DNA from: Bacteroidota bacterium
Lineage (GTDB): Bacteria > Bacteroidota > Bacteroidia > Bacteroidales > F082
NCBI GenBank assembly: GCA_009773165.1
Contig: WOUZ01000007.1
Location: 124,001-188,000 of the forward strand
DNA: 64,000 nt
Direction: 5' to 3'
Position 1 is the stretch's first letter. Every line of letters starts with the position of its first letter. The translations under genes were made by a program, and so were the position numbers. Below, one piece after another: positions 1-64,000 of the stretch. The notes beneath the pieces were generated by a model that was not told the DNA's origin, made no database searches, and saw only the letters and a program-made list of their open reading frames with translations.

Positions 1-1654
1 CGCAATGGAAATGCTGAAACAAGGTGTAATCAACAAAAACGAAGCTCTTCTTCGCGTTGAACCAAACAAACTCGACGAGTTACTTCACCCTGTTTTTGCT
101 AAAGAAGCACTTGCAAAAGCCAAAGCATTGGCAAAAGGCTTACCTGCTTCACCTGGTGCTGCTACCGGACAAATCGTTTTCCATGCCGACGAAGCTGAAA
201 CATGGGCTTCAACAGGAAAGAAAGTTGTTTTGGTTCGTATCGAAACATCACCTGAAGACCTTAAAGGCATGAATGTTGCAGAAGGAATTCTTACAGCCCG
301 TGGTGGCATGACTTCACACGCTGCCGTTGTTGCACGCGGAATGGGGAAATGCTGCGTTTCAGGTGCAGGAGGCATCAAAATCGACTATAAAGCACGTACC
401 CTGACAATGGACGGCAAAACCTTCAAAGAAGGCGATTTCATTTCACTCAACGGTAGCACCGGAGAAGTTTTTGAAGGCCGTATTGAAACCCGTGTTCCGG
501 AAATGAGCGGTTTTTTTGGCGAACTCATGGAACTGGCCGATAAAAAATCAAAAATGTATGTCAGAACCAATGCTGATACCCCTCATGATGCAGCAGTTGC
601 TCGCAGCTTTGGAGCTAAAGGTATCGGACTTTGCCGCACTGAGCATATGTTCTTTGGTGGAAACAAAATCGTTGCTATGCGCGAAATGATCCTGGCCGAT
701 GACGAAGCCGGACGCCGTATTGCTCTCGACAAATTACTTCCTATCCAGCGTGAAGATTTCGAAGGTATCTTTGAAGCTATGCACGACCTGCCGGTAACTG
801 TTCGCTTGCTCGATCCACCTTTGCATGAGTTTGTTCCTCACGATGAAAAAGGACAACAAGAAATGGCTGAAGTAATGGGTGTTTCTGCTGCTGTTATCAA
901 ACAAAAAGTGGAAGATCTGCATGAGTTTAACCCAATGCTCGGTCATCGTGGATGCCGTTTAGGTAATACCTATCCTGAAATCACCGAGATGCAGGCACGT
1001 GCTATCATCGAAGCAGCTCTTAACCTGAAAGCAAAAGGCGTAGTGGCTTTCCCTGAAATCATGATCCCACTTGTAGGAACTGTAGCAGAACTTCGTATGC
1101 AGGAAGACATCGTTCGCAAGACTATTGAAAAAGTTTTTGCTGAACGTAACGACAGCATCGAATTCCTTGTTGGAACAATGATCGAAGTACCTCGTGCTGC
1201 AGTCACCGCTGATGAAATTGCAAAATCAGCCGAATTTTTCAGTTTTGGAACCAACGACCTCACCCAGATGACCTTTGGTTATTCACGCGATGACGCTGGC
1301 AAATTCCTTGATGTTTACAAGAAAAAAGGTATCCTGAAACATGATCCTTTTGAAGTTTTAGATCAGGAAGGTGTTGGACAATTAGTGAAAATGGCTGTAA
1401 AAAGAGGTCAGAAAACCCGTCCAAACATTAAGTTAGGTATCTGTGGTGAACATGGTGGTGAACCAAGTTCAGTGAAATTCTGCCACACAGCTGGACTCAA
1501 CTATGTAAGTTGTTCTCCTTTCCGTGTGCCAATCGCACGTCTTGCCGCTGCTCAGGCTGCTGTCGAAGAAAAAATGGCTGCCAAAGCAAAAGACGAAAAG
1601 AAAGGCAAGAAGGATAAGAAAGACAAAAAAGATAAGAAAAAAGACAAAAAGTAA
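1..1654 (+). CDS. ppdK: pyruvate phosphate dikinase, C-terminal part (5' end outside window)
   Basis: Interconverts pyruvate + ATP + Pi and PEP + AMP + PPi in the cytoplasm. The frame is open from the first bases, and about 550 residues are visible of a family usually near 900, so the ATP-grasp domain lies upstream of the window. The swivelling phospho-His domain is seen (TSHAAVVARG, His about residue 105 from the first visible Met). The PEP-binding barrel follows, with GLCRTEHMFF, MLGHRGCRLG, FGTNDLTQMTFG and the catalytic-Cys motif GICGEHGGEP. The protein ends in an unusual tail of about 24 residues, almost all Lys and Asp, beyond the normal end of the family. It is followed by a strong terminator. 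In anaerobes with a membrane pyrophosphatase (encoded at 7.5 kb here) PPDK usually works in PPi-linked glycolysis, but the direction is not visible in sequence. Confidence 0.97.
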   Translation, partial: AMEMLKQGVINKNEALLRVEPNKLDELLHPVFAKEALAKAKALAKGLPASPGAATGQIVFHADEAETWASTGKKVVLVRIETSPEDLKGMNVAEGILTARGGMTSHAAVVARGMGKCCVSGAGGIKIDYKARTLTMDGKTFKEGDFISLNGSTGEVFEGRIETRVPEMSGFFGELMELADKKSKMYVRTNADTPHDAAVARSFGAKGIGLCRTEHMFFGGNKIVAMREMILADDEAGRRIALDKLLPIQREDFEGIFEAMHDLPVTVRLLDPPLHEFVPHDEKGQQEMAEVMGVSAAVIKQKVEDLHEFNPMLGHRGCRLGNTYPEITEMQARAIIEAALNLKAKGVVAFPEIMIPLVGTVAELRMQEDIVRKTIEKVFAERNDSIEFLVGTMIEVPRAAVTADEIAKSAEFFSFGTNDLTQMTFGYSRDDAGKFLDVYKKKGILKHDPFEVLDQEGVGQLVKMAVKRGQKTRPNIKLGICGEHGGEPSSVKFCHTAGLNYVSCSPFRVPIARLAAAQAAVEEKMAAKAKDEKKGKKDKKDKKDKKKDKK

Positions 1655-1676
1655 TCCCTGATTACAGAACATACTT

Positions 1677-1711
1677 AAAAGCGTCGGATCCAACAATCCG
1701 ACGCTTTTTTT
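1677..1711 (+). terminator. intrinsic terminator of ppdK
   Basis: A perfect 9-bp stem (GCGTCGGAT / ATCCGACGC) with a 6-nt loop is preceded by AAAA and followed by seven T. It lies 23 nt after the ppdK stop. Confidence 0.93.
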
Positions 1712-1979
1712 GTCCGGAATTTTGTCAATAATAAACCATTTTTTCAGCAACTGTAAATGAGAAAAGGGTCATATGACAACTTTTGAAATTACACGATGAA
1801 AAGGTTCTGAATAGATAATTGTATAAAGAAACATTGGTTTTTGCTGTTAATGAAGTGATTACTAATTAATAATTGGTTGAAATCCAACATCTTAATTTTT
1901 AAAAAAGAGTTCCTTGAGTCAAAATCTATTTTAAGGCTTTTCTATATTGAGAGGGTACTCGGGTCAAAGGTCAAAAACG

Positions 1980-1987
1980 TATATTTG
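1980..1987 (+). promoter_or_regulatory. Bacteroidetes -7 box for the sugar transporter
   Basis: TATATTTG matches the TAnnTTTG -7 consensus, 20 nt before the ATG at 2008. No clear -33 TTTG is present at the usual spacing. The rest of the gap from 1712 to 2007 shows no gene. Confidence 0.55.
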
Positions 1988-2007
1988 CTTCACAAATAAA
2001 TCACATA

Positions 2008-3339
2008 ATGACACACGCTTCAACCTCTTCGCAGAAAAACAATTTTGTCCCACTTTTAATTATTGGGATTCTATTTTTTGTCTTTGGTTTTGTTACCTGG
2101 ATCAACGGGGCGCTCATCCCTATCCTAAAGACAACCTGTCAGCTTTCAGATTTCATGTCATATTTTGTGACTTTTGCTTTTTATATTTCCTATTTTGTCA
2201 TGGCACTACCCTCTTCCTGGATCTTAAAGAAAACCGGTTTTCGCAATGGAATGACCATAGGACTTCTTGTAATGACAGCAGGAGCATTGATTTTTATTCC
2301 AGCAGCCCTTGAACGGTCCTATATTGTTTTTCTTATCGGTTTGTTCACAATAGGCACAGGTTTGGCACTACTTCAGACGGCTGTTAATCCGTATGTGACC
2401 ATCCTTGGGCCGCTGGAGAGCGCTGCTAAACGCATCAGTATCATGGGTATAGCCAATAAATTTGCAGGTGTGCTCGCACCTGTTGTTCTTGCCTCTGTCG
2501 TGCTTAAAAATGCCACTGAGCTCAACGAACAGCTGGCCCTTGCAACTGATCCTGCGGTGCATGCACAACTACTCGACGAACTTTCGCACCGCCTGATTTT
2601 TCCATACTTGCTAATGGCAGGATTTTTAATTGCTCTTGCTATCTTCATTCGCTTCACACATTTGCCCGAAATAGCCATCGATGAAGAAGATGAAACACAG
2701 AAATCAGATACTAAAAAAACTGTTTTCGCCTTTCCCAACCTCATTTTTGGAGTTATTGCCCTGTTCTTTTATGTTGGTGTTGAGGTTGTGGCAGGTGATA
2801 CGATCATACGTTATGGCGATTCACTTGGAATCACGATGGATTCAGCAAAATACTTTACTTCGCTCATGCTGGTGTTTATGGTGGTGGGCTACTTTCTAGG
2901 TGTAGCACTCATTCCCAAATACTTAAGTCAGAAGAACGCGTTGATAGCCTGCTCACTTAGCGGTATTGTTTTCACCCTTATGGCTGTTTTCACTTCCACT
3001 CAGCTCAACTTTTCAATGCCTTTCATCGACTTTACCACCTTTCAGGGCATTGAGCTAACGATTCCTTACACTGTTCTTTTTGTTGCTCTGTTGGGACTTT
3101 CAAATAGTTTGGTTTGGCCTGCCATTTGGCCGCTTGCACTCGAAGGTGTAGGCCGGTTCACTAAAACAGGCTCTGCGATGCTAATCATGGCAATTGCCGG
3201 CGGAGCTACAATTCCACTCCTCTATGGATATCTTGCTGAAATTACATCCACACAAGCCGCTTATTGGATCTGTATTCCTTCTTACCTGATCATTCTAATC
3301 TTTGCTTTATCTGTCCATCGCAAAAAACAAATAACTTAA
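2008..3339 (+). CDS. MFS sugar transporter, FucP / glucose-galactose family
   Basis: A 443-residue inner-membrane protein with about 12 hydrophobic segments, likely a sugar:H+ symporter. The N-terminal half has the FucP/GluP-family features: FGFVTWINGALIP in TM1 and QTAVNPYVTILGP followed by an Arg-rich stretch near residues 125-150. The substrate (fucose, glucose, galactose or N-acetylglucosamine) cannot be told from sequence alone. An in-frame ATG with a -7 box 20 nt upstream fixes the start. The neighbours are unrelated metabolic genes, so it appears to be a single transcription unit. Confidence 0.9.
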   Translation: MTHASTSSQKNNFVPLLIIGILFFVFGFVTWINGALIPILKTTCQLSDFMSYFVTFAFYISYFVMALPSSWILKKTGFRNGMTIGLLVMTAGALIFIPAALERSYIVFLIGLFTIGTGLALLQTAVNPYVTILGPLESAAKRISIMGIANKFAGVLAPVVLASVVLKNATELNEQLALATDPAVHAQLLDELSHRLIFPYLLMAGFLIALAIFIRFTHLPEIAIDEEDETQKSDTKKTVFAFPNLIFGVIALFFYVGVEVVAGDTIIRYGDSLGITMDSAKYFTSLMLVFMVVGYFLGVALIPKYLSQKNALIACSLSGIVFTLMAVFTSTQLNFSMPFIDFTTFQGIELTIPYTVLFVALLGLSNSLVWPAIWPLALEGVGRFTKTGSAMLIMAIAGGATIPLLYGYLAEITSTQAAYWICIPSYLIILIFALSVHRKKQIT

Positions 3340-3465
3340 CTATCAGCCAAGTCCATAGTTATGAATTAAAACTTATTGAAGGCTGCAATGAAATCAATTC
3401 GACGAACTGGTTTTGGAATTTATAGCAAGAATACGGAAATACTGATTTAACTCTTATCAATTATA

Positions 3466-4362
3466 ATGATCCAACACCGGTTATCAACCCACTTACGCGC
3501 GAATCTTCTGCTTCTTGCTGCAGCAGCTATCTGGGGACTTGCCTTTGTTGCTCAGCGCCAAGGCATGGATCATCTTGGACCCCTCACTTTTAACGGGATA
3601 CGATTTTTATTAGGCGCACTCACATTGCTCATCTATAGCTTTTTCACGATTCCTGACTTAAAACCCAAGGATCTGATTCAACCAAGACTGCTTATGCATG
3701 GTATTATGGCAGGCATGGTTCTGCTATTTGCATCCGGTTTTCAGCAACTTGGAATGATTTATACAACAGCTGGAAATGCTGGTTTCATCACTAGTCTTTA
3801 CGTACTTTTTGTTCCAGTGATTGGATTATTGCGTCGGAAACCATCCTCATCACAAATTTGGATTGGGGCGCTTTTTGCAACGGTAGGGCTTTATTTATTG
3901 TCAGTTAAAGAGGGCTTTCATATGCAGATTGGGGATGTTTTAGTACTGATTAGCGCTATTTTCTGGGCTTTTCATCTTATCATTCTTTCTTATATTGCCC
4001 CTCAACATGACTTCCGGCTGATTGCATTTCTTCAGTTTTTCATCACTGGTTTCATCAGTTTACTCTTTGCAATATTTCTTGAACCAATTGAATGGCAAGG
4101 GATTCAGGGAGCAATGATACCAATTCTGTACACGGGTATAGCTTCAGCCGGAATCGGATTTACCCTTCAAATTGCCGGACAGCGAAAGGCACGTGCCGAT
4201 CATGCTGCAATGATTTTAAGTCTCGAAGCTGTGTTTGCTCTTGTGGGTGGCTTCCTGATATTACAGGAATATATGTCATGGAAAGAACTTTCAGGGGCTG
4301 CATTGATGTTGATTGGGGTTATTATAACGCAGTATTTTCCTGAAAGAAAACAACAGACCTGA
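3466..4362 (+). CDS. EamA/RhaT-type DMT transporter
   Basis: A 298-residue integral membrane protein with about ten transmembrane segments arranged as two EamA repeats (roughly residues 12-147 and 155-292). The first helix has the family's AAAIWGLAFVAQR pattern, and the second repeat ends with a helix pair before a short basic tail. The family exports or imports small metabolites such as amino acids, and no substrate can be assigned. It lies 126 nt after the sugar transporter on the same strand, without an obvious terminator between them, so co-transcription is possible. Confidence 0.9.
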   Translation: MIQHRLSTHLRANLLLLAAAAIWGLAFVAQRQGMDHLGPLTFNGIRFLLGALTLLIYSFFTIPDLKPKDLIQPRLLMHGIMAGMVLLFASGFQQLGMIYTTAGNAGFITSLYVLFVPVIGLLRRKPSSSQIWIGALFATVGLYLLSVKEGFHMQIGDVLVLISAIFWAFHLIILSYIAPQHDFRLIAFLQFFITGFISLLFAIFLEPIEWQGIQGAMIPILYTGIASAGIGFTLQIAGQRKARADHAAMILSLEAVFALVGGFLILQEYMSWKELSGAALMLIGVIITQYFPERKQQT

Positions 4363-4409
4363 CACAATTGCAGCATTTTTTTAAAATTTAGTTCATTCAA
4401 AAAAACAAA

Positions 4410-5270
4410 TCATCGCATAGTATCAAATCCCTGTCCGTAGACACCCATAACTGATGATAGAGATACAAAAGCATCAGGATCTTCTTGCTTTACGATCCTG
4501 AAAACTTCCGGATATTCCATCCTTTTTACAATAATCATCAAGATATCGTTTTCTGATTTGGTATACCAACCAACGCCTTTTATAAAAGTGACTCCCCTAC
4601 CCGTCTCATTTCCAATACGATCAGCTATTATTGTTGCTTTTTTAGAAAAGATAAACAGTTGAACTGATTGTTTGTTACCAGTTATAATCAAATCGATGCT
4701 ATAACTAACAACTGCCATGACAACGAAGCCATAAACCAAAGGTTCGATACTTCTAAAAATGATAAAAGAACTGGAAATGATAAAAACATCCAATAACAGA
4801 ATGATCTTTCCGGGACTTATATTATGGTACTTATTAACAATCATAGCAACAATATCAGTTCCTCCGGTACTGCCACCCTGAGTAAAAATGAGTCCCATAC
4901 TTGAGCCCGCCAATACAGCTCCAACTACTGAAGCCATGAATTTATCGGTAACAAAAGGCTCGCGGATATAATACTGCAGTACTGCAAAAAAAAGCGACAA
5001 AACAGCTATTGAATAGATAGTTTTTACACCGAATCCTGCTCCTAAAAGCCTGAGCGCAAATACAATAAGCACCGCATTAATTGCCAAAACAGAAACTCCG
5101 ACAGGTAAACCTGTTGACCAGAAAATCAAGGTTGCAATACCGGTAACCCCGCCTCCAAGAATTTCATTTGGGATTAAAAAGGCAGTCCAGCCTAAAGCCA
5201 TCACAAACAAACCAAGAGTGATAATACTGTATGATTTCAACTCATTCAGAAATGTTTTTTTACTTGCCAT
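4410..5270 (-). CDS. YitT family membrane protein (DUF161 + DUF2179)
   Basis: A 286-residue protein with five or six N-terminal transmembrane helices (about residues 15-190) rich in Gly (GGGVTGIA, GSSMGLIFTQGGSTGGTDIVA). A cytosolic C-terminal DUF2179 domain (about 215-275) contains GRGVTFIKGVGWYTK. Physiological function is unknown; the family is widespread in Firmicutes and Bacteroidetes. It converges with the EamA gene (47 nt between stops) and diverges from the zinc peptidase gene. A -7 box (5289-5296) lies just upstream. Confidence 0.92.
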   Translation of the reverse strand: MASKKTFLNELKSYSIITLGLFVMALGWTAFLIPNEILGGGVTGIATLIFWSTGLPVGVSVLAINAVLIVFALRLLGAGFGVKTIYSIAVLSLFFAVLQYYIREPFVTDKFMASVVGAVLAGSSMGLIFTQGGSTGGTDIVAMIVNKYHNISPGKIILLLDVFIISSSFIIFRSIEPLVYGFVVMAVVSYSIDLIITGNKQSVQLFIFSKKATIIADRIGNETGRGVTFIKGVGWYTKSENDILMIIVKRMEYPEVFRIVKQEDPDAFVSLSSVMGVYGQGFDTMR

Positions 5271-5288
5271 ATTTTCCTAATTTGAAGG

Positions 5289-5296
5289 CAAAAGTA
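5289..5296 (-). promoter_or_regulatory. -7 box for the yitT-like gene
   Basis: CAAAAGTA on the plus strand reads TACTTTTG on the minus strand, matching TAnnTTTG, 19 nt before the start codon at 5270. Confidence 0.55.
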
Positions 5297-5445
5297 CTAT
5301 TTTGACCTTTTAGTGACATAAAAAATACTCCTTAGACAAACTTACTTTATTCGGAATTCTGTCGTATCGTATGAAAAAACAGCTTCAACCTGTTAAATAA
5401 ATCAAAAATTAAAGGCTCTCCTTCTTTTGATGCAAGAATTGGCAG

Positions 5446-5453
5446 TAAATTTG
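5446..5453 (+). promoter_or_regulatory. -7 box that decides the start of the zinc peptidase
   Basis: TAAATTTG matches TAnnTTTG. It lies inside the 5' extension of the reading frame (which could begin at 5427) and about 30 nt before the ATG at 5484. Transcripts starting here would lack the upstream ATG. Confidence 0.5.
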
Positions 5454-5483
5454 TACAGTCACATAAATCAAAATCGAAATACA

Positions 5484-6158
5484 ATGATCTGGATAATTTT
5501 TGGAGTATTTATACTCCTCAGCTGGTTGGTTGGAAGCCGACTGAAAAGTAAATTTAGGGAGTTTAGTAAAATTCCTGTCAATTATGGGATGAATGGTCGC
5601 GATATCGCACAGAAAATGTTGAACGACAATGGCATTTACGATGTTAAAATTCAATCTGTTGAAGGCGAACTAACCGATCACTACAACCCTGTTAACAAAA
5701 CAGTTAACCTAAGTCCTGATGTTTATCATGGCAACAGTGTTGCTGCAGCAGCGGTAGCAGCACACGAATGTGGACATGCTGTTCAACATGCTACTGCTTA
5801 TCATTGGTTGCAAATGCGTAGCCAACTTGTTCCCATCGTAAGTTTTTCCTCGAAATGGGTTCAATGGGTTTTATTGGCAGGTATTCTGTTAGTTAATACC
5901 TTTCCACAGCTTCTTCTTGTTGGAATTCTGATGTTTGCTTTGACAACAGTATTTAGTTTCGTCACCTTACCTGTTGAAATTGACGCCAGTCGCAGAGCAC
6001 TCGTTTGGTTAAGCGCGAGCGGAGTCACAAGTCAGGCAACACAACCCAAAGCTCAGGAAGCTTTACGTTGGGCTGCCTATACCTATGTTGTTGCCGCACT
6101 ATCATCACTTGCAACTCTTATGTACTATCTGGCCATCTATATGGGCAGAAGGGATTAG
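5484..6158 (+). CDS. YugP-type membrane zinc metallopeptidase
   Basis: A 224-residue membrane protease. An N-terminal hydrophobic anchor is followed by a soluble segment carrying the zinc motif HECGHAVQH (HExxH-like: H-E-C-G-H) at about residues 93-101, then two to three more transmembrane helices. This is the layout and length of the YugP / zinc metallopeptidase family (PF04298). The frame also has an ATG at 5427, but the 19 extra residues are polar and a promoter-like -7 box lies within them, so MIWIIFG at 5484 is the preferred start. Substrate unknown. The gene seems to be transcribed alone. Confidence 0.88.
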   Translation: MIWIIFGVFILLSWLVGSRLKSKFREFSKIPVNYGMNGRDIAQKMLNDNGIYDVKIQSVEGELTDHYNPVNKTVNLSPDVYHGNSVAAAAVAAHECGHAVQHATAYHWLQMRSQLVPIVSFSSKWVQWVLLAGILLVNTFPQLLLVGILMFALTTVFSFVTLPVEIDASRRALVWLSASGVTSQATQPKAQEALRWAAYTYVVAALSSLATLMYYLAIYMGRRD

Positions 6159-6303
6159 TTTTTGAATCAAATGGATTAACGAAACAGAGAATATTTTTAA
6201 AAAAAGAAAAAAATCTATCGACTGTTTTACCATTATCCATTGTAAATCAATTTCTTCTGAATAAAAAAGAAAATTCTAGTATCAATTATCAAATTTAAAA
6301 TTC

Positions 6304-7191
6304 ATGAAAAAAATTCATTTATTTGTTGTTTTGCTGTTCTTAAGTTCAGCTACCTTTTTGACATCATGCCAAAAAGACGAGGTTCTAAACCCGGAACCAA
6401 CCATTAACTTTAAAGGCGGAAGCACCTACACAGCAGCTGACGTTAGCATCAAAGCCGGTGAATCCATTACTGTTGGCATCAATGCTGCACAGAATGCTGA
6501 CACCAAGAGCAAGCTAAAAACTTTTACTGTTGTTTTAACACAAAACAACACACCTGTTACGTTGATTAACAACACACTCGATGAAAATCAGGAGGCAGTC
6601 TATTCACAGGATTTTGAGATTACTTTCCCTAATGTTGGAGAAGTAAGTCTTGTTGCACGTGTAACAGATGCAGATGGTAAATTTGCTGAGGTATCTTTTA
6701 AGGTTACAGTTGAACAGGCTGGAGTTGCTGTGAAGAAAAAAACCAATGTTGAATTTGGTTCGTTTAACGATGCTATTGGAAGTTTCTATGCTACATCAAA
6801 TGAAACAGTTTACACAATTTCAGGCGCTGCCAATAATCAGGCGCTTGTGAATATTATCTTCTTTAAAGGAGCAACAAATGGCAATACGATAGCAGCACCT
6901 GATGATACAGATGCAGCAACAATTGATGAATTTAATCTTGATACCTGGACAACGAAAAAGAAAACACGTTTCATCAAGGTAAGCATGACCGCAGCAGAAT
7001 TTGATGCAATTGGAGGTGTTTATAGTTTCCCTGAATTTTCTGATGCAAGCGCATCATCAAAAGCAAATCAACTTGCTGCTGGCAATGTAATCTACTTCAA
7101 AACTGAAGAAGGAAAACGCGGCTACGCAAAAGTAATTGATCTATATCTCAAAGGTGATAAAGCTAAATTTGACTTCATTGTTGAACAATAA
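6304..7191 (+). CDS. secreted lipoprotein of unknown function
   Basis: A 295-residue protein with a clear lipoprotein signal: a basic start, a hydrophobic stretch and the lipobox LTSC with Cys at residue 22, followed by QKDE. The mature part has an Ig-like or PKD-like first half (to about residue 140, with a DADGKFAEVSFKV strand) and a second half without recognised motif. I do not recognise the family. It is probably exposed on the cell envelope. A strong terminator follows, and there is no clear operon partner. Confidence 0.8.
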   Translation: MKKIHLFVVLLFLSSATFLTSCQKDEVLNPEPTINFKGGSTYTAADVSIKAGESITVGINAAQNADTKSKLKTFTVVLTQNNTPVTLINNTLDENQEAVYSQDFEITFPNVGEVSLVARVTDADGKFAEVSFKVTVEQAGVAVKKKTNVEFGSFNDAIGSFYATSNETVYTISGAANNQALVNIIFFKGATNGNTIAAPDDTDAATIDEFNLDTWTTKKKTRFIKVSMTAAEFDAIGGVYSFPEFSDASASSKANQLAAGNVIYFKTEEGKRGYAKVIDLYLKGDKAKFDFIVEQ

Positions 7192-7214
7192 GAATTTATC
7201 CTGTTTCACAAGAG

Positions 7215-7244
7215 AGGCTGTCTTTTTAGGCAGCCTTTTTTTTT
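7215..7244 (+). terminator. intrinsic terminator after the lipoprotein gene
   Basis: An 8-bp stem AGGCTGTC / GGCAGCCT (one G-T pair) with a 6-nt loop, followed by a run of eight T. Confidence 0.88.
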
Positions 7245-7354
7245 GACCAATTGTGAAAGCCCTTTGCATTAGACCTTAATCCAGACTAATGATCGCAACC
7301 TATTGTTTTTTAACAAGAATTAAGTAAAGAAGTAGTTCAATAATGAAATAAAGA

Positions 7355-7385
7355 TTTGCAGAATATCTTCATTTCCCTATTTTTG
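7355..7385 (+). promoter_or_regulatory. promoter of the membrane pyrophosphatase gene
   Basis: TTTG (7355-7358), a 19-nt spacer and TATTTTTG (7378-7385) give an almost ideal Bacteroidetes -33/-7 pair. The predicted transcript start near 7391 leaves a leader of about 68 nt before the ATG at 7459. Confidence 0.75.
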
Positions 7386-7458
7386 CCGCCACTATTGAGC
7401 TTCAGGAGCTTCAATTACAATTCAGTCATTAAAAACCAAAAAAACTACCCACACACCT

Positions 7459-9747
7459 ATGGAGCAAATTGTATGGTATATTCCCTTGGCAGGACTTTTG
7501 GGAATTGTATTTATTTTATTGAAATCCAAATGGATAGACAAGCAGGACGCAGGCAATGAGAAAATGCAACGCATTGCAGGATATATTTCCAAAGGAGCAA
7601 TGGCATTTTTAAAAGCAGAATATCGGATCCTTGCCATTTTTGTTGCATCAGTTTCAGTATTGCTTTTTGTCAAAGGTACTTATGAACCAGGCTCTAATGG
7701 ATTTGTTGTTCTGAGCTTTGTTGCAGGAGCTGTACTATCCGGTCTTGCAGGCTATATCGGTATGAGAGTAGCAACCAAGGCAAATGTAAGGACAACTCAA
7801 GCAGCACGTACCTCGCTTAACAAAGCACTCGTAGTTGCTTTCACTGGCGGCAGTGTCATGGGCATAGGTGTTGTCACGCTTGGATTGCTGGGATTAAGTC
7901 TTTTATTCATCCTTTTCAACAACTTTATTGGTGTTGATTGGACGGTTGAAGTTGTACTTAATGTTTTATCAGCTTTTTCTTTAGGAGCATCATCAATTGC
8001 TCTTTTTGCACGTGTTGGTGGAGGAATATACACCAAAGCAGCCGATGTCGGGGCCGACCTCGTTGGAAAAGTTGAAGCCGGAATACCTGAAGATCATTAT
8101 CTTAACCCTGCTACTATCGCTGATAATGTTGGGGATAACGTGGGCGATGTTGCGGGAATGGGAGCCGACCTTTTTGAATCCTATGTTGGCGCAATACTTG
8201 CCTCAATGGTTCTTGGAGTTGTGTTTATTCACATGCCTCAAATCACTGATCATTTCCAGTTAGGTCCTGTATTATTACCTCTGGCACTTTCAGCTGTAGG
8301 TATTCTTACAAGTATTTTCGGTACATTTTTCATTAGAGTAGGCGGCAATGCTGATCCACAAAAAGCATTGAACAGAGGTGAATTTATTTCCACCGGAGTG
8401 ATGGTAGTTTTATCTTATTTCCTCATCACTTATTTCCTTCCTGAAACATGGATGTATATTCAACCTGATGGAACAATGGTTGAATACACCGCTTTGGGAG
8501 TGTTCTGGGCCACTTTAATTGGATTGGGTATCGGGATCGGCATTGGTAAAATAACCGAATATTATACCGGAAGTGGTGGAAAAGCCGTACAATCTATTGT
8601 AGATAAATCACATACAGGAGCGGCAACAAATATCATCGCAGGGTTAGAGCTAGGGATGAAATCAACAGCTATCCCAGTTATTGGGTTAGCAGCTGCTATC
8701 ATTTTCTCCTATCATTTTGCAGGTCTTTATGGTATTGCCATTGCTGCTGTTGCCATGTTGGCTAATACAGGAATTCAATTGGCTGTGGATGCCTATGGTC
8801 CAATTGCTGACAATGCCGGTGGAATTGCTGAAATGTGTGAATTGCCAAAAGAAGTCCGGCAAAAGACCGACAAACTGGATGCCGTTGGCAACACCACAGC
8901 AGCTATTGGAAAAGGGTTTGCCATAGCTTCGGCTACTCTTACAGCTTTAGCACTCTTTGCGGCTTTTATGACACAAGCCAATATCGTAGTTATTGACGTT
9001 TCACAGCCACTTATCATGGCCGGATTACTTGTTGGAGGTATGCTCCCCTATCTATTCTCGTCAATGGCGATGGGTGCTGTTGGCCGGGCCGCTCAAAAAA
9101 TGATTAACGAAGTAAGACGGCAGTTCGCTGAAATACCTGAATTGAGAAATGCTCTCGCGATTTTGAAAAAGTATGATGGTGATATTTCCAAAGTGAATGA
9201 TGAAGAAAAGAAAATCATGGAAAAGGCCGAGTATGCTGCCCAATACGAAAAATGTGTAGAAATTTCCACTGAGGCTTCGCTGAAGGAAATGATATTGCCA
9301 GGCTTGCTTGCCGTTATTGCTCCTGCCGTTGTAGGCTTCCTTGGTGGCGCTCAGATGCTTGGCGGTATGCTGGCAGGTGTGATGGCATCGGGGGTGTTGC
9401 TTGCGATTTACCAATCCAACGCAGGCGGGGCCTGGGACAATGCAAAAAAAATGATGGAAGAGGGTGTAATGCACGATGAAATACTCCATGGAAAAGGCAG
9501 TGCGTCGCACAAAGCTACAGTCGTTGGCGATACTGTAGGTGATCCGTTTAAAGATACAAGTGGTCCTTCGCTCAACATCCTTATCAAATTGATGTCGGTA
9601 GTAGCACTTATCATTGCGCCAAGCATTGCCGAAGAAAAACCGAGACCAGCTTCAGATAAACCATTGGAGATCAAACAGAAATCAGCAGTTGAAAAAGATT
9701 CCGAACAAGATTCGAAAACGATTTCATGGTATCAGGCACAACATTAA
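7459..9747 (+). CDS. hppA: K+-dependent membrane-bound ion-pumping pyrophosphatase
   Basis: Hydrolyses PPi and pumps H+ or Na+ out across the inner membrane. The protein has 762 residues and about 16 transmembrane helices. The family signature is present: [20 protein letters not shown], then the acidic PPi-site stretch [21 protein letters not shown] at about residues 222-242. A second acidic site lies near the C-terminus ([15 protein letters not shown]). The segment [11 protein letters not shown] has Ala rather than Lys at the key position, which marks the K+-dependent branch. Whether it pumps Na+ or H+ cannot be decided by eye. A charged tail of about 37 residues follows the last helix. A good promoter precedes the gene and a terminator follows it. 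Confidence 0.97.
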
Positions 9748-9776
9748 TGTTTTAGAACTTATCTGAAAAAATATAG

Positions 9777-9807
9777 AAAGCTGTCTTTGTGAAAAGGCAG
9801 CTTTTTT
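9777..9807 (+). terminator. intrinsic terminator of hppA
   Basis: A 9-bp stem AAAGCTGTC / GGCAGCTTT (one G-T pair) continues into a T tract, 30 nt after the hppA stop. Confidence 0.88.
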
Positions 9808-9844
9808 ATTTTGTGAAATTTTTTATTCCGGATAAATTCGGTCG

Positions 9845-9852
9845 TACTTTTG
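9845..9852 (+). promoter_or_regulatory. -7 box for the T9SS propeller-like protein
   Basis: TACTTTTG matches TAnnTTTG, 38 nt before the ATG at 9891. It lies downstream of the earlier in-frame GTG at 9789, which is itself inside the hppA terminator. Confidence 0.55.
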
Positions 9853-9890
9853 CATCAACCCGAAACAAAACTGCAAAAATATCCGAAAAA

Positions 9891-11183
9891 ATGAATGGTA
9901 AAATCACATTAAAAATCATGTTCCTGGTTTGCTTTGTTTTTGCCAGTATGCAAGGACAAGCACAATGGATTGACAAACTGCGACTGTTTCCCATTCCGCA
10001 GACCCCATACGAGATGAACCGATTCAATACCAGGGTTTATTTTCCAGAGCCTGGTGTCACATTTTATTCCTACCAGCAAAGTGGAATTCATTGGGCAGCT
10101 TATACCATTGGACGGACTATTAATGATTATGACAGTATTCAAAGTCTGTTCTCAGAAGGAGAAAATTACTACTCAACCTATCTGATGGATTTGTATTTTC
10201 TTGACCAATACACCGGATATGCAGCTGTCTCATACGATATGTTTATCCAAATTAATAAAACCACCAATGGAGGCTCGAACTGGACAAAAGTCGAAAACAA
10301 CACCCCAACCTGGAGAGTAGAAAAAATTTGCTATCCAAATGAGAATCTGGGATACTATGTCTCCTACTATGGTTTCTCTTCAGGACACTTTAATTTAATT
10401 CTTTCGAATAATGGTAATTGCACTGCCAAAAGTGTAGATCTAAAATACAAGGATGCAAATCTGATCCATTTTATTGATGATTCGACTGGTTTTATTGTTT
10501 GCCGCGACACATTGAATAATTATGTTTTGCTGAGGACACAAGATTCGGCCAGCAGCTGGACTGAAGTCATTCATAATGGTTCTGATACATTAAAAGCCAT
10601 CCATTTCCCAACTCATGCTAACGGCTTTGTAATCAGCAGAAATGGCACATTATATATAACAACCGACGCTGGTCTTAGCTGGATTAAGAAAGAGGAACTG
10701 ACTAATGAGCCAACAAATGATATCCATTTTGTCAATAGTCAGCTAGGCTATATTTCATGCAATAATGGTCAGTTGCTTAAAACAACCAATGCTGGCGAAA
10801 GCTGGAGCACTGAAAACACCGATATTGGATTAAACCTGCTTCAAGTCTATTTTGAAGATAGTGGTCGCGGTTTTATCCTTACGCCTACAGATTATCTTCA
10901 TACCAATTTCCATACAGGATTAAGTGCTAATGAAGAAACCCAGATTAGTATCTCCCCCAATCCAGCCAAAGAAAAGTTATTCATAAGTTTCTCAAAACCA
11001 TATGATTTACTTTTTATTGAGATTTACGACATTGAAGGACTGTCTGTTACAGGTAAAATTGCGATTGCCAATAACATGATTGATATCAGTCAATTAAAAA
11101 ATGGCCTTTACTTCCTTACAGTAGAAACGGGTAATAAAAAATTCACAAAAAAGTTTGTAAAACTGGCATCTGATCAGGATTAA
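9891..11183 (+). CDS. secreted propeller-like protein with T9SS type A sorting domain
   Basis: A 430-residue exported protein. The N-terminus MNGKITLKIMFLVCFVFASMQGQAQ is a signal peptide ending at AQA/AQ. The body carries several short repeats of the YCF48/BNR-like type (TTNGGSNWTKVE, TTDAGLSWIKKE, TTNAGESWSTE), which suggest a beta-propeller. The last about 75 residues are a Por/T9SS C-terminal sorting domain (ISPNPAKEKLFIS ... LKNGLYFLTVETGNKKFTKKFVKL). The protein should therefore be exported through T9SS and either anchored on the surface or released. The ligand or substrate is unknown. The longer frame beginning with GTG at 9789 is rejected because it runs through the terminator and promoter. 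Confidence 0.85.
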   Translation: MNGKITLKIMFLVCFVFASMQGQAQWIDKLRLFPIPQTPYEMNRFNTRVYFPEPGVTFYSYQQSGIHWAAYTIGRTINDYDSIQSLFSEGENYYSTYLMDLYFLDQYTGYAAVSYDMFIQINKTTNGGSNWTKVENNTPTWRVEKICYPNENLGYYVSYYGFSSGHFNLILSNNGNCTAKSVDLKYKDANLIHFIDDSTGFIVCRDTLNNYVLLRTQDSASSWTEVIHNGSDTLKAIHFPTHANGFVISRNGTLYITTDAGLSWIKKEELTNEPTNDIHFVNSQLGYISCNNGQLLKTTNAGESWSTENTDIGLNLLQVYFEDSGRGFILTPTDYLHTNFHTGLSANEETQISISPNPAKEKLFISFSKPYDLLFIEIYDIEGLSVTGKIAIANNMIDISQLKNGLYFLTVETGNKKFTKKFVKLASDQD

Positions 11184-11231
11184 TTTCCAGATTCACTTTT
11201 CTTTCCATACAAACCTAAGAAGTCCACAGAA

Positions 11232-14200
11232 TCAATATTCTCCCCAGCTTTTGATACTAAGATCGTCCAGTGTATAGCGTGTGAAAGCATAAATAAAGGC
11301 ACTTGCTAAACGGGCGTTGGTGATAAGCGGTATGTTGAAATCCACGGCTGCCCTGCGGATGGTGTAGTCGTTCTGCAACTCGCTTTCAGTAAGATTTCGT
11401 GGGATATTGATAACCATGTCAATCTTACGCTCACGCAAAAGGTCAAACGCATTAGGACTTTCGGGTACATCAGGCCAATGAACCATCGTTGAAGGGATTC
11501 CATTTTCTTCAAAAAACTGATAAGTACCTCTCGTAGCAAACAAATTGTATCCTCGTTCAACAAGCATCACAGCACTTTGCAACAGTTCGGTCTTCGATCG
11601 CATAGGTCCTGACGAGATGAGAATATTCTTCTTTGGTATTTTATAACCTACTGATAACATCGCCTTCAGAATTGCCTCGTAATAATCATCTCCGATGCAT
11701 CCTACCTCACCTGTAGAAGCCATGTCAACACCCAAAACAGGATCAGCTTTACTCAATCGTGAGAAAGAAAACTGTGATGCCTTTACTCCAATATAATCAA
11801 TATCGAATAAAGTTTTTCCTGGTTTTTCAACCTTCTGTCCCAGCATGATTCGGGTTGCATAATCTATAAAATTGGTTTTCAATACTTTAGATACAAAAGG
11901 AAGGCTGCGTGAGGCACGCAAATTGCATTCGATCACTTTCACATCGTTATCCTTTGCTAGAAATTGAATGTTAAAAGGGCCACTTATTTGCAACTCCAAA
12001 GCAATTTCCCTGCTTATTTTTTTTATCCTGCGCAGTGTCTCAACATACACTTTTTGTGGCGGGAACATAATGGTAGCATCGCCTGAATGAACACCGGCAA
12101 ACTCAATATGTTCTGAAATGGCATACACTATTATTTCTCCTTTATCCGCGACAGCATCCATTTCTATCTCTTTGGCATCTGTAAGAAATTTTGAAACAAC
12201 AACAGGATGCTGTTTTGATACCTTTGTTGCCAGCTCAAGAAAATGCCGTAACTCACTGATATTCGACACGATATTCATAGCAGCCCCCGACAAAACATAA
12301 GATGGCCGCACTAAAACCGGAAAGCCTACCTCTTCAGTAAACTTAACAATATCCTCTACAGAACTTAACTCTTTCCAGGCAGGCTGATCAACGCCAATTT
12401 TATCGAGCATAGCCGAAAACTTGTGACGATTCTCTGCCTGATCGATTGACAAAGCCGAAGTTCCCAACAACTTAACACCCTGATTGTAAAGTCTTATAGC
12501 CAGATTATTTGGAATCTGTCCTCCTGTCGAAACAATTGTACCAAAGGGCTGTTCCAACTCTACGATATCCAGCACACGCTCAAGACTAAGCTCCTCGAAA
12601 TAAAGCCGCGAACTGCTGTCGTAATCGGTACTCACCGTCTCAGGATTGTAATTTATCATCACCGACCGAAATCCTGCCTTGTCAATCGTTTTCAGGGCAT
12701 TAACCCCCGACCAGTCGAATTCAACGCTACTTCCTATCCGGTATGCCCCTGATCCTAAAACAATAACAGAACGATCATCTGCTTCAAAATCAATATCATG
12801 CTCCGAACCATGATAGGTCATATACAAGTAATTTGTTACAGCAGGATGCTCAGCAGCAAGCGTATCTATTTGCTTCACATAAGGAATAATACCTCTTTGT
12901 TTTCGCCAGTTGCGCAGACTTACCTGAATTTGGTCATTGCGGCCGTAATCAGTATCCGAAAGAACGAGGCGAGCAATCTGAAAATCTGAGAATCCTTGCT
13001 GTTTGGCCTGTAGCAGTAATAAATCGGGCAGAGTTTCCAGGCTATGATACGATTCCAACTCAACAGAAGTTTCGTGTATTCGCATCAACTTATCCAAAAA
13101 CCAACGATCTATTTTCGTCTTCTGATGGATTTCTTCCACTGTATAGCCTTGCCGGAAAGCCTGTTCAATAACAAAAATACGTGTATCGGTAGGATTGCTC
13201 AGAGCAAGTTCAATGTCACCAACTTCTATTTCCTTGTTAGCCGCAAAACCGTGCATTCCTACCCCAATCATGCGTAAGCCTTTCTGAATCACTTCTTCAA
13301 ACGATCTGCCAATAGCCATGATTTCACCCACGCTTTTCATACTTGAACCAATCTCACGGCTCACACCCTGAAACTTATTCAAATCCCAACGTGGAATTTT
13401 GCATACCATATAATCAAGAGCAGGCTCAAAAAAAGCTGTCGTTGTTTTGGTTACACTGTTTTTAAGTTCATGGAGTCCAAAACCAAGCGCCAGTTTTGCC
13501 GCAACAAATGCCAAGGGATAACCTGTTGCCTTAGAAGCCAAAGCGCTTGAACGCGAAAGGCGCGCGTTCACCTCGATCACGCGATAATCTTCAGAATATG
13601 GATCGAGGGCATACTGCACATTGCATTCACCAATAATTCCAACTCGTTTTACTATTTCTATGGAGATTTTGCGAAGCTTATGATACTCACTATTGGTGAG
13701 GGTCTGCGAAGGTGCAACAACAATACTTTCACCGGTATGAATACCCAACGGATCGAAATTCTCCATATTACAAACAGTGATCACATTGTCGTAACAGTCA
13801 CGAACCACTTCATATTCAACCTCTTTCCATCCTTTTAACGACTCTTCAACGAGCACCTGATCGGCATAAGAAAAGGCTTTCTCAGCCAGATTTTTCAACT
13901 CATCCAGGTTGTTGCAAAAACCACTCCCCTGACCGCCGAGTGTGAAAGCTGCTCTAACGATGATCGGAAAACCAATTTCCAATCCTGCGTTCAGTGCGTC
14001 AGCAACTGTGGTCACAGCTACCGACCGTGGAGTTTTTATGTTGATAGACGCCAGTAGTTGCGCGAACTTCTCCCTGTCTTCCGTTTCAATAATTGCCTGA
14101 ACAGGAGTGCCCAACACTTTGAGACCGTACTTTTCGAAGATACCATCTTGATGAAGAGCGATGCCACAATTTAGGGCTGTCTGTCCGCCAAAAGCCAATA

Positions 14201-14450
14201 AAACACCCTCAGGCTGCTCCTTTTGAATAATTTTTTCTACAAAAAAAGGTGTCACCGGGAGGTAATATATGATGTCGGCAATATCCTCAGAAGTTTGTAC
14301 TGTTGCAATATTAGGATTGATAAGAACAGTTGTTATCCCCTCTTCCTTCAATGCTTTCAGAGCCTGTGATCCGCTATAGTCAAACTCACCTGCCTCGCCA
14401 ATTTTGAGTGCTCCGGAGCCTAAAACCAGCACTTTAGTTATTTTTTCCAT
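11232..14450 (-). CDS. carB: carbamoyl-phosphate synthase large subunit
   Basis: Makes carbamoyl phosphate from bicarbonate, two ATP and ammonia delivered by CarA, for pyrimidine and arginine synthesis. At 1072 residues it has the standard length. Two homologous ATP-grasp halves are visible: residues 1-400 begin with KVLVLGSGALKIGEAGEFDYSG, and the second half restarts at about residue 560 with VIVLGSGAYRIGSSVEFDWSG. A C-terminal MGS-like allosteric domain (about 935-1072) follows. Its start overlaps the end of carA by 13 nt, which indicates translational coupling. Confidence 0.98.
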   Translation of the reverse strand: MEKITKVLVLGSGALKIGEAGEFDYSGSQALKALKEEGITTVLINPNIATVQTSEDIADIIYYLPVTPFFVEKIIQKEQPEGVLLAFGGQTALNCGIALHQDGIFEKYGLKVLGTPVQAIIETEDREKFAQLLASINIKTPRSVAVTTVADALNAGLEIGFPIIVRAAFTLGGQGSGFCNNLDELKNLAEKAFSYADQVLVEESLKGWKEVEYEVVRDCYDNVITVCNMENFDPLGIHTGESIVVAPSQTLTNSEYHKLRKISIEIVKRVGIIGECNVQYALDPYSEDYRVIEVNARLSRSSALASKATGYPLAFVAAKLALGFGLHELKNSVTKTTTAFFEPALDYMVCKIPRWDLNKFQGVSREIGSSMKSVGEIMAIGRSFEEVIQKGLRMIGVGMHGFAANKEIEVGDIELALSNPTDTRIFVIEQAFRQGYTVEEIHQKTKIDRWFLDKLMRIHETSVELESYHSLETLPDLLLLQAKQQGFSDFQIARLVLSDTDYGRNDQIQVSLRNWRKQRGIIPYVKQIDTLAAEHPAVTNYLYMTYHGSEHDIDFEADDRSVIVLGSGAYRIGSSVEFDWSGVNALKTIDKAGFRSVMINYNPETVSTDYDSSSRLYFEELSLERVLDIVELEQPFGTIVSTGGQIPNNLAIRLYNQGVKLLGTSALSIDQAENRHKFSAMLDKIGVDQPAWKELSSVEDIVKFTEEVGFPVLVRPSYVLSGAAMNIVSNISELRHFLELATKVSKQHPVVVSKFLTDAKEIEMDAVADKGEIIVYAISEHIEFAGVHSGDATIMFPPQKVYVETLRRIKKISREIALELQISGPFNIQFLAKDNDVKVIECNLRASRSLPFVSKVLKTNFIDYATRIMLGQKVEKPGKTLFDIDYIGVKASQFSFSRLSKADPVLGVDMASTGEVGCIGDDYYEAILKAMLSVGYKIPKKNILISSGPMRSKTELLQSAVMLVERGYNLFATRGTYQFFEENGIPSTMVHWPDVPESPNAFDLLRERKIDMVINIPRNLTESELQNDYTIRRAAVDFNIPLITNARLASAFIYAFTRYTLDDLSIKSWGEY

Positions 14451-15523
14451 GCTTCAATTGCGTTGATAAAATGAGTAAAAAGGAAAGCTGTATCTGTTGG
14501 GCCACTTGAGGCTTCAGGGTGAAACTGTGTTGAGAAAAAAGGTTTTTTAACATGCTTTATCCCCTCATTGCTCTGATCGTTTAGGTTAACAAAATAAGGC
14601 AACCAGCCATCAGGGATACTTTCAGTTTTGACAGCATAACCATGATTCTGTGATGTCAGCCATGCCTTGTTTGTACCAACTTCCAAAACAGGCTGATTAT
14701 GACTCCGGTGACCAAACTTGAGCTTATAGGTCTCAGCACCGGTGGCCAGCGACAACAATTGATGTCCAAGGCAAATGCCAAAAATAGGGTGATTACCCTG
14801 AATGGATTGCTGTAAATGATTCACTGCAGTCATACATTGAACCGGGTCGCCAGGACCGTTCGAAATAAAGAGTCCATCATATTCTTCCTGTGAATAATCA
14901 TAATTCCAGGGCACACGGACAACGGTTGTGTCGTAGCGCAAAAGGTAACGTATGATATTACTTTTAACACCACAATCAACGAGCATTATTTTGTTTCTGC
15001 CAGTACCATACACTATTTTCTCCTTTATACTAACCTGATCTACAAGATTTAACAACGAAGGATCGTTTAATGAAATATCATCGTCAAAGATAATTTTTGC
15101 TAGCATCGTGCCTTTTTCCCGTATGATTTTGGTAAGCATCCGCGTATCAATCCCAAACAAACCAGGCACTTTTTCAGCTATTAACCAATCACCCAGACTT
15201 TGTTGAGCATTCCAGTGGTTAAATTTCTCGGAGTAATCAGCAATGATCAATCCAGAGGCATGAATGCGATCCGATTCAAAAAAGCGATACATCCCGTCTT
15301 CCATTGTTTTGGCTGGGACACCGTAATTTCCGATGGAAGGGTAAGTAAGGACGATAATCTGCCCACAATAGGAAGGGTCAGTCAAACTCTCAGGATAACC
15401 GGTCATGGCTGTATTGAATACTATTTCGCCACTGGTGGCAGCTTCATAACCAAACGACCAGCCACTGAACGACATCCCGTCCTCGAGCACTAATGTTGCT
15501 TTACGATAGTTTTTATCTTTCAT
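14438..15523 (-). CDS. carA: carbamoyl-phosphate synthase small subunit
   Basis: The glutaminase subunit, feeding ammonia to CarB. The protein has 361 residues: a small N-terminal CPSase domain (about 8-140, with GEIVFNTAMTGYPESLTDPSY) followed by a class I glutamine amidotransferase domain. That domain has the nucleophile motif FGICLGHQLL and a downstream HPE (QFHPEAS). It is first in the carAB operon. An intrinsic terminator ends only 14 nt before its ATG, leaving no room for a promoter in between, so transcription must read through that terminator (see the leader entry). Confidence 0.97.
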   Translation of the reverse strand: MKDKNYRKATLVLEDGMSFSGWSFGYEAATSGEIVFNTAMTGYPESLTDPSYCGQIIVLTYPSIGNYGVPAKTMEDGMYRFFESDRIHASGLIIADYSEKFNHWNAQQSLGDWLIAEKVPGLFGIDTRMLTKIIREKGTMLAKIIFDDDISLNDPSLLNLVDQVSIKEKIVYGTGRNKIMLVDCGVKSNIIRYLLRYDTTVVRVPWNYDYSQEEYDGLFISNGPGDPVQCMTAVNHLQQSIQGNHPIFGICLGHQLLSLATGAETYKLKFGHRSHNQPVLEVGTNKAWLTSQNHGYAVKTESIPDGWLPYFVNLNDQSNEGIKHVKKPFFSTQFHPEASSGPTDTAFLFTHFINAIEAWKK

Positions 15524-15537
15524 GGTTTAAAATTGGC

Positions 15538-15563
15538 AAAAAAAAAGACGGCTAATGCCGTCT
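15538..15563 (-). terminator. leader terminator / probable attenuator before carA
   Basis: On the minus strand AGACGGC-ATTA-GCCGTCT forms a perfect 7-bp hairpin followed by nine T, ending 14 nt before the carA ATG. A second hairpin (CCTCT-CCTC-AGAGG, plus-strand 15591-15604) lies upstream in the same leader. The segment at 15600-15606 can pair, with one mismatch, with the 5' arm of the terminator (15546-15552), as expected for an antiterminator. The regulator (PyrR-like protein or other) is inferred, not seen. Confidence 0.75.
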
Positions 15564-15665
15564 GGTAAATATCATAAATAATTGTATTAACCTCTGAGGA
15601 GAGGGCAATTTGCTGCTGTACACAATTCTGTTCCAAAAAATTCATTCCTTGAATGTTTCGGGGGA

Positions 15666-15673
15666 CAAAATTA
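15666..15673 (-). promoter_or_regulatory. -7 box for the carAB transcript
   Basis: CAAAATTA on the plus strand reads TAATTTTG on the minus strand (TAnnTTTG). It would start a leader of about 135 nt that includes the terminator hairpin at 15538-15563. No good -33 match is present. Confidence 0.45.
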
Positions 15674-15747
15674 GCAAAAAGTTGTAAGCCATGGAAGGTG
15701 AAGTCAAAGAAGTAAGAAGAAAAATTCTATAAAAAAACTGTTTGTTA

Positions 15748-16095
15748 CTATTTTGTGACGACCTCTATTGATCTTATTTTTAGTTCCTTTCCTTTTAACA
15801 AATTGGTATGCAAACTATTACAAAACGGACAAATTTTAAATACATCGATCGGTTCAAATTCATTACAACATGACTCACAAACAGCTTTAGCGGCAATTTG
15901 GTGGTAAATAAGTTCAGCCTCCGAAGCAATAGTCCCTCTAACAGCCTCTAGCATAGCCATCTCCAGTGCATCCATTTCAACGCCTGAGAGCTCACCTATT
16001 TCAAGTTGAACCTGTAAAACAGTATCTGCGCCGGCATTTTTTGCTTCTTCTTCAATAATCTCTGTGATTTGTATGGCAATTGAAAGTTCGTGCAT
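15748..16095 (-). CDS. hypA: HypA, nickel chaperone for hydrogenase maturation
   Basis: A 115-residue cytoplasmic protein that binds Ni through its N-terminal MHE (MHELSIA) and Zn through two Cys pairs (CESC and CPFC, near residues 72-94), and works with HypB. The start at 16095 is chosen because the MHEL N-terminus must be free to bind Ni; the frame could extend 20 residues upstream, but those are unlike HypA, and a -7 box lies inside that extension. It is a single gene. No HypC, D, E or F and no [NiFe]-hydrogenase gene is in the window; hypB lies 11.8 kb away. Confidence 0.93.
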   Translation of the reverse strand: MHELSIAIQITEIIEEEAKNAGADTVLQVQLEIGELSGVEMDALEMAMLEAVRGTIASEAELIYHQIAAKAVCESCCNEFEPIDVFKICPFCNSLHTNLLKGKELKIRSIEVVTK

Positions 16096-16113
16096 GATAT
16101 TCCTATGAAGTGG

Positions 16114-16121
16114 CAAAATTA
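16114..16121 (-). promoter_or_regulatory. -7 box for hypA
   Basis: CAAAATTA on the plus strand reads TAATTTTG on the minus strand, 18 nt before the ATG at 16095. It supports the shorter HypA. Confidence 0.5.
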
Positions 16122-16324
16122 CACAAAACGAGGTCATTCTATGAAAACAATGCATGAGTTTATAAATTCTTTAAGCTCCCTTTACAAAGAAGGGATCTAA
16201 AATGGATTTTGTTACCTGAATGCCTGAAAATAACCTACTTTTCAGATCTGGCGATCTAATTTAAATAATAACTGATAAGAGATTAATCTTGAATAATTTA
16301 CATGGAAACTTCAAAACCAGGATT

Positions 16325-18913
16325 TTACTTTACAATCGTCAAGCTCCCTTGTAATTGCTGCTCTATCAAGCCCTCGAGGGTTTGAAAAAAGACTTTACAC
16401 GTATAAAAATACGTCCCTGCTGAACAATCTTTGCCTGTTTTCATATCTTTTCCATCCCAATTCAAAGCAGGCTCTGAGGTTTGAAAAACGACATTACCCC
16501 AACGATTGAATACTGTCATTTCAACACGCTCCACATTGGCTTTAGGATTGGTTGAAGGATAGTTAAGAGGTATAAATAAATCATTGAAATTGTCGCCATT
16601 AGGAGTGAAAACATTTGGCAACTCATAAAGTGGGCAAGTATCCCAATCGATACAAACAGTGTTGGACGCCTCCGAAATATTTCCGGTAGAATCTACTGCC
16701 TTTACATAATAACATGCTGTTACAAAATCGATTCCCTGATGCAAAAATTCGGTTTGATTTGCCGGAATAGCAGCCAACAGGGAAAGATCAGTGCCAGATG
16801 AAATGGAGTAGAAGATCTGATATTCTTTTGTATCAACGTAACAACTATCATACAACAGATTGATTTTGATAAGGTTGGAAATATCTTTACAATTTGTTTC
16901 AACAGTGATATCCGGCGGACATGGTGCAACAATGTCTTTTGGTATACCTGTCACAATCTGTGAGTAATTGATTATTGGATCAACAAAACCTGAAGTAGAA
17001 AAGCCACCTGTAGTTCTGACATAATAGGTGTATTCCTGCCCGTTTTCGAGACCCTCGTCGAGAAAAGAATCTGTGGTACTACTACCTATTTTCATAAAAA
17101 CACCCCCGTTTTGCTTAAAAATTTCAGTACTGTCGTTTGACCATGGAACATTTGCTGTCCAACTCAAAAGGAGTGCTTTATCGGTTGGACCAGCTTGCAA
17201 AAAGACCGATGCCGCTTGTTTGCTACTACCAATTTCGCCAACAGTTTCACTTTTTAAAAGTACCTCATAAACAGCTTCACTACCTAAGTTATTGAGGTTG
17301 ATAGTTGCATCACTACAAATAGTATCATTCAGTCCAATTCCCGTATAAACAAGTTGAGTGTCAGCTCCATTCAATCTGTAAACCTGATACGTAAATGGCC
17401 CCGGATATTGAATCGTATCTAACTCAGTGGGTTGTGCCCAGGCAAGCAAGACCTTGCCCTGGCTGAGGTTGAGACTATCGTTGCTCACATTTGTAATAAC
17501 CGGGAGATCGCGCTTAAGACTTGCACATACCTGAAAACTTGCAATACTCTCAGCTCCGTCTTCAAAATAGGCAGTGATGAGGTAACAATAATCAACTCCT
17601 GGCACTAGTCCTTGACCCTGATCGTCATCACGGTAACTAGTTATATTTCTATCTGTTATGATTGCTATTCTGCTAAAACCAGCTGACACCGGGACCCCGC
17701 TTTGACATTCTCCCGGCACAAAATCAGAAATACCATTTCGCCGGTAAAGATAAAAGCCTTTGCTGTTTTCGCACTTACTATAGTTCCAACTCAGATTGAC
17801 GCCATTACCTAAAGCTTCACCAGCAAATACATCCACAGCCGGAGCAACAACAGAAATGACTGTACTCTGAAACGCAGTCAGACTCACCTCCGGATGGTTA
17901 TCCTTTGCCTTGAATAATGCATTGTAAGAAATTTTCCGCACTTGTTCACAGGTAGTGTTCCAAAAGAAAGTAGTTGAGGCTGTTGGTGTTCCTGTGGCGG
18001 GATCAGGAATTAATGTAGCCGGGTTGTTGTCCTCAAAAGGGGCTCCCGTGGCTGTTAGTGTGACTCCATTATTATCAGGATCAGTGGCCGAAACGTCAAA
18101 AGTTAGCTGGTTTCCTGCCACAACACAATGGTTGGAAGCCATTGTTATCACTGGAGGATTGTTGTCACAGGCACCAATAAGTATTTGCATATCTCGAACT
18201 ACCGAACCAATTTTTGTCCCGGAGCGCCATTCTTCAATTTCAAATGCTACATTATATTCACCTTGCAGAACAGGAGCATCCCAGGTTAGGTCGCCAGTAA
18301 CAGGGTCAATTTCGAAACTCGTGGAAGCCAGGGGAAGAGTATAACCCGGAATTTCAAGTCCTTGCATTCCGCGGCAATTCACAAGTTTATAACTCAGACT
18401 ATCTTCATCAGGATCGAAAGCTGAGGGGTTGTGAATATAAATTTTACCAACACAACCCTGGTCAATAGGTGGATTCAGCAGCTGAACCGAATTATTCTCT
18501 TCCAAAAAAGGATTGATAACAAGCAAGCTCTCCACATAGATAGGGACATTTACTGAGTTTGGTATGTTTACCACCCCAAAGTTTCGGTTTGGATCTTCAA
18601 CCGATATTATATAATTCCCTGAGCCCGGAAAGGTGTGATTCATCTGATAAATATTCAAGGTATAGTTATCAGCAAGTGCCTGAAACTGTATACGGGGAAT
18701 CTCACTTTGACTGTTATCTCCCCAGATTATCGGCAATGAAGTACGCACATCGTCAGCCGGACTAGGGGTATACGTGTACATCGTTATGGTCACTTCATAG
18801 GTAAGCCCTTGAACCCATCGATACGTAATTTCTGCTGCGCGCTGATGTGTTGCGACAGCACTCAAACCCCAGAAGAGCATCAAAATCAGCAGATATCCTT
18901 TTCTAAATCGCAT
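16325..18913 (-). CDS. large secreted protein with CHU_C (T9SS type B) C-terminal domain
   Basis: An 862-residue exported protein. It has a signal peptide (MRFRKGYLLILMLFWGLSAVATHQ). The body is made of beta-sandwich modules: a cadherin/PKD-like region near 225-330 (SATDPDNNGVTLTATG) and fibronectin type III-like stretches to about 750. The C-terminus is a gliding-motility-associated CHU_C domain (LPNVFTPNGDNFNDLF, FNRWGNVVFQ, NWDGKD, AGTYFYTCK) over about residues 765-862. CHU_C marks T9SS substrates that are often surface adhesins of a thousand or more residues. The role in adhesion is inferred. It is a stand-alone gene. Confidence 0.85.
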   Translation of the reverse strand: MRFRKGYLLILMLFWGLSAVATHQRAAEITYRWVQGLTYEVTITMYTYTPSPADDVRTSLPIIWGDNSQSEIPRIQFQALADNYTLNIYQMNHTFPGSGNYIISVEDPNRNFGVVNIPNSVNVPIYVESLLVINPFLEENNSVQLLNPPIDQGCVGKIYIHNPSAFDPDEDSLSYKLVNCRGMQGLEIPGYTLPLASTSFEIDPVTGDLTWDAPVLQGEYNVAFEIEEWRSGTKIGSVVRDMQILIGACDNNPPVITMASNHCVVAGNQLTFDVSATDPDNNGVTLTATGAPFEDNNPATLIPDPATGTPTASTTFFWNTTCEQVRKISYNALFKAKDNHPEVSLTAFQSTVISVVAPAVDVFAGEALGNGVNLSWNYSKCENSKGFYLYRRNGISDFVPGECQSGVPVSAGFSRIAIITDRNITSYRDDDQGQGLVPGVDYCYLITAYFEDGAESIASFQVCASLKRDLPVITNVSNDSLNLSQGKVLLAWAQPTELDTIQYPGPFTYQVYRLNGADTQLVYTGIGLNDTICSDATINLNNLGSEAVYEVLLKSETVGEIGSSKQAASVFLQAGPTDKALLLSWTANVPWSNDSTEIFKQNGGVFMKIGSSTTDSFLDEGLENGQEYTYYVRTTGGFSTSGFVDPIINYSQIVTGIPKDIVAPCPPDITVETNCKDISNLIKINLLYDSCYVDTKEYQIFYSISSGTDLSLLAAIPANQTEFLHQGIDFVTACYYVKAVDSTGNISEASNTVCIDWDTCPLYELPNVFTPNGDNFNDLFIPLNYPSTNPKANVERVEMTVFNRWGNVVFQTSEPALNWDGKDMKTGKDCSAGTYFYTCKVFFQTLEGLIEQQLQGSLTIVK

Positions 18914-18946
18914 CAGGATTTTTAAACTAGGTGATGTTTACCTATG

Positions 18947-18954
18947 CAAAGATA
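18947..18954 (-). promoter_or_regulatory. -7 box for the CHU_C protein gene
   Basis: CAAAGATA on the plus strand reads TATCTTTG on the minus strand, 33 nt before the start codon at 18913. Confidence 0.5.
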
Positions 18955-19268
18955 ATTTTACCACCGAAACAGGCCTTCATTCTCTCGCTTTTTTCTTTAA
19001 TTAACTTTTTATGTCCTTTGTCTTATAAACATAAAGTATCCAAACCAGGTCTCTATTAACGAATAATATCTATTAATAATGAGAATAATCCAGGATCAAT
19101 TAAAGATTATAAGATTCAATAGAGGTTAAATTAATATTAATTTAATATGTTGTTTATCAATATTATAATTAAATTATTATAAAATTATCTAAAACTAAAG
19201 CCTTATTTAGACTGAATTGAAATTAGATATATTAAAGATATTTTTCTTTATTTAATTGTTTTAATGAT
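18955..19268. other. AT-rich intergenic region upstream of the rex-hyd operon
   Basis: About 310 bases with no gene and very low GC from 19040 on. It contains a perfect 20-bp palindrome at 19126-19145 (TTAAATTAAT and its mirror complement). I see no classical Rex operator (TTGTGAA-type inverted repeat). The palindrome may be an operator or simply follow from AT richness. Confidence 0.5.
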
Positions 19269-19276
19269 TAATTTTG
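19269..19276 (+). promoter_or_regulatory. -7 box for the rex-hydCBA operon
   Basis: TAATTTTG matches TAnnTTTG. It overlaps the TTG at 19274 that opens the longest frame, so the ATG at 19295 is the likely rex start and the leader is short. Confidence 0.5.
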
Positions 19277-19294
19277 CTGCATGAATTATATCCG

Positions 19295-19957
19295 ATGGAA
19301 ACAGAACTTTTGACATCAGCAAAAAAAATCCTGCCCGTGCCTGAACCCAGCGTTAGGCGGATGCCGCAATACCTTCATTTGGTAAAATCACTGCGCGAAC
19401 AGGGTGAATTATATGTTTCTGCCCCCACAATTGCCCGGCTTTTGCATGTCGATCCTACTCAAGTTGTGAAAGATATGTCATATACAGGTGTAAGTGGAAA
19501 GACACGTATTGGTTTCTCTACTGAAGAACTACAGCATGCACTCGAAGAATTTCTGGGATTTAACCGCAGGCATGAGGCTTTTCTTGTTGGTGCTGGTTAT
19601 TTGGGAAGTGCTTTGATTCAATATCAGGGATTTCGCGAGGCAGGGATGAAAATTGTCGCTGCATTTGATACAGACAAAAAGAAAATTGGAACAGAAATAC
19701 AAGGTGTTTCGGTCTTCGATCTCGAAAAATTTCGCGATCTGGCAGCACGGCTGCATATTACAATCGGAATCATTACAACTCCTTCGGGAGCCGCACAGTC
19801 CATAGCCGATCTGATGGTGGTTTGGGGAATAAAAGCTATCTGGAATTTCGCACCTGCCACACTTAAAGTACCCGAGCATATCATCGTACAAGACACACAT
19901 ATTTATGCCAATCTTGCTGTCATTATCAACAAGTTGGGAAAACAAAAAAATGGATAA
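19295..19957 (+). CDS. rex: redox-sensing repressor Rex (first copy)
   Basis: A 220-residue NADH/NAD+-sensing repressor. The N-terminal winged helix (about 20-90: PSVRRMPQYLHLV, PTQVVKDMSYTGVSGKTRIGFS) binds DNA. A Rossmann domain with GAGYLGSALI (about 97-106) and a conserved DTDKKKIG acidic site binds NADH. Rex releases its operators when NADH is high. It lies 30 nt before hydC and is most likely co-transcribed, so it probably controls the hydrogenase operon and itself. It differs clearly from the second Rex at 29 kb in recognition helix and length. Confidence 0.93.
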   Translation: METELLTSAKKILPVPEPSVRRMPQYLHLVKSLREQGELYVSAPTIARLLHVDPTQVVKDMSYTGVSGKTRIGFSTEELQHALEEFLGFNRRHEAFLVGAGYLGSALIQYQGFREAGMKIVAAFDTDKKKIGTEIQGVSVFDLEKFRDLAARLHITIGIITTPSGAAQSIADLMVVWGIKAIWNFAPATLKVPEHIIVQDTHIYANLAVIINKLGKQKNG

Positions 19958-19987
19958 ACAGGGTTTGGTACCTAAAAATTTTATAAT

Positions 19988-20497
19988 GTGAAAACAGAAC
20001 CTAATAAAAATCTACGCCAGTTTCAACAAGTGATTGAAATCATCGAGCGTAACAACCACGACAAGGCACGTTTAATTCCTATCCTGCAGCAAATTCAGGA
20101 TGCCTATCGTTTTTTACCTCCTCAGGTGCTCACTTATGTAGCCACCGCTCTCGATATGCCAGTTGCTGAAGTATACGGTGTCGCGACTTTTTACGCGCAC
20201 TTTTCACTCGAAGCAAAAGGGAAATATGTCGTAAAAGTTTGCGATGGCACTGCCTGCCATGTGAAAGGATCATCAAAACTACTTGATGCCTTGTATAAAA
20301 AACTCAAACTAAACGCCGAAAAGCACACTACCGACGACATGATGTTCACAATAGAAGCCGTCAGCTGTCTGGGAGCCTGTGGTTTAGCTCCTGTAATGGT
20401 TGTAAATGAAAAAATTTATGGTGAAGTGAACAGTAAGCGCTGCGATGATATCATCGATACAATCATTCAACAGGAAACAGCGGAACAAGTAAATTAA
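19988..20497 (+). CDS. hydC: bifurcating [FeFe]-hydrogenase gamma subunit, NuoE-like
   Basis: A 169-residue subunit with a thioredoxin-fold [2Fe-2S] domain. Its helical N-terminus (about 10-75, LIPILQQIQDAYRFLPPQVL) is followed by the cluster ligands CDGTAC (Cys 85 and 90) and CLGAC about 36 residues later, as in NuoE/HndA/HydC. It starts with GTG. It passes electrons between the NADH-binding HydB and the rest of the complex. It is the first structural gene of a three-subunit hydrogenase, 6 nt before hydB. Confidence 0.93.
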   Translation: MKTEPNKNLRQFQQVIEIIERNNHDKARLIPILQQIQDAYRFLPPQVLTYVATALDMPVAEVYGVATFYAHFSLEAKGKYVVKVCDGTACHVKGSSKLLDALYKKLKLNAEKHTTDDMMFTIEAVSCLGACGLAPVMVVNEKIYGEVNSKRCDDIIDTIIQQETAEQVN

Positions 20498-20503
20498 GCA
20501 ATC

Positions 20504-22411
20504 ATGGAAACTATCATAACAACAGATCTCAAACAGATCAAACAAACTTACAATAAGGCAGCATCACGCATCCAAAAACGAATTGTCGTTTGTGCAGGAA
20601 CAGGCTGTATCGCAAATGGCGCTCTCGTCGTTCATAATGCGCTCGAAAAAGCTATCCATGATGCAGGATTGGAACTCTTTGTTGAACTCGAACTCGATCA
20701 ACATGAATGCAGTTCCATTCAAATAACCGGAAGTGGATGTCAGGGCTTCTGCGCTCAAGGGCCTCTTGTAAACATACTTCCTGACGAAACAATGTATGTG
20801 AAAGTCAAGCCGGAAGATGCTTCTCTTATCGTGGAACAATCTATTTTGACAGACAATGTAATCGATCATTTGATGTATGTGAACCCTGTAAGTGGTGAGC
20901 ACAACAAAGGTCAGCTCGATATACCGTTTTATAAACGTCAAAACCGCTTGGTTTTGGGTGAATGTGGTCATGTTGACCCTGAAAACATTCGTGAATATAT
21001 TGCACATGATGGCTATTTTGCTGCATTTAAAGCATTTACAGAATTATCCGGTGAGCAGATTTGTACTACCATGATCGAATCTGGTTTGCGCGGACGTGGC
21101 GGTGGCGGATTTCCTACAGGCCGCAAATGGCATCTGACACGTATAGAAAAAAGCGAAAAGAAATATGTCATCTGTAATGGTGACGAAGGCGATCCGGGAG
21201 CATTTATGGATCGCAGCCTAATGGAAGGCAATCCCCATCGTGTTCTTGAAGGTATGATGATTGCAGCCCGAGCTATCGGTGCCGATGAAGCTTATGTATA
21301 CGTACGTCTTGAGTATCCATTAGCAGTGAAGCGAATGCGAAAAGCAATTGAAGATGCCATGGAGACAGGTATTTTAGGCGAAAACATATTCAACAGCGGT
21401 CATAACATGTATATTCATGTTATGGAAGGTGCAGGTGCGTTTGTTTGCGGCGAGGAGACTGCTTTGATGGCTTCCATCGAAGGAAAACGCGGGATGCCTA
21501 TGCCCAAACCGCCATTTCCTGCACAGAAGGGATTATTCGGAAAGCCAACCGTGATCAACAATGTGGAGACTCTAGCCGCTGTTCCACTTATTATCCGCAA
21601 CGGGGCTGAATGGTTTAACCAATACGGTACTGTCGGATCGAAAGGCACAAAAACTTTTGCCCTTACCGGGCATGTGGCCAACACAGGACTCATTGAAGTT
21701 CCTTTTGGAACGACTTTGCGTGAAATTGTTTACAATATTGGTGGTGGCGTTACAAATGACGATGGTAAAGTGACTGGTGAGGGTTTCAAAGCGGTACAAA
21801 TCGGAGGTCCATCCGGCGGATGTCTGACTGAAGAAGATCTCGATTTGCCTCTTGATTATGACAATCTTATCGCAAAAGGTGCCATGGTTGGTTCAGGTGG
21901 ACTGGTCGTAATGAACAAGCAGTCGTGCATGGTGCAGATAGCACGGTTTTTTATGAATTTCACCCAAAGTGAAAGTTGCGGAAAATGTGTCCCATGCCGC
22001 GAAGGAACAAAACAGATGTTGGCCTTACTTGACGATATAATCGAAGGACATGCCACGATGGAAACCTTTGCTATGCTCGAGGAGATTGGATTGGTGGTTA
22101 AAAAGGCATCACTCTGCGGACTTGGAAAAACGGCCCCCAGCCCTGTACTTTCGACTATTGTGAAGTTTAGAGAAGAATATCTTCAGCATATCAACGAAAA
22201 AAGATGCGCAACAAATAACTGCAAAGCATTACGAAGCATAAGTATTGATGCTGAAAAATGCATCGGTTGCACCGCCTGCGCCCGTAAATGTCCGGTTGGC
22301 GCGATCAGCGGAGAGAAAAAACAATTGCATATAATTGATCCTGAAATATGTACAAAATGCGGTGTTTGCTTTGATGCGTGTAAGTTTGATGCAGTTCTTG
22401 GTTTTAATTAG
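20504..22411 (+). CDS. hydB: bifurcating [FeFe]-hydrogenase beta subunit, NuoF-like (NADH/FMN)
   Basis: A 635-residue flavoprotein that exchanges electrons with NAD(H). The domains in order are as follows. An N-terminal thioredoxin-like [2Fe-2S] domain (about 25-120, CAGTGC and GCQGFC). The NuoF FMN/NADH fold with RGRGGGGFPTGRKW and NGDEGDPGAFMDRSLMEG. An SLBB-like segment. The [4Fe-4S] motif SCGKCVPC at about residue 490. A C-terminal two-[4Fe-4S] ferredoxin domain (CIGCTACARKCP, CTKCGVCFDAC; about 580-630). This architecture is that of trimeric electron-bifurcating hydrogenases, which couple NADH and reduced ferredoxin to H2. Confidence 0.96.
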   Translation: METIITTDLKQIKQTYNKAASRIQKRIVVCAGTGCIANGALVVHNALEKAIHDAGLELFVELELDQHECSSIQITGSGCQGFCAQGPLVNILPDETMYVKVKPEDASLIVEQSILTDNVIDHLMYVNPVSGEHNKGQLDIPFYKRQNRLVLGECGHVDPENIREYIAHDGYFAAFKAFTELSGEQICTTMIESGLRGRGGGGFPTGRKWHLTRIEKSEKKYVICNGDEGDPGAFMDRSLMEGNPHRVLEGMMIAARAIGADEAYVYVRLEYPLAVKRMRKAIEDAMETGILGENIFNSGHNMYIHVMEGAGAFVCGEETALMASIEGKRGMPMPKPPFPAQKGLFGKPTVINNVETLAAVPLIIRNGAEWFNQYGTVGSKGTKTFALTGHVANTGLIEVPFGTTLREIVYNIGGGVTNDDGKVTGEGFKAVQIGGPSGGCLTEEDLDLPLDYDNLIAKGAMVGSGGLVVMNKQSCMVQIARFFMNFTQSESCGKCVPCREGTKQMLALLDDIIEGHATMETFAMLEEIGLVVKKASLCGLGKTAPSPVLSTIVKFREEYLQHINEKRCATNNCKALRSISIDAEKCIGCTACARKCPVGAISGEKKQLHIIDPEICTKCGVCFDACKFDAVLGFN

Positions 22412-22476
22412 ATCACGAAACATCATTTTCAATTAAAGTAAAGACTCTAAAAAAACTACAGAATAAAGAATAAAAT

Positions 22477-22503
22477 GAAGGGCAATGAAACCTTTCACCC
22501 TTC
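22477..22503 (+). other. hairpin in the hydB-hydA gap
   Basis: GAAGGG / CCCTTC can close an imperfect hairpin with an inner TGAA / TTCA pairing. It ends 14 nt before the preferred hydA ATG at 22518 and swallows an upstream in-frame ATG at 22485. No T run follows, so it is not a normal terminator; it could affect translation or RNA processing. Confidence 0.45.
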
Positions 22504-22517
22504 TCAAAAAAAATATC

Positions 22518-24572
22518 ATGGAAACAAAAGGAATGGTAACTATTGATGGGATGTCGATCCCAATCGAAGGAGAAAAAAACCTCCTTGAACTCATACGAAA
22601 AGCTGATATTGAACTCCCAACATTTTGCTATCACTCACACCTTAGCACCTACGGAGCATGCCGTTTATGCATCTGCGACATTGAAGGAATGGGCATTCAG
22701 GCTACTTGCTCCATCGAACCAAAAGATGGTCTTGTTGTGAACACAAACACTGCTGAAGTGCGCCAGATCAGAAAAGTGAATCTGGAATTGCTATTGGCAA
22801 ACCACGACATTAGTTGTCCAACATGCGCAAGATCAAATAATTGCAAATTACAAGATCTGACTCGCAGACTCGGTGTAACAAAGGTACGCTTTAAAAAAAC
22901 TGATAAAATTGCACCCATCGATGATCATTCCTGGTCAATTATTCACGATCCCAATAAATGTATTTTATGTGGTGACTGTGTAAGGGCCTGTAAAGAAATG
23001 CAAGCTGTCGGAGCTATTGACTTTGTCAATCGTGGGGCTAAAACCATAGTTGGTCCTGCTTTTAATAAAAGTTTGAATGATGTTGAATGTGTTTATTGTG
23101 GTCAATGTGTTTCGGTTTGTCCGGTAGGTGCTCTCGTGCCAAAACCTGAAACAGAACAAGTTTGGAAAGCTATTCACAACCCCGAGAAATATGTTGTGGC
23201 CCAACTTGCCCCGGCAGTAAGAGTTGCTCTAGGTGAAGGTTTCGGAATGGAAGCCGGAACAATTAGCACCGGTCAAATTGTTGCAGCATTAAAGCGAATG
23301 GGCTTCGATCAGGTTTATGACACCTCTTTTGCGGCTGACCTCACGGTTCTTGAAGAAGCTACCGAGTTCATTCAGCGTAAGTTAAACAATGAAAACCTAC
23401 CTCAATTTACCTCATGTTGCCCAAGCTGGGTGAAATTTGCAGAACAGTACTATCCTGAATTGCTCCCTAACTTATCCTCCTGCAAATCACCTCAGCAGAT
23501 GTTTGGCAGCGTTGCACGTGAAATCCTGCCAAAGCTGCTTAAAGTAAAACCTGAGAACCTTGTCATTGTTTCAATCATGCCTTGTACAGCAAAAAAATTT
23601 GAAGCTAAAAGGGAAGAGTTTATTCACGATGGACTACCAGAAGTTGATCATGTGTTATCTACTGAAGGCCTCGGCCGCATGATTCATGAAACAGGACTTC
23701 AGTTCACCAAATTGAAACCTGAGTCATTTGATATGCCTTTAGGATTTAAAACGGGTGCAGGCGTCATTTTTGGTAATACGGGCGGTGTCAGTGAAGCAGT
23801 TCTTCGGTTTGCCTATGAAAAAATTAGAGGCGAAACGCTTATCGACACCGATTTGAAAATGGCCCGCGGACTCGATGGTATTCGTACTATTGAAATGCAG
23901 CTTGGGTCAATTCATTTGCGCCTTGGCATCGCACATACGCTTTCCAATGCCCGAAAACTTTGTGATAGCATCATCGCCGGCGAATCATCCTACGACCTTA
24001 TTGAAGTCATGGCCTGTCCCGGAGGTTGCATCGCAGGAGGCGGACAGCCTGTGAGCTTTGACCCTGACTTCAGAAAAAAACGCATGCAGGGATTATATAA
24101 TGCCGACAAACAGCTGGAACTTCATAAATCGCAAGACAATCCTTACGTTAAAGAATTGTATCAGATGACGTTAGGTGAAATTGGAGGCCACAAAGCACAC
24201 GAACTGTTGCATACACATTATCACGGAAGAAAACGTATTACAGACCAAGTAATTACGATTCGCAATACCGAACATCCAAAAATTGAAGTTTACGTTTGCG
24301 TTGGAACTAACTGTTACATGCGTGGCGCTCAGGACTTGCTTAAGAAAATGAGTCGTTACGTTGCTGACAACAAGCTCTCCGACATCGTTGGTTTTGAAGG
24401 CCAGGAAGATATGGTTGATGTGAAAGCTACTTTCTGCTTCGAGCGTTGCGACAGAGGACCAGTTTTACGTGTAAATGAGAAGATTTTGGAGCACGCAACC
24501 TTTGAAAAAGCTAAAGCATTATTAGATAGCGAGATACAAAGAATAGGATTAAAAGTATCGAATAAATATTGA
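22518..24572 (+). CDS. hydA: [FeFe]-hydrogenase catalytic subunit, group A (bifurcating type)
   Basis: A 684-residue H2-evolving or H2-consuming subunit. The N-terminus has a [2Fe-2S] domain (CYHSHLSTYGACRLC), a His-ligated [4Fe-4S] site (HDISCPTCARSNNC) and a two-[4Fe-4S] ferredoxin domain (CILCGDCVRAC, CVYCGQCVSVC). The H-cluster motifs are all canonical: L1 TSCCPSW (about 298-304), L2 MPCTAKKFE (from 354) and L3 EVMACPGGCIAGGGQP (from 496). The proton-transfer Cys is present. An extra C-terminal thioredoxin-like [2Fe-2S] domain (about 590-684) matches HydA of trimeric bifurcating enzymes. An ATG 33 nt upstream would add 11 residues but sits inside a hairpin. The maturases HydE, HydF and HydG are not in the window. 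Confidence 0.97.
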   Translation: METKGMVTIDGMSIPIEGEKNLLELIRKADIELPTFCYHSHLSTYGACRLCICDIEGMGIQATCSIEPKDGLVVNTNTAEVRQIRKVNLELLLANHDISCPTCARSNNCKLQDLTRRLGVTKVRFKKTDKIAPIDDHSWSIIHDPNKCILCGDCVRACKEMQAVGAIDFVNRGAKTIVGPAFNKSLNDVECVYCGQCVSVCPVGALVPKPETEQVWKAIHNPEKYVVAQLAPAVRVALGEGFGMEAGTISTGQIVAALKRMGFDQVYDTSFAADLTVLEEATEFIQRKLNNENLPQFTSCCPSWVKFAEQYYPELLPNLSSCKSPQQMFGSVAREILPKLLKVKPENLVIVSIMPCTAKKFEAKREEFIHDGLPEVDHVLSTEGLGRMIHETGLQFTKLKPESFDMPLGFKTGAGVIFGNTGGVSEAVLRFAYEKIRGETLIDTDLKMARGLDGIRTIEMQLGSIHLRLGIAHTLSNARKLCDSIIAGESSYDLIEVMACPGGCIAGGGQPVSFDPDFRKKRMQGLYNADKQLELHKSQDNPYVKELYQMTLGEIGGHKAHELLHTHYHGRKRITDQVITIRNTEHPKIEVYVCVGTNCYMRGAQDLLKKMSRYVADNKLSDIVGFEGQEDMVDVKATFCFERCDRGPVLRVNEKILEHATFEKAKALLDSEIQRIGLKVSNKY

Positions 24573-24600
24573 ATTAATTTTGGTTAGAATTAGTTGAATA

Positions 24601-24664
24601 ATGGAAAACTCACCCGTTTTGGTTTCATACAATATGTATGTTTTCATTCACGGGTGAGTTCCAT
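24601..24664 (+). other. long hairpin between hydA and hydS
   Basis: An 11-bp perfect stem AACTCACCCGT / ACGGGTGAGTT (24607-24617 and 24650-24660) is extended by ATGG / CCAT at the base and has an inner CATAC / GTATG stem. Only a weak AATTTT follows. It may be a partial terminator that lowers hydS expression, or a stabilising or processing element of the hydA mRNA. Confidence 0.7.
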
Positions 24665-24707
24665 AATTTTCGGATTAAAGCCCTCTTTATCAAACAAATA
24701 AATAATC

Positions 24708-26429
24708 ATGACACATCAAACCCGCCCGAAAGATAAACTCCCGGTTGTTTACACCTCCCGGGCTAAATGCCGCGATTGTTACCGATGTGTGCGTGTTTGC
24801 CCTGTTCAGGCTATCCGTATGAAAGATGGTCAGGCTGAGGTCATTACAGAACTGTGCATTGCATGCGGAACCTGCATCACGGCTTGCCCGCAGCAAGCAA
24901 AAGCATATCGCACCGATTATAACAAGGTGCTGCAGATGATGGAGGAAAATCACCAAATAGCGATCAGTATTGCTCCCTCTTTTGTAATTTACTACGATGA
25001 GTGGCAACAGAAACGACTACCTTCGGCTTTACGTATGGCAGGTTTTTCACATATCTCAGAAACAGCTATCGGAGCCTATCAAAGTGCCAAAGCAACCGCT
25101 GAATATGTAAGCGAAAATCCTCATCGCGCAAATGTTTGCACCGCTTGTCCTGCAACAGTTAATTATGTGATGCATGAAAAACCAGAGCTAGCCGGCTTTC
25201 TCGTTGAGGTTGTCTCTCCAATGATAGCACATGCTAAAATGCTAAAAAAAACAGCACCTAAACGAAAGGTAGTGTTCGCCGGACCTTGTGTTGCTAAAAA
25301 AGATGAAGCTCAATGGACTGTAAATCAAGATCTTGTTGATGCAGTTCTTACTTTTGATGAATTAGATGAGTTACTCAGCATCAGACAAATAAATCTTGAC
25401 CAATGTGAGGAAAGTTCATTCGACGACCTTGTTCCGGGAGATGCAAGTCTTTTCCCTTTAGAGGGCGGTTTATTGAGAACTGCCGGACTAAAGACCGATA
25501 TGCTTGATGAACATGTGATTGCTGTCAGCGGTTTCCGGGAAGTGAAAGATGCTCTGGAAGCTCTGAATGAAAAGACGGGCAACCTGATTATTGAACCTAT
25601 GTTTTGCAAAAATGGTTGTATAAACGGTCCGTTTGCAGGTCACAAACATACGGGAATTCAAAACAGAGCAGCCATTCTGAATTACGCTGCAAAACAACGA
25701 AAACCCGATCCCGCAAACATCGGTTCTCTGAAATCTACTTCAACACATTTTGATACGGTTCAATCTGGTAAAAAAGTTGACTTTAGTGAAGATCAGATAC
25801 GTGAGGTTCTTAAAAAAACTGGCAAACTTACTCCATCTGACGAGCTCAATTGCACTGCTTGCGGCTATCCCGATTGCCGCACCAAAGCCATTGCTGTACT
25901 GAAAGGTTTGGCTGAACCTGAAATGTGTATGCCTTATATGAGGCGTATTGCCGAACAGAAGTTTGATACGATGATCGATTATGATCCTAATGGCATTGTT
26001 TTATTAGATCATGAATTACGTATAATCCATATGAATCCGGCATTTAAAAAGATGTTTTCATGTTCAGACGCTTTGTTGGCAAAGAAAATTAGTTATCTTA
26101 TTGATCCTGATCCATTTGAACAGTTGGTTACTAAAAAAGTTGATGTTTACAGAAGCAAAACAAATTATAGCAATTACAATTTGCTTTGCCACCTGGTTGC
26201 ATATGTTCTTCCTGAAAACCAACATTATGTCGGTATCTTTATGGACATTACAGATACAAGTTCAAGTAAGGAAAAACTTCGTGAATTGCAATCAGAAACT
26301 GTCATAAAAGCGCAGGAACTTATTGAACATCAAATAAGTATGGCACAGGAACTTGCGAAGTTTCTTGGAGAGCATACCGCAGCCGGTGAGATATTGATGA
26401 AAAAACTCATCGATTCAATAAAAAAATAA
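24708..26429 (+). CDS. hydS: putative sensory [FeFe]-hydrogenase with PAS domain (HydS type)
   Basis: A 573-residue protein with an [FeFe]-hydrogenase core but sensor-type features. The N-terminal two-[4Fe-4S] domain (CRDCYRCVRVC, CIACGTC; about 20-65) is followed by an H-cluster domain with altered motifs: L1 CTACPAT (cluster Cys 147, with Ala 146 where catalytic enzymes have the proton-transfer Cys), L2 GPCVAKKDE (Cys 194) and L3 FCKNGCINGP (Cys 300 and 304). Next come an extra [4Fe-4S] motif CTACGYPDC (from residue 382), a PAS domain (about 425-520) and a short helical tail. This order is that of group C/HydS proteins thought to sense H2. It lies 4 nt before a phosphatase gene, its likely output partner. 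Sensing is inferred from family knowledge. Confidence 0.9.
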   Translation: MTHQTRPKDKLPVVYTSRAKCRDCYRCVRVCPVQAIRMKDGQAEVITELCIACGTCITACPQQAKAYRTDYNKVLQMMEENHQIAISIAPSFVIYYDEWQQKRLPSALRMAGFSHISETAIGAYQSAKATAEYVSENPHRANVCTACPATVNYVMHEKPELAGFLVEVVSPMIAHAKMLKKTAPKRKVVFAGPCVAKKDEAQWTVNQDLVDAVLTFDELDELLSIRQINLDQCEESSFDDLVPGDASLFPLEGGLLRTAGLKTDMLDEHVIAVSGFREVKDALEALNEKTGNLIIEPMFCKNGCINGPFAGHKHTGIQNRAAILNYAAKQRKPDPANIGSLKSTSTHFDTVQSGKKVDFSEDQIREVLKKTGKLTPSDELNCTACGYPDCRTKAIAVLKGLAEPEMCMPYMRRIAEQKFDTMIDYDPNGIVLLDHELRIIHMNPAFKKMFSCSDALLAKKISYLIDPDPFEQLVTKKVDVYRSKTNYSNYNLLCHLVAYVLPENQHYVGIFMDITDTSSSKEKLRELQSETVIKAQELIEHQISMAQELAKFLGEHTAAGEILMKKLIDSIKK

Positions 26430-26433
26430 TTCC

Positions 26434-27579
26434 ATGTATATCCACACCGATGTTTTCGCAGTTCAATCCTCAAAAAAACATGGTCAGCCATGTGGTGATG
26501 CATGGGGGGTAGTGCGCGATTCAGAAGCTACAACACTTGTGCTGGCCGATGGGTTGGGTTCTGGTATTAAAGCCAATATTGCGGCATCGATGTGTGTTTC
26601 AAGGCTTCTGGAATTAATCAGGATGGGCATGACAATTAGGGAAGCATTTGATGCTGTATCTGCAACAATGGATTTAGTTTGGGGTAACGGAAGCCCTTTT
26701 GCTGTTTTTTCCATTGCACGGATTTTAAACAACGGTCAAACAACCATCCTTAGCTATGAAATGCCTCCTCCTTTGCAACTCAACTATTCCTATGCTCAGG
26801 TATTGCGCGACAGAGTGTATACACGCCAGAAAGCGATTATTCATGAGTCCGACTGCCAGGTTTCCAAAGGCGAGGCTTTAGTTTTGATTTCAGACGGGAT
26901 TTCACAGGCCGGCATAGGATTGCACTTCCCGGAGGGTTGGGGTGCTGAGGGTGTACGACAATTTCTTCAGACTCACCTTCCTATCGAAAGAATTGATGGT
27001 CAATTCATTGCGAAAAGTGTTCATGATAAAGGAAGGTCTTACTGGCCTGAAAATAAAGGGGATGATTGTTCTGTTCTTGTAGCTGTAAACAGGCGTGGTA
27101 TTGTTGTAAACCTGTTGAGCGGTCCTCCCAACAGAATGGCAGATGACGAAAACTGGGTCAAAAGTTTTCAACAAAGTAATGGCATTCATTTGATCTGCGG
27201 AGGGTCAACAGCCCGGATTACTTCCCGAATTTTAAATTTACATTTATCAGTAAATGAACCTGATAACACCATTACACCTCCCTCCTATTCCCTTGAAGGA
27301 TTTGAACTTGTTACCGAAGGGATGATTACCCTCAATCAAGCCTACCATTTGCTTGACGAAGACATTGAACTCATACCCGACTCATCACCTGCAACTGAAC
27401 TCGCTGATTATTTGAAGAATGCGGACAGGATAAACATATGGTTAGGTTTAGCCGAAAACCTGAACGAAGCTGCCCTTGAGATCAAACAGCAGGGTTTGCG
27501 TAAGCGTCAGCGCATAATACAAAAAATCGCTGACCGTCTGCGCAATCAGGGTAAGTTGGTGATTATCGAAAGATTATAA
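26434..27579 (+). CDS. PP2C/SpoIIE-type phosphatase linked to the sensory hydrogenase
   Basis: A 381-residue cytoplasmic protein. The first about 220 residues are a PPM/SpoIIE-like Ser/Thr phosphatase fold with the metal-binding Asp motifs LVLADGLGSG, LVLISDGIS and KGDDCSVLVAV. The last about 155 residues form a separate domain with an HLICGGSTARI motif and a basic helical end, which I cannot assign to a named family. It starts 4 nt after hydS. Family-level knowledge says PP2C-like phosphatases co-occur with HydS-type hydrogenases, so the pair may turn an H2 signal into dephosphorylation of an unknown protein. No anti-sigma factor, anti-anti-sigma factor or kinase gene is adjacent. Confidence 0.85.
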   Translation: MYIHTDVFAVQSSKKHGQPCGDAWGVVRDSEATTLVLADGLGSGIKANIAASMCVSRLLELIRMGMTIREAFDAVSATMDLVWGNGSPFAVFSIARILNNGQTTILSYEMPPPLQLNYSYAQVLRDRVYTRQKAIIHESDCQVSKGEALVLISDGISQAGIGLHFPEGWGAEGVRQFLQTHLPIERIDGQFIAKSVHDKGRSYWPENKGDDCSVLVAVNRRGIVVNLLSGPPNRMADDENWVKSFQQSNGIHLICGGSTARITSRILNLHLSVNEPDNTITPPSYSLEGFELVTEGMITLNQAYHLLDEDIELIPDSSPATELADYLKNADRINIWLGLAENLNEAALEIKQQGLRKRQRIIQKIADRLRNQGKLVIIERL

Positions 27580-27892
27580 AATTTGCTTTTTAATAAACTA
27601 TTTACTTTTACCTGAGAAAAATTCAAAATTCGTTTTATTCGTTGGTTTAATACGCTGTTATGGAACACTTTTCAGTGGCTCAATCACAAAATTATCCTCA
27701 ACAGTAGCAAAAACAGTCATTAACCTTTCCGAATTATTGTCACGAAAATGCTTTTATATATGAGAATCAAATAATGTAATTCACTGAATAATGCTTACTT
27801 TGCATTGGATTTCATCTGGTTTTTTGGCAAAAAAGTTGGAAATAGCAACAAAGATGAAACCCTATTTCATTCATAATTAAAACTTTAAAACT
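27580..27892. other. 313-nt intergenic region before hypB
   Basis: No gene and no convincing terminator are seen. A near-match to the -7 box, TACTTTG at 27796-27802 (one base short of TAnnTTTG), could drive hypB with a leader of about 85 nt. Confidence 0.4.
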
Positions 27893-28768
27893 ATGTGCGG
27901 AACTTGCGGATGCGGTGAAGATGATCATATCACTTATAAAAAACCTTCAGAAGGAGAAAAAAATCATACACATGAACATCAACATGGTCCCTATGCACAT
28001 GCGCATTTCCATCATCATGATGATCACGATCATGACCATCCACACGCGCACGACCACGACCATTTGAATGACCATGATCATTCACACGAGCACATTCATC
28101 CCCATGTGCACACAAATTTAGAAAGTCAAACAATTCATATTCAACGGAATATACTTTCGAAAAATGATTTGCAAGCAGAGCAAAACCGCGGGTATTTCGA
28201 CGCTTTACAAATTGTGGCATTCAATTTAGTCAGTTCACCCGGATCGGGGAAAACCTCCATTTTGGAGCGCACTATAAAAGAAAAAGGCACAGCTTTTAAT
28301 TGTTATGTCATTGAAGGCGATCAGCAAACGCTCAATGACGCTAAAAGGATCGAACAAGCTGGCGCTCCTGTCATTCAAATTAATACCGGAAATGGCTGCC
28401 ACCTCGATGCCCTTATGGTAAACAAAGCTATCAAACAACTAGGCGTTTTACAAAAAAGCACGCTTTTCATTGAGAATGTTGGAAACCTTGTATGCCCTGC
28501 ACTTTTTGATCTGGGCGAAACAAAACGCGTTGTAATTATAAGTGTTACAGAAGGCGAAGATAAGCCAGCGAAATATCCCAATATGTTTCAAACTGCTCAA
28601 TTGTGTCTTATCAACAAAACTGACCTGCTTCCATATCTTGATTTCGACATGAATAGTTTTCTTGACATTGCTAAAAAAGTGAATCCTCAACTTACCTTCA
28701 TCGAAATGAGTGCAAAAACTGGTCAGGGTTTCGAAGATTGGTACAAATGGATTGCTGATCAGCATTGA
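27893..28768 (+). CDS. hypB: HypB, hydrogenase nickel-incorporation GTPase with His-rich domain
   Basis: A 291-residue GTPase that delivers Ni during [NiFe]-hydrogenase maturation together with HypA. The N-terminal CGTCGCG is the high-affinity Ni site. Residues about 24-73 are a very His/Asp-rich metal-storage stretch. The GTPase domain has a P-loop SSPGSGKTS (about 112-120), the Ni/Zn site motif GNGCHLDA, ENVGNLVCP and NKTDLLPY. It is separated by 313 nt from the phosphatase gene and followed by rex2. No [NiFe] enzyme is in the window, and [FeFe]-hydrogenase does not need HypAB, so its client is elsewhere or different. Confidence 0.95.
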   Translation: MCGTCGCGEDDHITYKKPSEGEKNHTHEHQHGPYAHAHFHHHDDHDHDHPHAHDHDHLNDHDHSHEHIHPHVHTNLESQTIHIQRNILSKNDLQAEQNRGYFDALQIVAFNLVSSPGSGKTSILERTIKEKGTAFNCYVIEGDQQTLNDAKRIEQAGAPVIQINTGNGCHLDALMVNKAIKQLGVLQKSTLFIENVGNLVCPALFDLGETKRVVIISVTEGEDKPAKYPNMFQTAQLCLINKTDLLPYLDFDMNSFLDIAKKVNPQLTFIEMSAKTGQGFEDWYKWIADQH

Positions 28769-28922
28769 TAGTTAGCTCCTGGATTACACTTTTTCATTAC
28801 TATTCTTGCTTTAAATACTTTCTCCAGAAGAATTTTATCTGCTTTTCTTTTATGTCGACAGAAAGATAAAAAAGATGTATGTAATTGGTATTAAATAATA
28901 TAGTTATTAAACAATAATGATC

Positions 28923-28963
28923 GTTAAATATGTTAACAACAGTGATATAAACTAACAATGTTA
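28923..28963. promoter_or_regulatory. cluster of TGTTA/TAACA half-sites before rex2
   Basis: GTTAAATA (28923-28930), the perfect palindrome TGTTAACA (28931-28938) and TAACAATGTTA (28953-28963) lie within 41 bases, just upstream of the rex2 promoter. They resemble TTGTTAA-type Rex half-sites but no full canonical operator is present. Confidence 0.35.
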
Positions 28964-28980
28964 AATAAATAACAAAAAAC

Positions 28981-29012
28981 TTGCATTTTACATTTCGTAT
29001 TGACTACTTTTG
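28981..29012 (+). promoter_or_regulatory. promoter of the second rex gene
   Basis: TTG at 28981-28983, a 21-nt spacer and TACTTTTG at 29005-29012 fit the Bacteroidetes -33/-7 pattern. The -7 box lies inside the longest possible frame (from a TTG at 29000), so the ATG at 29048 is the likely start. Confidence 0.6.
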
Positions 29013-29047
29013 CTGAGCTGTTAATAAAACCAAAAAGCAAAGGGCTA

Positions 29048-29683
29048 ATGAAACATCTTCCACACAAAACGATTGAGCGGTTAAGTCAATACCGACGCGC
29101 ATTGTTGATCTGTCTCGATAAAGGGCAAACACACATTTATTCTCATGAAATTGCCCGAATTCAACATATTACTGCTGTTCAGGTGAGACGTGATTTGATG
29201 CTGATTGGTTATACAGGAACCTTAAGAAAAGGATATAACGTTAAAGAACTGATCGACCTCATAGGCGAAATAATTGATTCCCAAGAAGGTATCAATGTAG
29301 CCATCATCGGAATGGGGAATTTAGGCCGTGCACTCATCAATTATTTTTCAGGTAAACGCTCGCATCTGAAGATAGTGGCAAGCTTCGATATCAATCCGGA
29401 TAAAATAGGTAATTCGATGTCAGGAGTTCCATGCTATTCTTCTGAAGAGATGGATAAAGTTATAAAGGAAAAAGATATCAGGATTGGCATTATGACTGTT
29501 CCTGCTGAGTTTGCCAGCCAAACAACCGATGCATTAGTGAAAGCAGGCATCAAAGGAATTCTTAATTATACCCCAAAGCCGGTTACTGTTCCCAAAGAAG
29601 TTTATCTGGAAGAATACGACATGATTACTTCTCTCGAAAAGGTTGCCTTTTACGTCAAGCTGAACGAAAAAGAAGAAGCATAA
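29048..29683 (+). CDS. rex: redox-sensing repressor Rex (second copy)
   Basis: A 211-residue Rex-family protein. The winged helix covers about 5-80 (TIERLSQYRRALL, AVQVRRDLMLIGYTGTLRKGYNV). The Rossmann motif GMGNLGRALI (about 91-100) and a following FDINPDKIG acidic site are present, so NADH binding is expected. It is more basic in the recognition region (VRRDL) than the first copy (VVKDM), which suggests a different operator or affinity. It is a single gene between hypB and a bidirectional terminator. Either copy could control fermentation genes elsewhere. Confidence 0.93.
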   Translation: MKHLPHKTIERLSQYRRALLICLDKGQTHIYSHEIARIQHITAVQVRRDLMLIGYTGTLRKGYNVKELIDLIGEIIDSQEGINVAIIGMGNLGRALINYFSGKRSHLKIVASFDINPDKIGNSMSGVPCYSSEEMDKVIKEKDIRIGIMTVPAEFASQTTDALVKAGIKGILNYTPKPVTVPKEVYLEEYDMITSLEKVAFYVKLNEKEEA

Positions 29684-29711
29684 AAAAAGGCGCTCAATGA
29701 GCGCCTTTTTT
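29682..29711. terminator. bidirectional terminator between rex2 and arcC
   Basis: GGCGCTC / GAGCGCC with a 3-nt loop is flanked by seven A and six T, so it can end transcripts from both convergent genes. Confidence 0.92.
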
Positions 29712-29725
29712 ATGTATTTATTTGA

Positions 29726-30670
29726 TTAAACGATAGTTACACGCGTTCCACCATTATCAACACCAAGTAAGGTTGATTCGGTAATAATTGCATCTTTCCC
29801 GCTTCTTTCAACAAATTTAATGGCAGCCTTTACTTTGGGTGCCATACTACCTTCGCCAAACTGTCCTTCTTCAAGGTACTTTTTAGCATCCGCTATGGTA
29901 ATTTTATCCAATGCTTTCTCCTGAGGTGTGTTAAAATTGATACAGACCTTAGGCACATCTGTTAAAATGAAAAACTTATCAGCACGGATTTGTGATGCCA
30001 GCAACGAACTAGCCAAATCTTTGTCAATTACTGCATCAATCCCTTGCAACTTGTTGGATTCAACATAAAAACAAGGAATTCCACCACCGCCAACAGCAAT
30101 GACAATATGTCCTTCGCGTGCGATTTTTTCAATCGTTTGCCTGTTAAAAATTACTAAAGGCTTTGGCGATGCAACAACTTTTCTCCATCCTCTTCCCCTG
30201 GAATCTTCTTTAAAAACTGATTTTGTCTCAGCTGTTATCAATTCTGCTTCTTCTCTGGTATAAAAAGGACCTATCGGCTTGGTTGGGTTTAAAAAAGCAA
30301 CATCATCTTTGTTAACCAGAACTTGTGTGATAATTGAAATGATATCACGGTCCATATCCCTGGCCATCAATACATTTCGGAGCTGCTGCTCAATAACATA
30401 ACCAATGAATCCTTGTGAATAAGCAACGCTGATATCCAACGGCATATCAGGCATTCCATAGAGCTTGTGTCCTGCTGTGTTTGCCAATAAAATATTACCA
30501 ACCTGTGGCCCATTTCCATGGGTGATCACAATATTGTAATTGCGATTGATCAAATTTATAAGGTTCGTACATGCTGCAAAAGCATTTGCTTCCTGTTCAT
30601 CAATTGTACCCTTTTCGTTTGATCTTAAAAGTGCGTTGCCACCAAAAGCAACTACGGCTAACTTCTTCAT
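29726..30670 (-). CDS. arcC: carbamate kinase
   Basis: A 314-residue cytoplasmic amino-acid-kinase-fold enzyme that makes ATP from carbamoyl phosphate (or the reverse). Visible motifs are FGGNALL at the N-terminus, ITHGNGPQVGN, AVGGGGIPCF and DKDLASSLLA. Length and motifs are typical. The start MKKLAVVAFGGN at 30670 is chosen; the frame runs 20 residues further upstream but those residues lack family similarity, and a -7 box lies 40 nt before the chosen ATG. No arcA or arcB is adjacent, so whether it serves arginine, agmatine or purine fermentation is open. Confidence 0.96.
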   Translation of the reverse strand: MKKLAVVAFGGNALLRSNEKGTIDEQEANAFAACTNLINLINRNYNIVITHGNGPQVGNILLANTAGHKLYGMPDMPLDISVAYSQGFIGYVIEQQLRNVLMARDMDRDIISIITQVLVNKDDVAFLNPTKPIGPFYTREEAELITAETKSVFKEDSRGRGWRKVVASPKPLVIFNRQTIEKIAREGHIVIAVGGGGIPCFYVESNKLQGIDAVIDKDLASSLLASQIRADKFFILTDVPKVCINFNTPQEKALDKITIADAKKYLEEGQFGEGSMAPKVKAAIKFVERSGKDAIITESTLLGVDNGGTRVTIV

Positions 30671-30709
30671 ATGTGATTTTGTTTTGTATTCGAATTTTAA
30701 AAAAGAAAG

Positions 30710-30717
30710 CAAAACTA
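30710..30717 (-). promoter_or_regulatory. -7 box for arcC
   Basis: CAAAACTA on the plus strand reads TAGTTTTG on the minus strand. CAAA at 30740-30743 gives TTTG on the minus strand, 22 nt upstream, as a possible -33 element. Confidence 0.55.
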
Positions 30718-30747
30718 CACAAATATTCAATCAGTTAAACAAATCAC

Positions 30748-30769
30748 TGTGAAAATAATCACAATGTGA
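30748..30769. promoter_or_regulatory. CRP/FNR-like palindrome between arcC and the GH5 gene
   Basis: TGTGA-N6-TCACA at 30748-30763 is the exact half-site arrangement of CRP-family operators. It overlaps a second palindrome TCACA-A-TGTGA (30759-30769). It lies about 50 nt upstream of the predicted arcC start and about 185 nt upstream of the GH5 start. Binding by a Crp/Fnr regulator is inferred. Confidence 0.5.
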
Positions 30770-30857
30770 ATTAATCTACAAGACTTTGTTTTGATGTCAA
30801 TCTTATGTTCGATTTCAGACACAAAGAAAATAAGAAATGCGCCAATTCAGCCAACAA

Positions 30858-30885
30858 ATGCATCAACAGATGCCTTTTGATGCAT
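30858..30885. promoter_or_regulatory. inverted repeat upstream of the GH5 gene
   Basis: ATGCATCAA and TTGATGCAT form a perfect 9-bp inverted repeat with a 10-nt spacer, ending 42 nt before the -7 box at 30928. It is a candidate operator. Confidence 0.5.
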
Positions 30886-30927
30886 ATTTGATGTATAATT
30901 TGGCTTCATCAGTACGAGCTAAAAACG

Positions 30928-30935
30928 TATGTTTG
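30928..30935 (+). promoter_or_regulatory. -7 box for the GH5 gene
   Basis: TATGTTTG matches TAnnTTTG, about 65 nt before the ATG at 31000. Confidence 0.5.
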
Positions 30936-30999
30936 TATCCTTATCTTAAAAGTTAAAAGGGTCGATAAAATCAAAAAAATTATATAAATCTTCATCCTT

Positions 31000-33726
31000 A
31001 TGAAAAATACACTAATACTCTTTTTTGTCTGTCTGGGACTTTTTACCCAACTGCAGCCAGCAAAAGCACAAGGATTTTTGCATGCAAACGGTAAATTTAT
31101 CCACGATGGAAATGGAAATGAAATAATTTTAAGAGGCATCGGCACAGGTAATTGGCTTTTACAAGAAGGTTATATGATGAAGACCGCCGATTTTGCAGGA
31201 ACTCAAACACAGTTTCGTAATAAGTTAATCGAAACTATTGGTGTAAATAATACCAATATCTTTTATGAAAAGTGGCTTGATAATCATTTCACCCGTCGTG
31301 ATGTTGAAGCTATGAAGGAATGGGGGTTCAACAGTGTTCGTGTGGCTATGCACTACAAATGGTTTACCTTACCTATTGAAAATGAACCTGTTGTAGGTCA
31401 AGATACCTGGTTCGAAAGTGGATTTGTACGAATTGACAGCTTGTTGGATTGGTGTGAAGATAATGAAATATACCTTATTCTTGATTTACACGGGGCACCC
31501 GGAGGACAAGGACACGACGCCAATATTTCGGATTATGATCCAACCAAACCTTCTTTATGGGAAAGTGCTGAAAATCGCCGAAAAACTGTCGCGCTTTGGC
31601 GTAAACTAGCTCAGCGCTATACCAACGAACCCTGGATTGGCGGATACGACCTTATCAATGAACCAAACTGGGAGCTTCCCAACGGAACATTACTCAAACA
31701 AACTTATGTCAACATTACAAATGCCATTCGCCAGGTTGACAACAACCATATGATAATTATCGAAGGTAATTGGTTTGCAAATGATTACACAGGGCTAACG
31801 CCTCCATGGGATGATAATTTGGTTTACAGTTTTCACAAATACTGGACCTATAATACCCAGGAATCAATTCAATGGATGATTAACCTTCGAAATACGCATA
31901 ACATCCCGATATGGTTAGGCGAAACAGGCGAAAACTCTAACTCATGGTTTACAAGCCTCATCGCACTTTCGGAACAAAATAAAATTGGATGGTCGTGGTG
32001 GCCGGTTAAAAAAGCGGGTATTAATAATGTTCTTATGGTGCCAGAGAGCGCCCAATACAATAACCTGATTTCATATTGGAAAACAGGAAGCCCTCAAATT
32101 ACTGCCAGTCAAGCTTTTGCTGCTGTTATGGATTGGGCTGATAATCATCTTTTTGAAAACTGTACTGTTCAACAGGATGTAATCGATGCCATGTTACGTC
32201 AGCCACATTCGGATGCCAATTTGCCCTTTAAACCGCATCATGTGAACAATCCAATCCATTTCGTAAACTACGATTTGGGGAAATGCTCTTTTGCCTATTG
32301 GGACACAGACACAGCAAATTATCACTTGAATACCAACTCATTCACCAGCTGGAATCAAGGATGGAGCTACCGCAATGATGGTGTTGATATTGAAGAATGC
32401 AATGACAATCATCCTTCTTCAAATGGTTTTGGTGTAGGCTGGACCGAAAATAACGAATGGCTTCAGTTTACCATTGAAAGTGACAGTGCAGCGGCCTATC
32501 AACTCATGCTGCGTACCGCCTCGGAATCGGGACCTGCAATCGTTCATTTTGAAGTAAACGGTGTTGACCTTTGTCCACCAAAACAATTACCAGTTACCGG
32601 GGGATGGCAAACATGGCTTTCAACTACCATCGAAGATGTAATACTTCCGGCTGGCAGTAACGCAGTTAGGGTTTATTTCGATAAAGGCGGTTCAAACATG
32701 AATTTCTTCCGCTTTTTAAACCCAACAGCTGTTTCAGGGGTTTCTTTTGGCTACATCTCCGGAGAAACATCAGTTGAGGGTGATGCTATCATTTTGACTC
32801 TCAACAAGCCAATCACTGAGCTCAATGCCTCTCCTGTTGATTTCAATCTTAAAGTCAACGGTAACTCGTTCGCTATTCAATCACTTGAAATTCATCCGGA
32901 CAACAACCAGTTATTAATTCTGCATTTATCTGAAGAACTTCAATTCAATCAAACAATTACGCTGAGCTATACAGGAAGTTCGGTTCTTAGCGGCGACCAG
33001 CTTTTAAGTGCTTTCACCAATAAAGTTATCAAGAACCTATTGCCCCTGCGCCATATTCCACCAACTAAAATTCAGGCAGAAGATTTCAATAACAATTACG
33101 GTTTTCAATTGGAAGACTGCACAGATACCGGCGGAGGCAAGAATGTGGGCTTTGCAAACAACGGTGATTATTTAGATTATAATATTTCTGTACCGGAGGC
33201 AGGTGTTTATAGCTTCAGGTTTCGTGTTGCTTCGATTTATTCCAACGGAAGGGTTTCAATCAGGACTAACAGCAGCGGCACGTTCACAGCCCTTCAAACA
33301 ATCAGCTTTACCTCAACTGGAGGCTGGCAAACATGGACAATACAAACAATTAATATCACACTTCCGGCAGGCAATCAAACCTTGCGATTATATTCAATTG
33401 CAGGCGAATACAATATCAACTGGTTAGAAATTAACGGATTAACTGACATCAATGAAATCCCAAATCTTAACTCATTGAAAATTTATCCAAATCCTGCAAA
33501 TGGAATCTTTTTTGTGGAAGCCGATTTTAAACAAAACACTTCTGTAACCTTCCAGATTACTGATTTAGCTGGAAAACAGGTATATTACCAGAACACAGAA
33601 AGCTCGATGCTTTTAAATGAAAAAATTGATTGTTCAAACTGTAAACCCGGAGCTTACTTCTTACACCTTTCAACAAGTGAGGGCAGTTTAATACGTAAAA
33701 TAATTATAAATCAAGGGATTATATAG
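31000..33726 (+). CDS. secreted GH5 glycanase with two CBM6-like modules and T9SS type A domain
   Basis: A 908-residue exported polysaccharidase. The signal peptide (MKNTLILFFVCLGLFTQLQPAKAQ) is followed by a GH5 cellulase-type barrel (about 25-390). Its acid/base Glu is in DLINEPNW (E221) and its nucleophile Glu in WLGETGENS (E308). Then come a CBM6-like module (about 425-575), a cadherin/SwmB-like linker domain (about 578-685), a second CBM6-like module starting at KIQAEDF (about 690-815) and a T9SS type A sorting domain (LKIYPNPANGIFFV ... KPGAYFLHLS). The substrate is probably a beta-glucan or related polymer, but the GH5 subfamily cannot be assigned by eye. It stands alone, without a SusC/SusD pair. 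Confidence 0.92.
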   Translation: MKNTLILFFVCLGLFTQLQPAKAQGFLHANGKFIHDGNGNEIILRGIGTGNWLLQEGYMMKTADFAGTQTQFRNKLIETIGVNNTNIFYEKWLDNHFTRRDVEAMKEWGFNSVRVAMHYKWFTLPIENEPVVGQDTWFESGFVRIDSLLDWCEDNEIYLILDLHGAPGGQGHDANISDYDPTKPSLWESAENRRKTVALWRKLAQRYTNEPWIGGYDLINEPNWELPNGTLLKQTYVNITNAIRQVDNNHMIIIEGNWFANDYTGLTPPWDDNLVYSFHKYWTYNTQESIQWMINLRNTHNIPIWLGETGENSNSWFTSLIALSEQNKIGWSWWPVKKAGINNVLMVPESAQYNNLISYWKTGSPQITASQAFAAVMDWADNHLFENCTVQQDVIDAMLRQPHSDANLPFKPHHVNNPIHFVNYDLGKCSFAYWDTDTANYHLNTNSFTSWNQGWSYRNDGVDIEECNDNHPSSNGFGVGWTENNEWLQFTIESDSAAAYQLMLRTASESGPAIVHFEVNGVDLCPPKQLPVTGGWQTWLSTTIEDVILPAGSNAVRVYFDKGGSNMNFFRFLNPTAVSGVSFGYISGETSVEGDAIILTLNKPITELNASPVDFNLKVNGNSFAIQSLEIHPDNNQLLILHLSEELQFNQTITLSYTGSSVLSGDQLLSAFTNKVIKNLLPLRHIPPTKIQAEDFNNNYGFQLEDCTDTGGGKNVGFANNGDYLDYNISVPEAGVYSFRFRVASIYSNGRVSIRTNSSGTFTALQTISFTSTGGWQTWTIQTINITLPAGNQTLRLYSIAGEYNINWLEINGLTDINEIPNLNSLKIYPNPANGIFFVEADFKQNTSVTFQITDLAGKQVYYQNTESSMLLNEKIDCSNCKPGAYFLHLSTSEGSLIRKIIINQGII

Positions 33727-33732
33727 GTAAAC

Positions 33733-35253
33733 TTAGTCTTTTGAAGCGATTTGTTTAAAAGCAGCTCCCAAATTTCCGACAATATCGCTCGCTATCAAAC
33801 TTTCCTGCGATAGTTGTTCAGCAGCCAAATCACCAGCCAACCCATGTAAAAAAGCTCCTAAAACAGCTGTCTCAAATGGGGTGTATGACTGCGCCATCAG
33901 TCCAAGTAAAATACCTGTTAGCACATCACCACTGCCTGCTGTCGCCATTCCAGGGTTTCCTGTTGAATTAAAGAAACAGCTCCCATCCGGACAACTGATA
34001 CAGGTGTAAGCTCCTTTCAAAACAACATAAACCGCGTGTCGGATTGAGAAGTCTACTTGCATTTGAATCCTTTCAAAGCTATTTTGCCACTTTCCAACCA
34101 ATCGTTCAAACTCTTTAGGATGCGGCGTCAGAATGCTGTTAGAAGGCAAAAATGCTAACCAGGTTTTATTCTCTGACAAAATATTTAACGCATCCGCATC
34201 AATGATTAGTGGCACAGAAGCGTTTTGAATCAGCAACTTAACTACTGAAGCCGTCGAAACATTCACACCAATTCCAGGACCTACTGCTATTGCAGTAAAC
34301 TTTGTCAAGTCAGGAAGTTGACTTATAAAATCCTTTGATTCATCAATGCTAACCATCGCTTCCGGCAGGTGATTTTGCAACGGCAGAACTGCTTCTGAAG
34401 GCAAATGAACATGAATAAGGCCAGCTCCACTTCGCAAACAAGCTGTTGCAGCAAGGATTGCTGCTCCTGTCTTGTCAGATGATCCGGCAAGCAACAGCGC
34501 ATGGCCATAAGTACCTTTATGCGAGAACCGATGCCTTACGTGAAGTATATTTCGGGCATCATACTGAAGTGTTAAACAATTTTTTGCAACCGCCTTTTTA
34601 TGCATATCTGGATGCAAACCAATTGGAACAACTTCCCAATTACCTACATAAAATTCATATTCAGGTTGAAAAAAAGCAAGTTTTGGCCATTCAATCGTAT
34701 ATGTGTAATCTGCCGTAATTACTGCAGAACGCTTAATATCAGTAGGTTGATCTGCAAATAAACCTGAAGGAATATCTATTGAAACAATTACTGCTTCAAG
34801 TTTATTGATATAATTAATCAGATCAGCAACCAAACCAGTCACACCTTTATTAAGGCCTGATCCAAAGAGTGCATCAATCACAATCGAATCTGAGGGTAGC
34901 TCAGGAAAATCACTTTCGCTGGATATTTGTTTTGCAACAATTGATGTTTGCTCCTTTAAACGTAACAGATTTGTTTCAAAATCAGGGCTACCTTTTTCAG
35001 AGAAACGGACGATGAAAACTTTAACAGGAAATTTGTGCTGATCGAACAACCGGGCTAAAACAAGTCCGTCGCCTCCATTATTGCCACTACCGGCGAAAAT
35101 CACAATCTGTTGCAATGGCTGTAGCTTTCCAACAAGCGCATTAAACAAAGCTGTCGCTGCTCTCTCCATCAGATCAATTGAAGTAACAGGCTCATTAATA
35201 ATAGTGTAAGAATCCGCTTCGCGAATAAAAGATGTGGTGGGTATAGCAATCAT
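33733..35253 (-). CDS. nnr: bifunctional NAD(P)H-hydrate epimerase / ADP-dependent dehydratase
   Basis: Repairs hydrated NADH and NADPH. The N-terminal YjeF epimerase domain (about 1-210) has FAGSGNNGGDGLVLARLF. The C-terminal ribokinase-like dehydratase domain (about 225-500) has LLAGSSDKTGAAILAA, SILTPHPKEFERL and the catalytic NPGMATAGSGDVLTGI. At 506 residues it is the usual fused length. It converges with the GH5 gene, only 6 nt between the stops and no visible terminator there. Confidence 0.96.
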   Translation of the reverse strand: MIAIPTTSFIREADSYTIINEPVTSIDLMERAATALFNALVGKLQPLQQIVIFAGSGNNGGDGLVLARLFDQHKFPVKVFIVRFSEKGSPDFETNLLRLKEQTSIVAKQISSESDFPELPSDSIVIDALFGSGLNKGVTGLVADLINYINKLEAVIVSIDIPSGLFADQPTDIKRSAVITADYTYTIEWPKLAFFQPEYEFYVGNWEVVPIGLHPDMHKKAVAKNCLTLQYDARNILHVRHRFSHKGTYGHALLLAGSSDKTGAAILAATACLRSGAGLIHVHLPSEAVLPLQNHLPEAMVSIDESKDFISQLPDLTKFTAIAVGPGIGVNVSTASVVKLLIQNASVPLIIDADALNILSENKTWLAFLPSNSILTPHPKEFERLVGKWQNSFERIQMQVDFSIRHAVYVVLKGAYTCISCPDGSCFFNSTGNPGMATAGSGDVLTGILLGLMAQSYTPFETAVLGAFLHGLAGDLAAEQLSQESLIASDIVGNLGAAFKQIASKD

Positions 35254-35292
35254 GTTTTTATTTTGTGTTCAAAAAAATCTATCCGAACACTT

Positions 35293-35300
35293 CAAAAGTA
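35293..35300 (-). promoter_or_regulatory. -7 box for nnr
   Basis: CAAAAGTA on the plus strand reads TACTTTTG on the minus strand, 39 nt before the start codon at 35253. Confidence 0.5.
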
Positions 35301-35418
35301 GGGCATTTATTTAAAGAGCCCCACAAAAAACATTTCCTTATATTTTCAACACCCTTAATCTTTGCTTAAATGTGGGTATTTATCATTTAAAAGCTCAAGT
35401 ATTCATATCAGATTGCTC

Positions 35419-35426
35419 TAACTTTG
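35419..35426 (+). promoter_or_regulatory. -7 box for the diheme peroxidase gene
   Basis: TAACTTTG matches TAnnTTTG, 25 nt before the ATG at 35452. Confidence 0.55.
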
Positions 35427-35451
35427 TTGAATAAATTTAATTAATTTTTCA

Positions 35452-36468
35452 ATGAAAAAATTACTTTTTGTAGGAATTGCAGCATTCTTAGTTTTATCAT
35501 CTTGCACAAATCAAGGCAGTAAGCAGGTTGATAAGACGATGTCGGAAGCTGACACGAAATTAATCGAGACTGCGAAGATTTATTTCAGTAAACTTCCTGA
35601 GCCTAATGATCCGACAACACCAATGGCTTTGTTAGGCAAGAAGCTCTATTATGATGAAACGCTATCTGCCAATGGAAAAATGAGTTGCAATACGTGCCAT
35701 CCGATTTCCAATTATGGTGTTGATAATGAGCGTACTTCTCTTGGACACGACGGAACAAGAGGAACCCGCAACAGTCCAACGACCTTTAATGCATACTTTC
35801 ATGTTGCACAATTTTGGGATGGCAGATCTCCTGACCTCGCAGATCAAGCCAAAGGCCCTATTTTGAATCCAATTGAAATGGGCATGAAAGGTGTTGAGGA
35901 TGTCGTCTCTGTTCTTAAAAATTCAGCTGAGTATGCTGAAATGTTTAAGAAAGCTTTTCCTGAACAGTCCGATCCAATCACTTTTGACAACTTCGCCCTA
36001 GCTGTTGCTGACTTTGAGGGAACGCTTGCTACACCTGCTGCTTTCGACGCTTTTCTCGACGGAGCAGTAACGATGCTGGATGAAGATCAGAAAAATGGAC
36101 TAAGTTTGTTCATCGAAACAGGTTGCATTGCCTGTCATATCGGACCTGGACTAGGAGGAAATATGATGCAAAGATTTGGACTTGTACATGGCCCATATTG
36201 GGAATTTACTGGAAGCAAGCTTCAGGATGAAGGAAAATTCGCTCTAACAGGCTCTGAGGCTGATAAAAATGTATTTAAAACACCGTCGCTTCGCAATATC
36301 GAAAAAACAGCACCATATTTTCATGATGGAAGTGCGGGAAGCCTTGAAGAAGCTGTAAAAATCATGTCTTATACTCAGCTTGGTAAAGAATTGAGCCAAG
36401 AAGAAATCACTAAAATGATTTCATTCTTTAAAAGTCTTACAGGTAAAATTCCTGAACACGCGATTTAA
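35452..36468 (+). CDS. diheme cytochrome c peroxidase, lipoprotein
   Basis: A 338-residue envelope protein that reduces H2O2 with electrons from small cytochromes or quinol-linked donors. It has a lipoprotein signal (LSSC, Cys about 18). There are two CxxCH haem sites: CNTCH (near residue 82, in the N-terminal high-potential domain order MSCNTCHPISNYGVDN) and CIACH (near residue 227). Further family motifs are RNSPTTFNAYFHVAQFWDGR and TPSLRNIEKTAPYFHDGS. Length and motifs fit the CcpA/MauG superfamily. It is a monocistronic unit ended by a strong terminator and probably protects an anaerobe against peroxide. Confidence 0.95.
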   Translation: MKKLLFVGIAAFLVLSSCTNQGSKQVDKTMSEADTKLIETAKIYFSKLPEPNDPTTPMALLGKKLYYDETLSANGKMSCNTCHPISNYGVDNERTSLGHDGTRGTRNSPTTFNAYFHVAQFWDGRSPDLADQAKGPILNPIEMGMKGVEDVVSVLKNSAEYAEMFKKAFPEQSDPITFDNFALAVADFEGTLATPAAFDAFLDGAVTMLDEDQKNGLSLFIETGCIACHIGPGLGGNMMQRFGLVHGPYWEFTGSKLQDEGKFALTGSEADKNVFKTPSLRNIEKTAPYFHDGSAGSLEEAVKIMSYTQLGKELSQEEITKMISFFKSLTGKIPEHAI

Positions 36469-36483
36469 TGACACATTTTTAAA

Positions 36484-36518
36484 AAAAACACCCGGCATGT
36501 CAATTTCCGGGTGTTTTT
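36484..36518. terminator. bidirectional terminator after the peroxidase gene
   Basis: AACACCCGG / CCGGGTGTT is perfect and flanked by A and T runs that extend the stem to 12 bp. It can also serve the convergent lipoprotein gene at 36583. Confidence 0.9.
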
Positions 36519-36582
36519 ATTATCAAATTTATCGTAAGCCAATAGAGAACAATTTCTTCATTCTCAAAAAAAAAGGTCTTTC

Positions 36583-37074
36583 TTATCTTTGTAACATCTT
36601 AATGCTTAACCCCTTTTGTGTCGACCAACCTTCTTTATCAGTCAGACTGATGAAGAAATGATAGTCGCCTTCATCAAAGATCCCGTTTTCATTTGAAAGT
36701 GGTATTTCCAAAATCTGATAAATTTGATATAAGGCTGTACCTGAAGGGATGCTGTAATCCTGAATCAAAACAAAAGGATTAACAGGTGATTTTACCGGCC
36801 ATAAGTCACAAGTTGTTACCTCAGTGCTGTGTGAATGATGATCGAAATTGTGATGAATAGAAATATTGAATGAACCTAACTCTTTATTGTCGGATATTGA
36901 CATCTGAATCGTAAAGGGCTCACCAAAATAAACTGTATCGCAGCTTAATGGGAATGTGTCTTCATCTGTTAGATCAATGATAGGTTTTTGGTCATCGATT
37001 TCCTCTTTCTGACAGCCATAAATGCCAGTTAAAAAGATAGTAAACAGTAAACTCAGAATTATTAAATTTCTCAT
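36583..37074 (-). CDS. DUF4625-type lipoprotein (163 aa)
   Basis: A small surface or periplasmic lipoprotein. Lipobox Cys lies at about residue 21 (IYGC), followed by QKEE. The mature part is a single DUF4625-like beta domain with the His-rich strand HHNFDHHSHS around residues 74-83. That His cluster could bind a metal. It is last in the operon that begins with the Fur-family regulator at 41176 and follows the larger DUF4625-like gene by 21 nt. Function is not established; a link to metal uptake is inferred from context. Confidence 0.8.
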   Translation of the reverse strand: MRNLIILSLLFTIFLTGIYGCQKEEIDDQKPIIDLTDEDTFPLSCDTVYFGEPFTIQMSISDNKELGSFNISIHHNFDHHSHSTEVTTCDLWPVKSPVNPFVLIQDYSIPSGTALYQIYQILEIPLSNENGIFDEGDYHFFISLTDKEGWSTQKGLSIKMLQR

Positions 37075-37095
37075 TTCATTTAATTAAAATATTGA

Positions 37096-37944
37096 TTACA
37101 TGTTTATTACAATAGGATAATGAGCTGAATATACCCAGTTTGCACCAAAGGCATCTTTTGCTTTAACTAATAAATAATGCTCCCCCGACTGCCAGCCGAA
37201 AGCGCCTCCAATCACTTTTTGTGGAAGGTCGTTATCAACCAAAGATCCAATTGTGATAGTTGCACTAAAGCTGTCAGACTGAGGAGAATCAAATTCATGT
37301 GTATGTAATAAAGCGATTGTATTGGCTGAACTAACTTGTTCATCAGTTAGATTTTGACTTACTCTTACCAGAGCAATATATAATCCGCCTAAGGCCATAT
37401 CATCCGAAACAGAACCACTGATTGTGATACTGCTTCCATTACTGAAAGCTTGTAAATTATCAGGGGCTGAAGTTACAGTAAGAACAGGAGCAGTCATGTC
37501 CTCAGGAACCTTCAGTTCAATTTCATCTTCAATAACTGTTTGATTTCCATCCATATCAGTAACAGTAAAATGAAAATGATAATGTCCGACTTCAGCATCA
37601 AACGGTACTTCAAGATGCTCATGAAAAGTGGTGTTTTTTAATCCAGAGAATTTAGTATAAACGGTGTCAACTTCCCAAAGACCCGCGTCAAAAAGAACCA
37701 AACTACTTTTTGCTTCGTGTTCACCTTCAGGATGTATGGTAACAGCAATCTGCTGAATTTTTCCTTCAGCAATTATATCAGCTTCAATATGCAAATCATT
37801 GCCAAGGTAGGCAATTCTACCATTTTCATAACCTAATTCAGTGATTGTGATTACTGGCTTTGCAACCTGCTCATCCTTTTTACATGAGGTAAAAGCAAAA
37901 ACTGCAAAAATTATAATAATATGTAGTAAATGATTGATTTTCAT
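37096..37944 (-). CDS. DUF4625-like lipoprotein (282 aa)
   Basis: A lipoprotein with Cys at about residue 21 (FTSC-KKDE). An N-terminal DUF4625-like domain (about 30-145) contains the His-bearing strands IHPEGEHE, TFHEHLEV and GHYHFHFTV. A second Ig-like domain (about 150-280) has SVSDDMALGGLYIALV and a LLHTHEF segment. The spread of paired His suggests metal binding. It sits 12 nt after the TonB-dependent receptor gene, so it is probably an accessory surface lipoprotein of that receptor. Confidence 0.8.
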   Translation of the reverse strand: MKINHLLHIIIIFAVFAFTSCKKDEQVAKPVITITELGYENGRIAYLGNDLHIEADIIAEGKIQQIAVTIHPEGEHEAKSSLVLFDAGLWEVDTVYTKFSGLKNTTFHEHLEVPFDAEVGHYHFHFTVTDMDGNQTVIEDEIELKVPEDMTAPVLTVTSAPDNLQAFSNGSSITISGSVSDDMALGGLYIALVRVSQNLTDEQVSSANTIALLHTHEFDSPQSDSFSATITIGSLVDNDLPQKVIGGAFGWQSGEHYLLVKAKDAFGANWVYSAHYPIVINM

Positions 37945-37956
37945 TGTGTTAAATTT

Positions 37957-40362
37957 TTAGTTGTTAAGAGATTTATTAAAAGGGATAGTAATATTTAAAA
38001 CAAAACTCCGGCCAGGCTCCGGAACATTAATTAGTCTGTAATAACTTGTATGATTAAAATACTTTGCATTAAGAAGGTTTTGAATTTGCAATGCAACATT
38101 AAATGACTGTTTATTCCAATTTATCTGTGTACCAAGCGCTAAATTGACCGTTTGATACCCACTCGTTTTTTCTTCAGGAGGAACAATTGCATTTTGGTTT
38201 CCTACCAACCTGAAATCCATCGACAGGTAAGGGTTTACAAATGTTTTTGTTCCTTGTGGCTCGAATCTCGCATTCAGCAATAGTGAAGCTGGTGGTGAAA
38301 ATGGCAAAGCAAAGCCTTTCTTATCACCAGAAGTTTGTAAAGAATACACATAGTCGCCAATTATTCCCAATCTTAAGACTGAGCTGATAGCATAATGTGC
38401 ATGAAGCTCTCCACCATATCGGAGAACTTCACTTTGTGAATAGGTAAATATTTGATTTCCATTTCCATACAACCTATCATGCTCAAAACCTGGATTCAAA
38501 TAGATGTAATTTACAAAATAGGTTCCAAAAGGGGTTAGTCCGATTGCCAGTTTTTCGGACTGCCACTCCAAACCAAAATCGATTTGATAAGCAACCTCTG
38601 GTGATAAATCAGCGTTTCCCTTTTCATAACTAAAATGATGATAATTTACCCCATTGGCAGCCAACTCCTTAGCAATAGGCATCCGGAAGCTTTTTCCTAG
38701 GTTTACTTTGAAATCGAAATCTCGCAATGTAGCAACATAACCAACTGACCATGAAATATTTGAAAAACTTCTATCGAGCTCCGATGCTCGCTGAACAAAA
38801 ATCTTTTCATCACTTCCCTCCCCTTTTGGACTCTCAAACCAGTCGTAGTAAGCATCGGTATGAAGGAAACCTGCATCATACCTAAGTCCTGCCTGCAAAA
38901 CTGCGTTATTGGGAAGCCTGTAATTCCAATAAGTGAAAACACCTGACGAAAATTGTTTGAATGCTGGAATAATAAAACCTCTTCCATCAATGGTATTCGA
39001 TTGATATTCTGCACTTAACCCAAAGATAGATTCAACATTTTGAAAAGGTCTTAGCGAAATTTTCGTATTGCCAGATAGGACATATTTGTCAAATGCCCGC
39101 TCTAAATCAGCATCAAAGGGCAAAGTATCAGGGAAAACTGCCGGCATATAACCGTGATTCACATAATTACTCCATTCCTGACGCAAATTCTGTTGATAAC
39201 CAACTTCGGCCGACCATTGGTAATTTTCACGGAAAATATCACTTTTGTTCACAATTTTAATATGCCGAACTTCCTGATAAGGGAAGTGAATATCCCGTGA
39301 TGCAGCGTCGTGCAGGTCTGTGTCAACCCTTCGTGGTTCGAGGCCGTGAGCATTGGCAAAAAAACCTTGTTTATTATTCAAAACACTCATGAAGATTCTG
39401 TTGGTGAAATGTTTTTCAACAAAGCCAACTGAAAAGTGAATATTCTGCTCTTCGCCTGCAGTATTGCGCAGGCGACGGTTATGCAAAGCAGCCTTAAAGG
39501 AGTAAATATCAATACTATCTGCAGGCACTTTATAATCAGCATAATCTGCAACACTTGCCCTCATTGTGAAATAGAAGCGATTCTTTCTGACATAAGCAAA
39601 CAACGAGCCTCCAATTAAATCGTTGTTGCTGTTAGCAGTTAAATCAACATTTCCGCCAGCAGTGCAGGGTTCGGGAATTTTTGATTGTTTCAGATCAATT
39701 ACGCCACCAATAGCATCCGATCCATACATAAGGGAAGCTGGACCCTTAACAATCTCAACTCGTTCGATAGCGTATTGGTCAATCTCCAACCCATGATCTG
39801 AACCCCATTGCTGACTCTCGTGCTTTATCCCATGCTCAACAACCACTACTCTATTGAAACCTAACCCCCGAATTGCCGGCTTCGACTGCCCAGAGCCAAT
39901 ACTCATAGCATCAACACCAGGCAACCTGTCAAGGGTCTTCATAAGGTCGCCACCCATGTGTTGCTTTAAAAAAGCTGTGTTCGCAACATCAACCGTAAGC
40001 GAATTCTCCTTATGTGCCGGGTCGGTCAAATGACCTGTTACAACAACTTCCTGCAAAGTTTGCCTTACAGGAAACAAGGTAATATGCATATCCATGCTCT
40101 TATTTATTGTAAGTAATTGTTTATATGCAACATAACCTATATAAGTAATTTCCAGCGTATAGTCTCCCTTTGGCATGGAGCTAAAGACGAAATTTCCATT
40201 CGCATCAGTTGCTTGACCAAAATGGCTTGGATTGAGCACGATTGTGGCACCCGGAAGTGGCATCCCAAGGTCATCAGAAACCGTTCCTTTTAAAGTAAAT
40301 GTCTGGCTGTTTGCCATATAGGATAAACCTAAAATAACAATCAGAAGGTAATACCTTCTCAT
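37957..40362 (-). CDS. TonB-dependent outer-membrane receptor, likely for a metal
   Basis: An 801-residue outer-membrane receptor. The signal peptide is followed by a carboxypeptidase-regulatory-like domain (about 20-110, GTVSDDLGMPLPGATIVL). Then come a TonB plug (about 115-230, VEIVKGPASLMYGSDAIGGVI) and a 22-strand barrel ending in a typical terminal strand. His residues are frequent in the loops (VNYHHFSYE, HGIKHESQQWGSDHG). It lies in an operon with a Fur-family regulator and two His-rich lipoproteins and has no SusD partner, which points to uptake of a metal or metal chelate (zinc is the best guess) rather than glycan. Confidence 0.9.
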   Translation of the reverse strand: MRRYYLLIVILGLSYMANSQTFTLKGTVSDDLGMPLPGATIVLNPSHFGQATDANGNFVFSSMPKGDYTLEITYIGYVAYKQLLTINKSMDMHITLFPVRQTLQEVVVTGHLTDPAHKENSLTVDVANTAFLKQHMGGDLMKTLDRLPGVDAMSIGSGQSKPAIRGLGFNRVVVVEHGIKHESQQWGSDHGLEIDQYAIERVEIVKGPASLMYGSDAIGGVIDLKQSKIPEPCTAGGNVDLTANSNNDLIGGSLFAYVRKNRFYFTMRASVADYADYKVPADSIDIYSFKAALHNRRLRNTAGEEQNIHFSVGFVEKHFTNRIFMSVLNNKQGFFANAHGLEPRRVDTDLHDAASRDIHFPYQEVRHIKIVNKSDIFRENYQWSAEVGYQQNLRQEWSNYVNHGYMPAVFPDTLPFDADLERAFDKYVLSGNTKISLRPFQNVESIFGLSAEYQSNTIDGRGFIIPAFKQFSSGVFTYWNYRLPNNAVLQAGLRYDAGFLHTDAYYDWFESPKGEGSDEKIFVQRASELDRSFSNISWSVGYVATLRDFDFKVNLGKSFRMPIAKELAANGVNYHHFSYEKGNADLSPEVAYQIDFGLEWQSEKLAIGLTPFGTYFVNYIYLNPGFEHDRLYGNGNQIFTYSQSEVLRYGGELHAHYAISSVLRLGIIGDYVYSLQTSGDKKGFALPFSPPASLLLNARFEPQGTKTFVNPYLSMDFRLVGNQNAIVPPEEKTSGYQTVNLALGTQINWNKQSFNVALQIQNLLNAKYFNHTSYYRLINVPEPGRSFVLNITIPFNKSLNN

Positions 40363-40403
40363 AAGATAAAATAAATGGTAATAAAAAATTGGACTTCCTG
40401 TGT

Positions 40404-40766
40404 TTAAAGAAGTGATACCGGTGGAGCACGCGGACTTATGAAATGTTGAATATCAGTAAATGGAACCGATTCAGGATTAACAAAATAATGAAAGTCACTA
40501 CCATCAATTTCCCTAAACGAAACCAAGTTGACAGGAATATCCTTTAAAGCTAGTTTAAACCCAATAACAAGGCAGCTTTTTTGTTTGGAATGTTCTGTCT
40601 TCCAGATAAGTGTTGAATAATCATCAATGTCATCTGTTTTGCCGGCACAGAAATGGTCACAACTGCCTCCTGTATGATATTCAAATGTATGAATAGCCTG
40701 ATATACTGTTGGATAACCAAACAGCAGAAGTAATACAAGGACAATATGTTGTTTAAATTTTTTCAA
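40404..40766 (-). CDS. small exported protein of unknown function in the metal operon
   Basis: A 120-residue protein with an N-terminal hydrophobic segment (IVLVLLLLFGYPTVYQA) that acts as signal peptide or anchor. A short CDHFC motif with a nearby His and a C-terminal SPRAPPVSLL follow. I do not recognise a named family. It begins 5 nt after the Fur-family gene and is followed by the receptor, so it is a full member of the operon; its CDHFC could bind a metal. Confidence 0.7.
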   Translation of the reverse strand: MKKFKQHIVLVLLLLFGYPTVYQAIHTFEYHTGGSCDHFCAGKTDDIDDYSTLIWKTEHSKQKSCLVIGFKLALKDIPVNLVSFREIDGSDFHYFVNPESVPFTDIQHFISPRAPPVSLL

Positions 40767-40771
40767 AAACC

Positions 40772-41176
40772 TTATTTATCCTGACAATGATGACAAACTC
40801 CTTTTATAATTACTTCTGTTTCGTTAGCCGTATATCCTTTCGGTAAAACCGGAACCGCAACAGGAATCATCTCCATACATTTAACTTCGTTGCAGGCTTC
40901 ACAATAAAAATGTGCGTGCAACGGATTGGAATTAACTGCCGGATCGATTGCATAACGAACATTTAGATGATCGACCACAATTCTATGCAATATTCTGGAT
41001 TCCTCCAGGGTTTTAAACGACCTGTAGAAAGTTGTCCGATCATAATTTCCTGCTAATTTCTCACGTATCTCATTCTCCGACATAGCTTTATCGGAACGCA
41101 TAATTACATCAAGAATTCCTTCCCGACAACTTGTGCGCTTCAAATGGTGTCTTTGTAATACTTCAGCAGGATTCAT
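40772..41176 (-). CDS. Fur/Zur-family metal-responsive repressor
   Basis: A 134-residue regulator with an N-terminal winged helix (about 5-75, YDRTTFYRSFKTLEESRILHRI). The C-terminal metal and dimer domain has HAHFYCEACNEVKC and a final CHHC, giving the CxxC pairs of the structural Zn site. The pattern fits Fur or Zur, and Zur is suggested by the His-rich neighbours. It is first in a five-gene operon (regulator, small exported protein, receptor, two lipoproteins). Repeated AATGCAACA elements cover its promoter, which suggests autoregulation. Confidence 0.9.
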   Translation of the reverse strand: MNPAEVLQRHHLKRTSCREGILDVIMRSDKAMSENEIREKLAGNYDRTTFYRSFKTLEESRILHRIVVDHLNVRYAIDPAVNSNPLHAHFYCEACNEVKCMEMIPVAVPVLPKGYTANETEVIIKGVCHHCQDK

Positions 41177-41177
41177 G

Positions 41178-41217
41178 AATGCAACATTGATTTAAATGCA
41201 ACAATGATGCAAATGTA
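41178..41217 (-). promoter_or_regulatory. promoter and repeated operator-like elements of the Fur-family operon
   Basis: The -7 box TACATTTG (minus strand; CAAATGTA at 41210-41217 on plus) is overlapped or followed by a 14-nt direct repeat with one mismatch: AATGCAACATTGAT (41178-41191) and AATGCAACAATGAT (41195-41208). Repeat units start 17 nt apart. The layout fits a repressor site at the transcript start. Confidence 0.65.
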
Positions 41218-41252
41218 AAACTTTTTTAACCACAAACGAATAAAACTGATAA

Positions 41253-43046
41253 TTAATTCTTCTCAGAGTCTTTTTCAAGCCGTTTACTGAGTTTAAAATA
41301 AACACCGTCTTTACGCTGAATCAACTCGTTGTGAGTACCACTTTCAACGATTCTTCCATCTTCCATTACCACAATCAAATCAGCATCAAGAATTGTTGAA
41401 AGCCTATGTGCAATAATTATGGACGTCCGGTTCTTCATCAACTCATTGAGAGCCAGCTGAACAAGTCCTTCAGAGAGGTTGTCAAGTGCGGATGTAGCCT
41501 CATCAAGAATTAAAATTTTGGGATCTCGTAAAATAGCCCTTGCAATAGCAACGCGCTGACGCTGTCCACCTGACAACTGAATGCCGCGTTCACCGACAGT
41601 AGTTTCAAAGCCTTCAGGAAAACTTTCGATAAATTCCAGCGCATTTGCTCTTTCAGCGGCAAGTTTGATTTCAATCAATGATGCTCCCGGTTTGCCATAG
41701 GCAATGTTTTCGGCAATACTTCCACCAAAAAGCATCACTTCCTGTGGCACAATAGCCATTTGTTGACGTAAACATTTTTGATGAATTGAGGTTGAAGGCT
41801 GTCCATCGAACAAAATCTCTCCGCTTGAGGGATCATAAAACCTGAAAAGCAAAGATGTCAGCGTAGTTTTTCCAGCGCCTGAAGCACCAACCAAAGCGAC
41901 CATCTGACCCGTTTCTATTTTGAAATGAATATCTTTAAGCACCTCAACATCCGACCTTCCCGGATAGGAAAACATAACATGATTGAATTCAATTTTACCG
42001 CCAAGTTTGGTATCGCAACCTTTTTTTTCAGTCTCCTGAAATTCCGCACCCTCTTTTAATAAATCCATCAAACTCTCTGTTGCTCCAACTGCTTTTTGAA
42101 CTTGCGAATAAAGGTCGGCCATGCCCGAAATAGATGCTCCAATAAATACTGTATATAAAATGAACTTAAACAAATCGCCGGCAGCTATACCCTCTCCGCT
42201 GTTTACCAAATAAACGCCATACCAAATCACTCCAACAATTGTTGTAAACAGACTGAACACAATTAAAGATATAAAAAGTGCACGAGCTTTTGCTCCCTTT
42301 ATGGCTATATAAATAACTTCATTTGTGCTTTTTGTATAACGCTGACCCTCAAATGATTCATTAGCGTAAGCTTTAACATTTGCGATTCCTTGCAAGGTTT
42401 CTTCGACAATAATATTTGACTGAGCTACCTGACCTTGTGTGTTCTTTGAGAGCGCCCTAATATGTTTACCAAAAAATCTGGCTCCAATTGCAACAAGGGG
42501 CACAAAAGCTAACATAAAAAGAGTGAGTTTAACTGACACTAGTGAAAGTAAAATTACCCCACCAACAATAGTAATAATCTGCCTGACAAACTGTGCTAAA
42601 GTAAAAGTAAAAGTTTCTTGCAAAACAGAAATATCAGCAGAAATGCGGCTATTCAACTCTCCAACTCTATGCTTTGAAAAAAAGCTCATTGGAAGCCTGA
42701 TAATATGGTTGTAAGTTGTTTGTCTTAACTCAGCCAACATATGCTGAGTCACAAGCTCGAACCAATAAATCCTCAGATAAGCAAAAATAGCATTCACAGC
42801 GAAAATACCTAAAAGAATTAATGCTATCTGATTGATATGCTGCAAACTAGCTTCAGGATTGGCTTGATTAATCAGATCACCCAGCAACATCGGAAAGGCC
42901 AAAGTTGTTAAGCTCGATATCGATAATGCGACCAATCCACCAATAAAGGCATACTTTTTTGGCAACACATATTTAAGCAATGAAAGTAATTGGTTAAAGC
43001 CCTTCCAGCTCAACTTGGTTTTTACTTTTGTTTCAGTATCCTGCAT
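41253..43046 (-). CDS. ABC exporter, fused permease and ATPase (MsbA/MDR type)
   Basis: A 597-residue half-transporter that works as a homodimer. The six-helix transmembrane domain covers about 25-330. The nucleotide-binding domain covers about 350-590 with Walker A GASGAGKTT, signature LSGGQRQRVAIARA, Walker B ILILDEATSALD and H-loop IIIAHRLST. Lipid, drug or peptide export is possible and the substrate is not decidable from sequence. A 7-bp hairpin (43059-43080) lies just upstream of the start. Confidence 0.95.
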   Translation of the reverse strand: MQDTETKVKTKLSWKGFNQLLSLLKYVLPKKYAFIGGLVALSISSLTTLAFPMLLGDLINQANPEASLQHINQIALILLGIFAVNAIFAYLRIYWFELVTQHMLAELRQTTYNHIIRLPMSFFSKHRVGELNSRISADISVLQETFTFTLAQFVRQIITIVGGVILLSLVSVKLTLFMLAFVPLVAIGARFFGKHIRALSKNTQGQVAQSNIIVEETLQGIANVKAYANESFEGQRYTKSTNEVIYIAIKGAKARALFISLIVFSLFTTIVGVIWYGVYLVNSGEGIAAGDLFKFILYTVFIGASISGMADLYSQVQKAVGATESLMDLLKEGAEFQETEKKGCDTKLGGKIEFNHVMFSYPGRSDVEVLKDIHFKIETGQMVALVGASGAGKTTLTSLLFRFYDPSSGEILFDGQPSTSIHQKCLRQQMAIVPQEVMLFGGSIAENIAYGKPGASLIEIKLAAERANALEFIESFPEGFETTVGERGIQLSGGQRQRVAIARAILRDPKILILDEATSALDNLSEGLVQLALNELMKNRTSIIIAHRLSTILDADLIVVMEDGRIVESGTHNELIQRKDGVYFKLSKRLEKDSEKN

Positions 43047-43058
43047 AATTCAATTGCT

Positions 43059-43080
43059 TTCTCAGAAAAACATCTGAGAA
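43059..43080 (-). other. small hairpin upstream of the ABC exporter gene
   Basis: TTCTCAG and CTGAGAA pair perfectly with an 8-nt loop, 13 nt before the start codon. There is no T run, so it is more likely a leader structure than a terminator. Confidence 0.4.
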
Positions 43081-43129
43081 GTGATGTTGTTCATTCCCAG
43101 TTACAAGGTCATATTATAGTAATAAAACA

Positions 43130-44137
43130 CTATTGCTGCTTTTGGGTGTATGGATAATAAATATTAGTTATCCATTTCGTTGAATCTCCTTCGGTTGTCG
43201 GACCAACTACATACTCTTCCCAAACTCCCATATTTTTCATAGATAATTGATAATCTGCCATATACGCATCAAGGTCAAGATGAGCTTTGTACAAACCACT
43301 ATAGGGGCCAGTGAGTGTTGTCTTCAATGTTGTGCCGCCTGGACGCTTGAAATACGTAACACGCCCGCTTTCCCGAGCTTCCTCAGCTACAGGAAATCCT
43401 ACTCTCATACGAATAGGAGCATCTTCGGTCCAGTTATAATAGAGACCAAAAGCTGGCCCTGCTGCTGCAATACGGCTACGAGACATTGTCAGAGCTAATT
43501 CGCTGAAATTCTGCTCTGTAACAGATCCAATCATATTTATCATGGCAGAATCGTAAATCGTCAAAGATGGTATGCTCTCAAGTTCAATGCGCTCGACAGG
43601 AAGAGAAGGAACTTCATTCTCTGCAATTTCCTTCAATTTTGTCAGACCTTTTTCTTGCATCGGCTTCATCATGCTTTCGATGAAATAGCCGAAATACTTA
43701 TAGAATGGATATTTTAACCCGGAAAGCTTCAATGCCCATGTTACTTCTACACCATCACCCTTTTCAACAAAGGTCCATTCATCAAATGCTTTTCCATTTC
43801 CATCCATATCTAACAAGCTCTGAATGAATGTATAAGGCTCACTTTTCAGGATAAGCATGCTGCCATCCCCCATACTTTCACTTTTCCAGACATGCTTATT
43901 ACCAACACCTTGCAACGGTCCTTCATATACAGAAACCATATTTGTGTCGCCTAATTCAAACGGGCTCCATTTTTGCCAGTTTTGAAAACTATTCACCTGA
44001 CGAAAAATCGTTTGTGCATTCGCTTTAATAACAATACTTTGACTAGTTTCTGCGGTATCCTTCATCAAGGCCGGCAAAATAAGGAGTACTACCAAAAACA
44101 CCGCAAATACTATCCCAACAAATTTTAATAATCGCAT
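43130..44137 (-). CDS. membrane-anchored SRPBCC plus GyrI-like ligand-binding protein
   Basis: A 335-residue protein. An N-terminal transmembrane anchor (about 5-25) is followed by an SRPBCC/polyketide-cyclase-like domain (about 30-180, FRQVNSFQNWQKWSPFE). A GyrI-like/AraC effector-binding domain follows (about 185-330, GPAFGLYYNWTED, GPYSGLYKAHLDL, YPYTQ). Both folds bind small hydrophobic molecules, and no enzyme activity can be claimed. Lies upstream of the ABC exporter on the same strand (83 nt), and the two may form an operon for handling a toxic compound; this link is inferred. Confidence 0.82.
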   Translation of the reverse strand: MRLLKFVGIVFAVFLVVLLILPALMKDTAETSQSIVIKANAQTIFRQVNSFQNWQKWSPFELGDTNMVSVYEGPLQGVGNKHVWKSESMGDGSMLILKSEPYTFIQSLLDMDGNGKAFDEWTFVEKGDGVEVTWALKLSGLKYPFYKYFGYFIESMMKPMQEKGLTKLKEIAENEVPSLPVERIELESIPSLTIYDSAMINMIGSVTEQNFSELALTMSRSRIAAAGPAFGLYYNWTEDAPIRMRVGFPVAEEARESGRVTYFKRPGGTTLKTTLTGPYSGLYKAHLDLDAYMADYQLSMKNMGVWEEYVVGPTTEGDSTKWITNIYYPYTQKQQ

Positions 44138-44188
44138 ATTCTATTTATTTAAGTTACTAACAGCTTAATTTTTACGATCAACACATGC

Positions 44189-44196
44189 CAAAAGTA
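44189..44196 (-). promoter_or_regulatory. -7 box for the SRPBCC/GyrI gene
   Basis: CAAAAGTA on the plus strand reads TACTTTTG on the minus strand, 51 nt before the start codon at 44137. Confidence 0.5.
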
Positions 44197-44218
44197 AACA
44201 TATGAAAGCATAATCTTA

Positions 44219-45388
44219 TTATTTTTTTCTAAATACACTAGCCATTTGTTCCAGTCCTTTCATCAAAATCTCTTTCGGACAAGCAACATTAAGTCGCATC
44301 ATTTGTGAGCCTCCGGGACCAAAATCTTTTCCAGGGCTCAGCCCAAGCCCGGCTTCATGTATCATTTTATTGCGAAGTTCCTCATCCAATAGTCCTGTGA
44401 AACTAAAATCAAGCCAAATCATATAAGTTGCTTCTGGAACAAAAATATTCACTTCAGGCAAATTTTTATTCAGGAAGCTAACAGTTTCATTTACATTTAA
44501 TTGAATGTATTTTAACAATTGTTCAAGCCAGGGTTCTCCATAATTGAATGCTGCCTTGGTTGCCTCAATTCCAAAAATATTACCCATTTCAATGTGCATA
44601 CTTTGAAGTACTGTTTTCATTTTTTTTCTTAACTCAGGATTTTCTATAATTACCGAAGAACTCGATAACCCAGCTAAATTGAATGTTTTACTGGGGGCAT
44701 GGAGCGTAACAGTAATTTCTGATATTTCCTTTGACAGCGCAGCAAAGACATGATGTTTATTTGGCGGAAGCACCAAATCACTGTGGATTTCATCTGAAAG
44801 AACCAACACGTTATTCTTAAGGCAAATAGTCGCCAGCTTGTTTAATTCTTCTGCATTCCAGCAACGTCCGACAGGGTTGTGAGGATTAGACAAAACAAAC
44901 AGTTTTGCTGTCTGAGCTTGCTTCTCAAAAAGATCAAAATCAATCCCATAATCAGCATCTCTCTTAATTAATTGATTGTAAACAAGGGTTCTGTTATGGT
45001 CCTTTACTGCTGAAAAGAAAGGAAAATAAACCGGAGGCTGAACAATAATTTCGTCACCCGGATCAGAAAAAGCCAGGATGGCCATGTTAAGTGCAGGCAC
45101 TACTCCCGGAGAAAAAAGTATCCAATCTTTCTCTATTTCCCATTGATACCTGCGATTCATCCATCCAATAATACTCTGATAATAAGCATCATCGCGAAAT
45201 GTATATCCATAAACCGGATGCATTGCACGTTTAATGACCGACTCCCGAATGAAGTCAGGCGTTTCGAAATCCATATCAGCAACCCAAAAAGGGATAACAT
45301 CTTTCGTCCCAAAAATTATGTCCTTCAAGTCATGTTTGATGCTGGCAGTATTCGATCTTTCAATATGTTTGTCAAAATTGTAGCGCAC
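44219..45388 (-). CDS. PatB/MalY-type PLP enzyme (cystathionine beta-lyase or aminotransferase)
   Basis: A 389-residue class I aminotransferase-fold protein. The N-terminal motif DVIPFWVADMDFETPDFI is typical of PatB/MalY. The PLP lysine lies in APSKTFNLAG, preceded by SNPHNPVGR and LSDEIHSDL; the C-terminus has an Arg-bearing RLNVACP. The family cleaves cystathionine or cysteine conjugates and can act as an aminotransferase. Transcribed alone. No exact -7 box was found upstream. Confidence 0.93.
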   Translation of the reverse strand: MRYNFDKHIERSNTASIKHDLKDIIFGTKDVIPFWVADMDFETPDFIRESVIKRAMHPVYGYTFRDDAYYQSIIGWMNRRYQWEIEKDWILFSPGVVPALNMAILAFSDPGDEIIVQPPVYFPFFSAVKDHNRTLVYNQLIKRDADYGIDFDLFEKQAQTAKLFVLSNPHNPVGRCWNAEELNKLATICLKNNVLVLSDEIHSDLVLPPNKHHVFAALSKEISEITVTLHAPSKTFNLAGLSSSSVIIENPELRKKMKTVLQSMHIEMGNIFGIEATKAAFNYGEPWLEQLLKYIQLNVNETVSFLNKNLPEVNIFVPEATYMIWLDFSFTGLLDEELRNKMIHEAGLGLSPGKDFGPGGSQMMRLNVACPKEILMKGLEQMASVFRKK

Positions 45389-45798
45389 AGTTTTAAATTT
45401 GTTGCAAAATAAACAAACTTTAGCCGACCATCGGTTTATTATTAAAGGATTATTGATTTTGGGATGTGACCAACCAAAAAAATCTTTGAATTATACCTGA
45501 ACTTCTTTAATGCTTTTTAGAGTTGAGTTCTAAGATTCATTTCAAATCAGACTATAATTCTAAAGCTTATCCAAGCCTATTGTTTCAACACCATCAATTA
45601 ATGCCAACTTAGCAAATCACAAATAGTACACAATCGAATGCTTCAGCTTTTTGCTCAAAAAATGAAAAAAATGAAAAAAATGAAAGAAATTATAGTAATA
45701 ACGTGGTTTCTCCAATTAAAAATGAGTGTTTCAAAATATAATATAGCGCTGTTTCCTACTAAATTTTATATGCTATCTTTGTTCATTAAAACCTTATT
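45389..45798. other. 410-nt intergenic region
   Basis: It separates divergent genes. It holds a short direct repeat AATGAAAAA (about four copies at 45660-45690) and, at its end, the -7 box of the MazG-like gene. No credible gene, RNA or terminator is seen; a 63-codon frame at 45638 overlaps the promoter and is not supported. Confidence 0.5.
45774..45781 (+). promoter_or_regulatory. -7 box for the MazG-like gene
   Basis: TATCTTTG matches TAnnTTTG, 17 nt before the ATG at 45799. Confidence 0.5.
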
Positions 45799-46131
45799 AT
45801 GCACATTCACGATGCACAGAATCAAGTAGATCAGTGGATTCAAAAAGTTGGTGTCCGCTATTTCAGCGAATTGACAAACACAGCCATCCTTATGGAAGAA
45901 GTAGGTGAACTTGCTCGTATTATGGCTCGGAAATTTGGTGATCAGTCATCTAAACCTACTGATAAAGAAGAAGATATGGCTGATGAAATGGCTGATGTTC
46001 TGTTTGTCCTTATTTGTTTGGCAAATCAAACCGGTGTTGATCTAACGCAAGCTCTCGAAAAAAACATGTTGAAAAAATATCAAAGAGATGCTTTACGACA
46101 TGTAAACAATCCTAAACTAAAAGAGCCGTAA
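45799..46131 (+). CDS. MazG-like nucleotide pyrophosphohydrolase
   Basis: A 110-residue all-alpha NTP pyrophosphatase of the single-domain MazG-like type. The metal-binding pattern is seen as MEEVGELAR followed, about 30 residues later, by DEMADVLFVL. It probably removes non-canonical or excess nucleotides, but the substrate is unknown. A divergent position to patB and a short leader after a -7 box suggest its own transcript. Confidence 0.92.
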   Translation: MHIHDAQNQVDQWIQKVGVRYFSELTNTAILMEEVGELARIMARKFGDQSSKPTDKEEDMADEMADVLFVLICLANQTGVDLTQALEKNMLKKYQRDALRHVNNPKLKEP

Positions 46132-46207
46132 GACATGAAATTAATCCTTTAAGTCGCTTGCTTTCTGTTTTTAACCTCAGTCAAAAAAACCTTGCAAAAT
46201 CAATAAT

Positions 46208-47695
46208 ATGCTAGCTATTCAATTTCTAAGTCATCAATGGAAACAGGCCAAGCGCTCCTCAATCTGGCAGCGAAATCTTGCAGTCAACCTAATTATGGGG
46301 TTCTTTATCTTTATACTTTTCGCAGAAGTTGTCATTTTAGCCATCTATGTTTCTGATAAATGGCACGAAATAATAACAACAGGAGAGCCTGTTTCAGTCT
46401 ATCATCAGGCAGTTGCCTGGTATTTTGCCGGTATGTTTACGATGCGGTTCTTCATGCAAAAACTCCCGGCTTTAGAAATAAGACCCTATCAACAACTTCC
46501 AATCAAAAAACGACATCTAATTCATTTTGTGCTTGTTAAAGGAGTTTTTAACTTTTTCAGTCTGATAAGTATGGTGTTTTTTATTCCTTTTGCTATCTTT
46601 CAGATTAGTTATTTTCATGGCACTAGCACAGCCTGGATTTGGTTGTTAGGCTTGTTATTTCTCGATCAGGCTATCAATCTGCTTGTTATTTATGTCAAAA
46701 AACAGATGGTCACCAATCTGAAAATAGTTGTACTTTTCTTTGCGGTACTCAGCGCTCTAGCGTTAGCAGAATACACCGAGTGGTACAGCTTCTCTTCAAC
46801 AATCGCTGGTTTCCTTGATTATCTATTGATACATCCATGGATGTTTGCCTTGCTCCCCGTCCTTGCGCTTTTGCTTTACGCTTTAAACTTTGAATACCTG
46901 AAGCAAGGAATGTATCTCGAATCGTTTCAGCCAAAGTCGGGCCGTGAAGACAAATACCTTAATAATCAGTTTAGTGTGCTCGACAGAATTGGACTCATCG
47001 GAGAGCTGATCGCTTTAGAACTTAAATTACAACTTCGTAATAAGCGAACACGTTCAATGCTGATGCTTGCTCCACTTTTTCTGGGTTATGGCTTCTTTTT
47101 TTATCCTCAGGAAGAATATGGTCCTGAAAGTGGTTTTATGATTTTTATAGGAATTTTTGTCACCAGCATATTATCAATCAATTATTTACAGTATTCGTTC
47201 TCTTCTGAAGGAGGGCATTTTGATTTTTTTCTTACATTAGGATTACGAATGAAGGATTATGTTTCGGCAAAACTTCAACTGAGTACATTTCTTATAATCG
47301 CTTCGTACATAATTACCATTCCATACATTTATTTTGGCACAACCATTTTCTTTACTAATACAGCATGTTTTCTTTTTAGCTTGGGAATCATTAATCCAAT
47401 GATCCTTTATTTTGCTACTTACAACAAGAAAGCAATGGTTCTTACCAAAGGATCTGCTTTCAACTATCAAGGTATCAGCGCCATGCATTTCTTTATAATG
47501 ATTCCGGTTTTTATTCTTCCAATCTTCATCTATTTGCCTTTCAAATGGTTTGGCAACCCAACAATGGGATTGATTGTTTTAGGAGCTTTGGGATTATTTG
47601 GACTCCTTTTAAGACCCTGGTTCATAAAAAACATTGTTGGCAACCTTTACGAAAGAAAATATATAATGGCTGAAGGCTTTCGTGATAAATCATAA
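46208..47695 (+). CDS. DUF5687 membrane protein, probable ABC permease
   Basis: A 495-residue inner-membrane protein with about ten to twelve hydrophobic helices and a polar segment near residues 240-280. The sequence style (FLSHQWKQAKRSSIWQRNLAVNLIMGFF) is that of the DUF5687 family in Bacteroidetes, which normally pairs with an ABC ATPase. The gene for such an ATPase follows after 41 nt, so the two most likely form an exporter with the outer-membrane DUF5686 protein encoded next. Substrate unknown. Confidence 0.85.
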   Translation: MLAIQFLSHQWKQAKRSSIWQRNLAVNLIMGFFIFILFAEVVILAIYVSDKWHEIITTGEPVSVYHQAVAWYFAGMFTMRFFMQKLPALEIRPYQQLPIKKRHLIHFVLVKGVFNFFSLISMVFFIPFAIFQISYFHGTSTAWIWLLGLLFLDQAINLLVIYVKKQMVTNLKIVVLFFAVLSALALAEYTEWYSFSSTIAGFLDYLLIHPWMFALLPVLALLLYALNFEYLKQGMYLESFQPKSGREDKYLNNQFSVLDRIGLIGELIALELKLQLRNKRTRSMLMLAPLFLGYGFFFYPQEEYGPESGFMIFIGIFVTSILSINYLQYSFSSEGGHFDFFLTLGLRMKDYVSAKLQLSTFLIIASYIITIPYIYFGTTIFFTNTACFLFSLGIINPMILYFATYNKKAMVLTKGSAFNYQGISAMHFFIMIPVFILPIFIYLPFKWFGNPTMGLIVLGALGLFGLLLRPWFIKNIVGNLYERKYIMAEGFRDKS

Positions 47696-47736
47696 AGTGC
47701 TGTAATTCTATTCGTTAAAAAATAAATCCTTATTAC

Positions 47737-48432
47737 ATGATACAAATTAATAATCTACAAAAAAGCTATAACGGGAATCGCGCAGTCGATATTGAACAAC
47801 TAATTATTCCGACAGGTGAAAGCTTCGGCCTTGTGGGCAATAATGGCGCAGGTAAAACCACACTTTTCCGTTTGTTACTCGACTTATTGAAAGCAGATTC
47901 CGGAGAGGCTTTCATAAAAGACCAGTCAGTAGCAAGAAATGAAAACTGGAAAAAAATTACCGGTTCCTACCTGGATCAAGGTTTCTTGATTGACTTTCTA
48001 AGTCCGGAAGAGTATTTCAACTTTACTGGAAAAATAAAAGGATTGACTAAGGAGGAGATTCAACTCTATCTTGCTGATATGGAGGACTTTTTCAATGGCG
48101 AAGTTCTTGGGAAAAAGAAGCTTATACGTAACTTTTCGATGGGAAATCAGCAAAAAATTGGTATCGCAGCTGCAATGATGGGTCATCCTGAAATAATAAT
48201 CCTTGACGAACCTTTTAACAGCCTCGATCCTTCAACCCAAATCAGGCTGAAACAACTTATTAAAAAGCAAAAAGCTATCACGAAAAGTACATTTTTAATA
48301 TCAAGCCACGATTTGAATCATATTGCTGAAGTTTGTGACAGAGTTGTCATTTTGGAAAATGGCAAAATTGTTCACGACTTACATACGGATAATGATACTC
48401 TTGCATCATTGGAATCCTATTTTGCTGTATAG
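47737..48432 (+). CDS. ABC transporter ATP-binding protein
   Basis: A 231-residue ATPase with Walker A NNGAGKTT, an FSMGNQQKIGIAAA signature (LSGGQ variant), Walker B IIILDEPFNSLD and H-loop SSHDLNH. It is like the ATPases of ABC-2-type exporters and matches the permease encoded just upstream. Together they would energise transport across the inner membrane. It precedes the DUF5686 gene by 31 nt. Confidence 0.95.
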   Translation: MIQINNLQKSYNGNRAVDIEQLIIPTGESFGLVGNNGAGKTTLFRLLLDLLKADSGEAFIKDQSVARNENWKKITGSYLDQGFLIDFLSPEEYFNFTGKIKGLTKEEIQLYLADMEDFFNGEVLGKKKLIRNFSMGNQQKIGIAAAMMGHPEIIILDEPFNSLDPSTQIRLKQLIKKQKAITKSTFLISSHDLNHIAEVCDRVVILENGKIVHDLHTDNDTLASLESYFAV

Positions 48433-48463
48433 AGATAAAAGGCTCTCATATCATAAAACGTAG

Positions 48464-50818
48464 ATGAACAGCAGATCACTTAATTGGCTTATCAAAGACT
48501 TTGATCTGGGTTTAATGCTACTACTTTTGATTTTACTGTCTAATACGAAAAATCTTCAATGTCAGACTAGTAAATCAGTTGTCATTACAAATGCAAAAGA
48601 ACAACTTTTTCAACCTTATTATTTTATAGGATTATTCACTGCTGATGGTTCACAATTTTCTTCCACAGATTTTGAAGGTAAAATTAGTTTAGACACAAAA
48701 CTATCATCTTCAACAATTTATTGCATTAATGATACATACAACTTCTCAGCCTTTTCACCCGACACGGTACAACCAAATTCCATTCTAACTTTGAATTTCC
48801 TGCCTGTTTCTAATTTGGCTGAAAAAGATATCACCCAAAAGCTTGACCGTGTTTTGACCCATCTTAGCAAACAATCAGCCCGACAGCACAAAGATTATAG
48901 CTATGTATCTGAAAATAAATATGAACTATTTACATTCAACAGCCTGGAAAGCATCCAAAATAACCTCCAAAAAACTAAAGACAGCCTTAGTTTGAAGAGA
49001 CTTATGACAGGTGAAGAGACTCAAAAAATTCAATTCATTCATCCGGACTTCTTTTCGCAAGAAATAATTCAATCACATCAAGAAGGTGGCAAAGACCCTA
49101 TTTTCAACTACTTATTATCAGCACTTGATACCAAAATCGGATTTGATTCCATATGGAAATTAAGTAGTAATAATTATCCCAGCCCTGTTTTCAGATCCAT
49201 TTCTGATATGTACGAATACCGGCTTATCTCAGAACATCTTTCTTCAAATAATGATTCAATTTATACTTTCGCCTTTTTTCCTCGCAAAAATGAAGCTCAA
49301 AACTCAATTTCCGGGATTTTCCAGTATCAGACACATTCATCAAATTTATTTCAAGTGCTAGTTTTTCAATCAGACAGTAACCGATCACTTGTTTCATTAA
49401 CGGAATGTTCATATTCTCTAAGTCAATTCGGTTATTTTCTACCTTCAAAAATACATACACAGCTCCTTGTTCAGTCTGCTAACAAGAAAACAAACTTTTA
49501 TGCTTCTTCAAAAAGTCAAATAGCTGATATAAAAGTAAATACAGGTTTAAAAAATATTTCAAACGAGAATGAACAAACTTCATCAGCATTTGAAATCACA
49601 AAAAGTTATGAACATCGTGAGAACCAAAAATTTCTAAATGTTTTGAGTGACGGATTTTTTCCAATTGGTTTGATTGATATCGACATGAGTAAGTTCATTG
49701 GGTATAACGACTTTGAGGGCTTCAAATTTGGCATTGGTGCTCAAACAAATCACAAATTTAGTAAGCGACTTGGCTTAGCTGGATCTGTTGGTGTCGGAAT
49801 CTGGACAAAACGTTTGTATTACAACTATGGCTTTGTTTATAGCCTCGGCAAAAAATTGAAAATGAACTGGACCGTTCAGCGTTACGCAGATTATATACCT
49901 TCAGGAGGTAGTGGTTTCGAGCTTTCGGGTATGACCCTTTTTAAAACAGAAAATTTTAAAAACCTCTATGTCAACAGGATGGATTTCATTAAAGCAATCG
50001 AAACATCTTTAAATGTGCTAAGCAATCCATTATTAAAAACTCAAATTAAATACTCCTATCAGATTTCTGAACCAGGATATGATTACAGTTTTGTAGCAGA
50101 TCAAACACAATCAGCAACATATCAGAAGTTTAGATTTAACGAATTAACACTCAAATGTTCCTGGTCCTTGCCGGCCCGTACAAATCAAAATCAGACAATT
50201 TTCAGGACCATAGATCAACATGATTTGATAGAGCTGATGATCACGTATGGAAATAGTCCATCTTTTGCCCAGAGATTTAATTATGCAAAACTCGAAGGAC
50301 GATTCAAAAATTATTTTCTCATTGGTTCAGGAGGAATTCTTTTAACTGAAATCTCTGCTGCAATTGTTTCTCAAAAGGTGCCTTATCAAAAACTATTTAA
50401 CCTTCCGGGAACATGGAATCGATTCGGTATTTATGCCCCTAATTCTTTTGCCACAATGAAACCAAATGAGTTTACAGCTGACCGGTACTTTTCTGCTGCT
50501 GTTGTGTATACTATCCGGCAATCGTTGAGGCTTAATTCATTCATACAGCCTCGCTTATCACTGATGAATCTGGCTATTTACGGCTCAACAGAAAATGATC
50601 AGGCTCATCAGTTTATAATTATAAAAGCTCCGGAAAAGGGCTTTTTTGAAGGGGGAATACTCATAAATGATCTGCTTAAACTTGAAAATTTAAGTGTCGG
50701 AACAGGATTTTTCTATCGCTATGGATATTATCATTTGGAAAACGAACCAGAAAATTTCAGATTCAAATTAGTACTTGGTCTTGGCGAGAAACACAACGAT
50801 AATCCATCAATGTATTGA
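48464..50818 (+). CDS. DUF5686-like outer-membrane protein
   Basis: A 784-residue exported protein with an N-terminal hydrophobic segment (LMLLLLILLSNTKNLQCQ) that acts as a signal peptide. A poorly conserved N-terminal half is followed by a C-terminal barrel-like half. The family hallmark FPIGLIDIDMSKFIGYNDFEGFKFGIG begins near residue 400 and introduces the barrel with GAQTNHKFSKRLGLAG. Function of DUF5686 proteins is unknown; related members have a carboxypeptidase-like N-terminal domain, which I cannot clearly see here. Co-localisation with a DUF5687/ABC pair suggests one system. Confidence 0.8.
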   Translation: MNSRSLNWLIKDFDLGLMLLLLILLSNTKNLQCQTSKSVVITNAKEQLFQPYYFIGLFTADGSQFSSTDFEGKISLDTKLSSSTIYCINDTYNFSAFSPDTVQPNSILTLNFLPVSNLAEKDITQKLDRVLTHLSKQSARQHKDYSYVSENKYELFTFNSLESIQNNLQKTKDSLSLKRLMTGEETQKIQFIHPDFFSQEIIQSHQEGGKDPIFNYLLSALDTKIGFDSIWKLSSNNYPSPVFRSISDMYEYRLISEHLSSNNDSIYTFAFFPRKNEAQNSISGIFQYQTHSSNLFQVLVFQSDSNRSLVSLTECSYSLSQFGYFLPSKIHTQLLVQSANKKTNFYASSKSQIADIKVNTGLKNISNENEQTSSAFEITKSYEHRENQKFLNVLSDGFFPIGLIDIDMSKFIGYNDFEGFKFGIGAQTNHKFSKRLGLAGSVGVGIWTKRLYYNYGFVYSLGKKLKMNWTVQRYADYIPSGGSGFELSGMTLFKTENFKNLYVNRMDFIKAIETSLNVLSNPLLKTQIKYSYQISEPGYDYSFVADQTQSATYQKFRFNELTLKCSWSLPARTNQNQTIFRTIDQHDLIELMITYGNSPSFAQRFNYAKLEGRFKNYFLIGSGGILLTEISAAIVSQKVPYQKLFNLPGTWNRFGIYAPNSFATMKPNEFTADRYFSAAVVYTIRQSLRLNSFIQPRLSLMNLAIYGSTENDQAHQFIIIKAPEKGFFEGGILINDLLKLENLSVGTGFFYRYGYYHLENEPENFRFKLVLGLGEKHNDNPSMY

Positions 50819-50919
50819 ATAACTAATTGTTACCTAAAATTCATACATGAAATGGTTTGCCATTATTTTATGAAGACAAAAACATTTTATCTTTAACAAA
50901 AATTTCAACAGTAATTCAC

Positions 50920-51120
50920 ATGGGTAAAAATAAATTCAATTTTGGTACAGGTCTGGTTTTAGGCGCACTTGCTGGTGCTGCAGCTGTATATTTTTTAAAC
51001 AAAGACCAACGGGAAACAATCAAAAAGAAAGCGATTGAGTTTACCGACAAAGCATCTGATGAACTTGCAAATGTCTTGGAAAATCTAAAAAATAATCTTG
51101 AAGACGAATCCAATTCTTAA
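50920..51120 (+). CDS. YtxH-like small stress protein
   Basis: A 66-residue protein with a Gly/Ala-rich hydrophobic N-terminus (GTGLVLGALAGAAAVYFLNKDQRETIKKKA) and a charged helical tail, as in YtxH/gas-vesicle-like proteins of the envelope stress type. The frame extends 21 residues upstream but the MGKNKFNFG start at 50920 matches the family. It is followed after 44 nt by a holin-like gene, a common pairing in Bacteroidetes. Confidence 0.8.
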   Translation: MGKNKFNFGTGLVLGALAGAAAVYFLNKDQRETIKKKAIEFTDKASDELANVLENLKNNLEDESNS

Positions 51121-51164
51121 AGCTTACTCATCTTCTTCATGTCCCACTGATAAATTCAACAAAA

Positions 51165-51788
51165 ATGGCAACAAATATTGGCTCAGAAATCGGAAATCTC
51201 ACCTCAGATTTGAAGGTTTATTTTAACCTGCGATTAAATCTGATTGGATTGATGCTAAGCAAGCGTATTGCCACGCTTTCTTCTTTTTTAGTGACGGCAG
51301 TCTTAATAACTGGATTAGCCTCTATGGTTATCCTAATGCTGTCTTTTGCATTTGTCTTTTGGTTTGGCCATCATGTAGGCACTTACTATCAGGGTTTTCT
51401 TCTCATGGCTTTGATCTATTTGTTATTAGGCTTAATCGTGTACCTGGGCAGAAAGAAATTTTTTGTTGACCCTGTCATCCACAAAATTAATGAGAAAATA
51501 GCTGCCGGTGATTTTACGGGATTAGGTGGCTCGATGCCACCTGGATTCCAGACAATTGATGACCAGATAAAATACCTGGTAGAAGAAGTTGACCGATGTG
51601 AACTGGAAATGCAAAACGATTTCGACAGTCTTACTGATCAACTTCAACCTGTGAATATCATAAAGAATATCTTCGGAAGCATGCTAACTAGTCCAACACT
51701 GATAATTACGGTCTTGGATCTTGCTATTCGAGCCTTGAGAAGAAATAAAAAAGATGGGACTAAAGAAGAAGGTACATCAGACAGTTAG
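51165..51788 (+). CDS. phage-holin-family (Holin-X-like) membrane protein
   Basis: A 207-residue protein with two N-terminal transmembrane helices (about 35-105) and a cytosolic helical C-terminus. It resembles the Actinobacterial Holin-X / phage_holin_3_6 family, which despite its name is chromosomal and often adjacent to YtxH genes. There is no phage context. The last 12 nt overlap the 3' end of the convergent frr gene. Confidence 0.75.
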   Translation: MATNIGSEIGNLTSDLKVYFNLRLNLIGLMLSKRIATLSSFLVTAVLITGLASMVILMLSFAFVFWFGHHVGTYYQGFLLMALIYLLLGLIVYLGRKKFFVDPVIHKINEKIAAGDFTGLGGSMPPGFQTIDDQIKYLVEEVDRCELEMQNDFDSLTDQLQPVNIIKNIFGSMLTSPTLIITVLDLAIRALRRNKKDGTKEEGTSDS

Positions 51789-52340
51789 AATGTCCTTTTC
51801 TTTCAGTTCCAATATTTTATCAACTCTTGCAATATAGGCATTCGTCATCTCCTGAATTTTCTCAATCAAACGTTTAACCTCATCTTCAGGTGTGCCGTCC
51901 TTTTCCAGATGCTTGGCTTCGTCATTGGCATGTCGTCGTGCATTTCTGATACTTACTTTTGCATCTTCCGCCTCATTTTTTGAGCGTTTTACCAAATCTT
52001 TGCGCCGTTCTTCCGTCAAAGGTGGAACGTTGATTCTCAAAAGTTCACCTTCATTCATAGGATTGAAGCCTAAGTTTGCGGCCATAATTGCCTTTTCAAT
52101 AGCATAAATTGAACTCTTGTCAAAAGGCTGAACGATAATCTGCCTTGGATCAGGTGTGTTGATGTTGGCAACCTGTTCAATTGGAACATGCGCTCCATAG
52201 TATTCTACAATTACCCCATTCAACATCGCAGGACTCGATTTTCCAGCTCTGATTTTATGCAATTCATGTTCAAAATGAACAATAGCATGTTCCATGCTAT
52301 CTTTTGTTGCTTCTAAAACAAATTGTGATTCTTCTGTCAT
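51777..52340 (-). CDS. frr: ribosome recycling factor
   Basis: A 187-residue factor that, with EF-G, splits post-termination ribosomes. The standard helical bundle is visible, with RAGKSSPAMLNGVIVEYYG, VQPFDKSSIYAIEKAI and RKDLVKRSKNEAEDAKVSIRN patterns. It is normally next to pyrH, but here a GT-C gene separates them. It has its own -7 box in the short gap before it. Confidence 0.97.
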   Translation of the reverse strand: MTEESQFVLEATKDSMEHAIVHFEHELHKIRAGKSSPAMLNGVIVEYYGAHVPIEQVANINTPDPRQIIVQPFDKSSIYAIEKAIMAANLGFNPMNEGELLRINVPPLTEERRKDLVKRSKNEAEDAKVSIRNARRHANDEAKHLEKDGTPEDEVKRLIEKIQEMTNAYIARVDKILELKEKDILTV

Positions 52341-52359
52341 GTCTGAAAATTTTTGCTGA

Positions 52360-52367
52360 CAAATATA
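52360..52367 (-). promoter_or_regulatory. -7 box for frr
   Basis: CAAATATA on the plus strand reads TATATTTG on the minus strand, 19 nt before the frr start codon at 52340 and between it and the preceding gene's stop. Confidence 0.5.
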
Positions 52368-52398
52368 CTAATAAAACTGCATTTGAACAATCACTCTG

Positions 52399-54303
52399 CT
52401 ACTTTAAACGGCCATATAATCCAAAAAGCCATGGATCTTGGTTTTTTACATAGACCCATCTTTCTGTTACCTCGAATGACGCTTTTGCCTTATTCCAAAC
52501 GTAAGTACGTAATTTTGAATTGGGTGGAATAGCGGGCCCTGCATCTAAATGATGAACAACTATCATCGTAAATGTTTCACCTTCTTTAATAATACGCCCA
52601 TCAAGTGTACCTGATCGCCACATCACAGGCTCAGAAACTCCTGAAACTTTAATTTCAAGTACGACACTAAGATCCTTGATTTCACTCAAAGCCTTGATCA
52701 GATATCCAGCCACAATAATACCATCGTCGCTATGAAAAGTGCTATCAACTGCCGATTCCCATAGTAAACCATACTCGTCCTTTTCTGTAAAACGAATGAT
52801 TCCAGTTTGTTTTTTATCTTCAACCAAATACCTCGCATCTAAAAATGGCTTTTCACCTTCAACTTCTTCACGTTCAAATAAATAATAACCTGAATTGAAC
52901 CAGTTTTGTTGCTCAACAACTTTAGTATACTTGTTTCTTACCGTTTCAATCCAGTTAAAAAGGGAGTAATCAGTCCAGCCGATAGCAAAATAACGTGTTT
53001 GACAGGAATCAACAAGCAATGAAAGTTCTGTCGAACTATTGTTTTTGTTGAATAGAATGACACCGGTGTTTTGCTGCTTTTGCTGGTAAAAGTCGAGCAT
53101 GCGCACCGATCCCCCAACTGCAACCTGTGTTATATCTTCTTTATAAGTATCCTGATTTTTATCAAATTTCAAAGCAATTTGGTCATAACCCTGTTCATAC
53201 ATGGTTATGTAGTGATGCCGCTCATTAATTAAAGTGTAAGCACCCATCGATACCAAAATAATAACAATCAATACGTTATATTGCGGTTTAAGCTGTCGTG
53301 TAAACCCAGAAACACCAAGAATCAGAAATGGAAATGAAAAGTACAGCGTGCTAAACTGAATTACTGGAGTACGTAGAATTGAATAAGCCCATCCAATACC
53401 AAGACTAAGAGCAAACCATAAAATGAGGTTTAAAGAATAGTTAAGCTTTGGTTTGCGTCCAAAATCCCTATAGTTTAATGCAAGAACAAAAACAATAAGT
53501 ATGGTGATTATGAAAACAGCTGAAAAATGGAAGGTGTAAAGTAAAAATTGAGTCACAAAATCAGGTGAAGGCTTTCCTAACCAATCACCGATTCCTCCGG
53601 CTGATAACTGTCGAAAAAAAATCCCAAGATTCGGCAGATAAAGGAGAATTGAAAGAAGTCCAGTGTAAATCAACTTTTTCTTGTTGTCGCGATTTGCAAG
53701 AAAAAAGAAACTAATAAAAATAAAGCCGGCCATCATCATTGCGAAATAATGCATCATTGATGCTAAAACCAACGATATTCCGAAGCCAACAGACTCAAAA
53801 CCAATTGATTTAGTCTGATTGTTTATCACCCTAATTCCAAAAAAAACTGCTAATAATACGAAAAAGAGTCCCGAACTATATGGGCGCGCTATTTGGCTGT
53901 AAAACACAAAATATTGCATCGTAGCTATAAGAGATGCACTTATCAGCCCGGCGGTTTCGTGAAACAATTGCTTTCCAATTTGATAGACCAGCCAAACAGT
54001 GCCAATTCCCATGAGTGCAAATGGCAGCTTAAGCCAAAAGGCTTGAGTCCCGGCAATGGCAACCAAATAATGAAGCAGAACTTGAGTCCCGGCAGGATGA
54101 GCATCAGGAGTTACACCCTCACGAATTAGTTGCGTAAAGCTTTCATATCCAACACGAAACAAGGCGCTGAACTCATCATGCATAAAAGGCACATCCCATA
54201 AGCGCCAAAGACGCAAAAGTGCTGCAACAATCAGAATGATTATGATAGCAACTTTCTCTGCATTTTTTGAAAACCAGGTATAATATTTAGTCGCAGATTT
54301 CAA
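52399..54303 (-). CDS. GT39/PMT-like membrane glycosyltransferase (GT-C fold)
   Basis: A 634-residue protein with about 11 transmembrane helices in the first 380 residues and a soluble beta-rich C-terminal part. The first loop holds the acidic pair typical of GT-C enzymes (FMHDEFSALFR, Asp43-Glu44). It probably uses a polyprenyl-phosphate sugar to glycosylate lipid or protein at the periplasmic side; acceptor unknown. Its start overlaps the pyrH stop by 4 nt (ATGA), so it is translationally coupled to pyrH. This position between pyrH and frr is unusual. Confidence 0.85.
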   Translation of the reverse strand: MKSATKYYTWFSKNAEKVAIIIILIVAALLRLWRLWDVPFMHDEFSALFRVGYESFTQLIREGVTPDAHPAGTQVLLHYLVAIAGTQAFWLKLPFALMGIGTVWLVYQIGKQLFHETAGLISASLIATMQYFVFYSQIARPYSSGLFFVLLAVFFGIRVINNQTKSIGFESVGFGISLVLASMMHYFAMMMAGFIFISFFFLANRDNKKKLIYTGLLSILLYLPNLGIFFRQLSAGGIGDWLGKPSPDFVTQFLLYTFHFSAVFIITILIVFVLALNYRDFGRKPKLNYSLNLILWFALSLGIGWAYSILRTPVIQFSTLYFSFPFLILGVSGFTRQLKPQYNVLIVIILVSMGAYTLINERHHYITMYEQGYDQIALKFDKNQDTYKEDITQVAVGGSVRMLDFYQQKQQNTGVILFNKNNSSTELSLLVDSCQTRYFAIGWTDYSLFNWIETVRNKYTKVVEQQNWFNSGYYLFEREEVEGEKPFLDARYLVEDKKQTGIIRFTEKDEYGLLWESAVDSTFHSDDGIIVAGYLIKALSEIKDLSVVLEIKVSGVSEPVMWRSGTLDGRIIKEGETFTMIVVHHLDAGPAIPPNSKLRTYVWNKAKASFEVTERWVYVKNQDPWLFGLYGRLK

Positions 54304-55013
54304 TTGGTAACAATTGTTCCAACAGGCAAGCCTTTTAAAACGTCTATAAGGTTACCCTTTTTATTCATGTCAAAAACCAGGATTGGCAAATCATTCTCCT
54401 TACAAAGCGTAAAAGCTGTGAGATCCATTATTTTAAGCTGTTTCTCGTATGCCTCTTCAAAAGTAAGATGGTCGTAACGAATAGCATTGGGGTCTTTTTC
54501 AGGGTCAGCAGTGTAAATTCCATCAACACGGGTACCTTTTAAAATAACATCTGCGTTGATCTCCACGGCCCGAAGGGCAGCCGCAGTATCAGTCGTAAAA
54601 AACGGGTTACCCGTTCCTCCACCAATGACAACAATTTGCCCTTCTTCCAGCAACGAAATTGCTTTTGGCCCACTCATGGATTCTGCAACTCTGTCAATGT
54701 AAACACCTGACAATAAAGTCACCTTCATTCCAAGCGACTGGAGCGTTGACTGCAACGCCATACTGTTGATAACAGTGGCGAGCATGCCCATATAATCGCC
54801 CTGGACACGATCCATACCTTGACTTGCACCTTGTAAACCTCTGAAAATATTACCTCCTCCGATCACAATTGCAATCTGAGCACCTGCTTTAGATGCGGTA
54901 ATAATTTCGTCTGCATAGTCTCTTAATCGTTGAGGATCAATACCATATTGCTGATCACCCATCAAAGCCTCACCGCTTAGTTTTAATAAAACTCTTTTGT
55001 ATTTCATAATCAA
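54300..55013 (-). CDS. pyrH: UMP kinase
   Basis: A 237-residue kinase (UMP + ATP to UDP + ADP), amino-acid-kinase fold. Motifs are KLSGEALMG, IVIGGGNIFRG, GGGTGNPFFTTDTAAALRA and GTRVDGIYTADP. There are two possible Met starts 6 nt apart; the first lies 3 nt after the preceding gene's stop. It is part of a string: lipoprotein, patatin-barrel protein, pyrH, GT39. Confidence 0.97.
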   Translation of the reverse strand: MIMKYKRVLLKLSGEALMGDQQYGIDPQRLRDYADEIITASKAGAQIAIVIGGGNIFRGLQGASQGMDRVQGDYMGMLATVINSMALQSTLQSLGMKVTLLSGVYIDRVAESMSGPKAISLLEEGQIVVIGGGTGNPFFTTDTAAALRAVEINADVILKGTRVDGIYTADPEKDPNAIRYDHLTFEEAYEKQLKIMDLTAFTLCKENDLPILVFDMNKKGNLIDVLKGLPVGTIVTN

Positions 55014-55016
55014 TCG

Positions 55017-57224
55017 TTAGAACCAATAACCAATATTAATAAATGTTCCCAATCCCTTACTGCGATTACCTCCCATGAGGGTTAACTCAACAGGACCAAC
55101 AAAACTCTCATACCCGAACGTTACTCCATAACCAACAAGGATTTCTGGTTGATGAAATATATCTTCAAAATCCAGGGTTATAATTCCCAGGTCAATTTTT
55201 GGTGTGATATAGAACTTGTCAAAAATCTGATACTGCCACGCGTTGTGTAACGAAACCTCATTCAAACCTCCTTGCTCAACAAAGCGATGACCGATGAATG
55301 GGATAAAACCTTCAAGATAATTGAAGTAAGATTGCCCTCCTAGATAAAACCAATGAGCTAATGGGATAACTCCATCTCTGAAAGTCAAACCGGCAGTCAA
55401 TCCAATTTTATAGGTACTTTTATTTGTTACCGGTAAATTCTTTTGATAATTAAAGGCGAAAATTAATGCATTGGAACTAAAAACATCAAGGGAATCGTTT
55501 GACAGAGGCAATAAATGCTTTATCGTAAAATTCATTTTACTTCCTTTAGTTGAAAAATGATTCTTATTAAAACTATCAATCGCCCAGCTGGCACCAGAAA
55601 CAAGATGCGCATCAAAGTTACGGTCAAAAAGAGGGTTTCCAAAACCACTTCTTAAACTATTGGTTTCAAGACGTGTTCCAACACGAAGTCGCATCGTATT
55701 TTTAAAGGTCCATTGGGCAAAAGCACCAAAACTGTATAGGTTAAATTTGAATATATCACCGATGTTATCCCCGTCATAAATTTTCAACTCCAGATTCAGT
55801 CCAGAAGCATGCAATCCATATCCAATCTTTTTCCCACGATCAACAAGAAAAAGTCCCCGAAACTGTGGATTCTCTCCCAGATTGATGTCGGCAAAAATTT
55901 TGGAACCTTTAACTAAAACATTCTTGAAAGTTGCATTAAGTAATAATCCTACTTTATAATCTGAATCATAATGTATACCTACTCCAAATAAACCTGAGCT
56001 TGATTCAGTAATCTCAAAAACCAAGCCTGCGCCAAGTTCATTTGGCACAAAATAATAATTGATTAGTTCAAAAAAGCCACTTCCATAAGCTCTTTTCATC
56101 GACTCGTCTACCTCATCGAGATGTACCCAGGTCATAGGTTTAATTCCCAATGCACCATCAAGGTATTCTTTAGACACCCGTTTCAAGCCTTCATACCTGA
56201 ATTGGGTGATAAAAATCGAATCAACTGGTGTTGCATTCAAAATTCGGGGTATTCGGGGACGAATATTATTTATTGAATCAGCAAGTCGTTTTAATTGAGG
56301 CAATTGCGCTCTCGCTGCATCTTCACCTCGTTTGATGAGTGTATCATAATCGTTAAAACTCATCATGTCATAACCTTCAAGATCGGGTTTGATATAATAA
56401 TCGGTAAGCCTTATAGCATTCTCGTTTGATTCAACTCTATAAAAGGAAGTCACCTGATCTAAAACTTTGATGATGGAATTGATATTCTCAACTTTGTGCA
56501 AACCAGTTTGAACATCAACACCAACTATCAAATCCATTCCTTCTTTTTTAACTTCTTCCACAGGAAAATTATTGATAACTCCCCCATCAACCAATATGTT
56601 CCCATCAATGTCAACAGGGACAAAATAACTGGGTATTGACATACTTGCCCGCACTGCCTTGTGCAAAACACCTTTATTCAAAATGACGTTTGCGCCATCC
56701 CCCAGATTGGTTCCGATACATAAAAATGGAACCGGAAGTTTACTAAAATCTTGCGTTTTATATGCAGGACTCAAGTACCTGGCGAGTAATAAGTCCACCA
56801 TTTGTCCGCTGTGTAATCCAGTTTTGATCTTAACCTTTTTTTCAACGATTGGAAATGTCATTAAAAAACGGTCAGAATTTTGTTTTTCTTCGATAGGAAT
56901 GTATCTGCGTTCGATTTTATCATTCATCAGGAAATCCCAATTCTGATTTCTTACAATCTTTTCCATGGTATCAGGATGATAACCAAGGGCATACAAGCTG
57001 CCAAAAATACTTCCCATACTTGTGCCGCTCACATAATCAAACTGCAGCCCGGCCTCCTCAAAAACCCGGATCGCACCAATGTGTGCAAATCCCTTTGCTC
57101 CTCCTCCACTCAAAACCAAACCAAGCTTTGGATCAGTTGCACGAGGTCTTGTCTGAGAAAATGATGTTTCTGAAAATAAAAAAAGTGTGAGCAGACAAGC
57201 GATAGTTATAAATCTGACGCTCAT
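55017..57224 (-). CDS. patatin-like phospholipase fused to an outer-membrane barrel (PlpD-like)
   Basis: A 735-residue exported protein. The signal peptide (about 1-23) is followed by a patatin domain (about 33-310) with oxyanion GGGAKG (40-45), the nucleophile Ser in GTSMG (S69) and the catalytic Asp in DGG (D213). A POTRA-like segment (about 330-400) and a 16-strand BamA/FhaC-like barrel make up the C-terminus. This is the architecture of type Vd autotransporters, so the phospholipase may be displayed at the cell surface; in Bacteroidetes its release has not been shown here. It is 3 nt before pyrH. Confidence 0.92.
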   Translation of the reverse strand: MSVRFITIACLLTLFLFSETSFSQTRPRATDPKLGLVLSGGGAKGFAHIGAIRVFEEAGLQFDYVSGTSMGSIFGSLYALGYHPDTMEKIVRNQNWDFLMNDKIERRYIPIEEKQNSDRFLMTFPIVEKKVKIKTGLHSGQMVDLLLARYLSPAYKTQDFSKLPVPFLCIGTNLGDGANVILNKGVLHKAVRASMSIPSYFVPVDIDGNILVDGGVINNFPVEEVKKEGMDLIVGVDVQTGLHKVENINSIIKVLDQVTSFYRVESNENAIRLTDYYIKPDLEGYDMMSFNDYDTLIKRGEDAARAQLPQLKRLADSINNIRPRIPRILNATPVDSIFITQFRYEGLKRVSKEYLDGALGIKPMTWVHLDEVDESMKRAYGSGFFELINYYFVPNELGAGLVFEITESSSGLFGVGIHYDSDYKVGLLLNATFKNVLVKGSKIFADINLGENPQFRGLFLVDRGKKIGYGLHASGLNLELKIYDGDNIGDIFKFNLYSFGAFAQWTFKNTMRLRVGTRLETNSLRSGFGNPLFDRNFDAHLVSGASWAIDSFNKNHFSTKGSKMNFTIKHLLPLSNDSLDVFSSNALIFAFNYQKNLPVTNKSTYKIGLTAGLTFRDGVIPLAHWFYLGGQSYFNYLEGFIPFIGHRFVEQGGLNEVSLHNAWQYQIFDKFYITPKIDLGIITLDFEDIFHQPEILVGYGVTFGYESFVGPVELTLMGGNRSKGLGTFINIGYWF

Positions 57225-57237
57225 AACTAGTTATTTT

Positions 57238-57660
57238 TTAAAATTTTGGCTCAAAGGAAAGATAATCTCTGTTAATCCGCCTAAACCCAACAAAAACTGT
57301 TTTGGATTCACCATAAAGAAAGCTATTGACATTGATCTCATAGGTAAAACCCCCAGCCAAACCTACAGTATCAGTCAAATTTACAAAATAATATCCTGTA
57401 TCATTCTTCATTGAAACAGTTTGTCTTCCATCACCGATGCGTTCAATCTGCCACACAAGGCTATCAGCGAAAGTAACTTTTGCTACTTTTTGACCTACAG
57501 AAAGGTTGTTGAAGAGTATAAGAAAGTCATCGGGTGGATTAACAATATCCTGTGTATACACATAAGCAGGTCTGTCATCTCCTTCTATTTTCTTTGTATT
57601 ACAGGATACAAAAGTCAATAAAACGCTGATTAAAACAAGAAAAACAAACCTTTTCATCAT
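57238..57660 (-). CDS. small lipoprotein of unknown function
   Basis: A 140-residue protein with a lipoprotein signal (LLTFVSC, Cys about 20) and a beta-rich mature part with no recognised motif. It precedes the patatin-barrel gene by 13 nt and is probably the first gene of that operon. A second in-frame Met is residue 2. I do not recognise the family. Confidence 0.75.
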   Translation of the reverse strand: MMKRFVFLVLISVLLTFVSCNTKKIEGDDRPAYVYTQDIVNPPDDFLILFNNLSVGQKVAKVTFADSLVWQIERIGDGRQTVSMKNDTGYYFVNLTDTVGLAGGFTYEINVNSFLYGESKTVFVGFRRINRDYLSFEPKF

Positions 57661-57739
57661 TTAAAATTTAACTTGAAATTATATTACATGAAAAAAGACA
57701 TGTGTATCAAAAATGTTTCAGGCACTAAAATACAACAAA

Positions 57740-60700
57740 TCAGTCCTCTCCGAGCATTTTACCATGACAATTTTTATATTTCTTTCCACTCCCGCAAGGA
57801 CATGGCTCATTGCGTCCAACTTTTTTCTCGGCAATGACAGGCTGTGTAACTTCTTTTTGCTGGGTATTACTGTGTGCCTGCGATAATAAATCTGAGCGTT
57901 CCTCTTTAATCTTACTTCGATCGATACCTTTTGCTCGCTGAGCTTCTCTTACATTGGATGAATCCTGAATAGGAATATCAGCACGCATCAGGAATGAAAT
58001 AACTTCTTTGTTAATCCGCTGAATCATATTCTTGAAAAGCTGAAATGATTCGAATTTATAGATCAAAAGAGGATCCTTTTGTTCGTAAGTTGCATTTTGA
58101 ACTGACTGTTTCAAATCATCCAATTCACGTAAATGCTCCTTCCACGACTCATCGATTAGTGCCAGGGAGATGCTTTTTTCGATCGAAAGCGTCACCTCAC
58201 GCGCTCCATTGTCCATTGCCCGCTTCAGGTTAACAACAATCTGCATCCCCTTATGCCCGTCGGTAATAGGTATGGCAATGTTTTCGTATTGTTTCTGACG
58301 CTCAAAAACATCGGCAATAACAGGCATGGTCTTTTCACCAATTCTACGTGTTTTATCTTTATAAGAAGTTCCAGCCTTGGCAAAGAGCTGTTCATTAAGC
58401 GTTTCTGTTTTCGAATCAAAGAAGGTGTCTTCATTAAACGGAGGCTCCATTCCCATACTTTTAAGTACCGCCATCCTGAATCCTTCAAAGTCGCGCTGCT
58501 GCTGGTACTCATTGATAAGATTCTCACCCAGATCGAACAACATATTGGAGATATCTACCGAAAGACGCTCACCAAACAATGCATGGTGACGCTTTTTGTA
58601 AATAACTTCACGCTGAGCGTTCATAACATCATCATATTCCAGCAACCGTTTACGTGTTCCAAAGTTATTCTCTTCAACTTTTTTCTGTGCTCTTTCGATT
58701 GATTTAGTGATCATCGAGTGCTGAATCACTTCTCCTTCTTTTAAGCCCAAACGGTCCATGAGACCTGCTATACGACCCGAGCCAAACATACGCATGAGTT
58801 CATCCTCAAGCGAAACAAAAAACTGAGTACTTCCCGGATCGCCTTGTCGTCCAGAACGACCTCTGAGCTGTCGGTCAACACGTCGCGACTCGTGACGCTC
58901 CGTACCGATGATTGCCAAACCACCTGCTTCTTTTACGCCTGCACCTAATTTGATGTCGGTACCACGACCAGCCATATTGGTAGCAATAGTAACCACCCCT
59001 GCCTGTCCGGCCTCTCGTACAATCTGTGCTTCACGCTGGTGCAATTTGGCATTCAACACATTGTGCTCAACACCTTTACGTTGTAACATACGGCTCAAAA
59101 GCTCCGATGTTTCAACAGATGTAGTACCAACAAGTACAGGACGTTTTGCTTCAACCAATGAAATGATTTCATCAATTACTGCGTTAAATTTCTCGCGTTT
59201 TGTCCGGTAAACCAAATCTTCACGGTCTTTACGGGAAATTGGCTTATTTGTAGGAATTACCACAACATCCAGCTTGTAAATATCCCAAAACTCACCCGCT
59301 TCCGTTTCAGCTGTACCAGTCATACCCGAGAGCTTGCCATACATCCTGAAATAATTTTGCAAGGTGATAGTTGCATAAGTTTGAGTGGCTGCTTCAACTT
59401 TTACATTCTCCTTAGCTTCAATGGCTTGATGTAACCCGTCGGAATAACGCCGACCTTCCATAATACGACCAGTCTGCTCGTCAACAATCTTAATTTTATT
59501 TTCAATAATTACATACTCTACATCTTTTTCAAAAAGTGTATAGGCCTTAAGTAATTGATGCACAGTGTGTAAACGCTCAGATTTAACTCCAAAATTACGA
59601 ATCAGGTCACTTTTTCTTTCAAGCATAACCGATTCGCTCAATTGTTGGCGCTCAATATCAGCAATCTCTGCTCCCACATCCGGAAGGATAAAAAAGCCTG
59701 GTTCGTTGTAAGAAGCCGATAAAAGGTCAATCCCTTTCTCAGTAAGTTCCACAGAATTATGCTTCTCATCAATAACAAAAAACAACTCATCATCAATCAC
59801 ATGCATATTTTTTGCCTGTTCCTGCAGGTAAAAACTCTCCGTTTTTTGCATCAGGCTACGCATTCCTTCCTCGCTTAAAAACTTGATCAATGCATTATTT
59901 TTAGGCAAACCTCTGTAGGCTCTGAATAGCAAATCACCTCCTCTTTTTTCATCGGCCGATTTTGGTCCTTGCAAGAGTTTTTTTGATTCAGCAAGAATAC
60001 TACTGACAAGGGTCTTCTGGGCATTGTAAAGTTTGGTTACGTCAGGTTTAAGTACGTCAAACTCCTGATGATCTCCTTTTGGAGTTGGACCACTGATAAT
60101 CAATGGCGTACGTGCATCATCAATTAATACAGAGTCGACCTCATCCACGATAGCATAATGGTGCTTGCGCTGAACCAACTCATCAGGATTACCTGTCATA
60201 TTGTCACGGAGATAATCAAAACCAAACTCATTATTGGTTCCATATGTAATATCTGACAAGTATGCTTTTCTCCTGGAAATCGAATTTGGTTCATGCTTGT
60301 CGATACAATCAACAGTAAGCCCAAGAAAATTATATAAAACACCCATCCATTCCGAGTCACGTTTGGCCAGGTAATCGTTAACGGTTACAACGTGTACTCC
60401 TTTGCCTGCCAATGCGTTAAGATATACCGGCAATGTAGCAACGAGTGTTTTTCCTTCTCCGGTTGCCATTTCTGATATTTTACCCTGATGCAGAACGATA
60501 CCTCCAATAAACTGAACATCGTAATGAACCATATCCCATCGGATCATGTTTCCACCTGCCATCCAACTTGAGCTATAGATTGCCTTGTTATCTTTTATTG
60601 TAACAAAATCATGCACAGCTGCCAGGTTTCTGTCAAGATCAGTGGCTGTTGCTTCAACAAAGTCGTTATTTTTGAAAAGAGAAGCGGCTGCTTTCATTAC

Positions 60701-61039
60701 AGCAAACGCTTCAGGGAGTAGTTCGCTGAGCTTTGCTTCCGTTTTTTCGTATTGCAATTTCTCCAGCTTATCTATCTGATTATAAAGCTTTTCCTTTTCG
60801 TTGGGTTCAAGATCAAACTGATCTTCCAATTGCTGTTTTAACCTGGCGATCTCCGATTCTTCGCTGACGATTGCTTCACGGATTTGATTTTTGAAATAGT
60901 TTGTTTTTGCCCTTAATTCGTCCACAGAAAGCATACTGATAGTGGAATAGGCAGCAATTGTTTGCTCCAATAAAGGTTGAATGGCTTTTAAATCTCTGGA
61001 AGCTTTATCTCCGAATAATTTCTTAAAAAAACTTAGCAT
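57740..61039 (-). CDS. secA: preprotein translocase ATPase SecA
   Basis: Drives proteins through SecYEG. It has 1099 residues, longer than E. coli SecA, as is usual in Bacteroidetes. Visible motifs include Walker A ATGEGKTL (about 195), [19 protein letters not shown], the helicase II motif [10 protein letters not shown] and the C-terminal Zn-binding tail [18 protein letters not shown]. The start at 61039 ([12 protein letters not shown]) is preferred over a Met 14 residues earlier because it matches the family N-terminus. A -7 box at 61112 precedes it. Confidence 0.97.
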
Positions 61040-61111
61040 GACTATAGAGGTAGTTAATAATTCAATTTTGAGTGAAGTCAATAATCATTCCGAAAATTAA
61101 CTAATTAGCTG

Positions 61112-61119
61112 CAAAATTA
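61112..61119 (-). promoter_or_regulatory. -7 box for secA
   Basis: CAAAATTA on the plus strand reads TAATTTTG on the minus strand, about 72 nt before the start codon at 61039. Confidence 0.5.
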
Positions 61120-61179
61120 CCATATTTTTCAACCCACCACAGAAAAGGAATTGTATTCTGTCAAAACATGAGATTGGAT

Positions 61180-62556
61180 TTATTCTCTTTTGAGCTGTTT
61201 AATCAACCGGCTGATGTGATATTCAAGATTTTGACTAACAGGAGGTGCAGGAGTCATAGCAATTCGTCCGTCAGGGAACAGCAGCACATATTCCGGAAAA
61301 ACTTTGATATTATATCGCTCATAAACAAGCATATCGTCTCCGGTATGAAAAAGTTGCCAGGTAAGTTTATTTGATGTCAGGAAATTCTCAGTTTCCTTGT
61401 ATGCGTCTTGTGTTGTAACGATCAACACGTTTATGTCAGTTCCAAACTTTTCAGTAATACCAGAAAAATCAAGTATTTCTTTCTTACAAACTTCGCAGTC
61501 ATTTTTTACAAAAAGAGCTACTACCAAAGACTTTAGTGGCATATTATGCGCGACAATTCCATTAGAGTCAAATAATTTTAATAAAGGAGACGGTGTGCCC
61601 GGTGTCAAGTAAGCTCTTTTCTTCAGAATATTTTCTGCAATGATTTTGTGCTGATTATAAGCTGATTGTGTTACTATTTGCTGAAGAACCCTGCTGATCG
61701 ATCCTGAGTAGAAGGCGGGGTTATAATAGTTGGCATTTAGGTGAAAAAGCAGCACCAACTCCCTGAACTGATCACTTTCAGTCATCAAAGGATCTGATAA
61801 AACCATCTTTTTCAATGCAACAAACCCTTGATTTACAGCTTCTACAAAATCATCAAAAGGAATTTGCTTCTTTCCGCTTGTAAAATAATCACCAAAATAT
61901 TGGTCAATCATTGCCATATACTCCGGGTTCTCATATTGAATGATTCTGGATTTAAAAAAGGCAGCATAGATTTGTTGAGGTGTCATTTTTTTTATTGCAG
62001 GGGCAAGGGAAGACACCTTGTAGAATTGATAATTTTGTAAAAATGGATCTATTGTTTTAGGCAAAGCATTTGATAGTGCCAATTGAAGACTATCTAAATA
62101 ACGAGCTTGTCCGAATCGTTGTATTTGATTGAAATACTTGATAACAAATGTATTATAAACAAAATTGATTGTTTCGTAATGCTTTTGAAGACCTGAATCT
62201 GTCGTTTTTTTCATCTCGATCACCATTGGCTGCGGGTCGAAATATGAGTTTTGATTTTCGGAAGTGACTGTAATTGCAACCTCATAATCAGCATTGGGTT
62301 TTAGGATGATGGGAACCCTATTCAGGCCAATTGCAATTTCCGCTAACTCAATTTTATTTATTTCGACGCTTATTTGAAAACTACCCTTAAAATCGGTTGA
62401 AGAAGTTGCCAGCACTTTTTCCAACCCTGAAACAAAGTCTTCTTTTACAATTATTCGGACAGGTTTTATCGGAGAAACTGAACTTCCCTTTATGGTAACA
62501 TTTTGAGAAACAACACCTAAATGTGTAAATAACAACAAAAAAACAAATAAACGCAT
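61180..62556 (-). CDS. exported thioredoxin-fold protein (TlpA-like)
   Basis: A 458-residue protein with a signal peptide (MRLFVFLLLFTHLGVVSQN). An N-terminal beta-sandwich-like region and a helical middle precede a C-terminal thioredoxin fold (about 325-455). That fold has the redox motif CEVC (in FVKNDCEVCKKEIL) and the cis-Pro stretch IKVFPEYVL. The architecture resembles periplasmic DUF4369/TlpA thiol-disulfide proteins. It lies 36 nt after coaD on the same strand and is probably co-transcribed. The redox partner is unknown. Confidence 0.85.
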   Translation of the reverse strand: MRLFVFLLLFTHLGVVSQNVTIKGSSVSPIKPVRIIVKEDFVSGLEKVLATSSTDFKGSFQISVEINKIELAEIAIGLNRVPIILKPNADYEVAITVTSENQNSYFDPQPMVIEMKKTTDSGLQKHYETINFVYNTFVIKYFNQIQRFGQARYLDSLQLALSNALPKTIDPFLQNYQFYKVSSLAPAIKKMTPQQIYAAFFKSRIIQYENPEYMAMIDQYFGDYFTSGKKQIPFDDFVEAVNQGFVALKKMVLSDPLMTESDQFRELVLLFHLNANYYNPAFYSGSISRVLQQIVTQSAYNQHKIIAENILKKRAYLTPGTPSPLLKLFDSNGIVAHNMPLKSLVVALFVKNDCEVCKKEILDFSGITEKFGTDINVLIVTTQDAYKETENFLTSNKLTWQLFHTGDDMLVYERYNIKVFPEYVLLFPDGRIAMTPAPPVSQNLEYHISRLIKQLKRE

Positions 62557-62592
62557 GTGGATTTCATTTGGTTACAAACGAATTATTTTCGT

Positions 62593-63054
62593 TTATAGTG
62601 TCAATTTGATTCCTTTTGGAATAAAGTTACTTACATCTCCTCCATTTCTAAAAACATCTCTGATGATGCTGGAGGTGATAGGAGTTAATTCCGGCGAAGT
62701 AAGCATAAAAACGGTTTCAACTTCAGGAGTAAGAATTTTATTTACCTGACCAATACCACGCTCGAACTCGAAATCTGCTGAAGTGCGTAATCCGCGTAAT
62801 ATATATCCAGCTTCTACTTTTTTACAAAAATCAACAGTAAGCCCCTCATACTCCATCACTTTAACTTTTGGAAAATCCCGAAACACTTCCTCGATCCATT
62901 GTTTACGAAACGAAGAGGGGAAAAAATAATTCTTTTGAGAATTATTACCAATGGCAATAATTATTTCATCAAATAAAGGCAAGGCTCTTTTCACAAGTGC
63001 CTCATGACCAAGTGTTACAGGATCAAACGAACCGGGGAAAACTGCTCTTTTCAT
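62593..63054 (-). CDS. coaD: phosphopantetheine adenylyltransferase
   Basis: A 153-residue enzyme (ATP + 4'-phosphopantetheine to dephospho-CoA + PPi), the penultimate step of coenzyme A synthesis. The nucleotidyltransferase motifs GSFDPVTLGH (HxGH-type) near the N-terminus and TPITSSIIRD near residue 125 are clear. The frame also has a Met three codons earlier; MKRAVFPGSFDP is the preferred start. Likely operon order: Nudix gene, coaD, TlpA-like gene. Confidence 0.96.
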   Translation of the reverse strand: MKRAVFPGSFDPVTLGHEALVKRALPLFDEIIIAIGNNSQKNYFFPSSFRKQWIEEVFRDFPKVKVMEYEGLTVDFCKKVEAGYILRGLRTSADFEFERGIGQVNKILTPEVETVFMLTSPELTPITSSIIRDVFRNGGDVSNFIPKGIKLTL

Positions 63055-63066
63055 ATATTTCAACTA

Positions 63067-63708
63067 TTAAATCTTTTCATGTTTTAAAGATGACAGGAGT
63101 AAATTTCCTAAAACTTCCTGCACCGAACGATATGACTGACTTAAAACAAATGGCATCTCGGCGTTTTCGATCCATTTTGATTGCGTAATACCTTCAGATA
63201 ATTGCGGTTTAGGCGATTTATTGCCAATATAAAACATTTCATACCAGCATGTGTGTTTCATGTACCAACTACCTTTCATGAAATAACAATGCCAGGTATC
63301 AGGCAATTTCATACCTACTTGCATATCGTTCAATCCCGTTTCTTCTTCAACCTCACGAAGGGCTGTCTGCAAATGAACTTCACCAGGATCAACATGTCCC
63401 TTAGGCAAATCCCAGAACTGATTCCGATAAATAAAGAGGATGTCACCTTTTTCATTTTTGACGACCCCACCTGCAGCTTCAACTTGTTTCATCGACGGCA
63501 CCCATGCACTAAAAAATAAATAGGGATTAGCTTCACTACTGATTATCAGATCGAAAGATATCAATCCCTTTAACCAATCAGTGATTAATGCAGAGGATGG
63601 GGGCATAAAATCAGCCGTTTTAAAAATGGGAAAAGATCCATTTCCCGACATTTCACTATCCTGATTTACCAGTGTAATACTTCTGCTTTCACAAAAAACT
63701 TTATACAT
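63067..63708 (-). CDS. Nudix hydrolase
   Basis: A 213-residue hydrolase of nucleoside diphosphate-linked compounds. The Nudix box is complete: G-H-V-D-P-G-E ... REVEEETGL at about residues 118-140. The N-terminus MYKVF is characteristic of Bacteroidetes homologues, so the start is set at 63708, three codons inside the longest frame. It is divergent from pyrE, whose ATG lies only 7 nt away, and its start overlaps the pyrE promoter's -7 box. Confidence 0.92.
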   Translation of the reverse strand: MYKVFCESRSITLVNQDSEMSGNGSFPIFKTADFMPPSSALITDWLKGLISFDLIISSEANPYLFFSAWVPSMKQVEAAGGVVKNEKGDILFIYRNQFWDLPKGHVDPGEVHLQTALREVEEETGLNDMQVGMKLPDTWHCYFMKGSWYMKHTCWYEMFYIGNKSPKPQLSEGITQSKWIENAEMPFVLSQSYRSVQEVLGNLLLSSLKHEKI

Positions 63709-63711
63709 TTG
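63704..63711 (+). promoter_or_regulatory. -7 box for pyrE
   Basis: TACATTTG matches TAnnTTTG and lies only 4 nt before the pyrE ATG at 63716, so the mRNA would be leaderless or nearly so. It covers the start codon of the Nudix gene on the other strand. Confidence 0.45.
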
Positions 63712-63715
63712 CTCC

Positions 63716-64000
63716 ATGAAAAATAATGATCAATCAACACTAGCCCTCGCAGGTTTTCTTTTGCAAATTAAAGCAATTAAACTCAATCCTGCCAAACCAT
63801 TTACCTGGGCATCAGGATTAAAAAGTCCGATTTACTGCGACAACCGTATTACGCTATCATATCCTAAAATACGCACACACATCCGACAGGAATTTGTACG
63901 TTTGATTCTCGAAAAATACGAAAAACCAGATGTTATTGTTGGTGTCGCTACCGGAGGAATTGCCCAGGGAGCGCTTGTAGCTCAGGAACTTGGACTTCCA
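63716..64000 (+). CDS. pyrE: orotate phosphoribosyltransferase, N-terminal part (3' end outside window)
   Basis: Transfers ribose phosphate from PRPP to orotate in pyrimidine synthesis. Ninety-five codons are visible before the window ends. The translation begins MKNNDQSTLALAGFLLQ and has the family motif KPFTWASGLKSPIYCDNR (residues about 28-45) and the start of the PRTase core with VIVGVATGGIAQGALVA. It starts 7 nt from the divergent Nudix start. Confidence 0.93.
   Translation, partial: MKNNDQSTLALAGFLLQIKAIKLNPAKPFTWASGLKSPIYCDNRITLSYPKIRTHIRQEFVRLILEKYEKPDVIVGVATGGIAQGALVAQELGLP

Follow-up and report, generated by a model that had tools for sequence, protein, structure and literature searches.

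The genes rex, hydC, hydB, hydA, hydS and a phosphatase gene probably constitute one operon, in which Rex represses when NADH is low and HydS signals H2 to the phosphatase. The window, by which we mean the whole 64,000-nucleotide stretch of DNA that was analysed, carries the six genes on its plus strand from 19295 to 27579 (Table 1). An earlier sequence-only reading had placed the string correctly to the base. Its 4-nt gap between hydS and the phosphatase gene is also exact, since the hydS TAA occupies 26427-26429 and the phosphatase ATG starts at 26434. That reading had proposed a single loop responding to both NADH/NAD+ and H2. Because the order is conserved and a palindrome with Rex layout precedes the operon, one unit reading both signals is reasonable; that part of the proposal stands, while the loop from H2 through the phosphatase to a target is putative.

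Table 1. Genes, protein domains and predicted operator in the window.
Feature	Position	Strand	Description
Palindrome TAAAGAT-ATTT-TTCTTTA	19233-19250		18 bp; predicted Rex operator, Val-type
rex	19295-19957	+	NADH/NAD+-sensing repressor; recognition helix QVVKD, Val58 codon 19466-19468
hydC	19988-20497	+	NuoE-like [2Fe-2S] subunit
hydB	20504-22411	+	NuoF-like FMN/NADH subunit
hydA	22485-24572	+	[FeFe]-hydrogenase catalytic subunit with its H-cluster cysteines
hydS	24708-26429	+	PAS hydrogenase with two 4Fe-4S sites
HydS H-domain	24957-25631	+	Fe_hyd_lg_C
HydS C-terminal FeS cluster domain	25845-25934	+	PF04060, 38 bits (cut-off 23)
HydS PAS domain	25986-26255	+	PF13188, 24.5 bits (cut-off 21.8); PF13426, 26 bits, just under 27
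HydS tail	26256-26426	+	Residues 517-573; taken as helical
Phosphatase	26434-27579	+	SpoIIE/PP2C-type serine/threonine phosphatase
Phosphatase C-terminal domain	27097-27576	+	160 residues, conserved

Gene order and catalytic subunits

The sequence-only reading had staked its proposal on the order extending beyond this strain, and it does: all six genes recur, in unchanged order and on a single strand, in 37 of the 98 distinct loci inspected, many of which are interrupted by contig ends, and intervening genes may lie within the orders counted. The 37 contigs correspond to 40 rows with the repeats L029=L059, L031=L060 and L041=L162, and the 98 loci are 16 + 80 - 3 repeats + 5. Eight phyla are represented by the full order, as read from the record titles. 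A survey of 395 Bacteroidetes genomes, which the earlier reading had suggested, found that all 14 full-length HydS-PAS genes adjoin a phosphatase gene.

HydS or a HydS fragment adjoins the phosphatase in 70 of 80 loci. The other ten are L056, L064 and L099, which are cut by contig ends, L109, which is broken, and L040, L057, L063, L072, L098 and L105, where the phosphatase stands apart from HydS. L040 may be a second copy, as L119 of the same genome runs rex-hydC-hydB-hydA-hydS to the contig end. Under a stricter distance rule a HydS-type partner is close by in 88 of 103 phosphatase rows, a count that takes in repeats and PAS-only partners and where some misses are over-extended reading frames. 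Clustering of the flanking ORFs gave no recurrent serine/threonine kinase among the loci, and by eye the clusters consisted largely of shadow ORFs from hyd genes, plus a few unrelated genes. Query-like ORFs (histidine kinase, response regulators) were removed before clustering, so two-component partners could not appear. No relatives of HydS were found in a scan of viral contigs, and an Rfam scan of the window gave no match.

The catalytic enzyme has the subunit composition of bifurcating HydABC (group A3), with HydA, a NuoF-like HydB and a NuoE-like HydC, and its electron bifurcation is putative. In profile searches HydC matched 2Fe-2S_thioredx, and HydB is nuoF-like with a 2x4Fe-4S tail; in the PDB, HydB best matches subunit B of 7t2r together with those of 8a6t, 7q4v and 7p5h, which are bifurcating HydABC structures. 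HydA scored 757.6 bits against NF040763 (group A6), slightly under the cut-off of 765. The sequence-only reading had missed the palindrome before rex, a second rex at 29000-29683 of the window and a second hydABC elsewhere in the genome, whose HydS is linked to a histidine kinase (L005).

Rex and its candidate operator

The window Rex scores 278 bits against NF003994 (cut-off 130) and matches PF06971 and PF02629, the winged-helix and NAD(H)-binding domains. Its Val58 replaces a highly conserved Arg of the recognition helix, a residue that most other Rex proteins compared retain and that falls outside the cut-off of the curated model. The palindrome before rex has the 18-bp layout of the published Rex consensus TTGTGAA-n4-TTCACAA; it reads TCGATAA-n4-TTATCGA in most lineages and TAAAGA-n6-TCTTTA in the family of the window. 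We regard TAAAGATATTTTTCTTTA as the candidate site of the window Rex and TCGATAAAAAATTATCGA as the candidate site of a relative with Arg-type Rex.

CGATA-n6-TATCG was the best inverted repeat before rex, present at 23 of 38 genes with one arm mismatch allowed (0.5 expected), compared with 11-17 for the best of any inverted repeat in each of 20 shuffled upstream sets. Exact copies of TCGATA-n6-TATCGA number nine in G188, G353 and G156 (six at the rex promoter, three inside reading frames) and none in G184 and G389, and the reversed pattern gave 0 in all five genomes. The exact TAAAGA-n6-TCTTTA occurs four times in the genome of the window (reversed control, 1), the three other copies being inside reading frames. 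A scan of 42 upstream regions with the usual consensus TTGT(T/G)AA-n4-TT(A/C)ACAA gave the window a best score of 11/14, the same as shuffles. L041, L054, L098 and L085 score above the window, and L041, which is Val-type, has a near-canonical Rex site.

The loci were also compared according to the residue in the recognition helix. With Val-type Rex the TAAAGA site (at most one mismatch) was found in 12 of 13 distinct loci, L133 lacking it, and the TCGATA site in none; with Arg/Lys-type Rex the TCGATA site was found in 23 of 33 (29 with two mismatches) and the TAAAGA site in none, where L143 is counted within the 33 though no hyd gene adjoins, L033, L050, L055, L069, L070, L088 and L139 were left out unread, L051, L059 and L060 were omitted because they duplicate L027, L029 and L031, L041=L135=L162 and L119=L136 each count once, and L025 and L026 are of one genus. 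The TCGATA form was absent in this comparison from the Arg-type loci L027, L054, L083 and L117; L083 does show it in its raw upstream sequence. The second Rex of the window and the Ala-type Rex of L140-L142 have neither site and are in neither class.

In the T. maritima Rex-DNA structure, Arg48 bonds Gua5, which is the third half-site base on our reading of the printed operator. This Arg48 aligns with Val58 of the window, and as third base TCGATAA has G where TAAAGA has A. Lys49 reads base 5, a G, in the crystal; TCGATAA has a T there even though this Lys is retained. Rex in the family of the window appears to have switched to another DNA sequence. As the operator switch with Arg-to-Val is confined to one clade, it counts as one evolutionary event. 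The Ala-type Rex of L153-L156, from other families of the order, have no adjoining hyd genes and share no palindrome, and so give no second independent switch.

HydS and the phosphatase

HydS shows the features of HydDB group C3, namely altered H-cluster surroundings, a PAS and a C-terminal FeS domain, and a phosphatase partner. All 16 cluster-ligand cysteines checked are each kept in 87 to 89 of 89 HydS rows, some of which repeat one contig; for example, C147, C194, C300 and C304 are present in 88, 88, 88 and 89 rows. A Met near the H-cluster has become Gly192 in 83 of the 89 rows, and at the third altered place, that of CpI M497, the window HydS keeps Met298 where 79 rows have Leu. The low-activity TmHydS likewise keeps the H-cluster ligands and alters neighbouring residues at which catalytic enzymes show good conservation. 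HydS is thus far a putative H2 sensor, and the C-terminal cluster of the related sensor TamHydS, which does not respond to H2, counts against the H2-sensing model. A regular expression for the tail motif (40 of 89 rows) was too strict, so per-residue conservation was used. L553, G554, A558 and E561 are conserved at 98, 98, 99 and 93%; the tail mean of 0.53 is not above that of the PAS domain (0.55) or the H-domain (0.56).

In the phosphatase, D22, D39, D154, D210 and D211 are invariant among 52 aligned sequences, and we take these to be the metal-binding aspartates. Its structure model (pLDDT 92) has a PP2C fold, matching SpoIIE, RsbX and an RsbU domain. The C-terminal domain had no Pfam match at E 0.01, and a fold search of the PDB gave 0 matches with E <= 0.001; GAPDH had the lowest E, yet at 0.011 with probability 0.51, and methylglyoxal synthase (E 0.012-0.091, probability 0.80-0.96, TM 0.42-0.44) is too weak a match to name the domain. 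As for a counterpart to the phosphatase, the only Pkinase match in the same genome lies amid vWA-like and PP2C-like genes (by eye) with no tie to it. HATPase_c_2 gave 21 matches there, 6 over the cut-off; a single one of the six is a short stand-alone RsbW-like protein (138 aa), which neighbours a STAS protein and a SpoIIE phosphatase of its own, again with no tie to the window phosphatase. In one genus, three genomes that gave no Fe_hyd_lg_C match still encode the phosphatase along with a [2Fe-2S]-like protein and a PAS-helix protein, so that in them the PAS-phosphatase pair appears to function independently of H2 chemistry.

Proposed mechanism, alternatives and precedents

We infer a single transcript in which Rex, the first gene, would repress itself and the rest through the palindrome when NADH is scarce. 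A build-up of NADH would release Rex and allow HydABC to be made, which would spend NADH and ferredoxin jointly and give off H2. HydS, from the same transcript, would take up H2 at a slow H-cluster, and its PAS domain and helical tail would dock in trans on the PP2C switch helices, relaying its state to the phosphatase, much as the PAS-helix of RsbP is thought to act in cis. The phosphatase would then alter the phosphorylation of some protein and tune H2 output to H2 pressure, the target and the sign of the output being among the things we infer.

On another reading, which we think rather unlikely, Rex alone controls hydABC, and HydS and the phosphatase are a separate pair acting elsewhere, on fermentation enzymes or a stress regulon, with the shared operon reflecting only that both are important at one redox state. 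In Thermoanaerobacterium, deleting hfsB increases ethanol and the expression of adhE and so reaches past the hfs operon itself; the six loci with the phosphatase away from HydS point the same way, and the partner-switching module of the genome (STAS and RsbW-like proteins) could be the substrate set. Against it is the hydABC-hydS-phosphatase order kept over eight phyla. It is also improbable that HydS acts as an electron valve or a slow catalytic hydrogenase rather than a sensor and that redox acting via PAS, not H2, governs the phosphatase. The three genomes with the trio and no Fe_hyd_lg_C match favour this. Against it, the H-cluster ligands are kept and their neighbours altered as in TmHydS, although the window HydS retains a Met at the place of CpI M497.

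The palindromes, for their part, might bind another repressor or a nucleoid protein on TATCGATA arrays, the TAAAGA repeat being a family-specific promoter feature. TCGATA sites do often lie in tandem arrays of TATCGATA that could serve another protein, several promoters having tandem units (in G188, for instance, three sites overlap at a spacing of 14 bp), and the window has no canonical Rex consensus. The Rex layout of the sites, their position directly before rex, and the coincidence of recognition-helix and third-base changes at a residue-base pair known from the crystal structure make this a poor prospect. Returning to the operon reading, a bolder form of it is quite possible, though less likely than not: HydS and the phosphatase would be a split, in-trans RsbP design, one protein carrying the PAS domain and docking helix and the other being the phosphatase with its added C-terminal domain. 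The hydrogenase would be one of several sensor heads, missing from the genomes that have the trio but no [FeFe]-hydrogenase match, and together with the re-specified Rex the pair would form a two-input controller of fermentative H2 in many phyla.

The earlier suggestion that the system could be previously undescribed is not supported, in view of HydDB C3, hfsABCD, the Hydrogenedentota A3+C3 set and the rex-hydABC-like set of Caldithrix abyssi; its remark that HydS near phosphatases is known at the family level agrees with HydDB, where C3 is "phosphatase-linked (putative)". The HydDB text available lists the role of this sensory group as undetermined and links it, like the window HydS, to serine/threonine phosphatases; that text mentions no Rex, operator or phosphatase C-terminal domain, whereas the window system has a Rex, a predicted operator and such a domain. 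In Thermoanaerobacterium hfsABCD, going by the portions available, a PAS hydrogenase (HfsB), a serine-phosphatase homologue (HfsC) and a catalytic hydrogenase (HfsD) share one operon as in the window, and deletion shifts metabolism; HfsD is ferredoxin-linked rather than a bifurcating HydABC, and rex is not described there as an operon member. Expression of rex in T. saccharolyticum is given as opposite to a simple Rex-link expectation, which counts against the proposed mechanism. In C. abyssi Cabys_3675-3679, by the available account, hyd genes of bifurcating type likewise follow rex, and a candidate Rex site lies 38 bp ahead of the rex gene; this site, cTGTGAATCAATTCACAt, is near-canonical, unlike that of the window, and HydS and the phosphatase are not discussed in that account. 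Hydrogenedentota bfuABC-bfuT, in the text available, places a C3 sensor gene beside an A3 bifurcating hydrogenase, and its main text contains 0 instances of "phosphatase" or "Rex". RsbP, RsbU and SpoIIE share the PP2C fold, and their input is described or proposed, in the sources as available, as helix docking on switch helices; in the window the sensor is a separate protein and the phosphatase adds a C-terminal domain.

The HydS and phosphatase class and rex heading hydABC are thus already known from HydDB C3 and Caldithrix, respectively. What is new is the pre-rex palindromes with their family switch, as predicted here, the phosphatase C-terminal domain, and the PAS-helix and phosphatase pair lacking an [FeFe]-hydrogenase match.

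The likeliest places for a prior description would be Ravcheev 2012 and Greening 2016. Outside these two, the titles, abstract openings and text passages covered, which represent part of the matching papers, contain no description of rex-hydCBA-hydS-phosphatase as one conserved operon or of TCGATA/TAAAGA Rex operators. The pairing of C3 with one phosphatase family, the docking tail, the operator and the hydrogenase-free version would open H2 sensing by [FeFe]-hydrogenases to experiment. The change in Rex would offer a clean natural case in which a repressor and its DNA site shift together at a residue-base contact known from a crystal.

Conservation of the gene order

The six genes lie where the sequence-only reading had placed them, all on the + strand, and the names it gave them match our domain searches. 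HydB matches the B subunits of the solved bifurcating hydrogenases 8a6t, 7q4v and 7p5h with E below 1e-206, and its top match is 7t2r. Between 19000 and 29100, no internal terminator or promoter signal rose above the shuffled sequences, which is compatible with one transcript or several.

The gene order, on which the proposed control loop was based, is conserved outside this strain. It was found complete in 40 rows, representing 37 of the 98 distinct contigs inspected. By record titles, these belong to Bacteroidota (including Ignavibacteria), Planctomycetota, Hydrogenedentota, Omnitrophota, Armatimonadota, Myxococcota, Deltaproteobacteria and Bacillota. In a Fervidobacterium (L117), the order is [2Fe-2S]-hydS-phosphatase-hydC-hydB-hydA-rex.

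In a sample of 395 genomes of the phylum, the window's own counted in, the phosphatase is present in 17 (own genome included) and a HydS of any type (E 1e-20 or better) in 35. A full-length window-like HydS (E 1e-142 or better) is encoded in 14 genomes, and the phosphatase comes next in all 14. In the other three phosphatase genomes (L036-L038), HydS is replaced by a 96-99-residue [2Fe-2S]-like protein (a scan of one of them gave 19.4 bits, short of the 24.8 bits that Pfam requires) and a PAS protein of 168 residues, which resembles the end of HydS and keeps its tail motif in all three. No Fe_hyd_lg_C match was found in these genomes, whose completeness is 94-98%. An 84,980-species collection was also scanned with one peptide pattern. 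Relatives are encoded in at least 566 of at least 586 stretches, and HydS or a HydS fragment adjoins the phosphatase in 70 of the best 80 loci kept from these relatives. The phosphatase stands apart from HydS at six loci (L040, L057, L063, L072, L098, L105); each of those six genomes has a HydS match elsewhere, and 8 of the 9 genomes searched were positive.

Coordinates of the features discussed (own genome, the genome of the window)
Feature	Coordinates	Content	Remark
Operon	window 19295-27579	rex-hydC-hydB-hydA-hydS-phosphatase	+ strand
hypA	window 15748-16155	nickel-insertion gene	upstream of operon, opposite strand
hypB	window 27893-28768	nickel-insertion gene, His-rich N-terminal stretch	downstream of operon
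Second rex	window 29000-29683	ordinary recognition helix QVRRD	adjoins carbamate-kinase-like gene on opposite strand (read by eye)
L005, second hydABC cluster	own genome C1:345000-364000	response regulator - hydC - hydB - hydA - HydS fused to histidine kinase - response regulator - receiver/kinase - hydG - hydF - hydE	partly named by eye
L163, partner-switching module	own genome C29:201000-208500	receiver-SpoIIE phosphatase, RsbW-like kinase, STAS protein	
L164	own genome C17:1-5000	single Pkinase match of the genome, clustered with vWA-like and PP2C-like genes	read by eye
L036, L037, L038	L036:9012-10955, L037:9251-11194, L038:6521-8470	[2Fe-2S]-like protein, PAS-helix protein and the same two-domain phosphatase	three genomes, one genus
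L058, L061	L058:2581-10140, L061:1-7273	tandem pair of diverged HydS-phosphatase pairs in one locus	
L098	8324-10116	rex end overlaps phosphatase start, no HydS between	HydS elsewhere in genome
L109	8087-9831	hydC and hydB fragment, then directly phosphatase fragment	without hydA and hydS

Predicted Rex operators and the recognition helix

For each of 38 rex genes, 220 nt of upstream sequence was searched for inverted repeats, with one arm mismatch permitted and 20 shuffled sets as control. CGATA-n6-TATCG precedes 23 of the 38 genes and TCGAT-n8-ATCGA 22 (0.5 expected for each), and AAAGA-n6-TCTTT precedes 10 (1.9 expected); the top repeat of any kind in each shuffled set reached 11 to 17. The window (19233-19250) and its close relatives carry TAAAGA-n6-TCTTTA. 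Both this form and the TCGATA form have the same 18-bp arrangement as the published consensus for Rex, TTGTGAA-n4-TTCACAA, as quoted in an excerpt of PMC5317091, where a rex-hyd arrangement with a candidate Rex site is also described for Caldithrix.

In the Rex alignment, most sequences have QVRKD or close variants, and every locus with the TAAAGA form has QVVKD. One locus, L133, has a QVVKD Rex but lacks the TAAAGA form. With at most one mismatch, TAAAGA occurs at 12 of the 13 loci with Val-type Rex and TCGATA at none, while TCGATA occurs at 23 of the 33 Arg/Lys-type loci (29 at two mismatches) and TAAAGA at none. From the T. maritima Rex-DNA crystal, it is reported that Arg48 bonds Gua5 and Lys49 bonds Gua7 (excerpt of PMC8836258); by our own reading of the operator printed there, these would be half-site bases 3 and 5. 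Arg48 aligns with Val58 of the window Rex and Lys49 with Lys59. At base 3, TTGTGAA and TCGATAA have G where TAAAGA has A, and therefore loss of the arginine coincides with loss of its base. At base 5, TAAAGA has G and TCGATAA has T, although the lysine is retained with the latter. Val-type Rex was found in ten members of the window's family (among 60 relatives); six were inspected, of which five are complete, all with the operon order (L157, L158, L160-L162), and L159 is cut. The change of operator and helix is confined to one clade, which points to one event.

The exact TAAAGA-n6-TCTTTA has four sites in the own genome (reversed control 1): one lies in the operon promoter and three lie inside reading frames. 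Exact TCGATA-n6-TATCGA sites were counted in five genomes (G188, 5; G353, 3; G156, 1; G184 and G389, 0), with none in the reversed control. Of these 9, six map to the rex promoter and three fall within reading frames.

HydS, the phosphatase and the second hydABC set

Across 89 rows, some of them repeats, each of the 16 ligand cysteines of HydS (two N-terminal 4Fe-4S sites, four at the H-cluster, and the C-terminal FeS site) is present in 87 to 89. Changes in sensory hydrogenases are reported at three places of the H-cluster region (excerpt of PMC10055695). In 83 of our 89 rows, Gly takes the place of the Met that precedes the second H-cluster cysteine. Where HydA has the first Cys of its CC pair, HydS has Ala146. 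The third place, known to be altered in the T. maritima HydS, has Leu in 79 of the 89 rows, yet Met is retained in the window HydS. In the tail after PAS, assumed to be helical, conservation is 93 to 99% at A550, L553, G554, A558 and E561; averaged over the whole tail it is 0.53, which does not exceed the PAS mean (0.55).

The phosphatase was aligned in 52 sequences (the window's and 51 of the best 80 loci). Residues 1-221 form the PP2C domain, in which D22, D39, D154, D210 and D211 are invariant, and the top folds for the model (pLDDT 92) include an RsbU-RsbW protein, SpoIIE and RsbX. A second domain spans residues 222-381 and occurs in all 52 sequences, where G230, D238, G250, G256, E295, G296 and G338 are invariant; a Pfam search of it gave no match, and a fold search of it modelled alone (pLDDT 90) returned nothing at E <= 0.001. 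In contrast to SpoIIE, RsbU and RsbP, the window phosphatase has no N-terminal regulatory domain. In those proteins a helix or coiled-coil linker is described as acting via switch helices (excerpts of PMC5468089 and PMC12143880), and we infer that here such a helix may be supplied in trans by the HydS tail.

The HydDB entry names group C3 "phosphatase-linked (putative)" and lists its role as undetermined. The pairing resembles the hfs operon, for which published excerpts describe a PAS hydrogenase paired with a serine-phosphatase homologue, and increased adhE expression and ethanol after hfsB deletion.

The own genome (4.38 Mb, 40 contigs) has four Fe_hyd_lg_C matches, namely the window pair and the L005 pair, and the maturases HydE, HydF and HydG are encoded within the L005 cluster. 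In the kinase-type HydS of L005, HisKA and HATPase domains replace the window-type tail. Thus, one genome has two hydABC sets, one with a kinase-type and one with a phosphatase-type sensor. There are two SpoIIE matches in this genome, the other being in L163. A counter-acting kinase might be sought among the kinase matches of L163 and L164, but neither could be linked to the window phosphatase. In the proposed mechanism, transcription would be set by Rex through NADH/NAD+, rex being part of the operon, and H2 would be reported at the protein level by HydS and the phosphatase.
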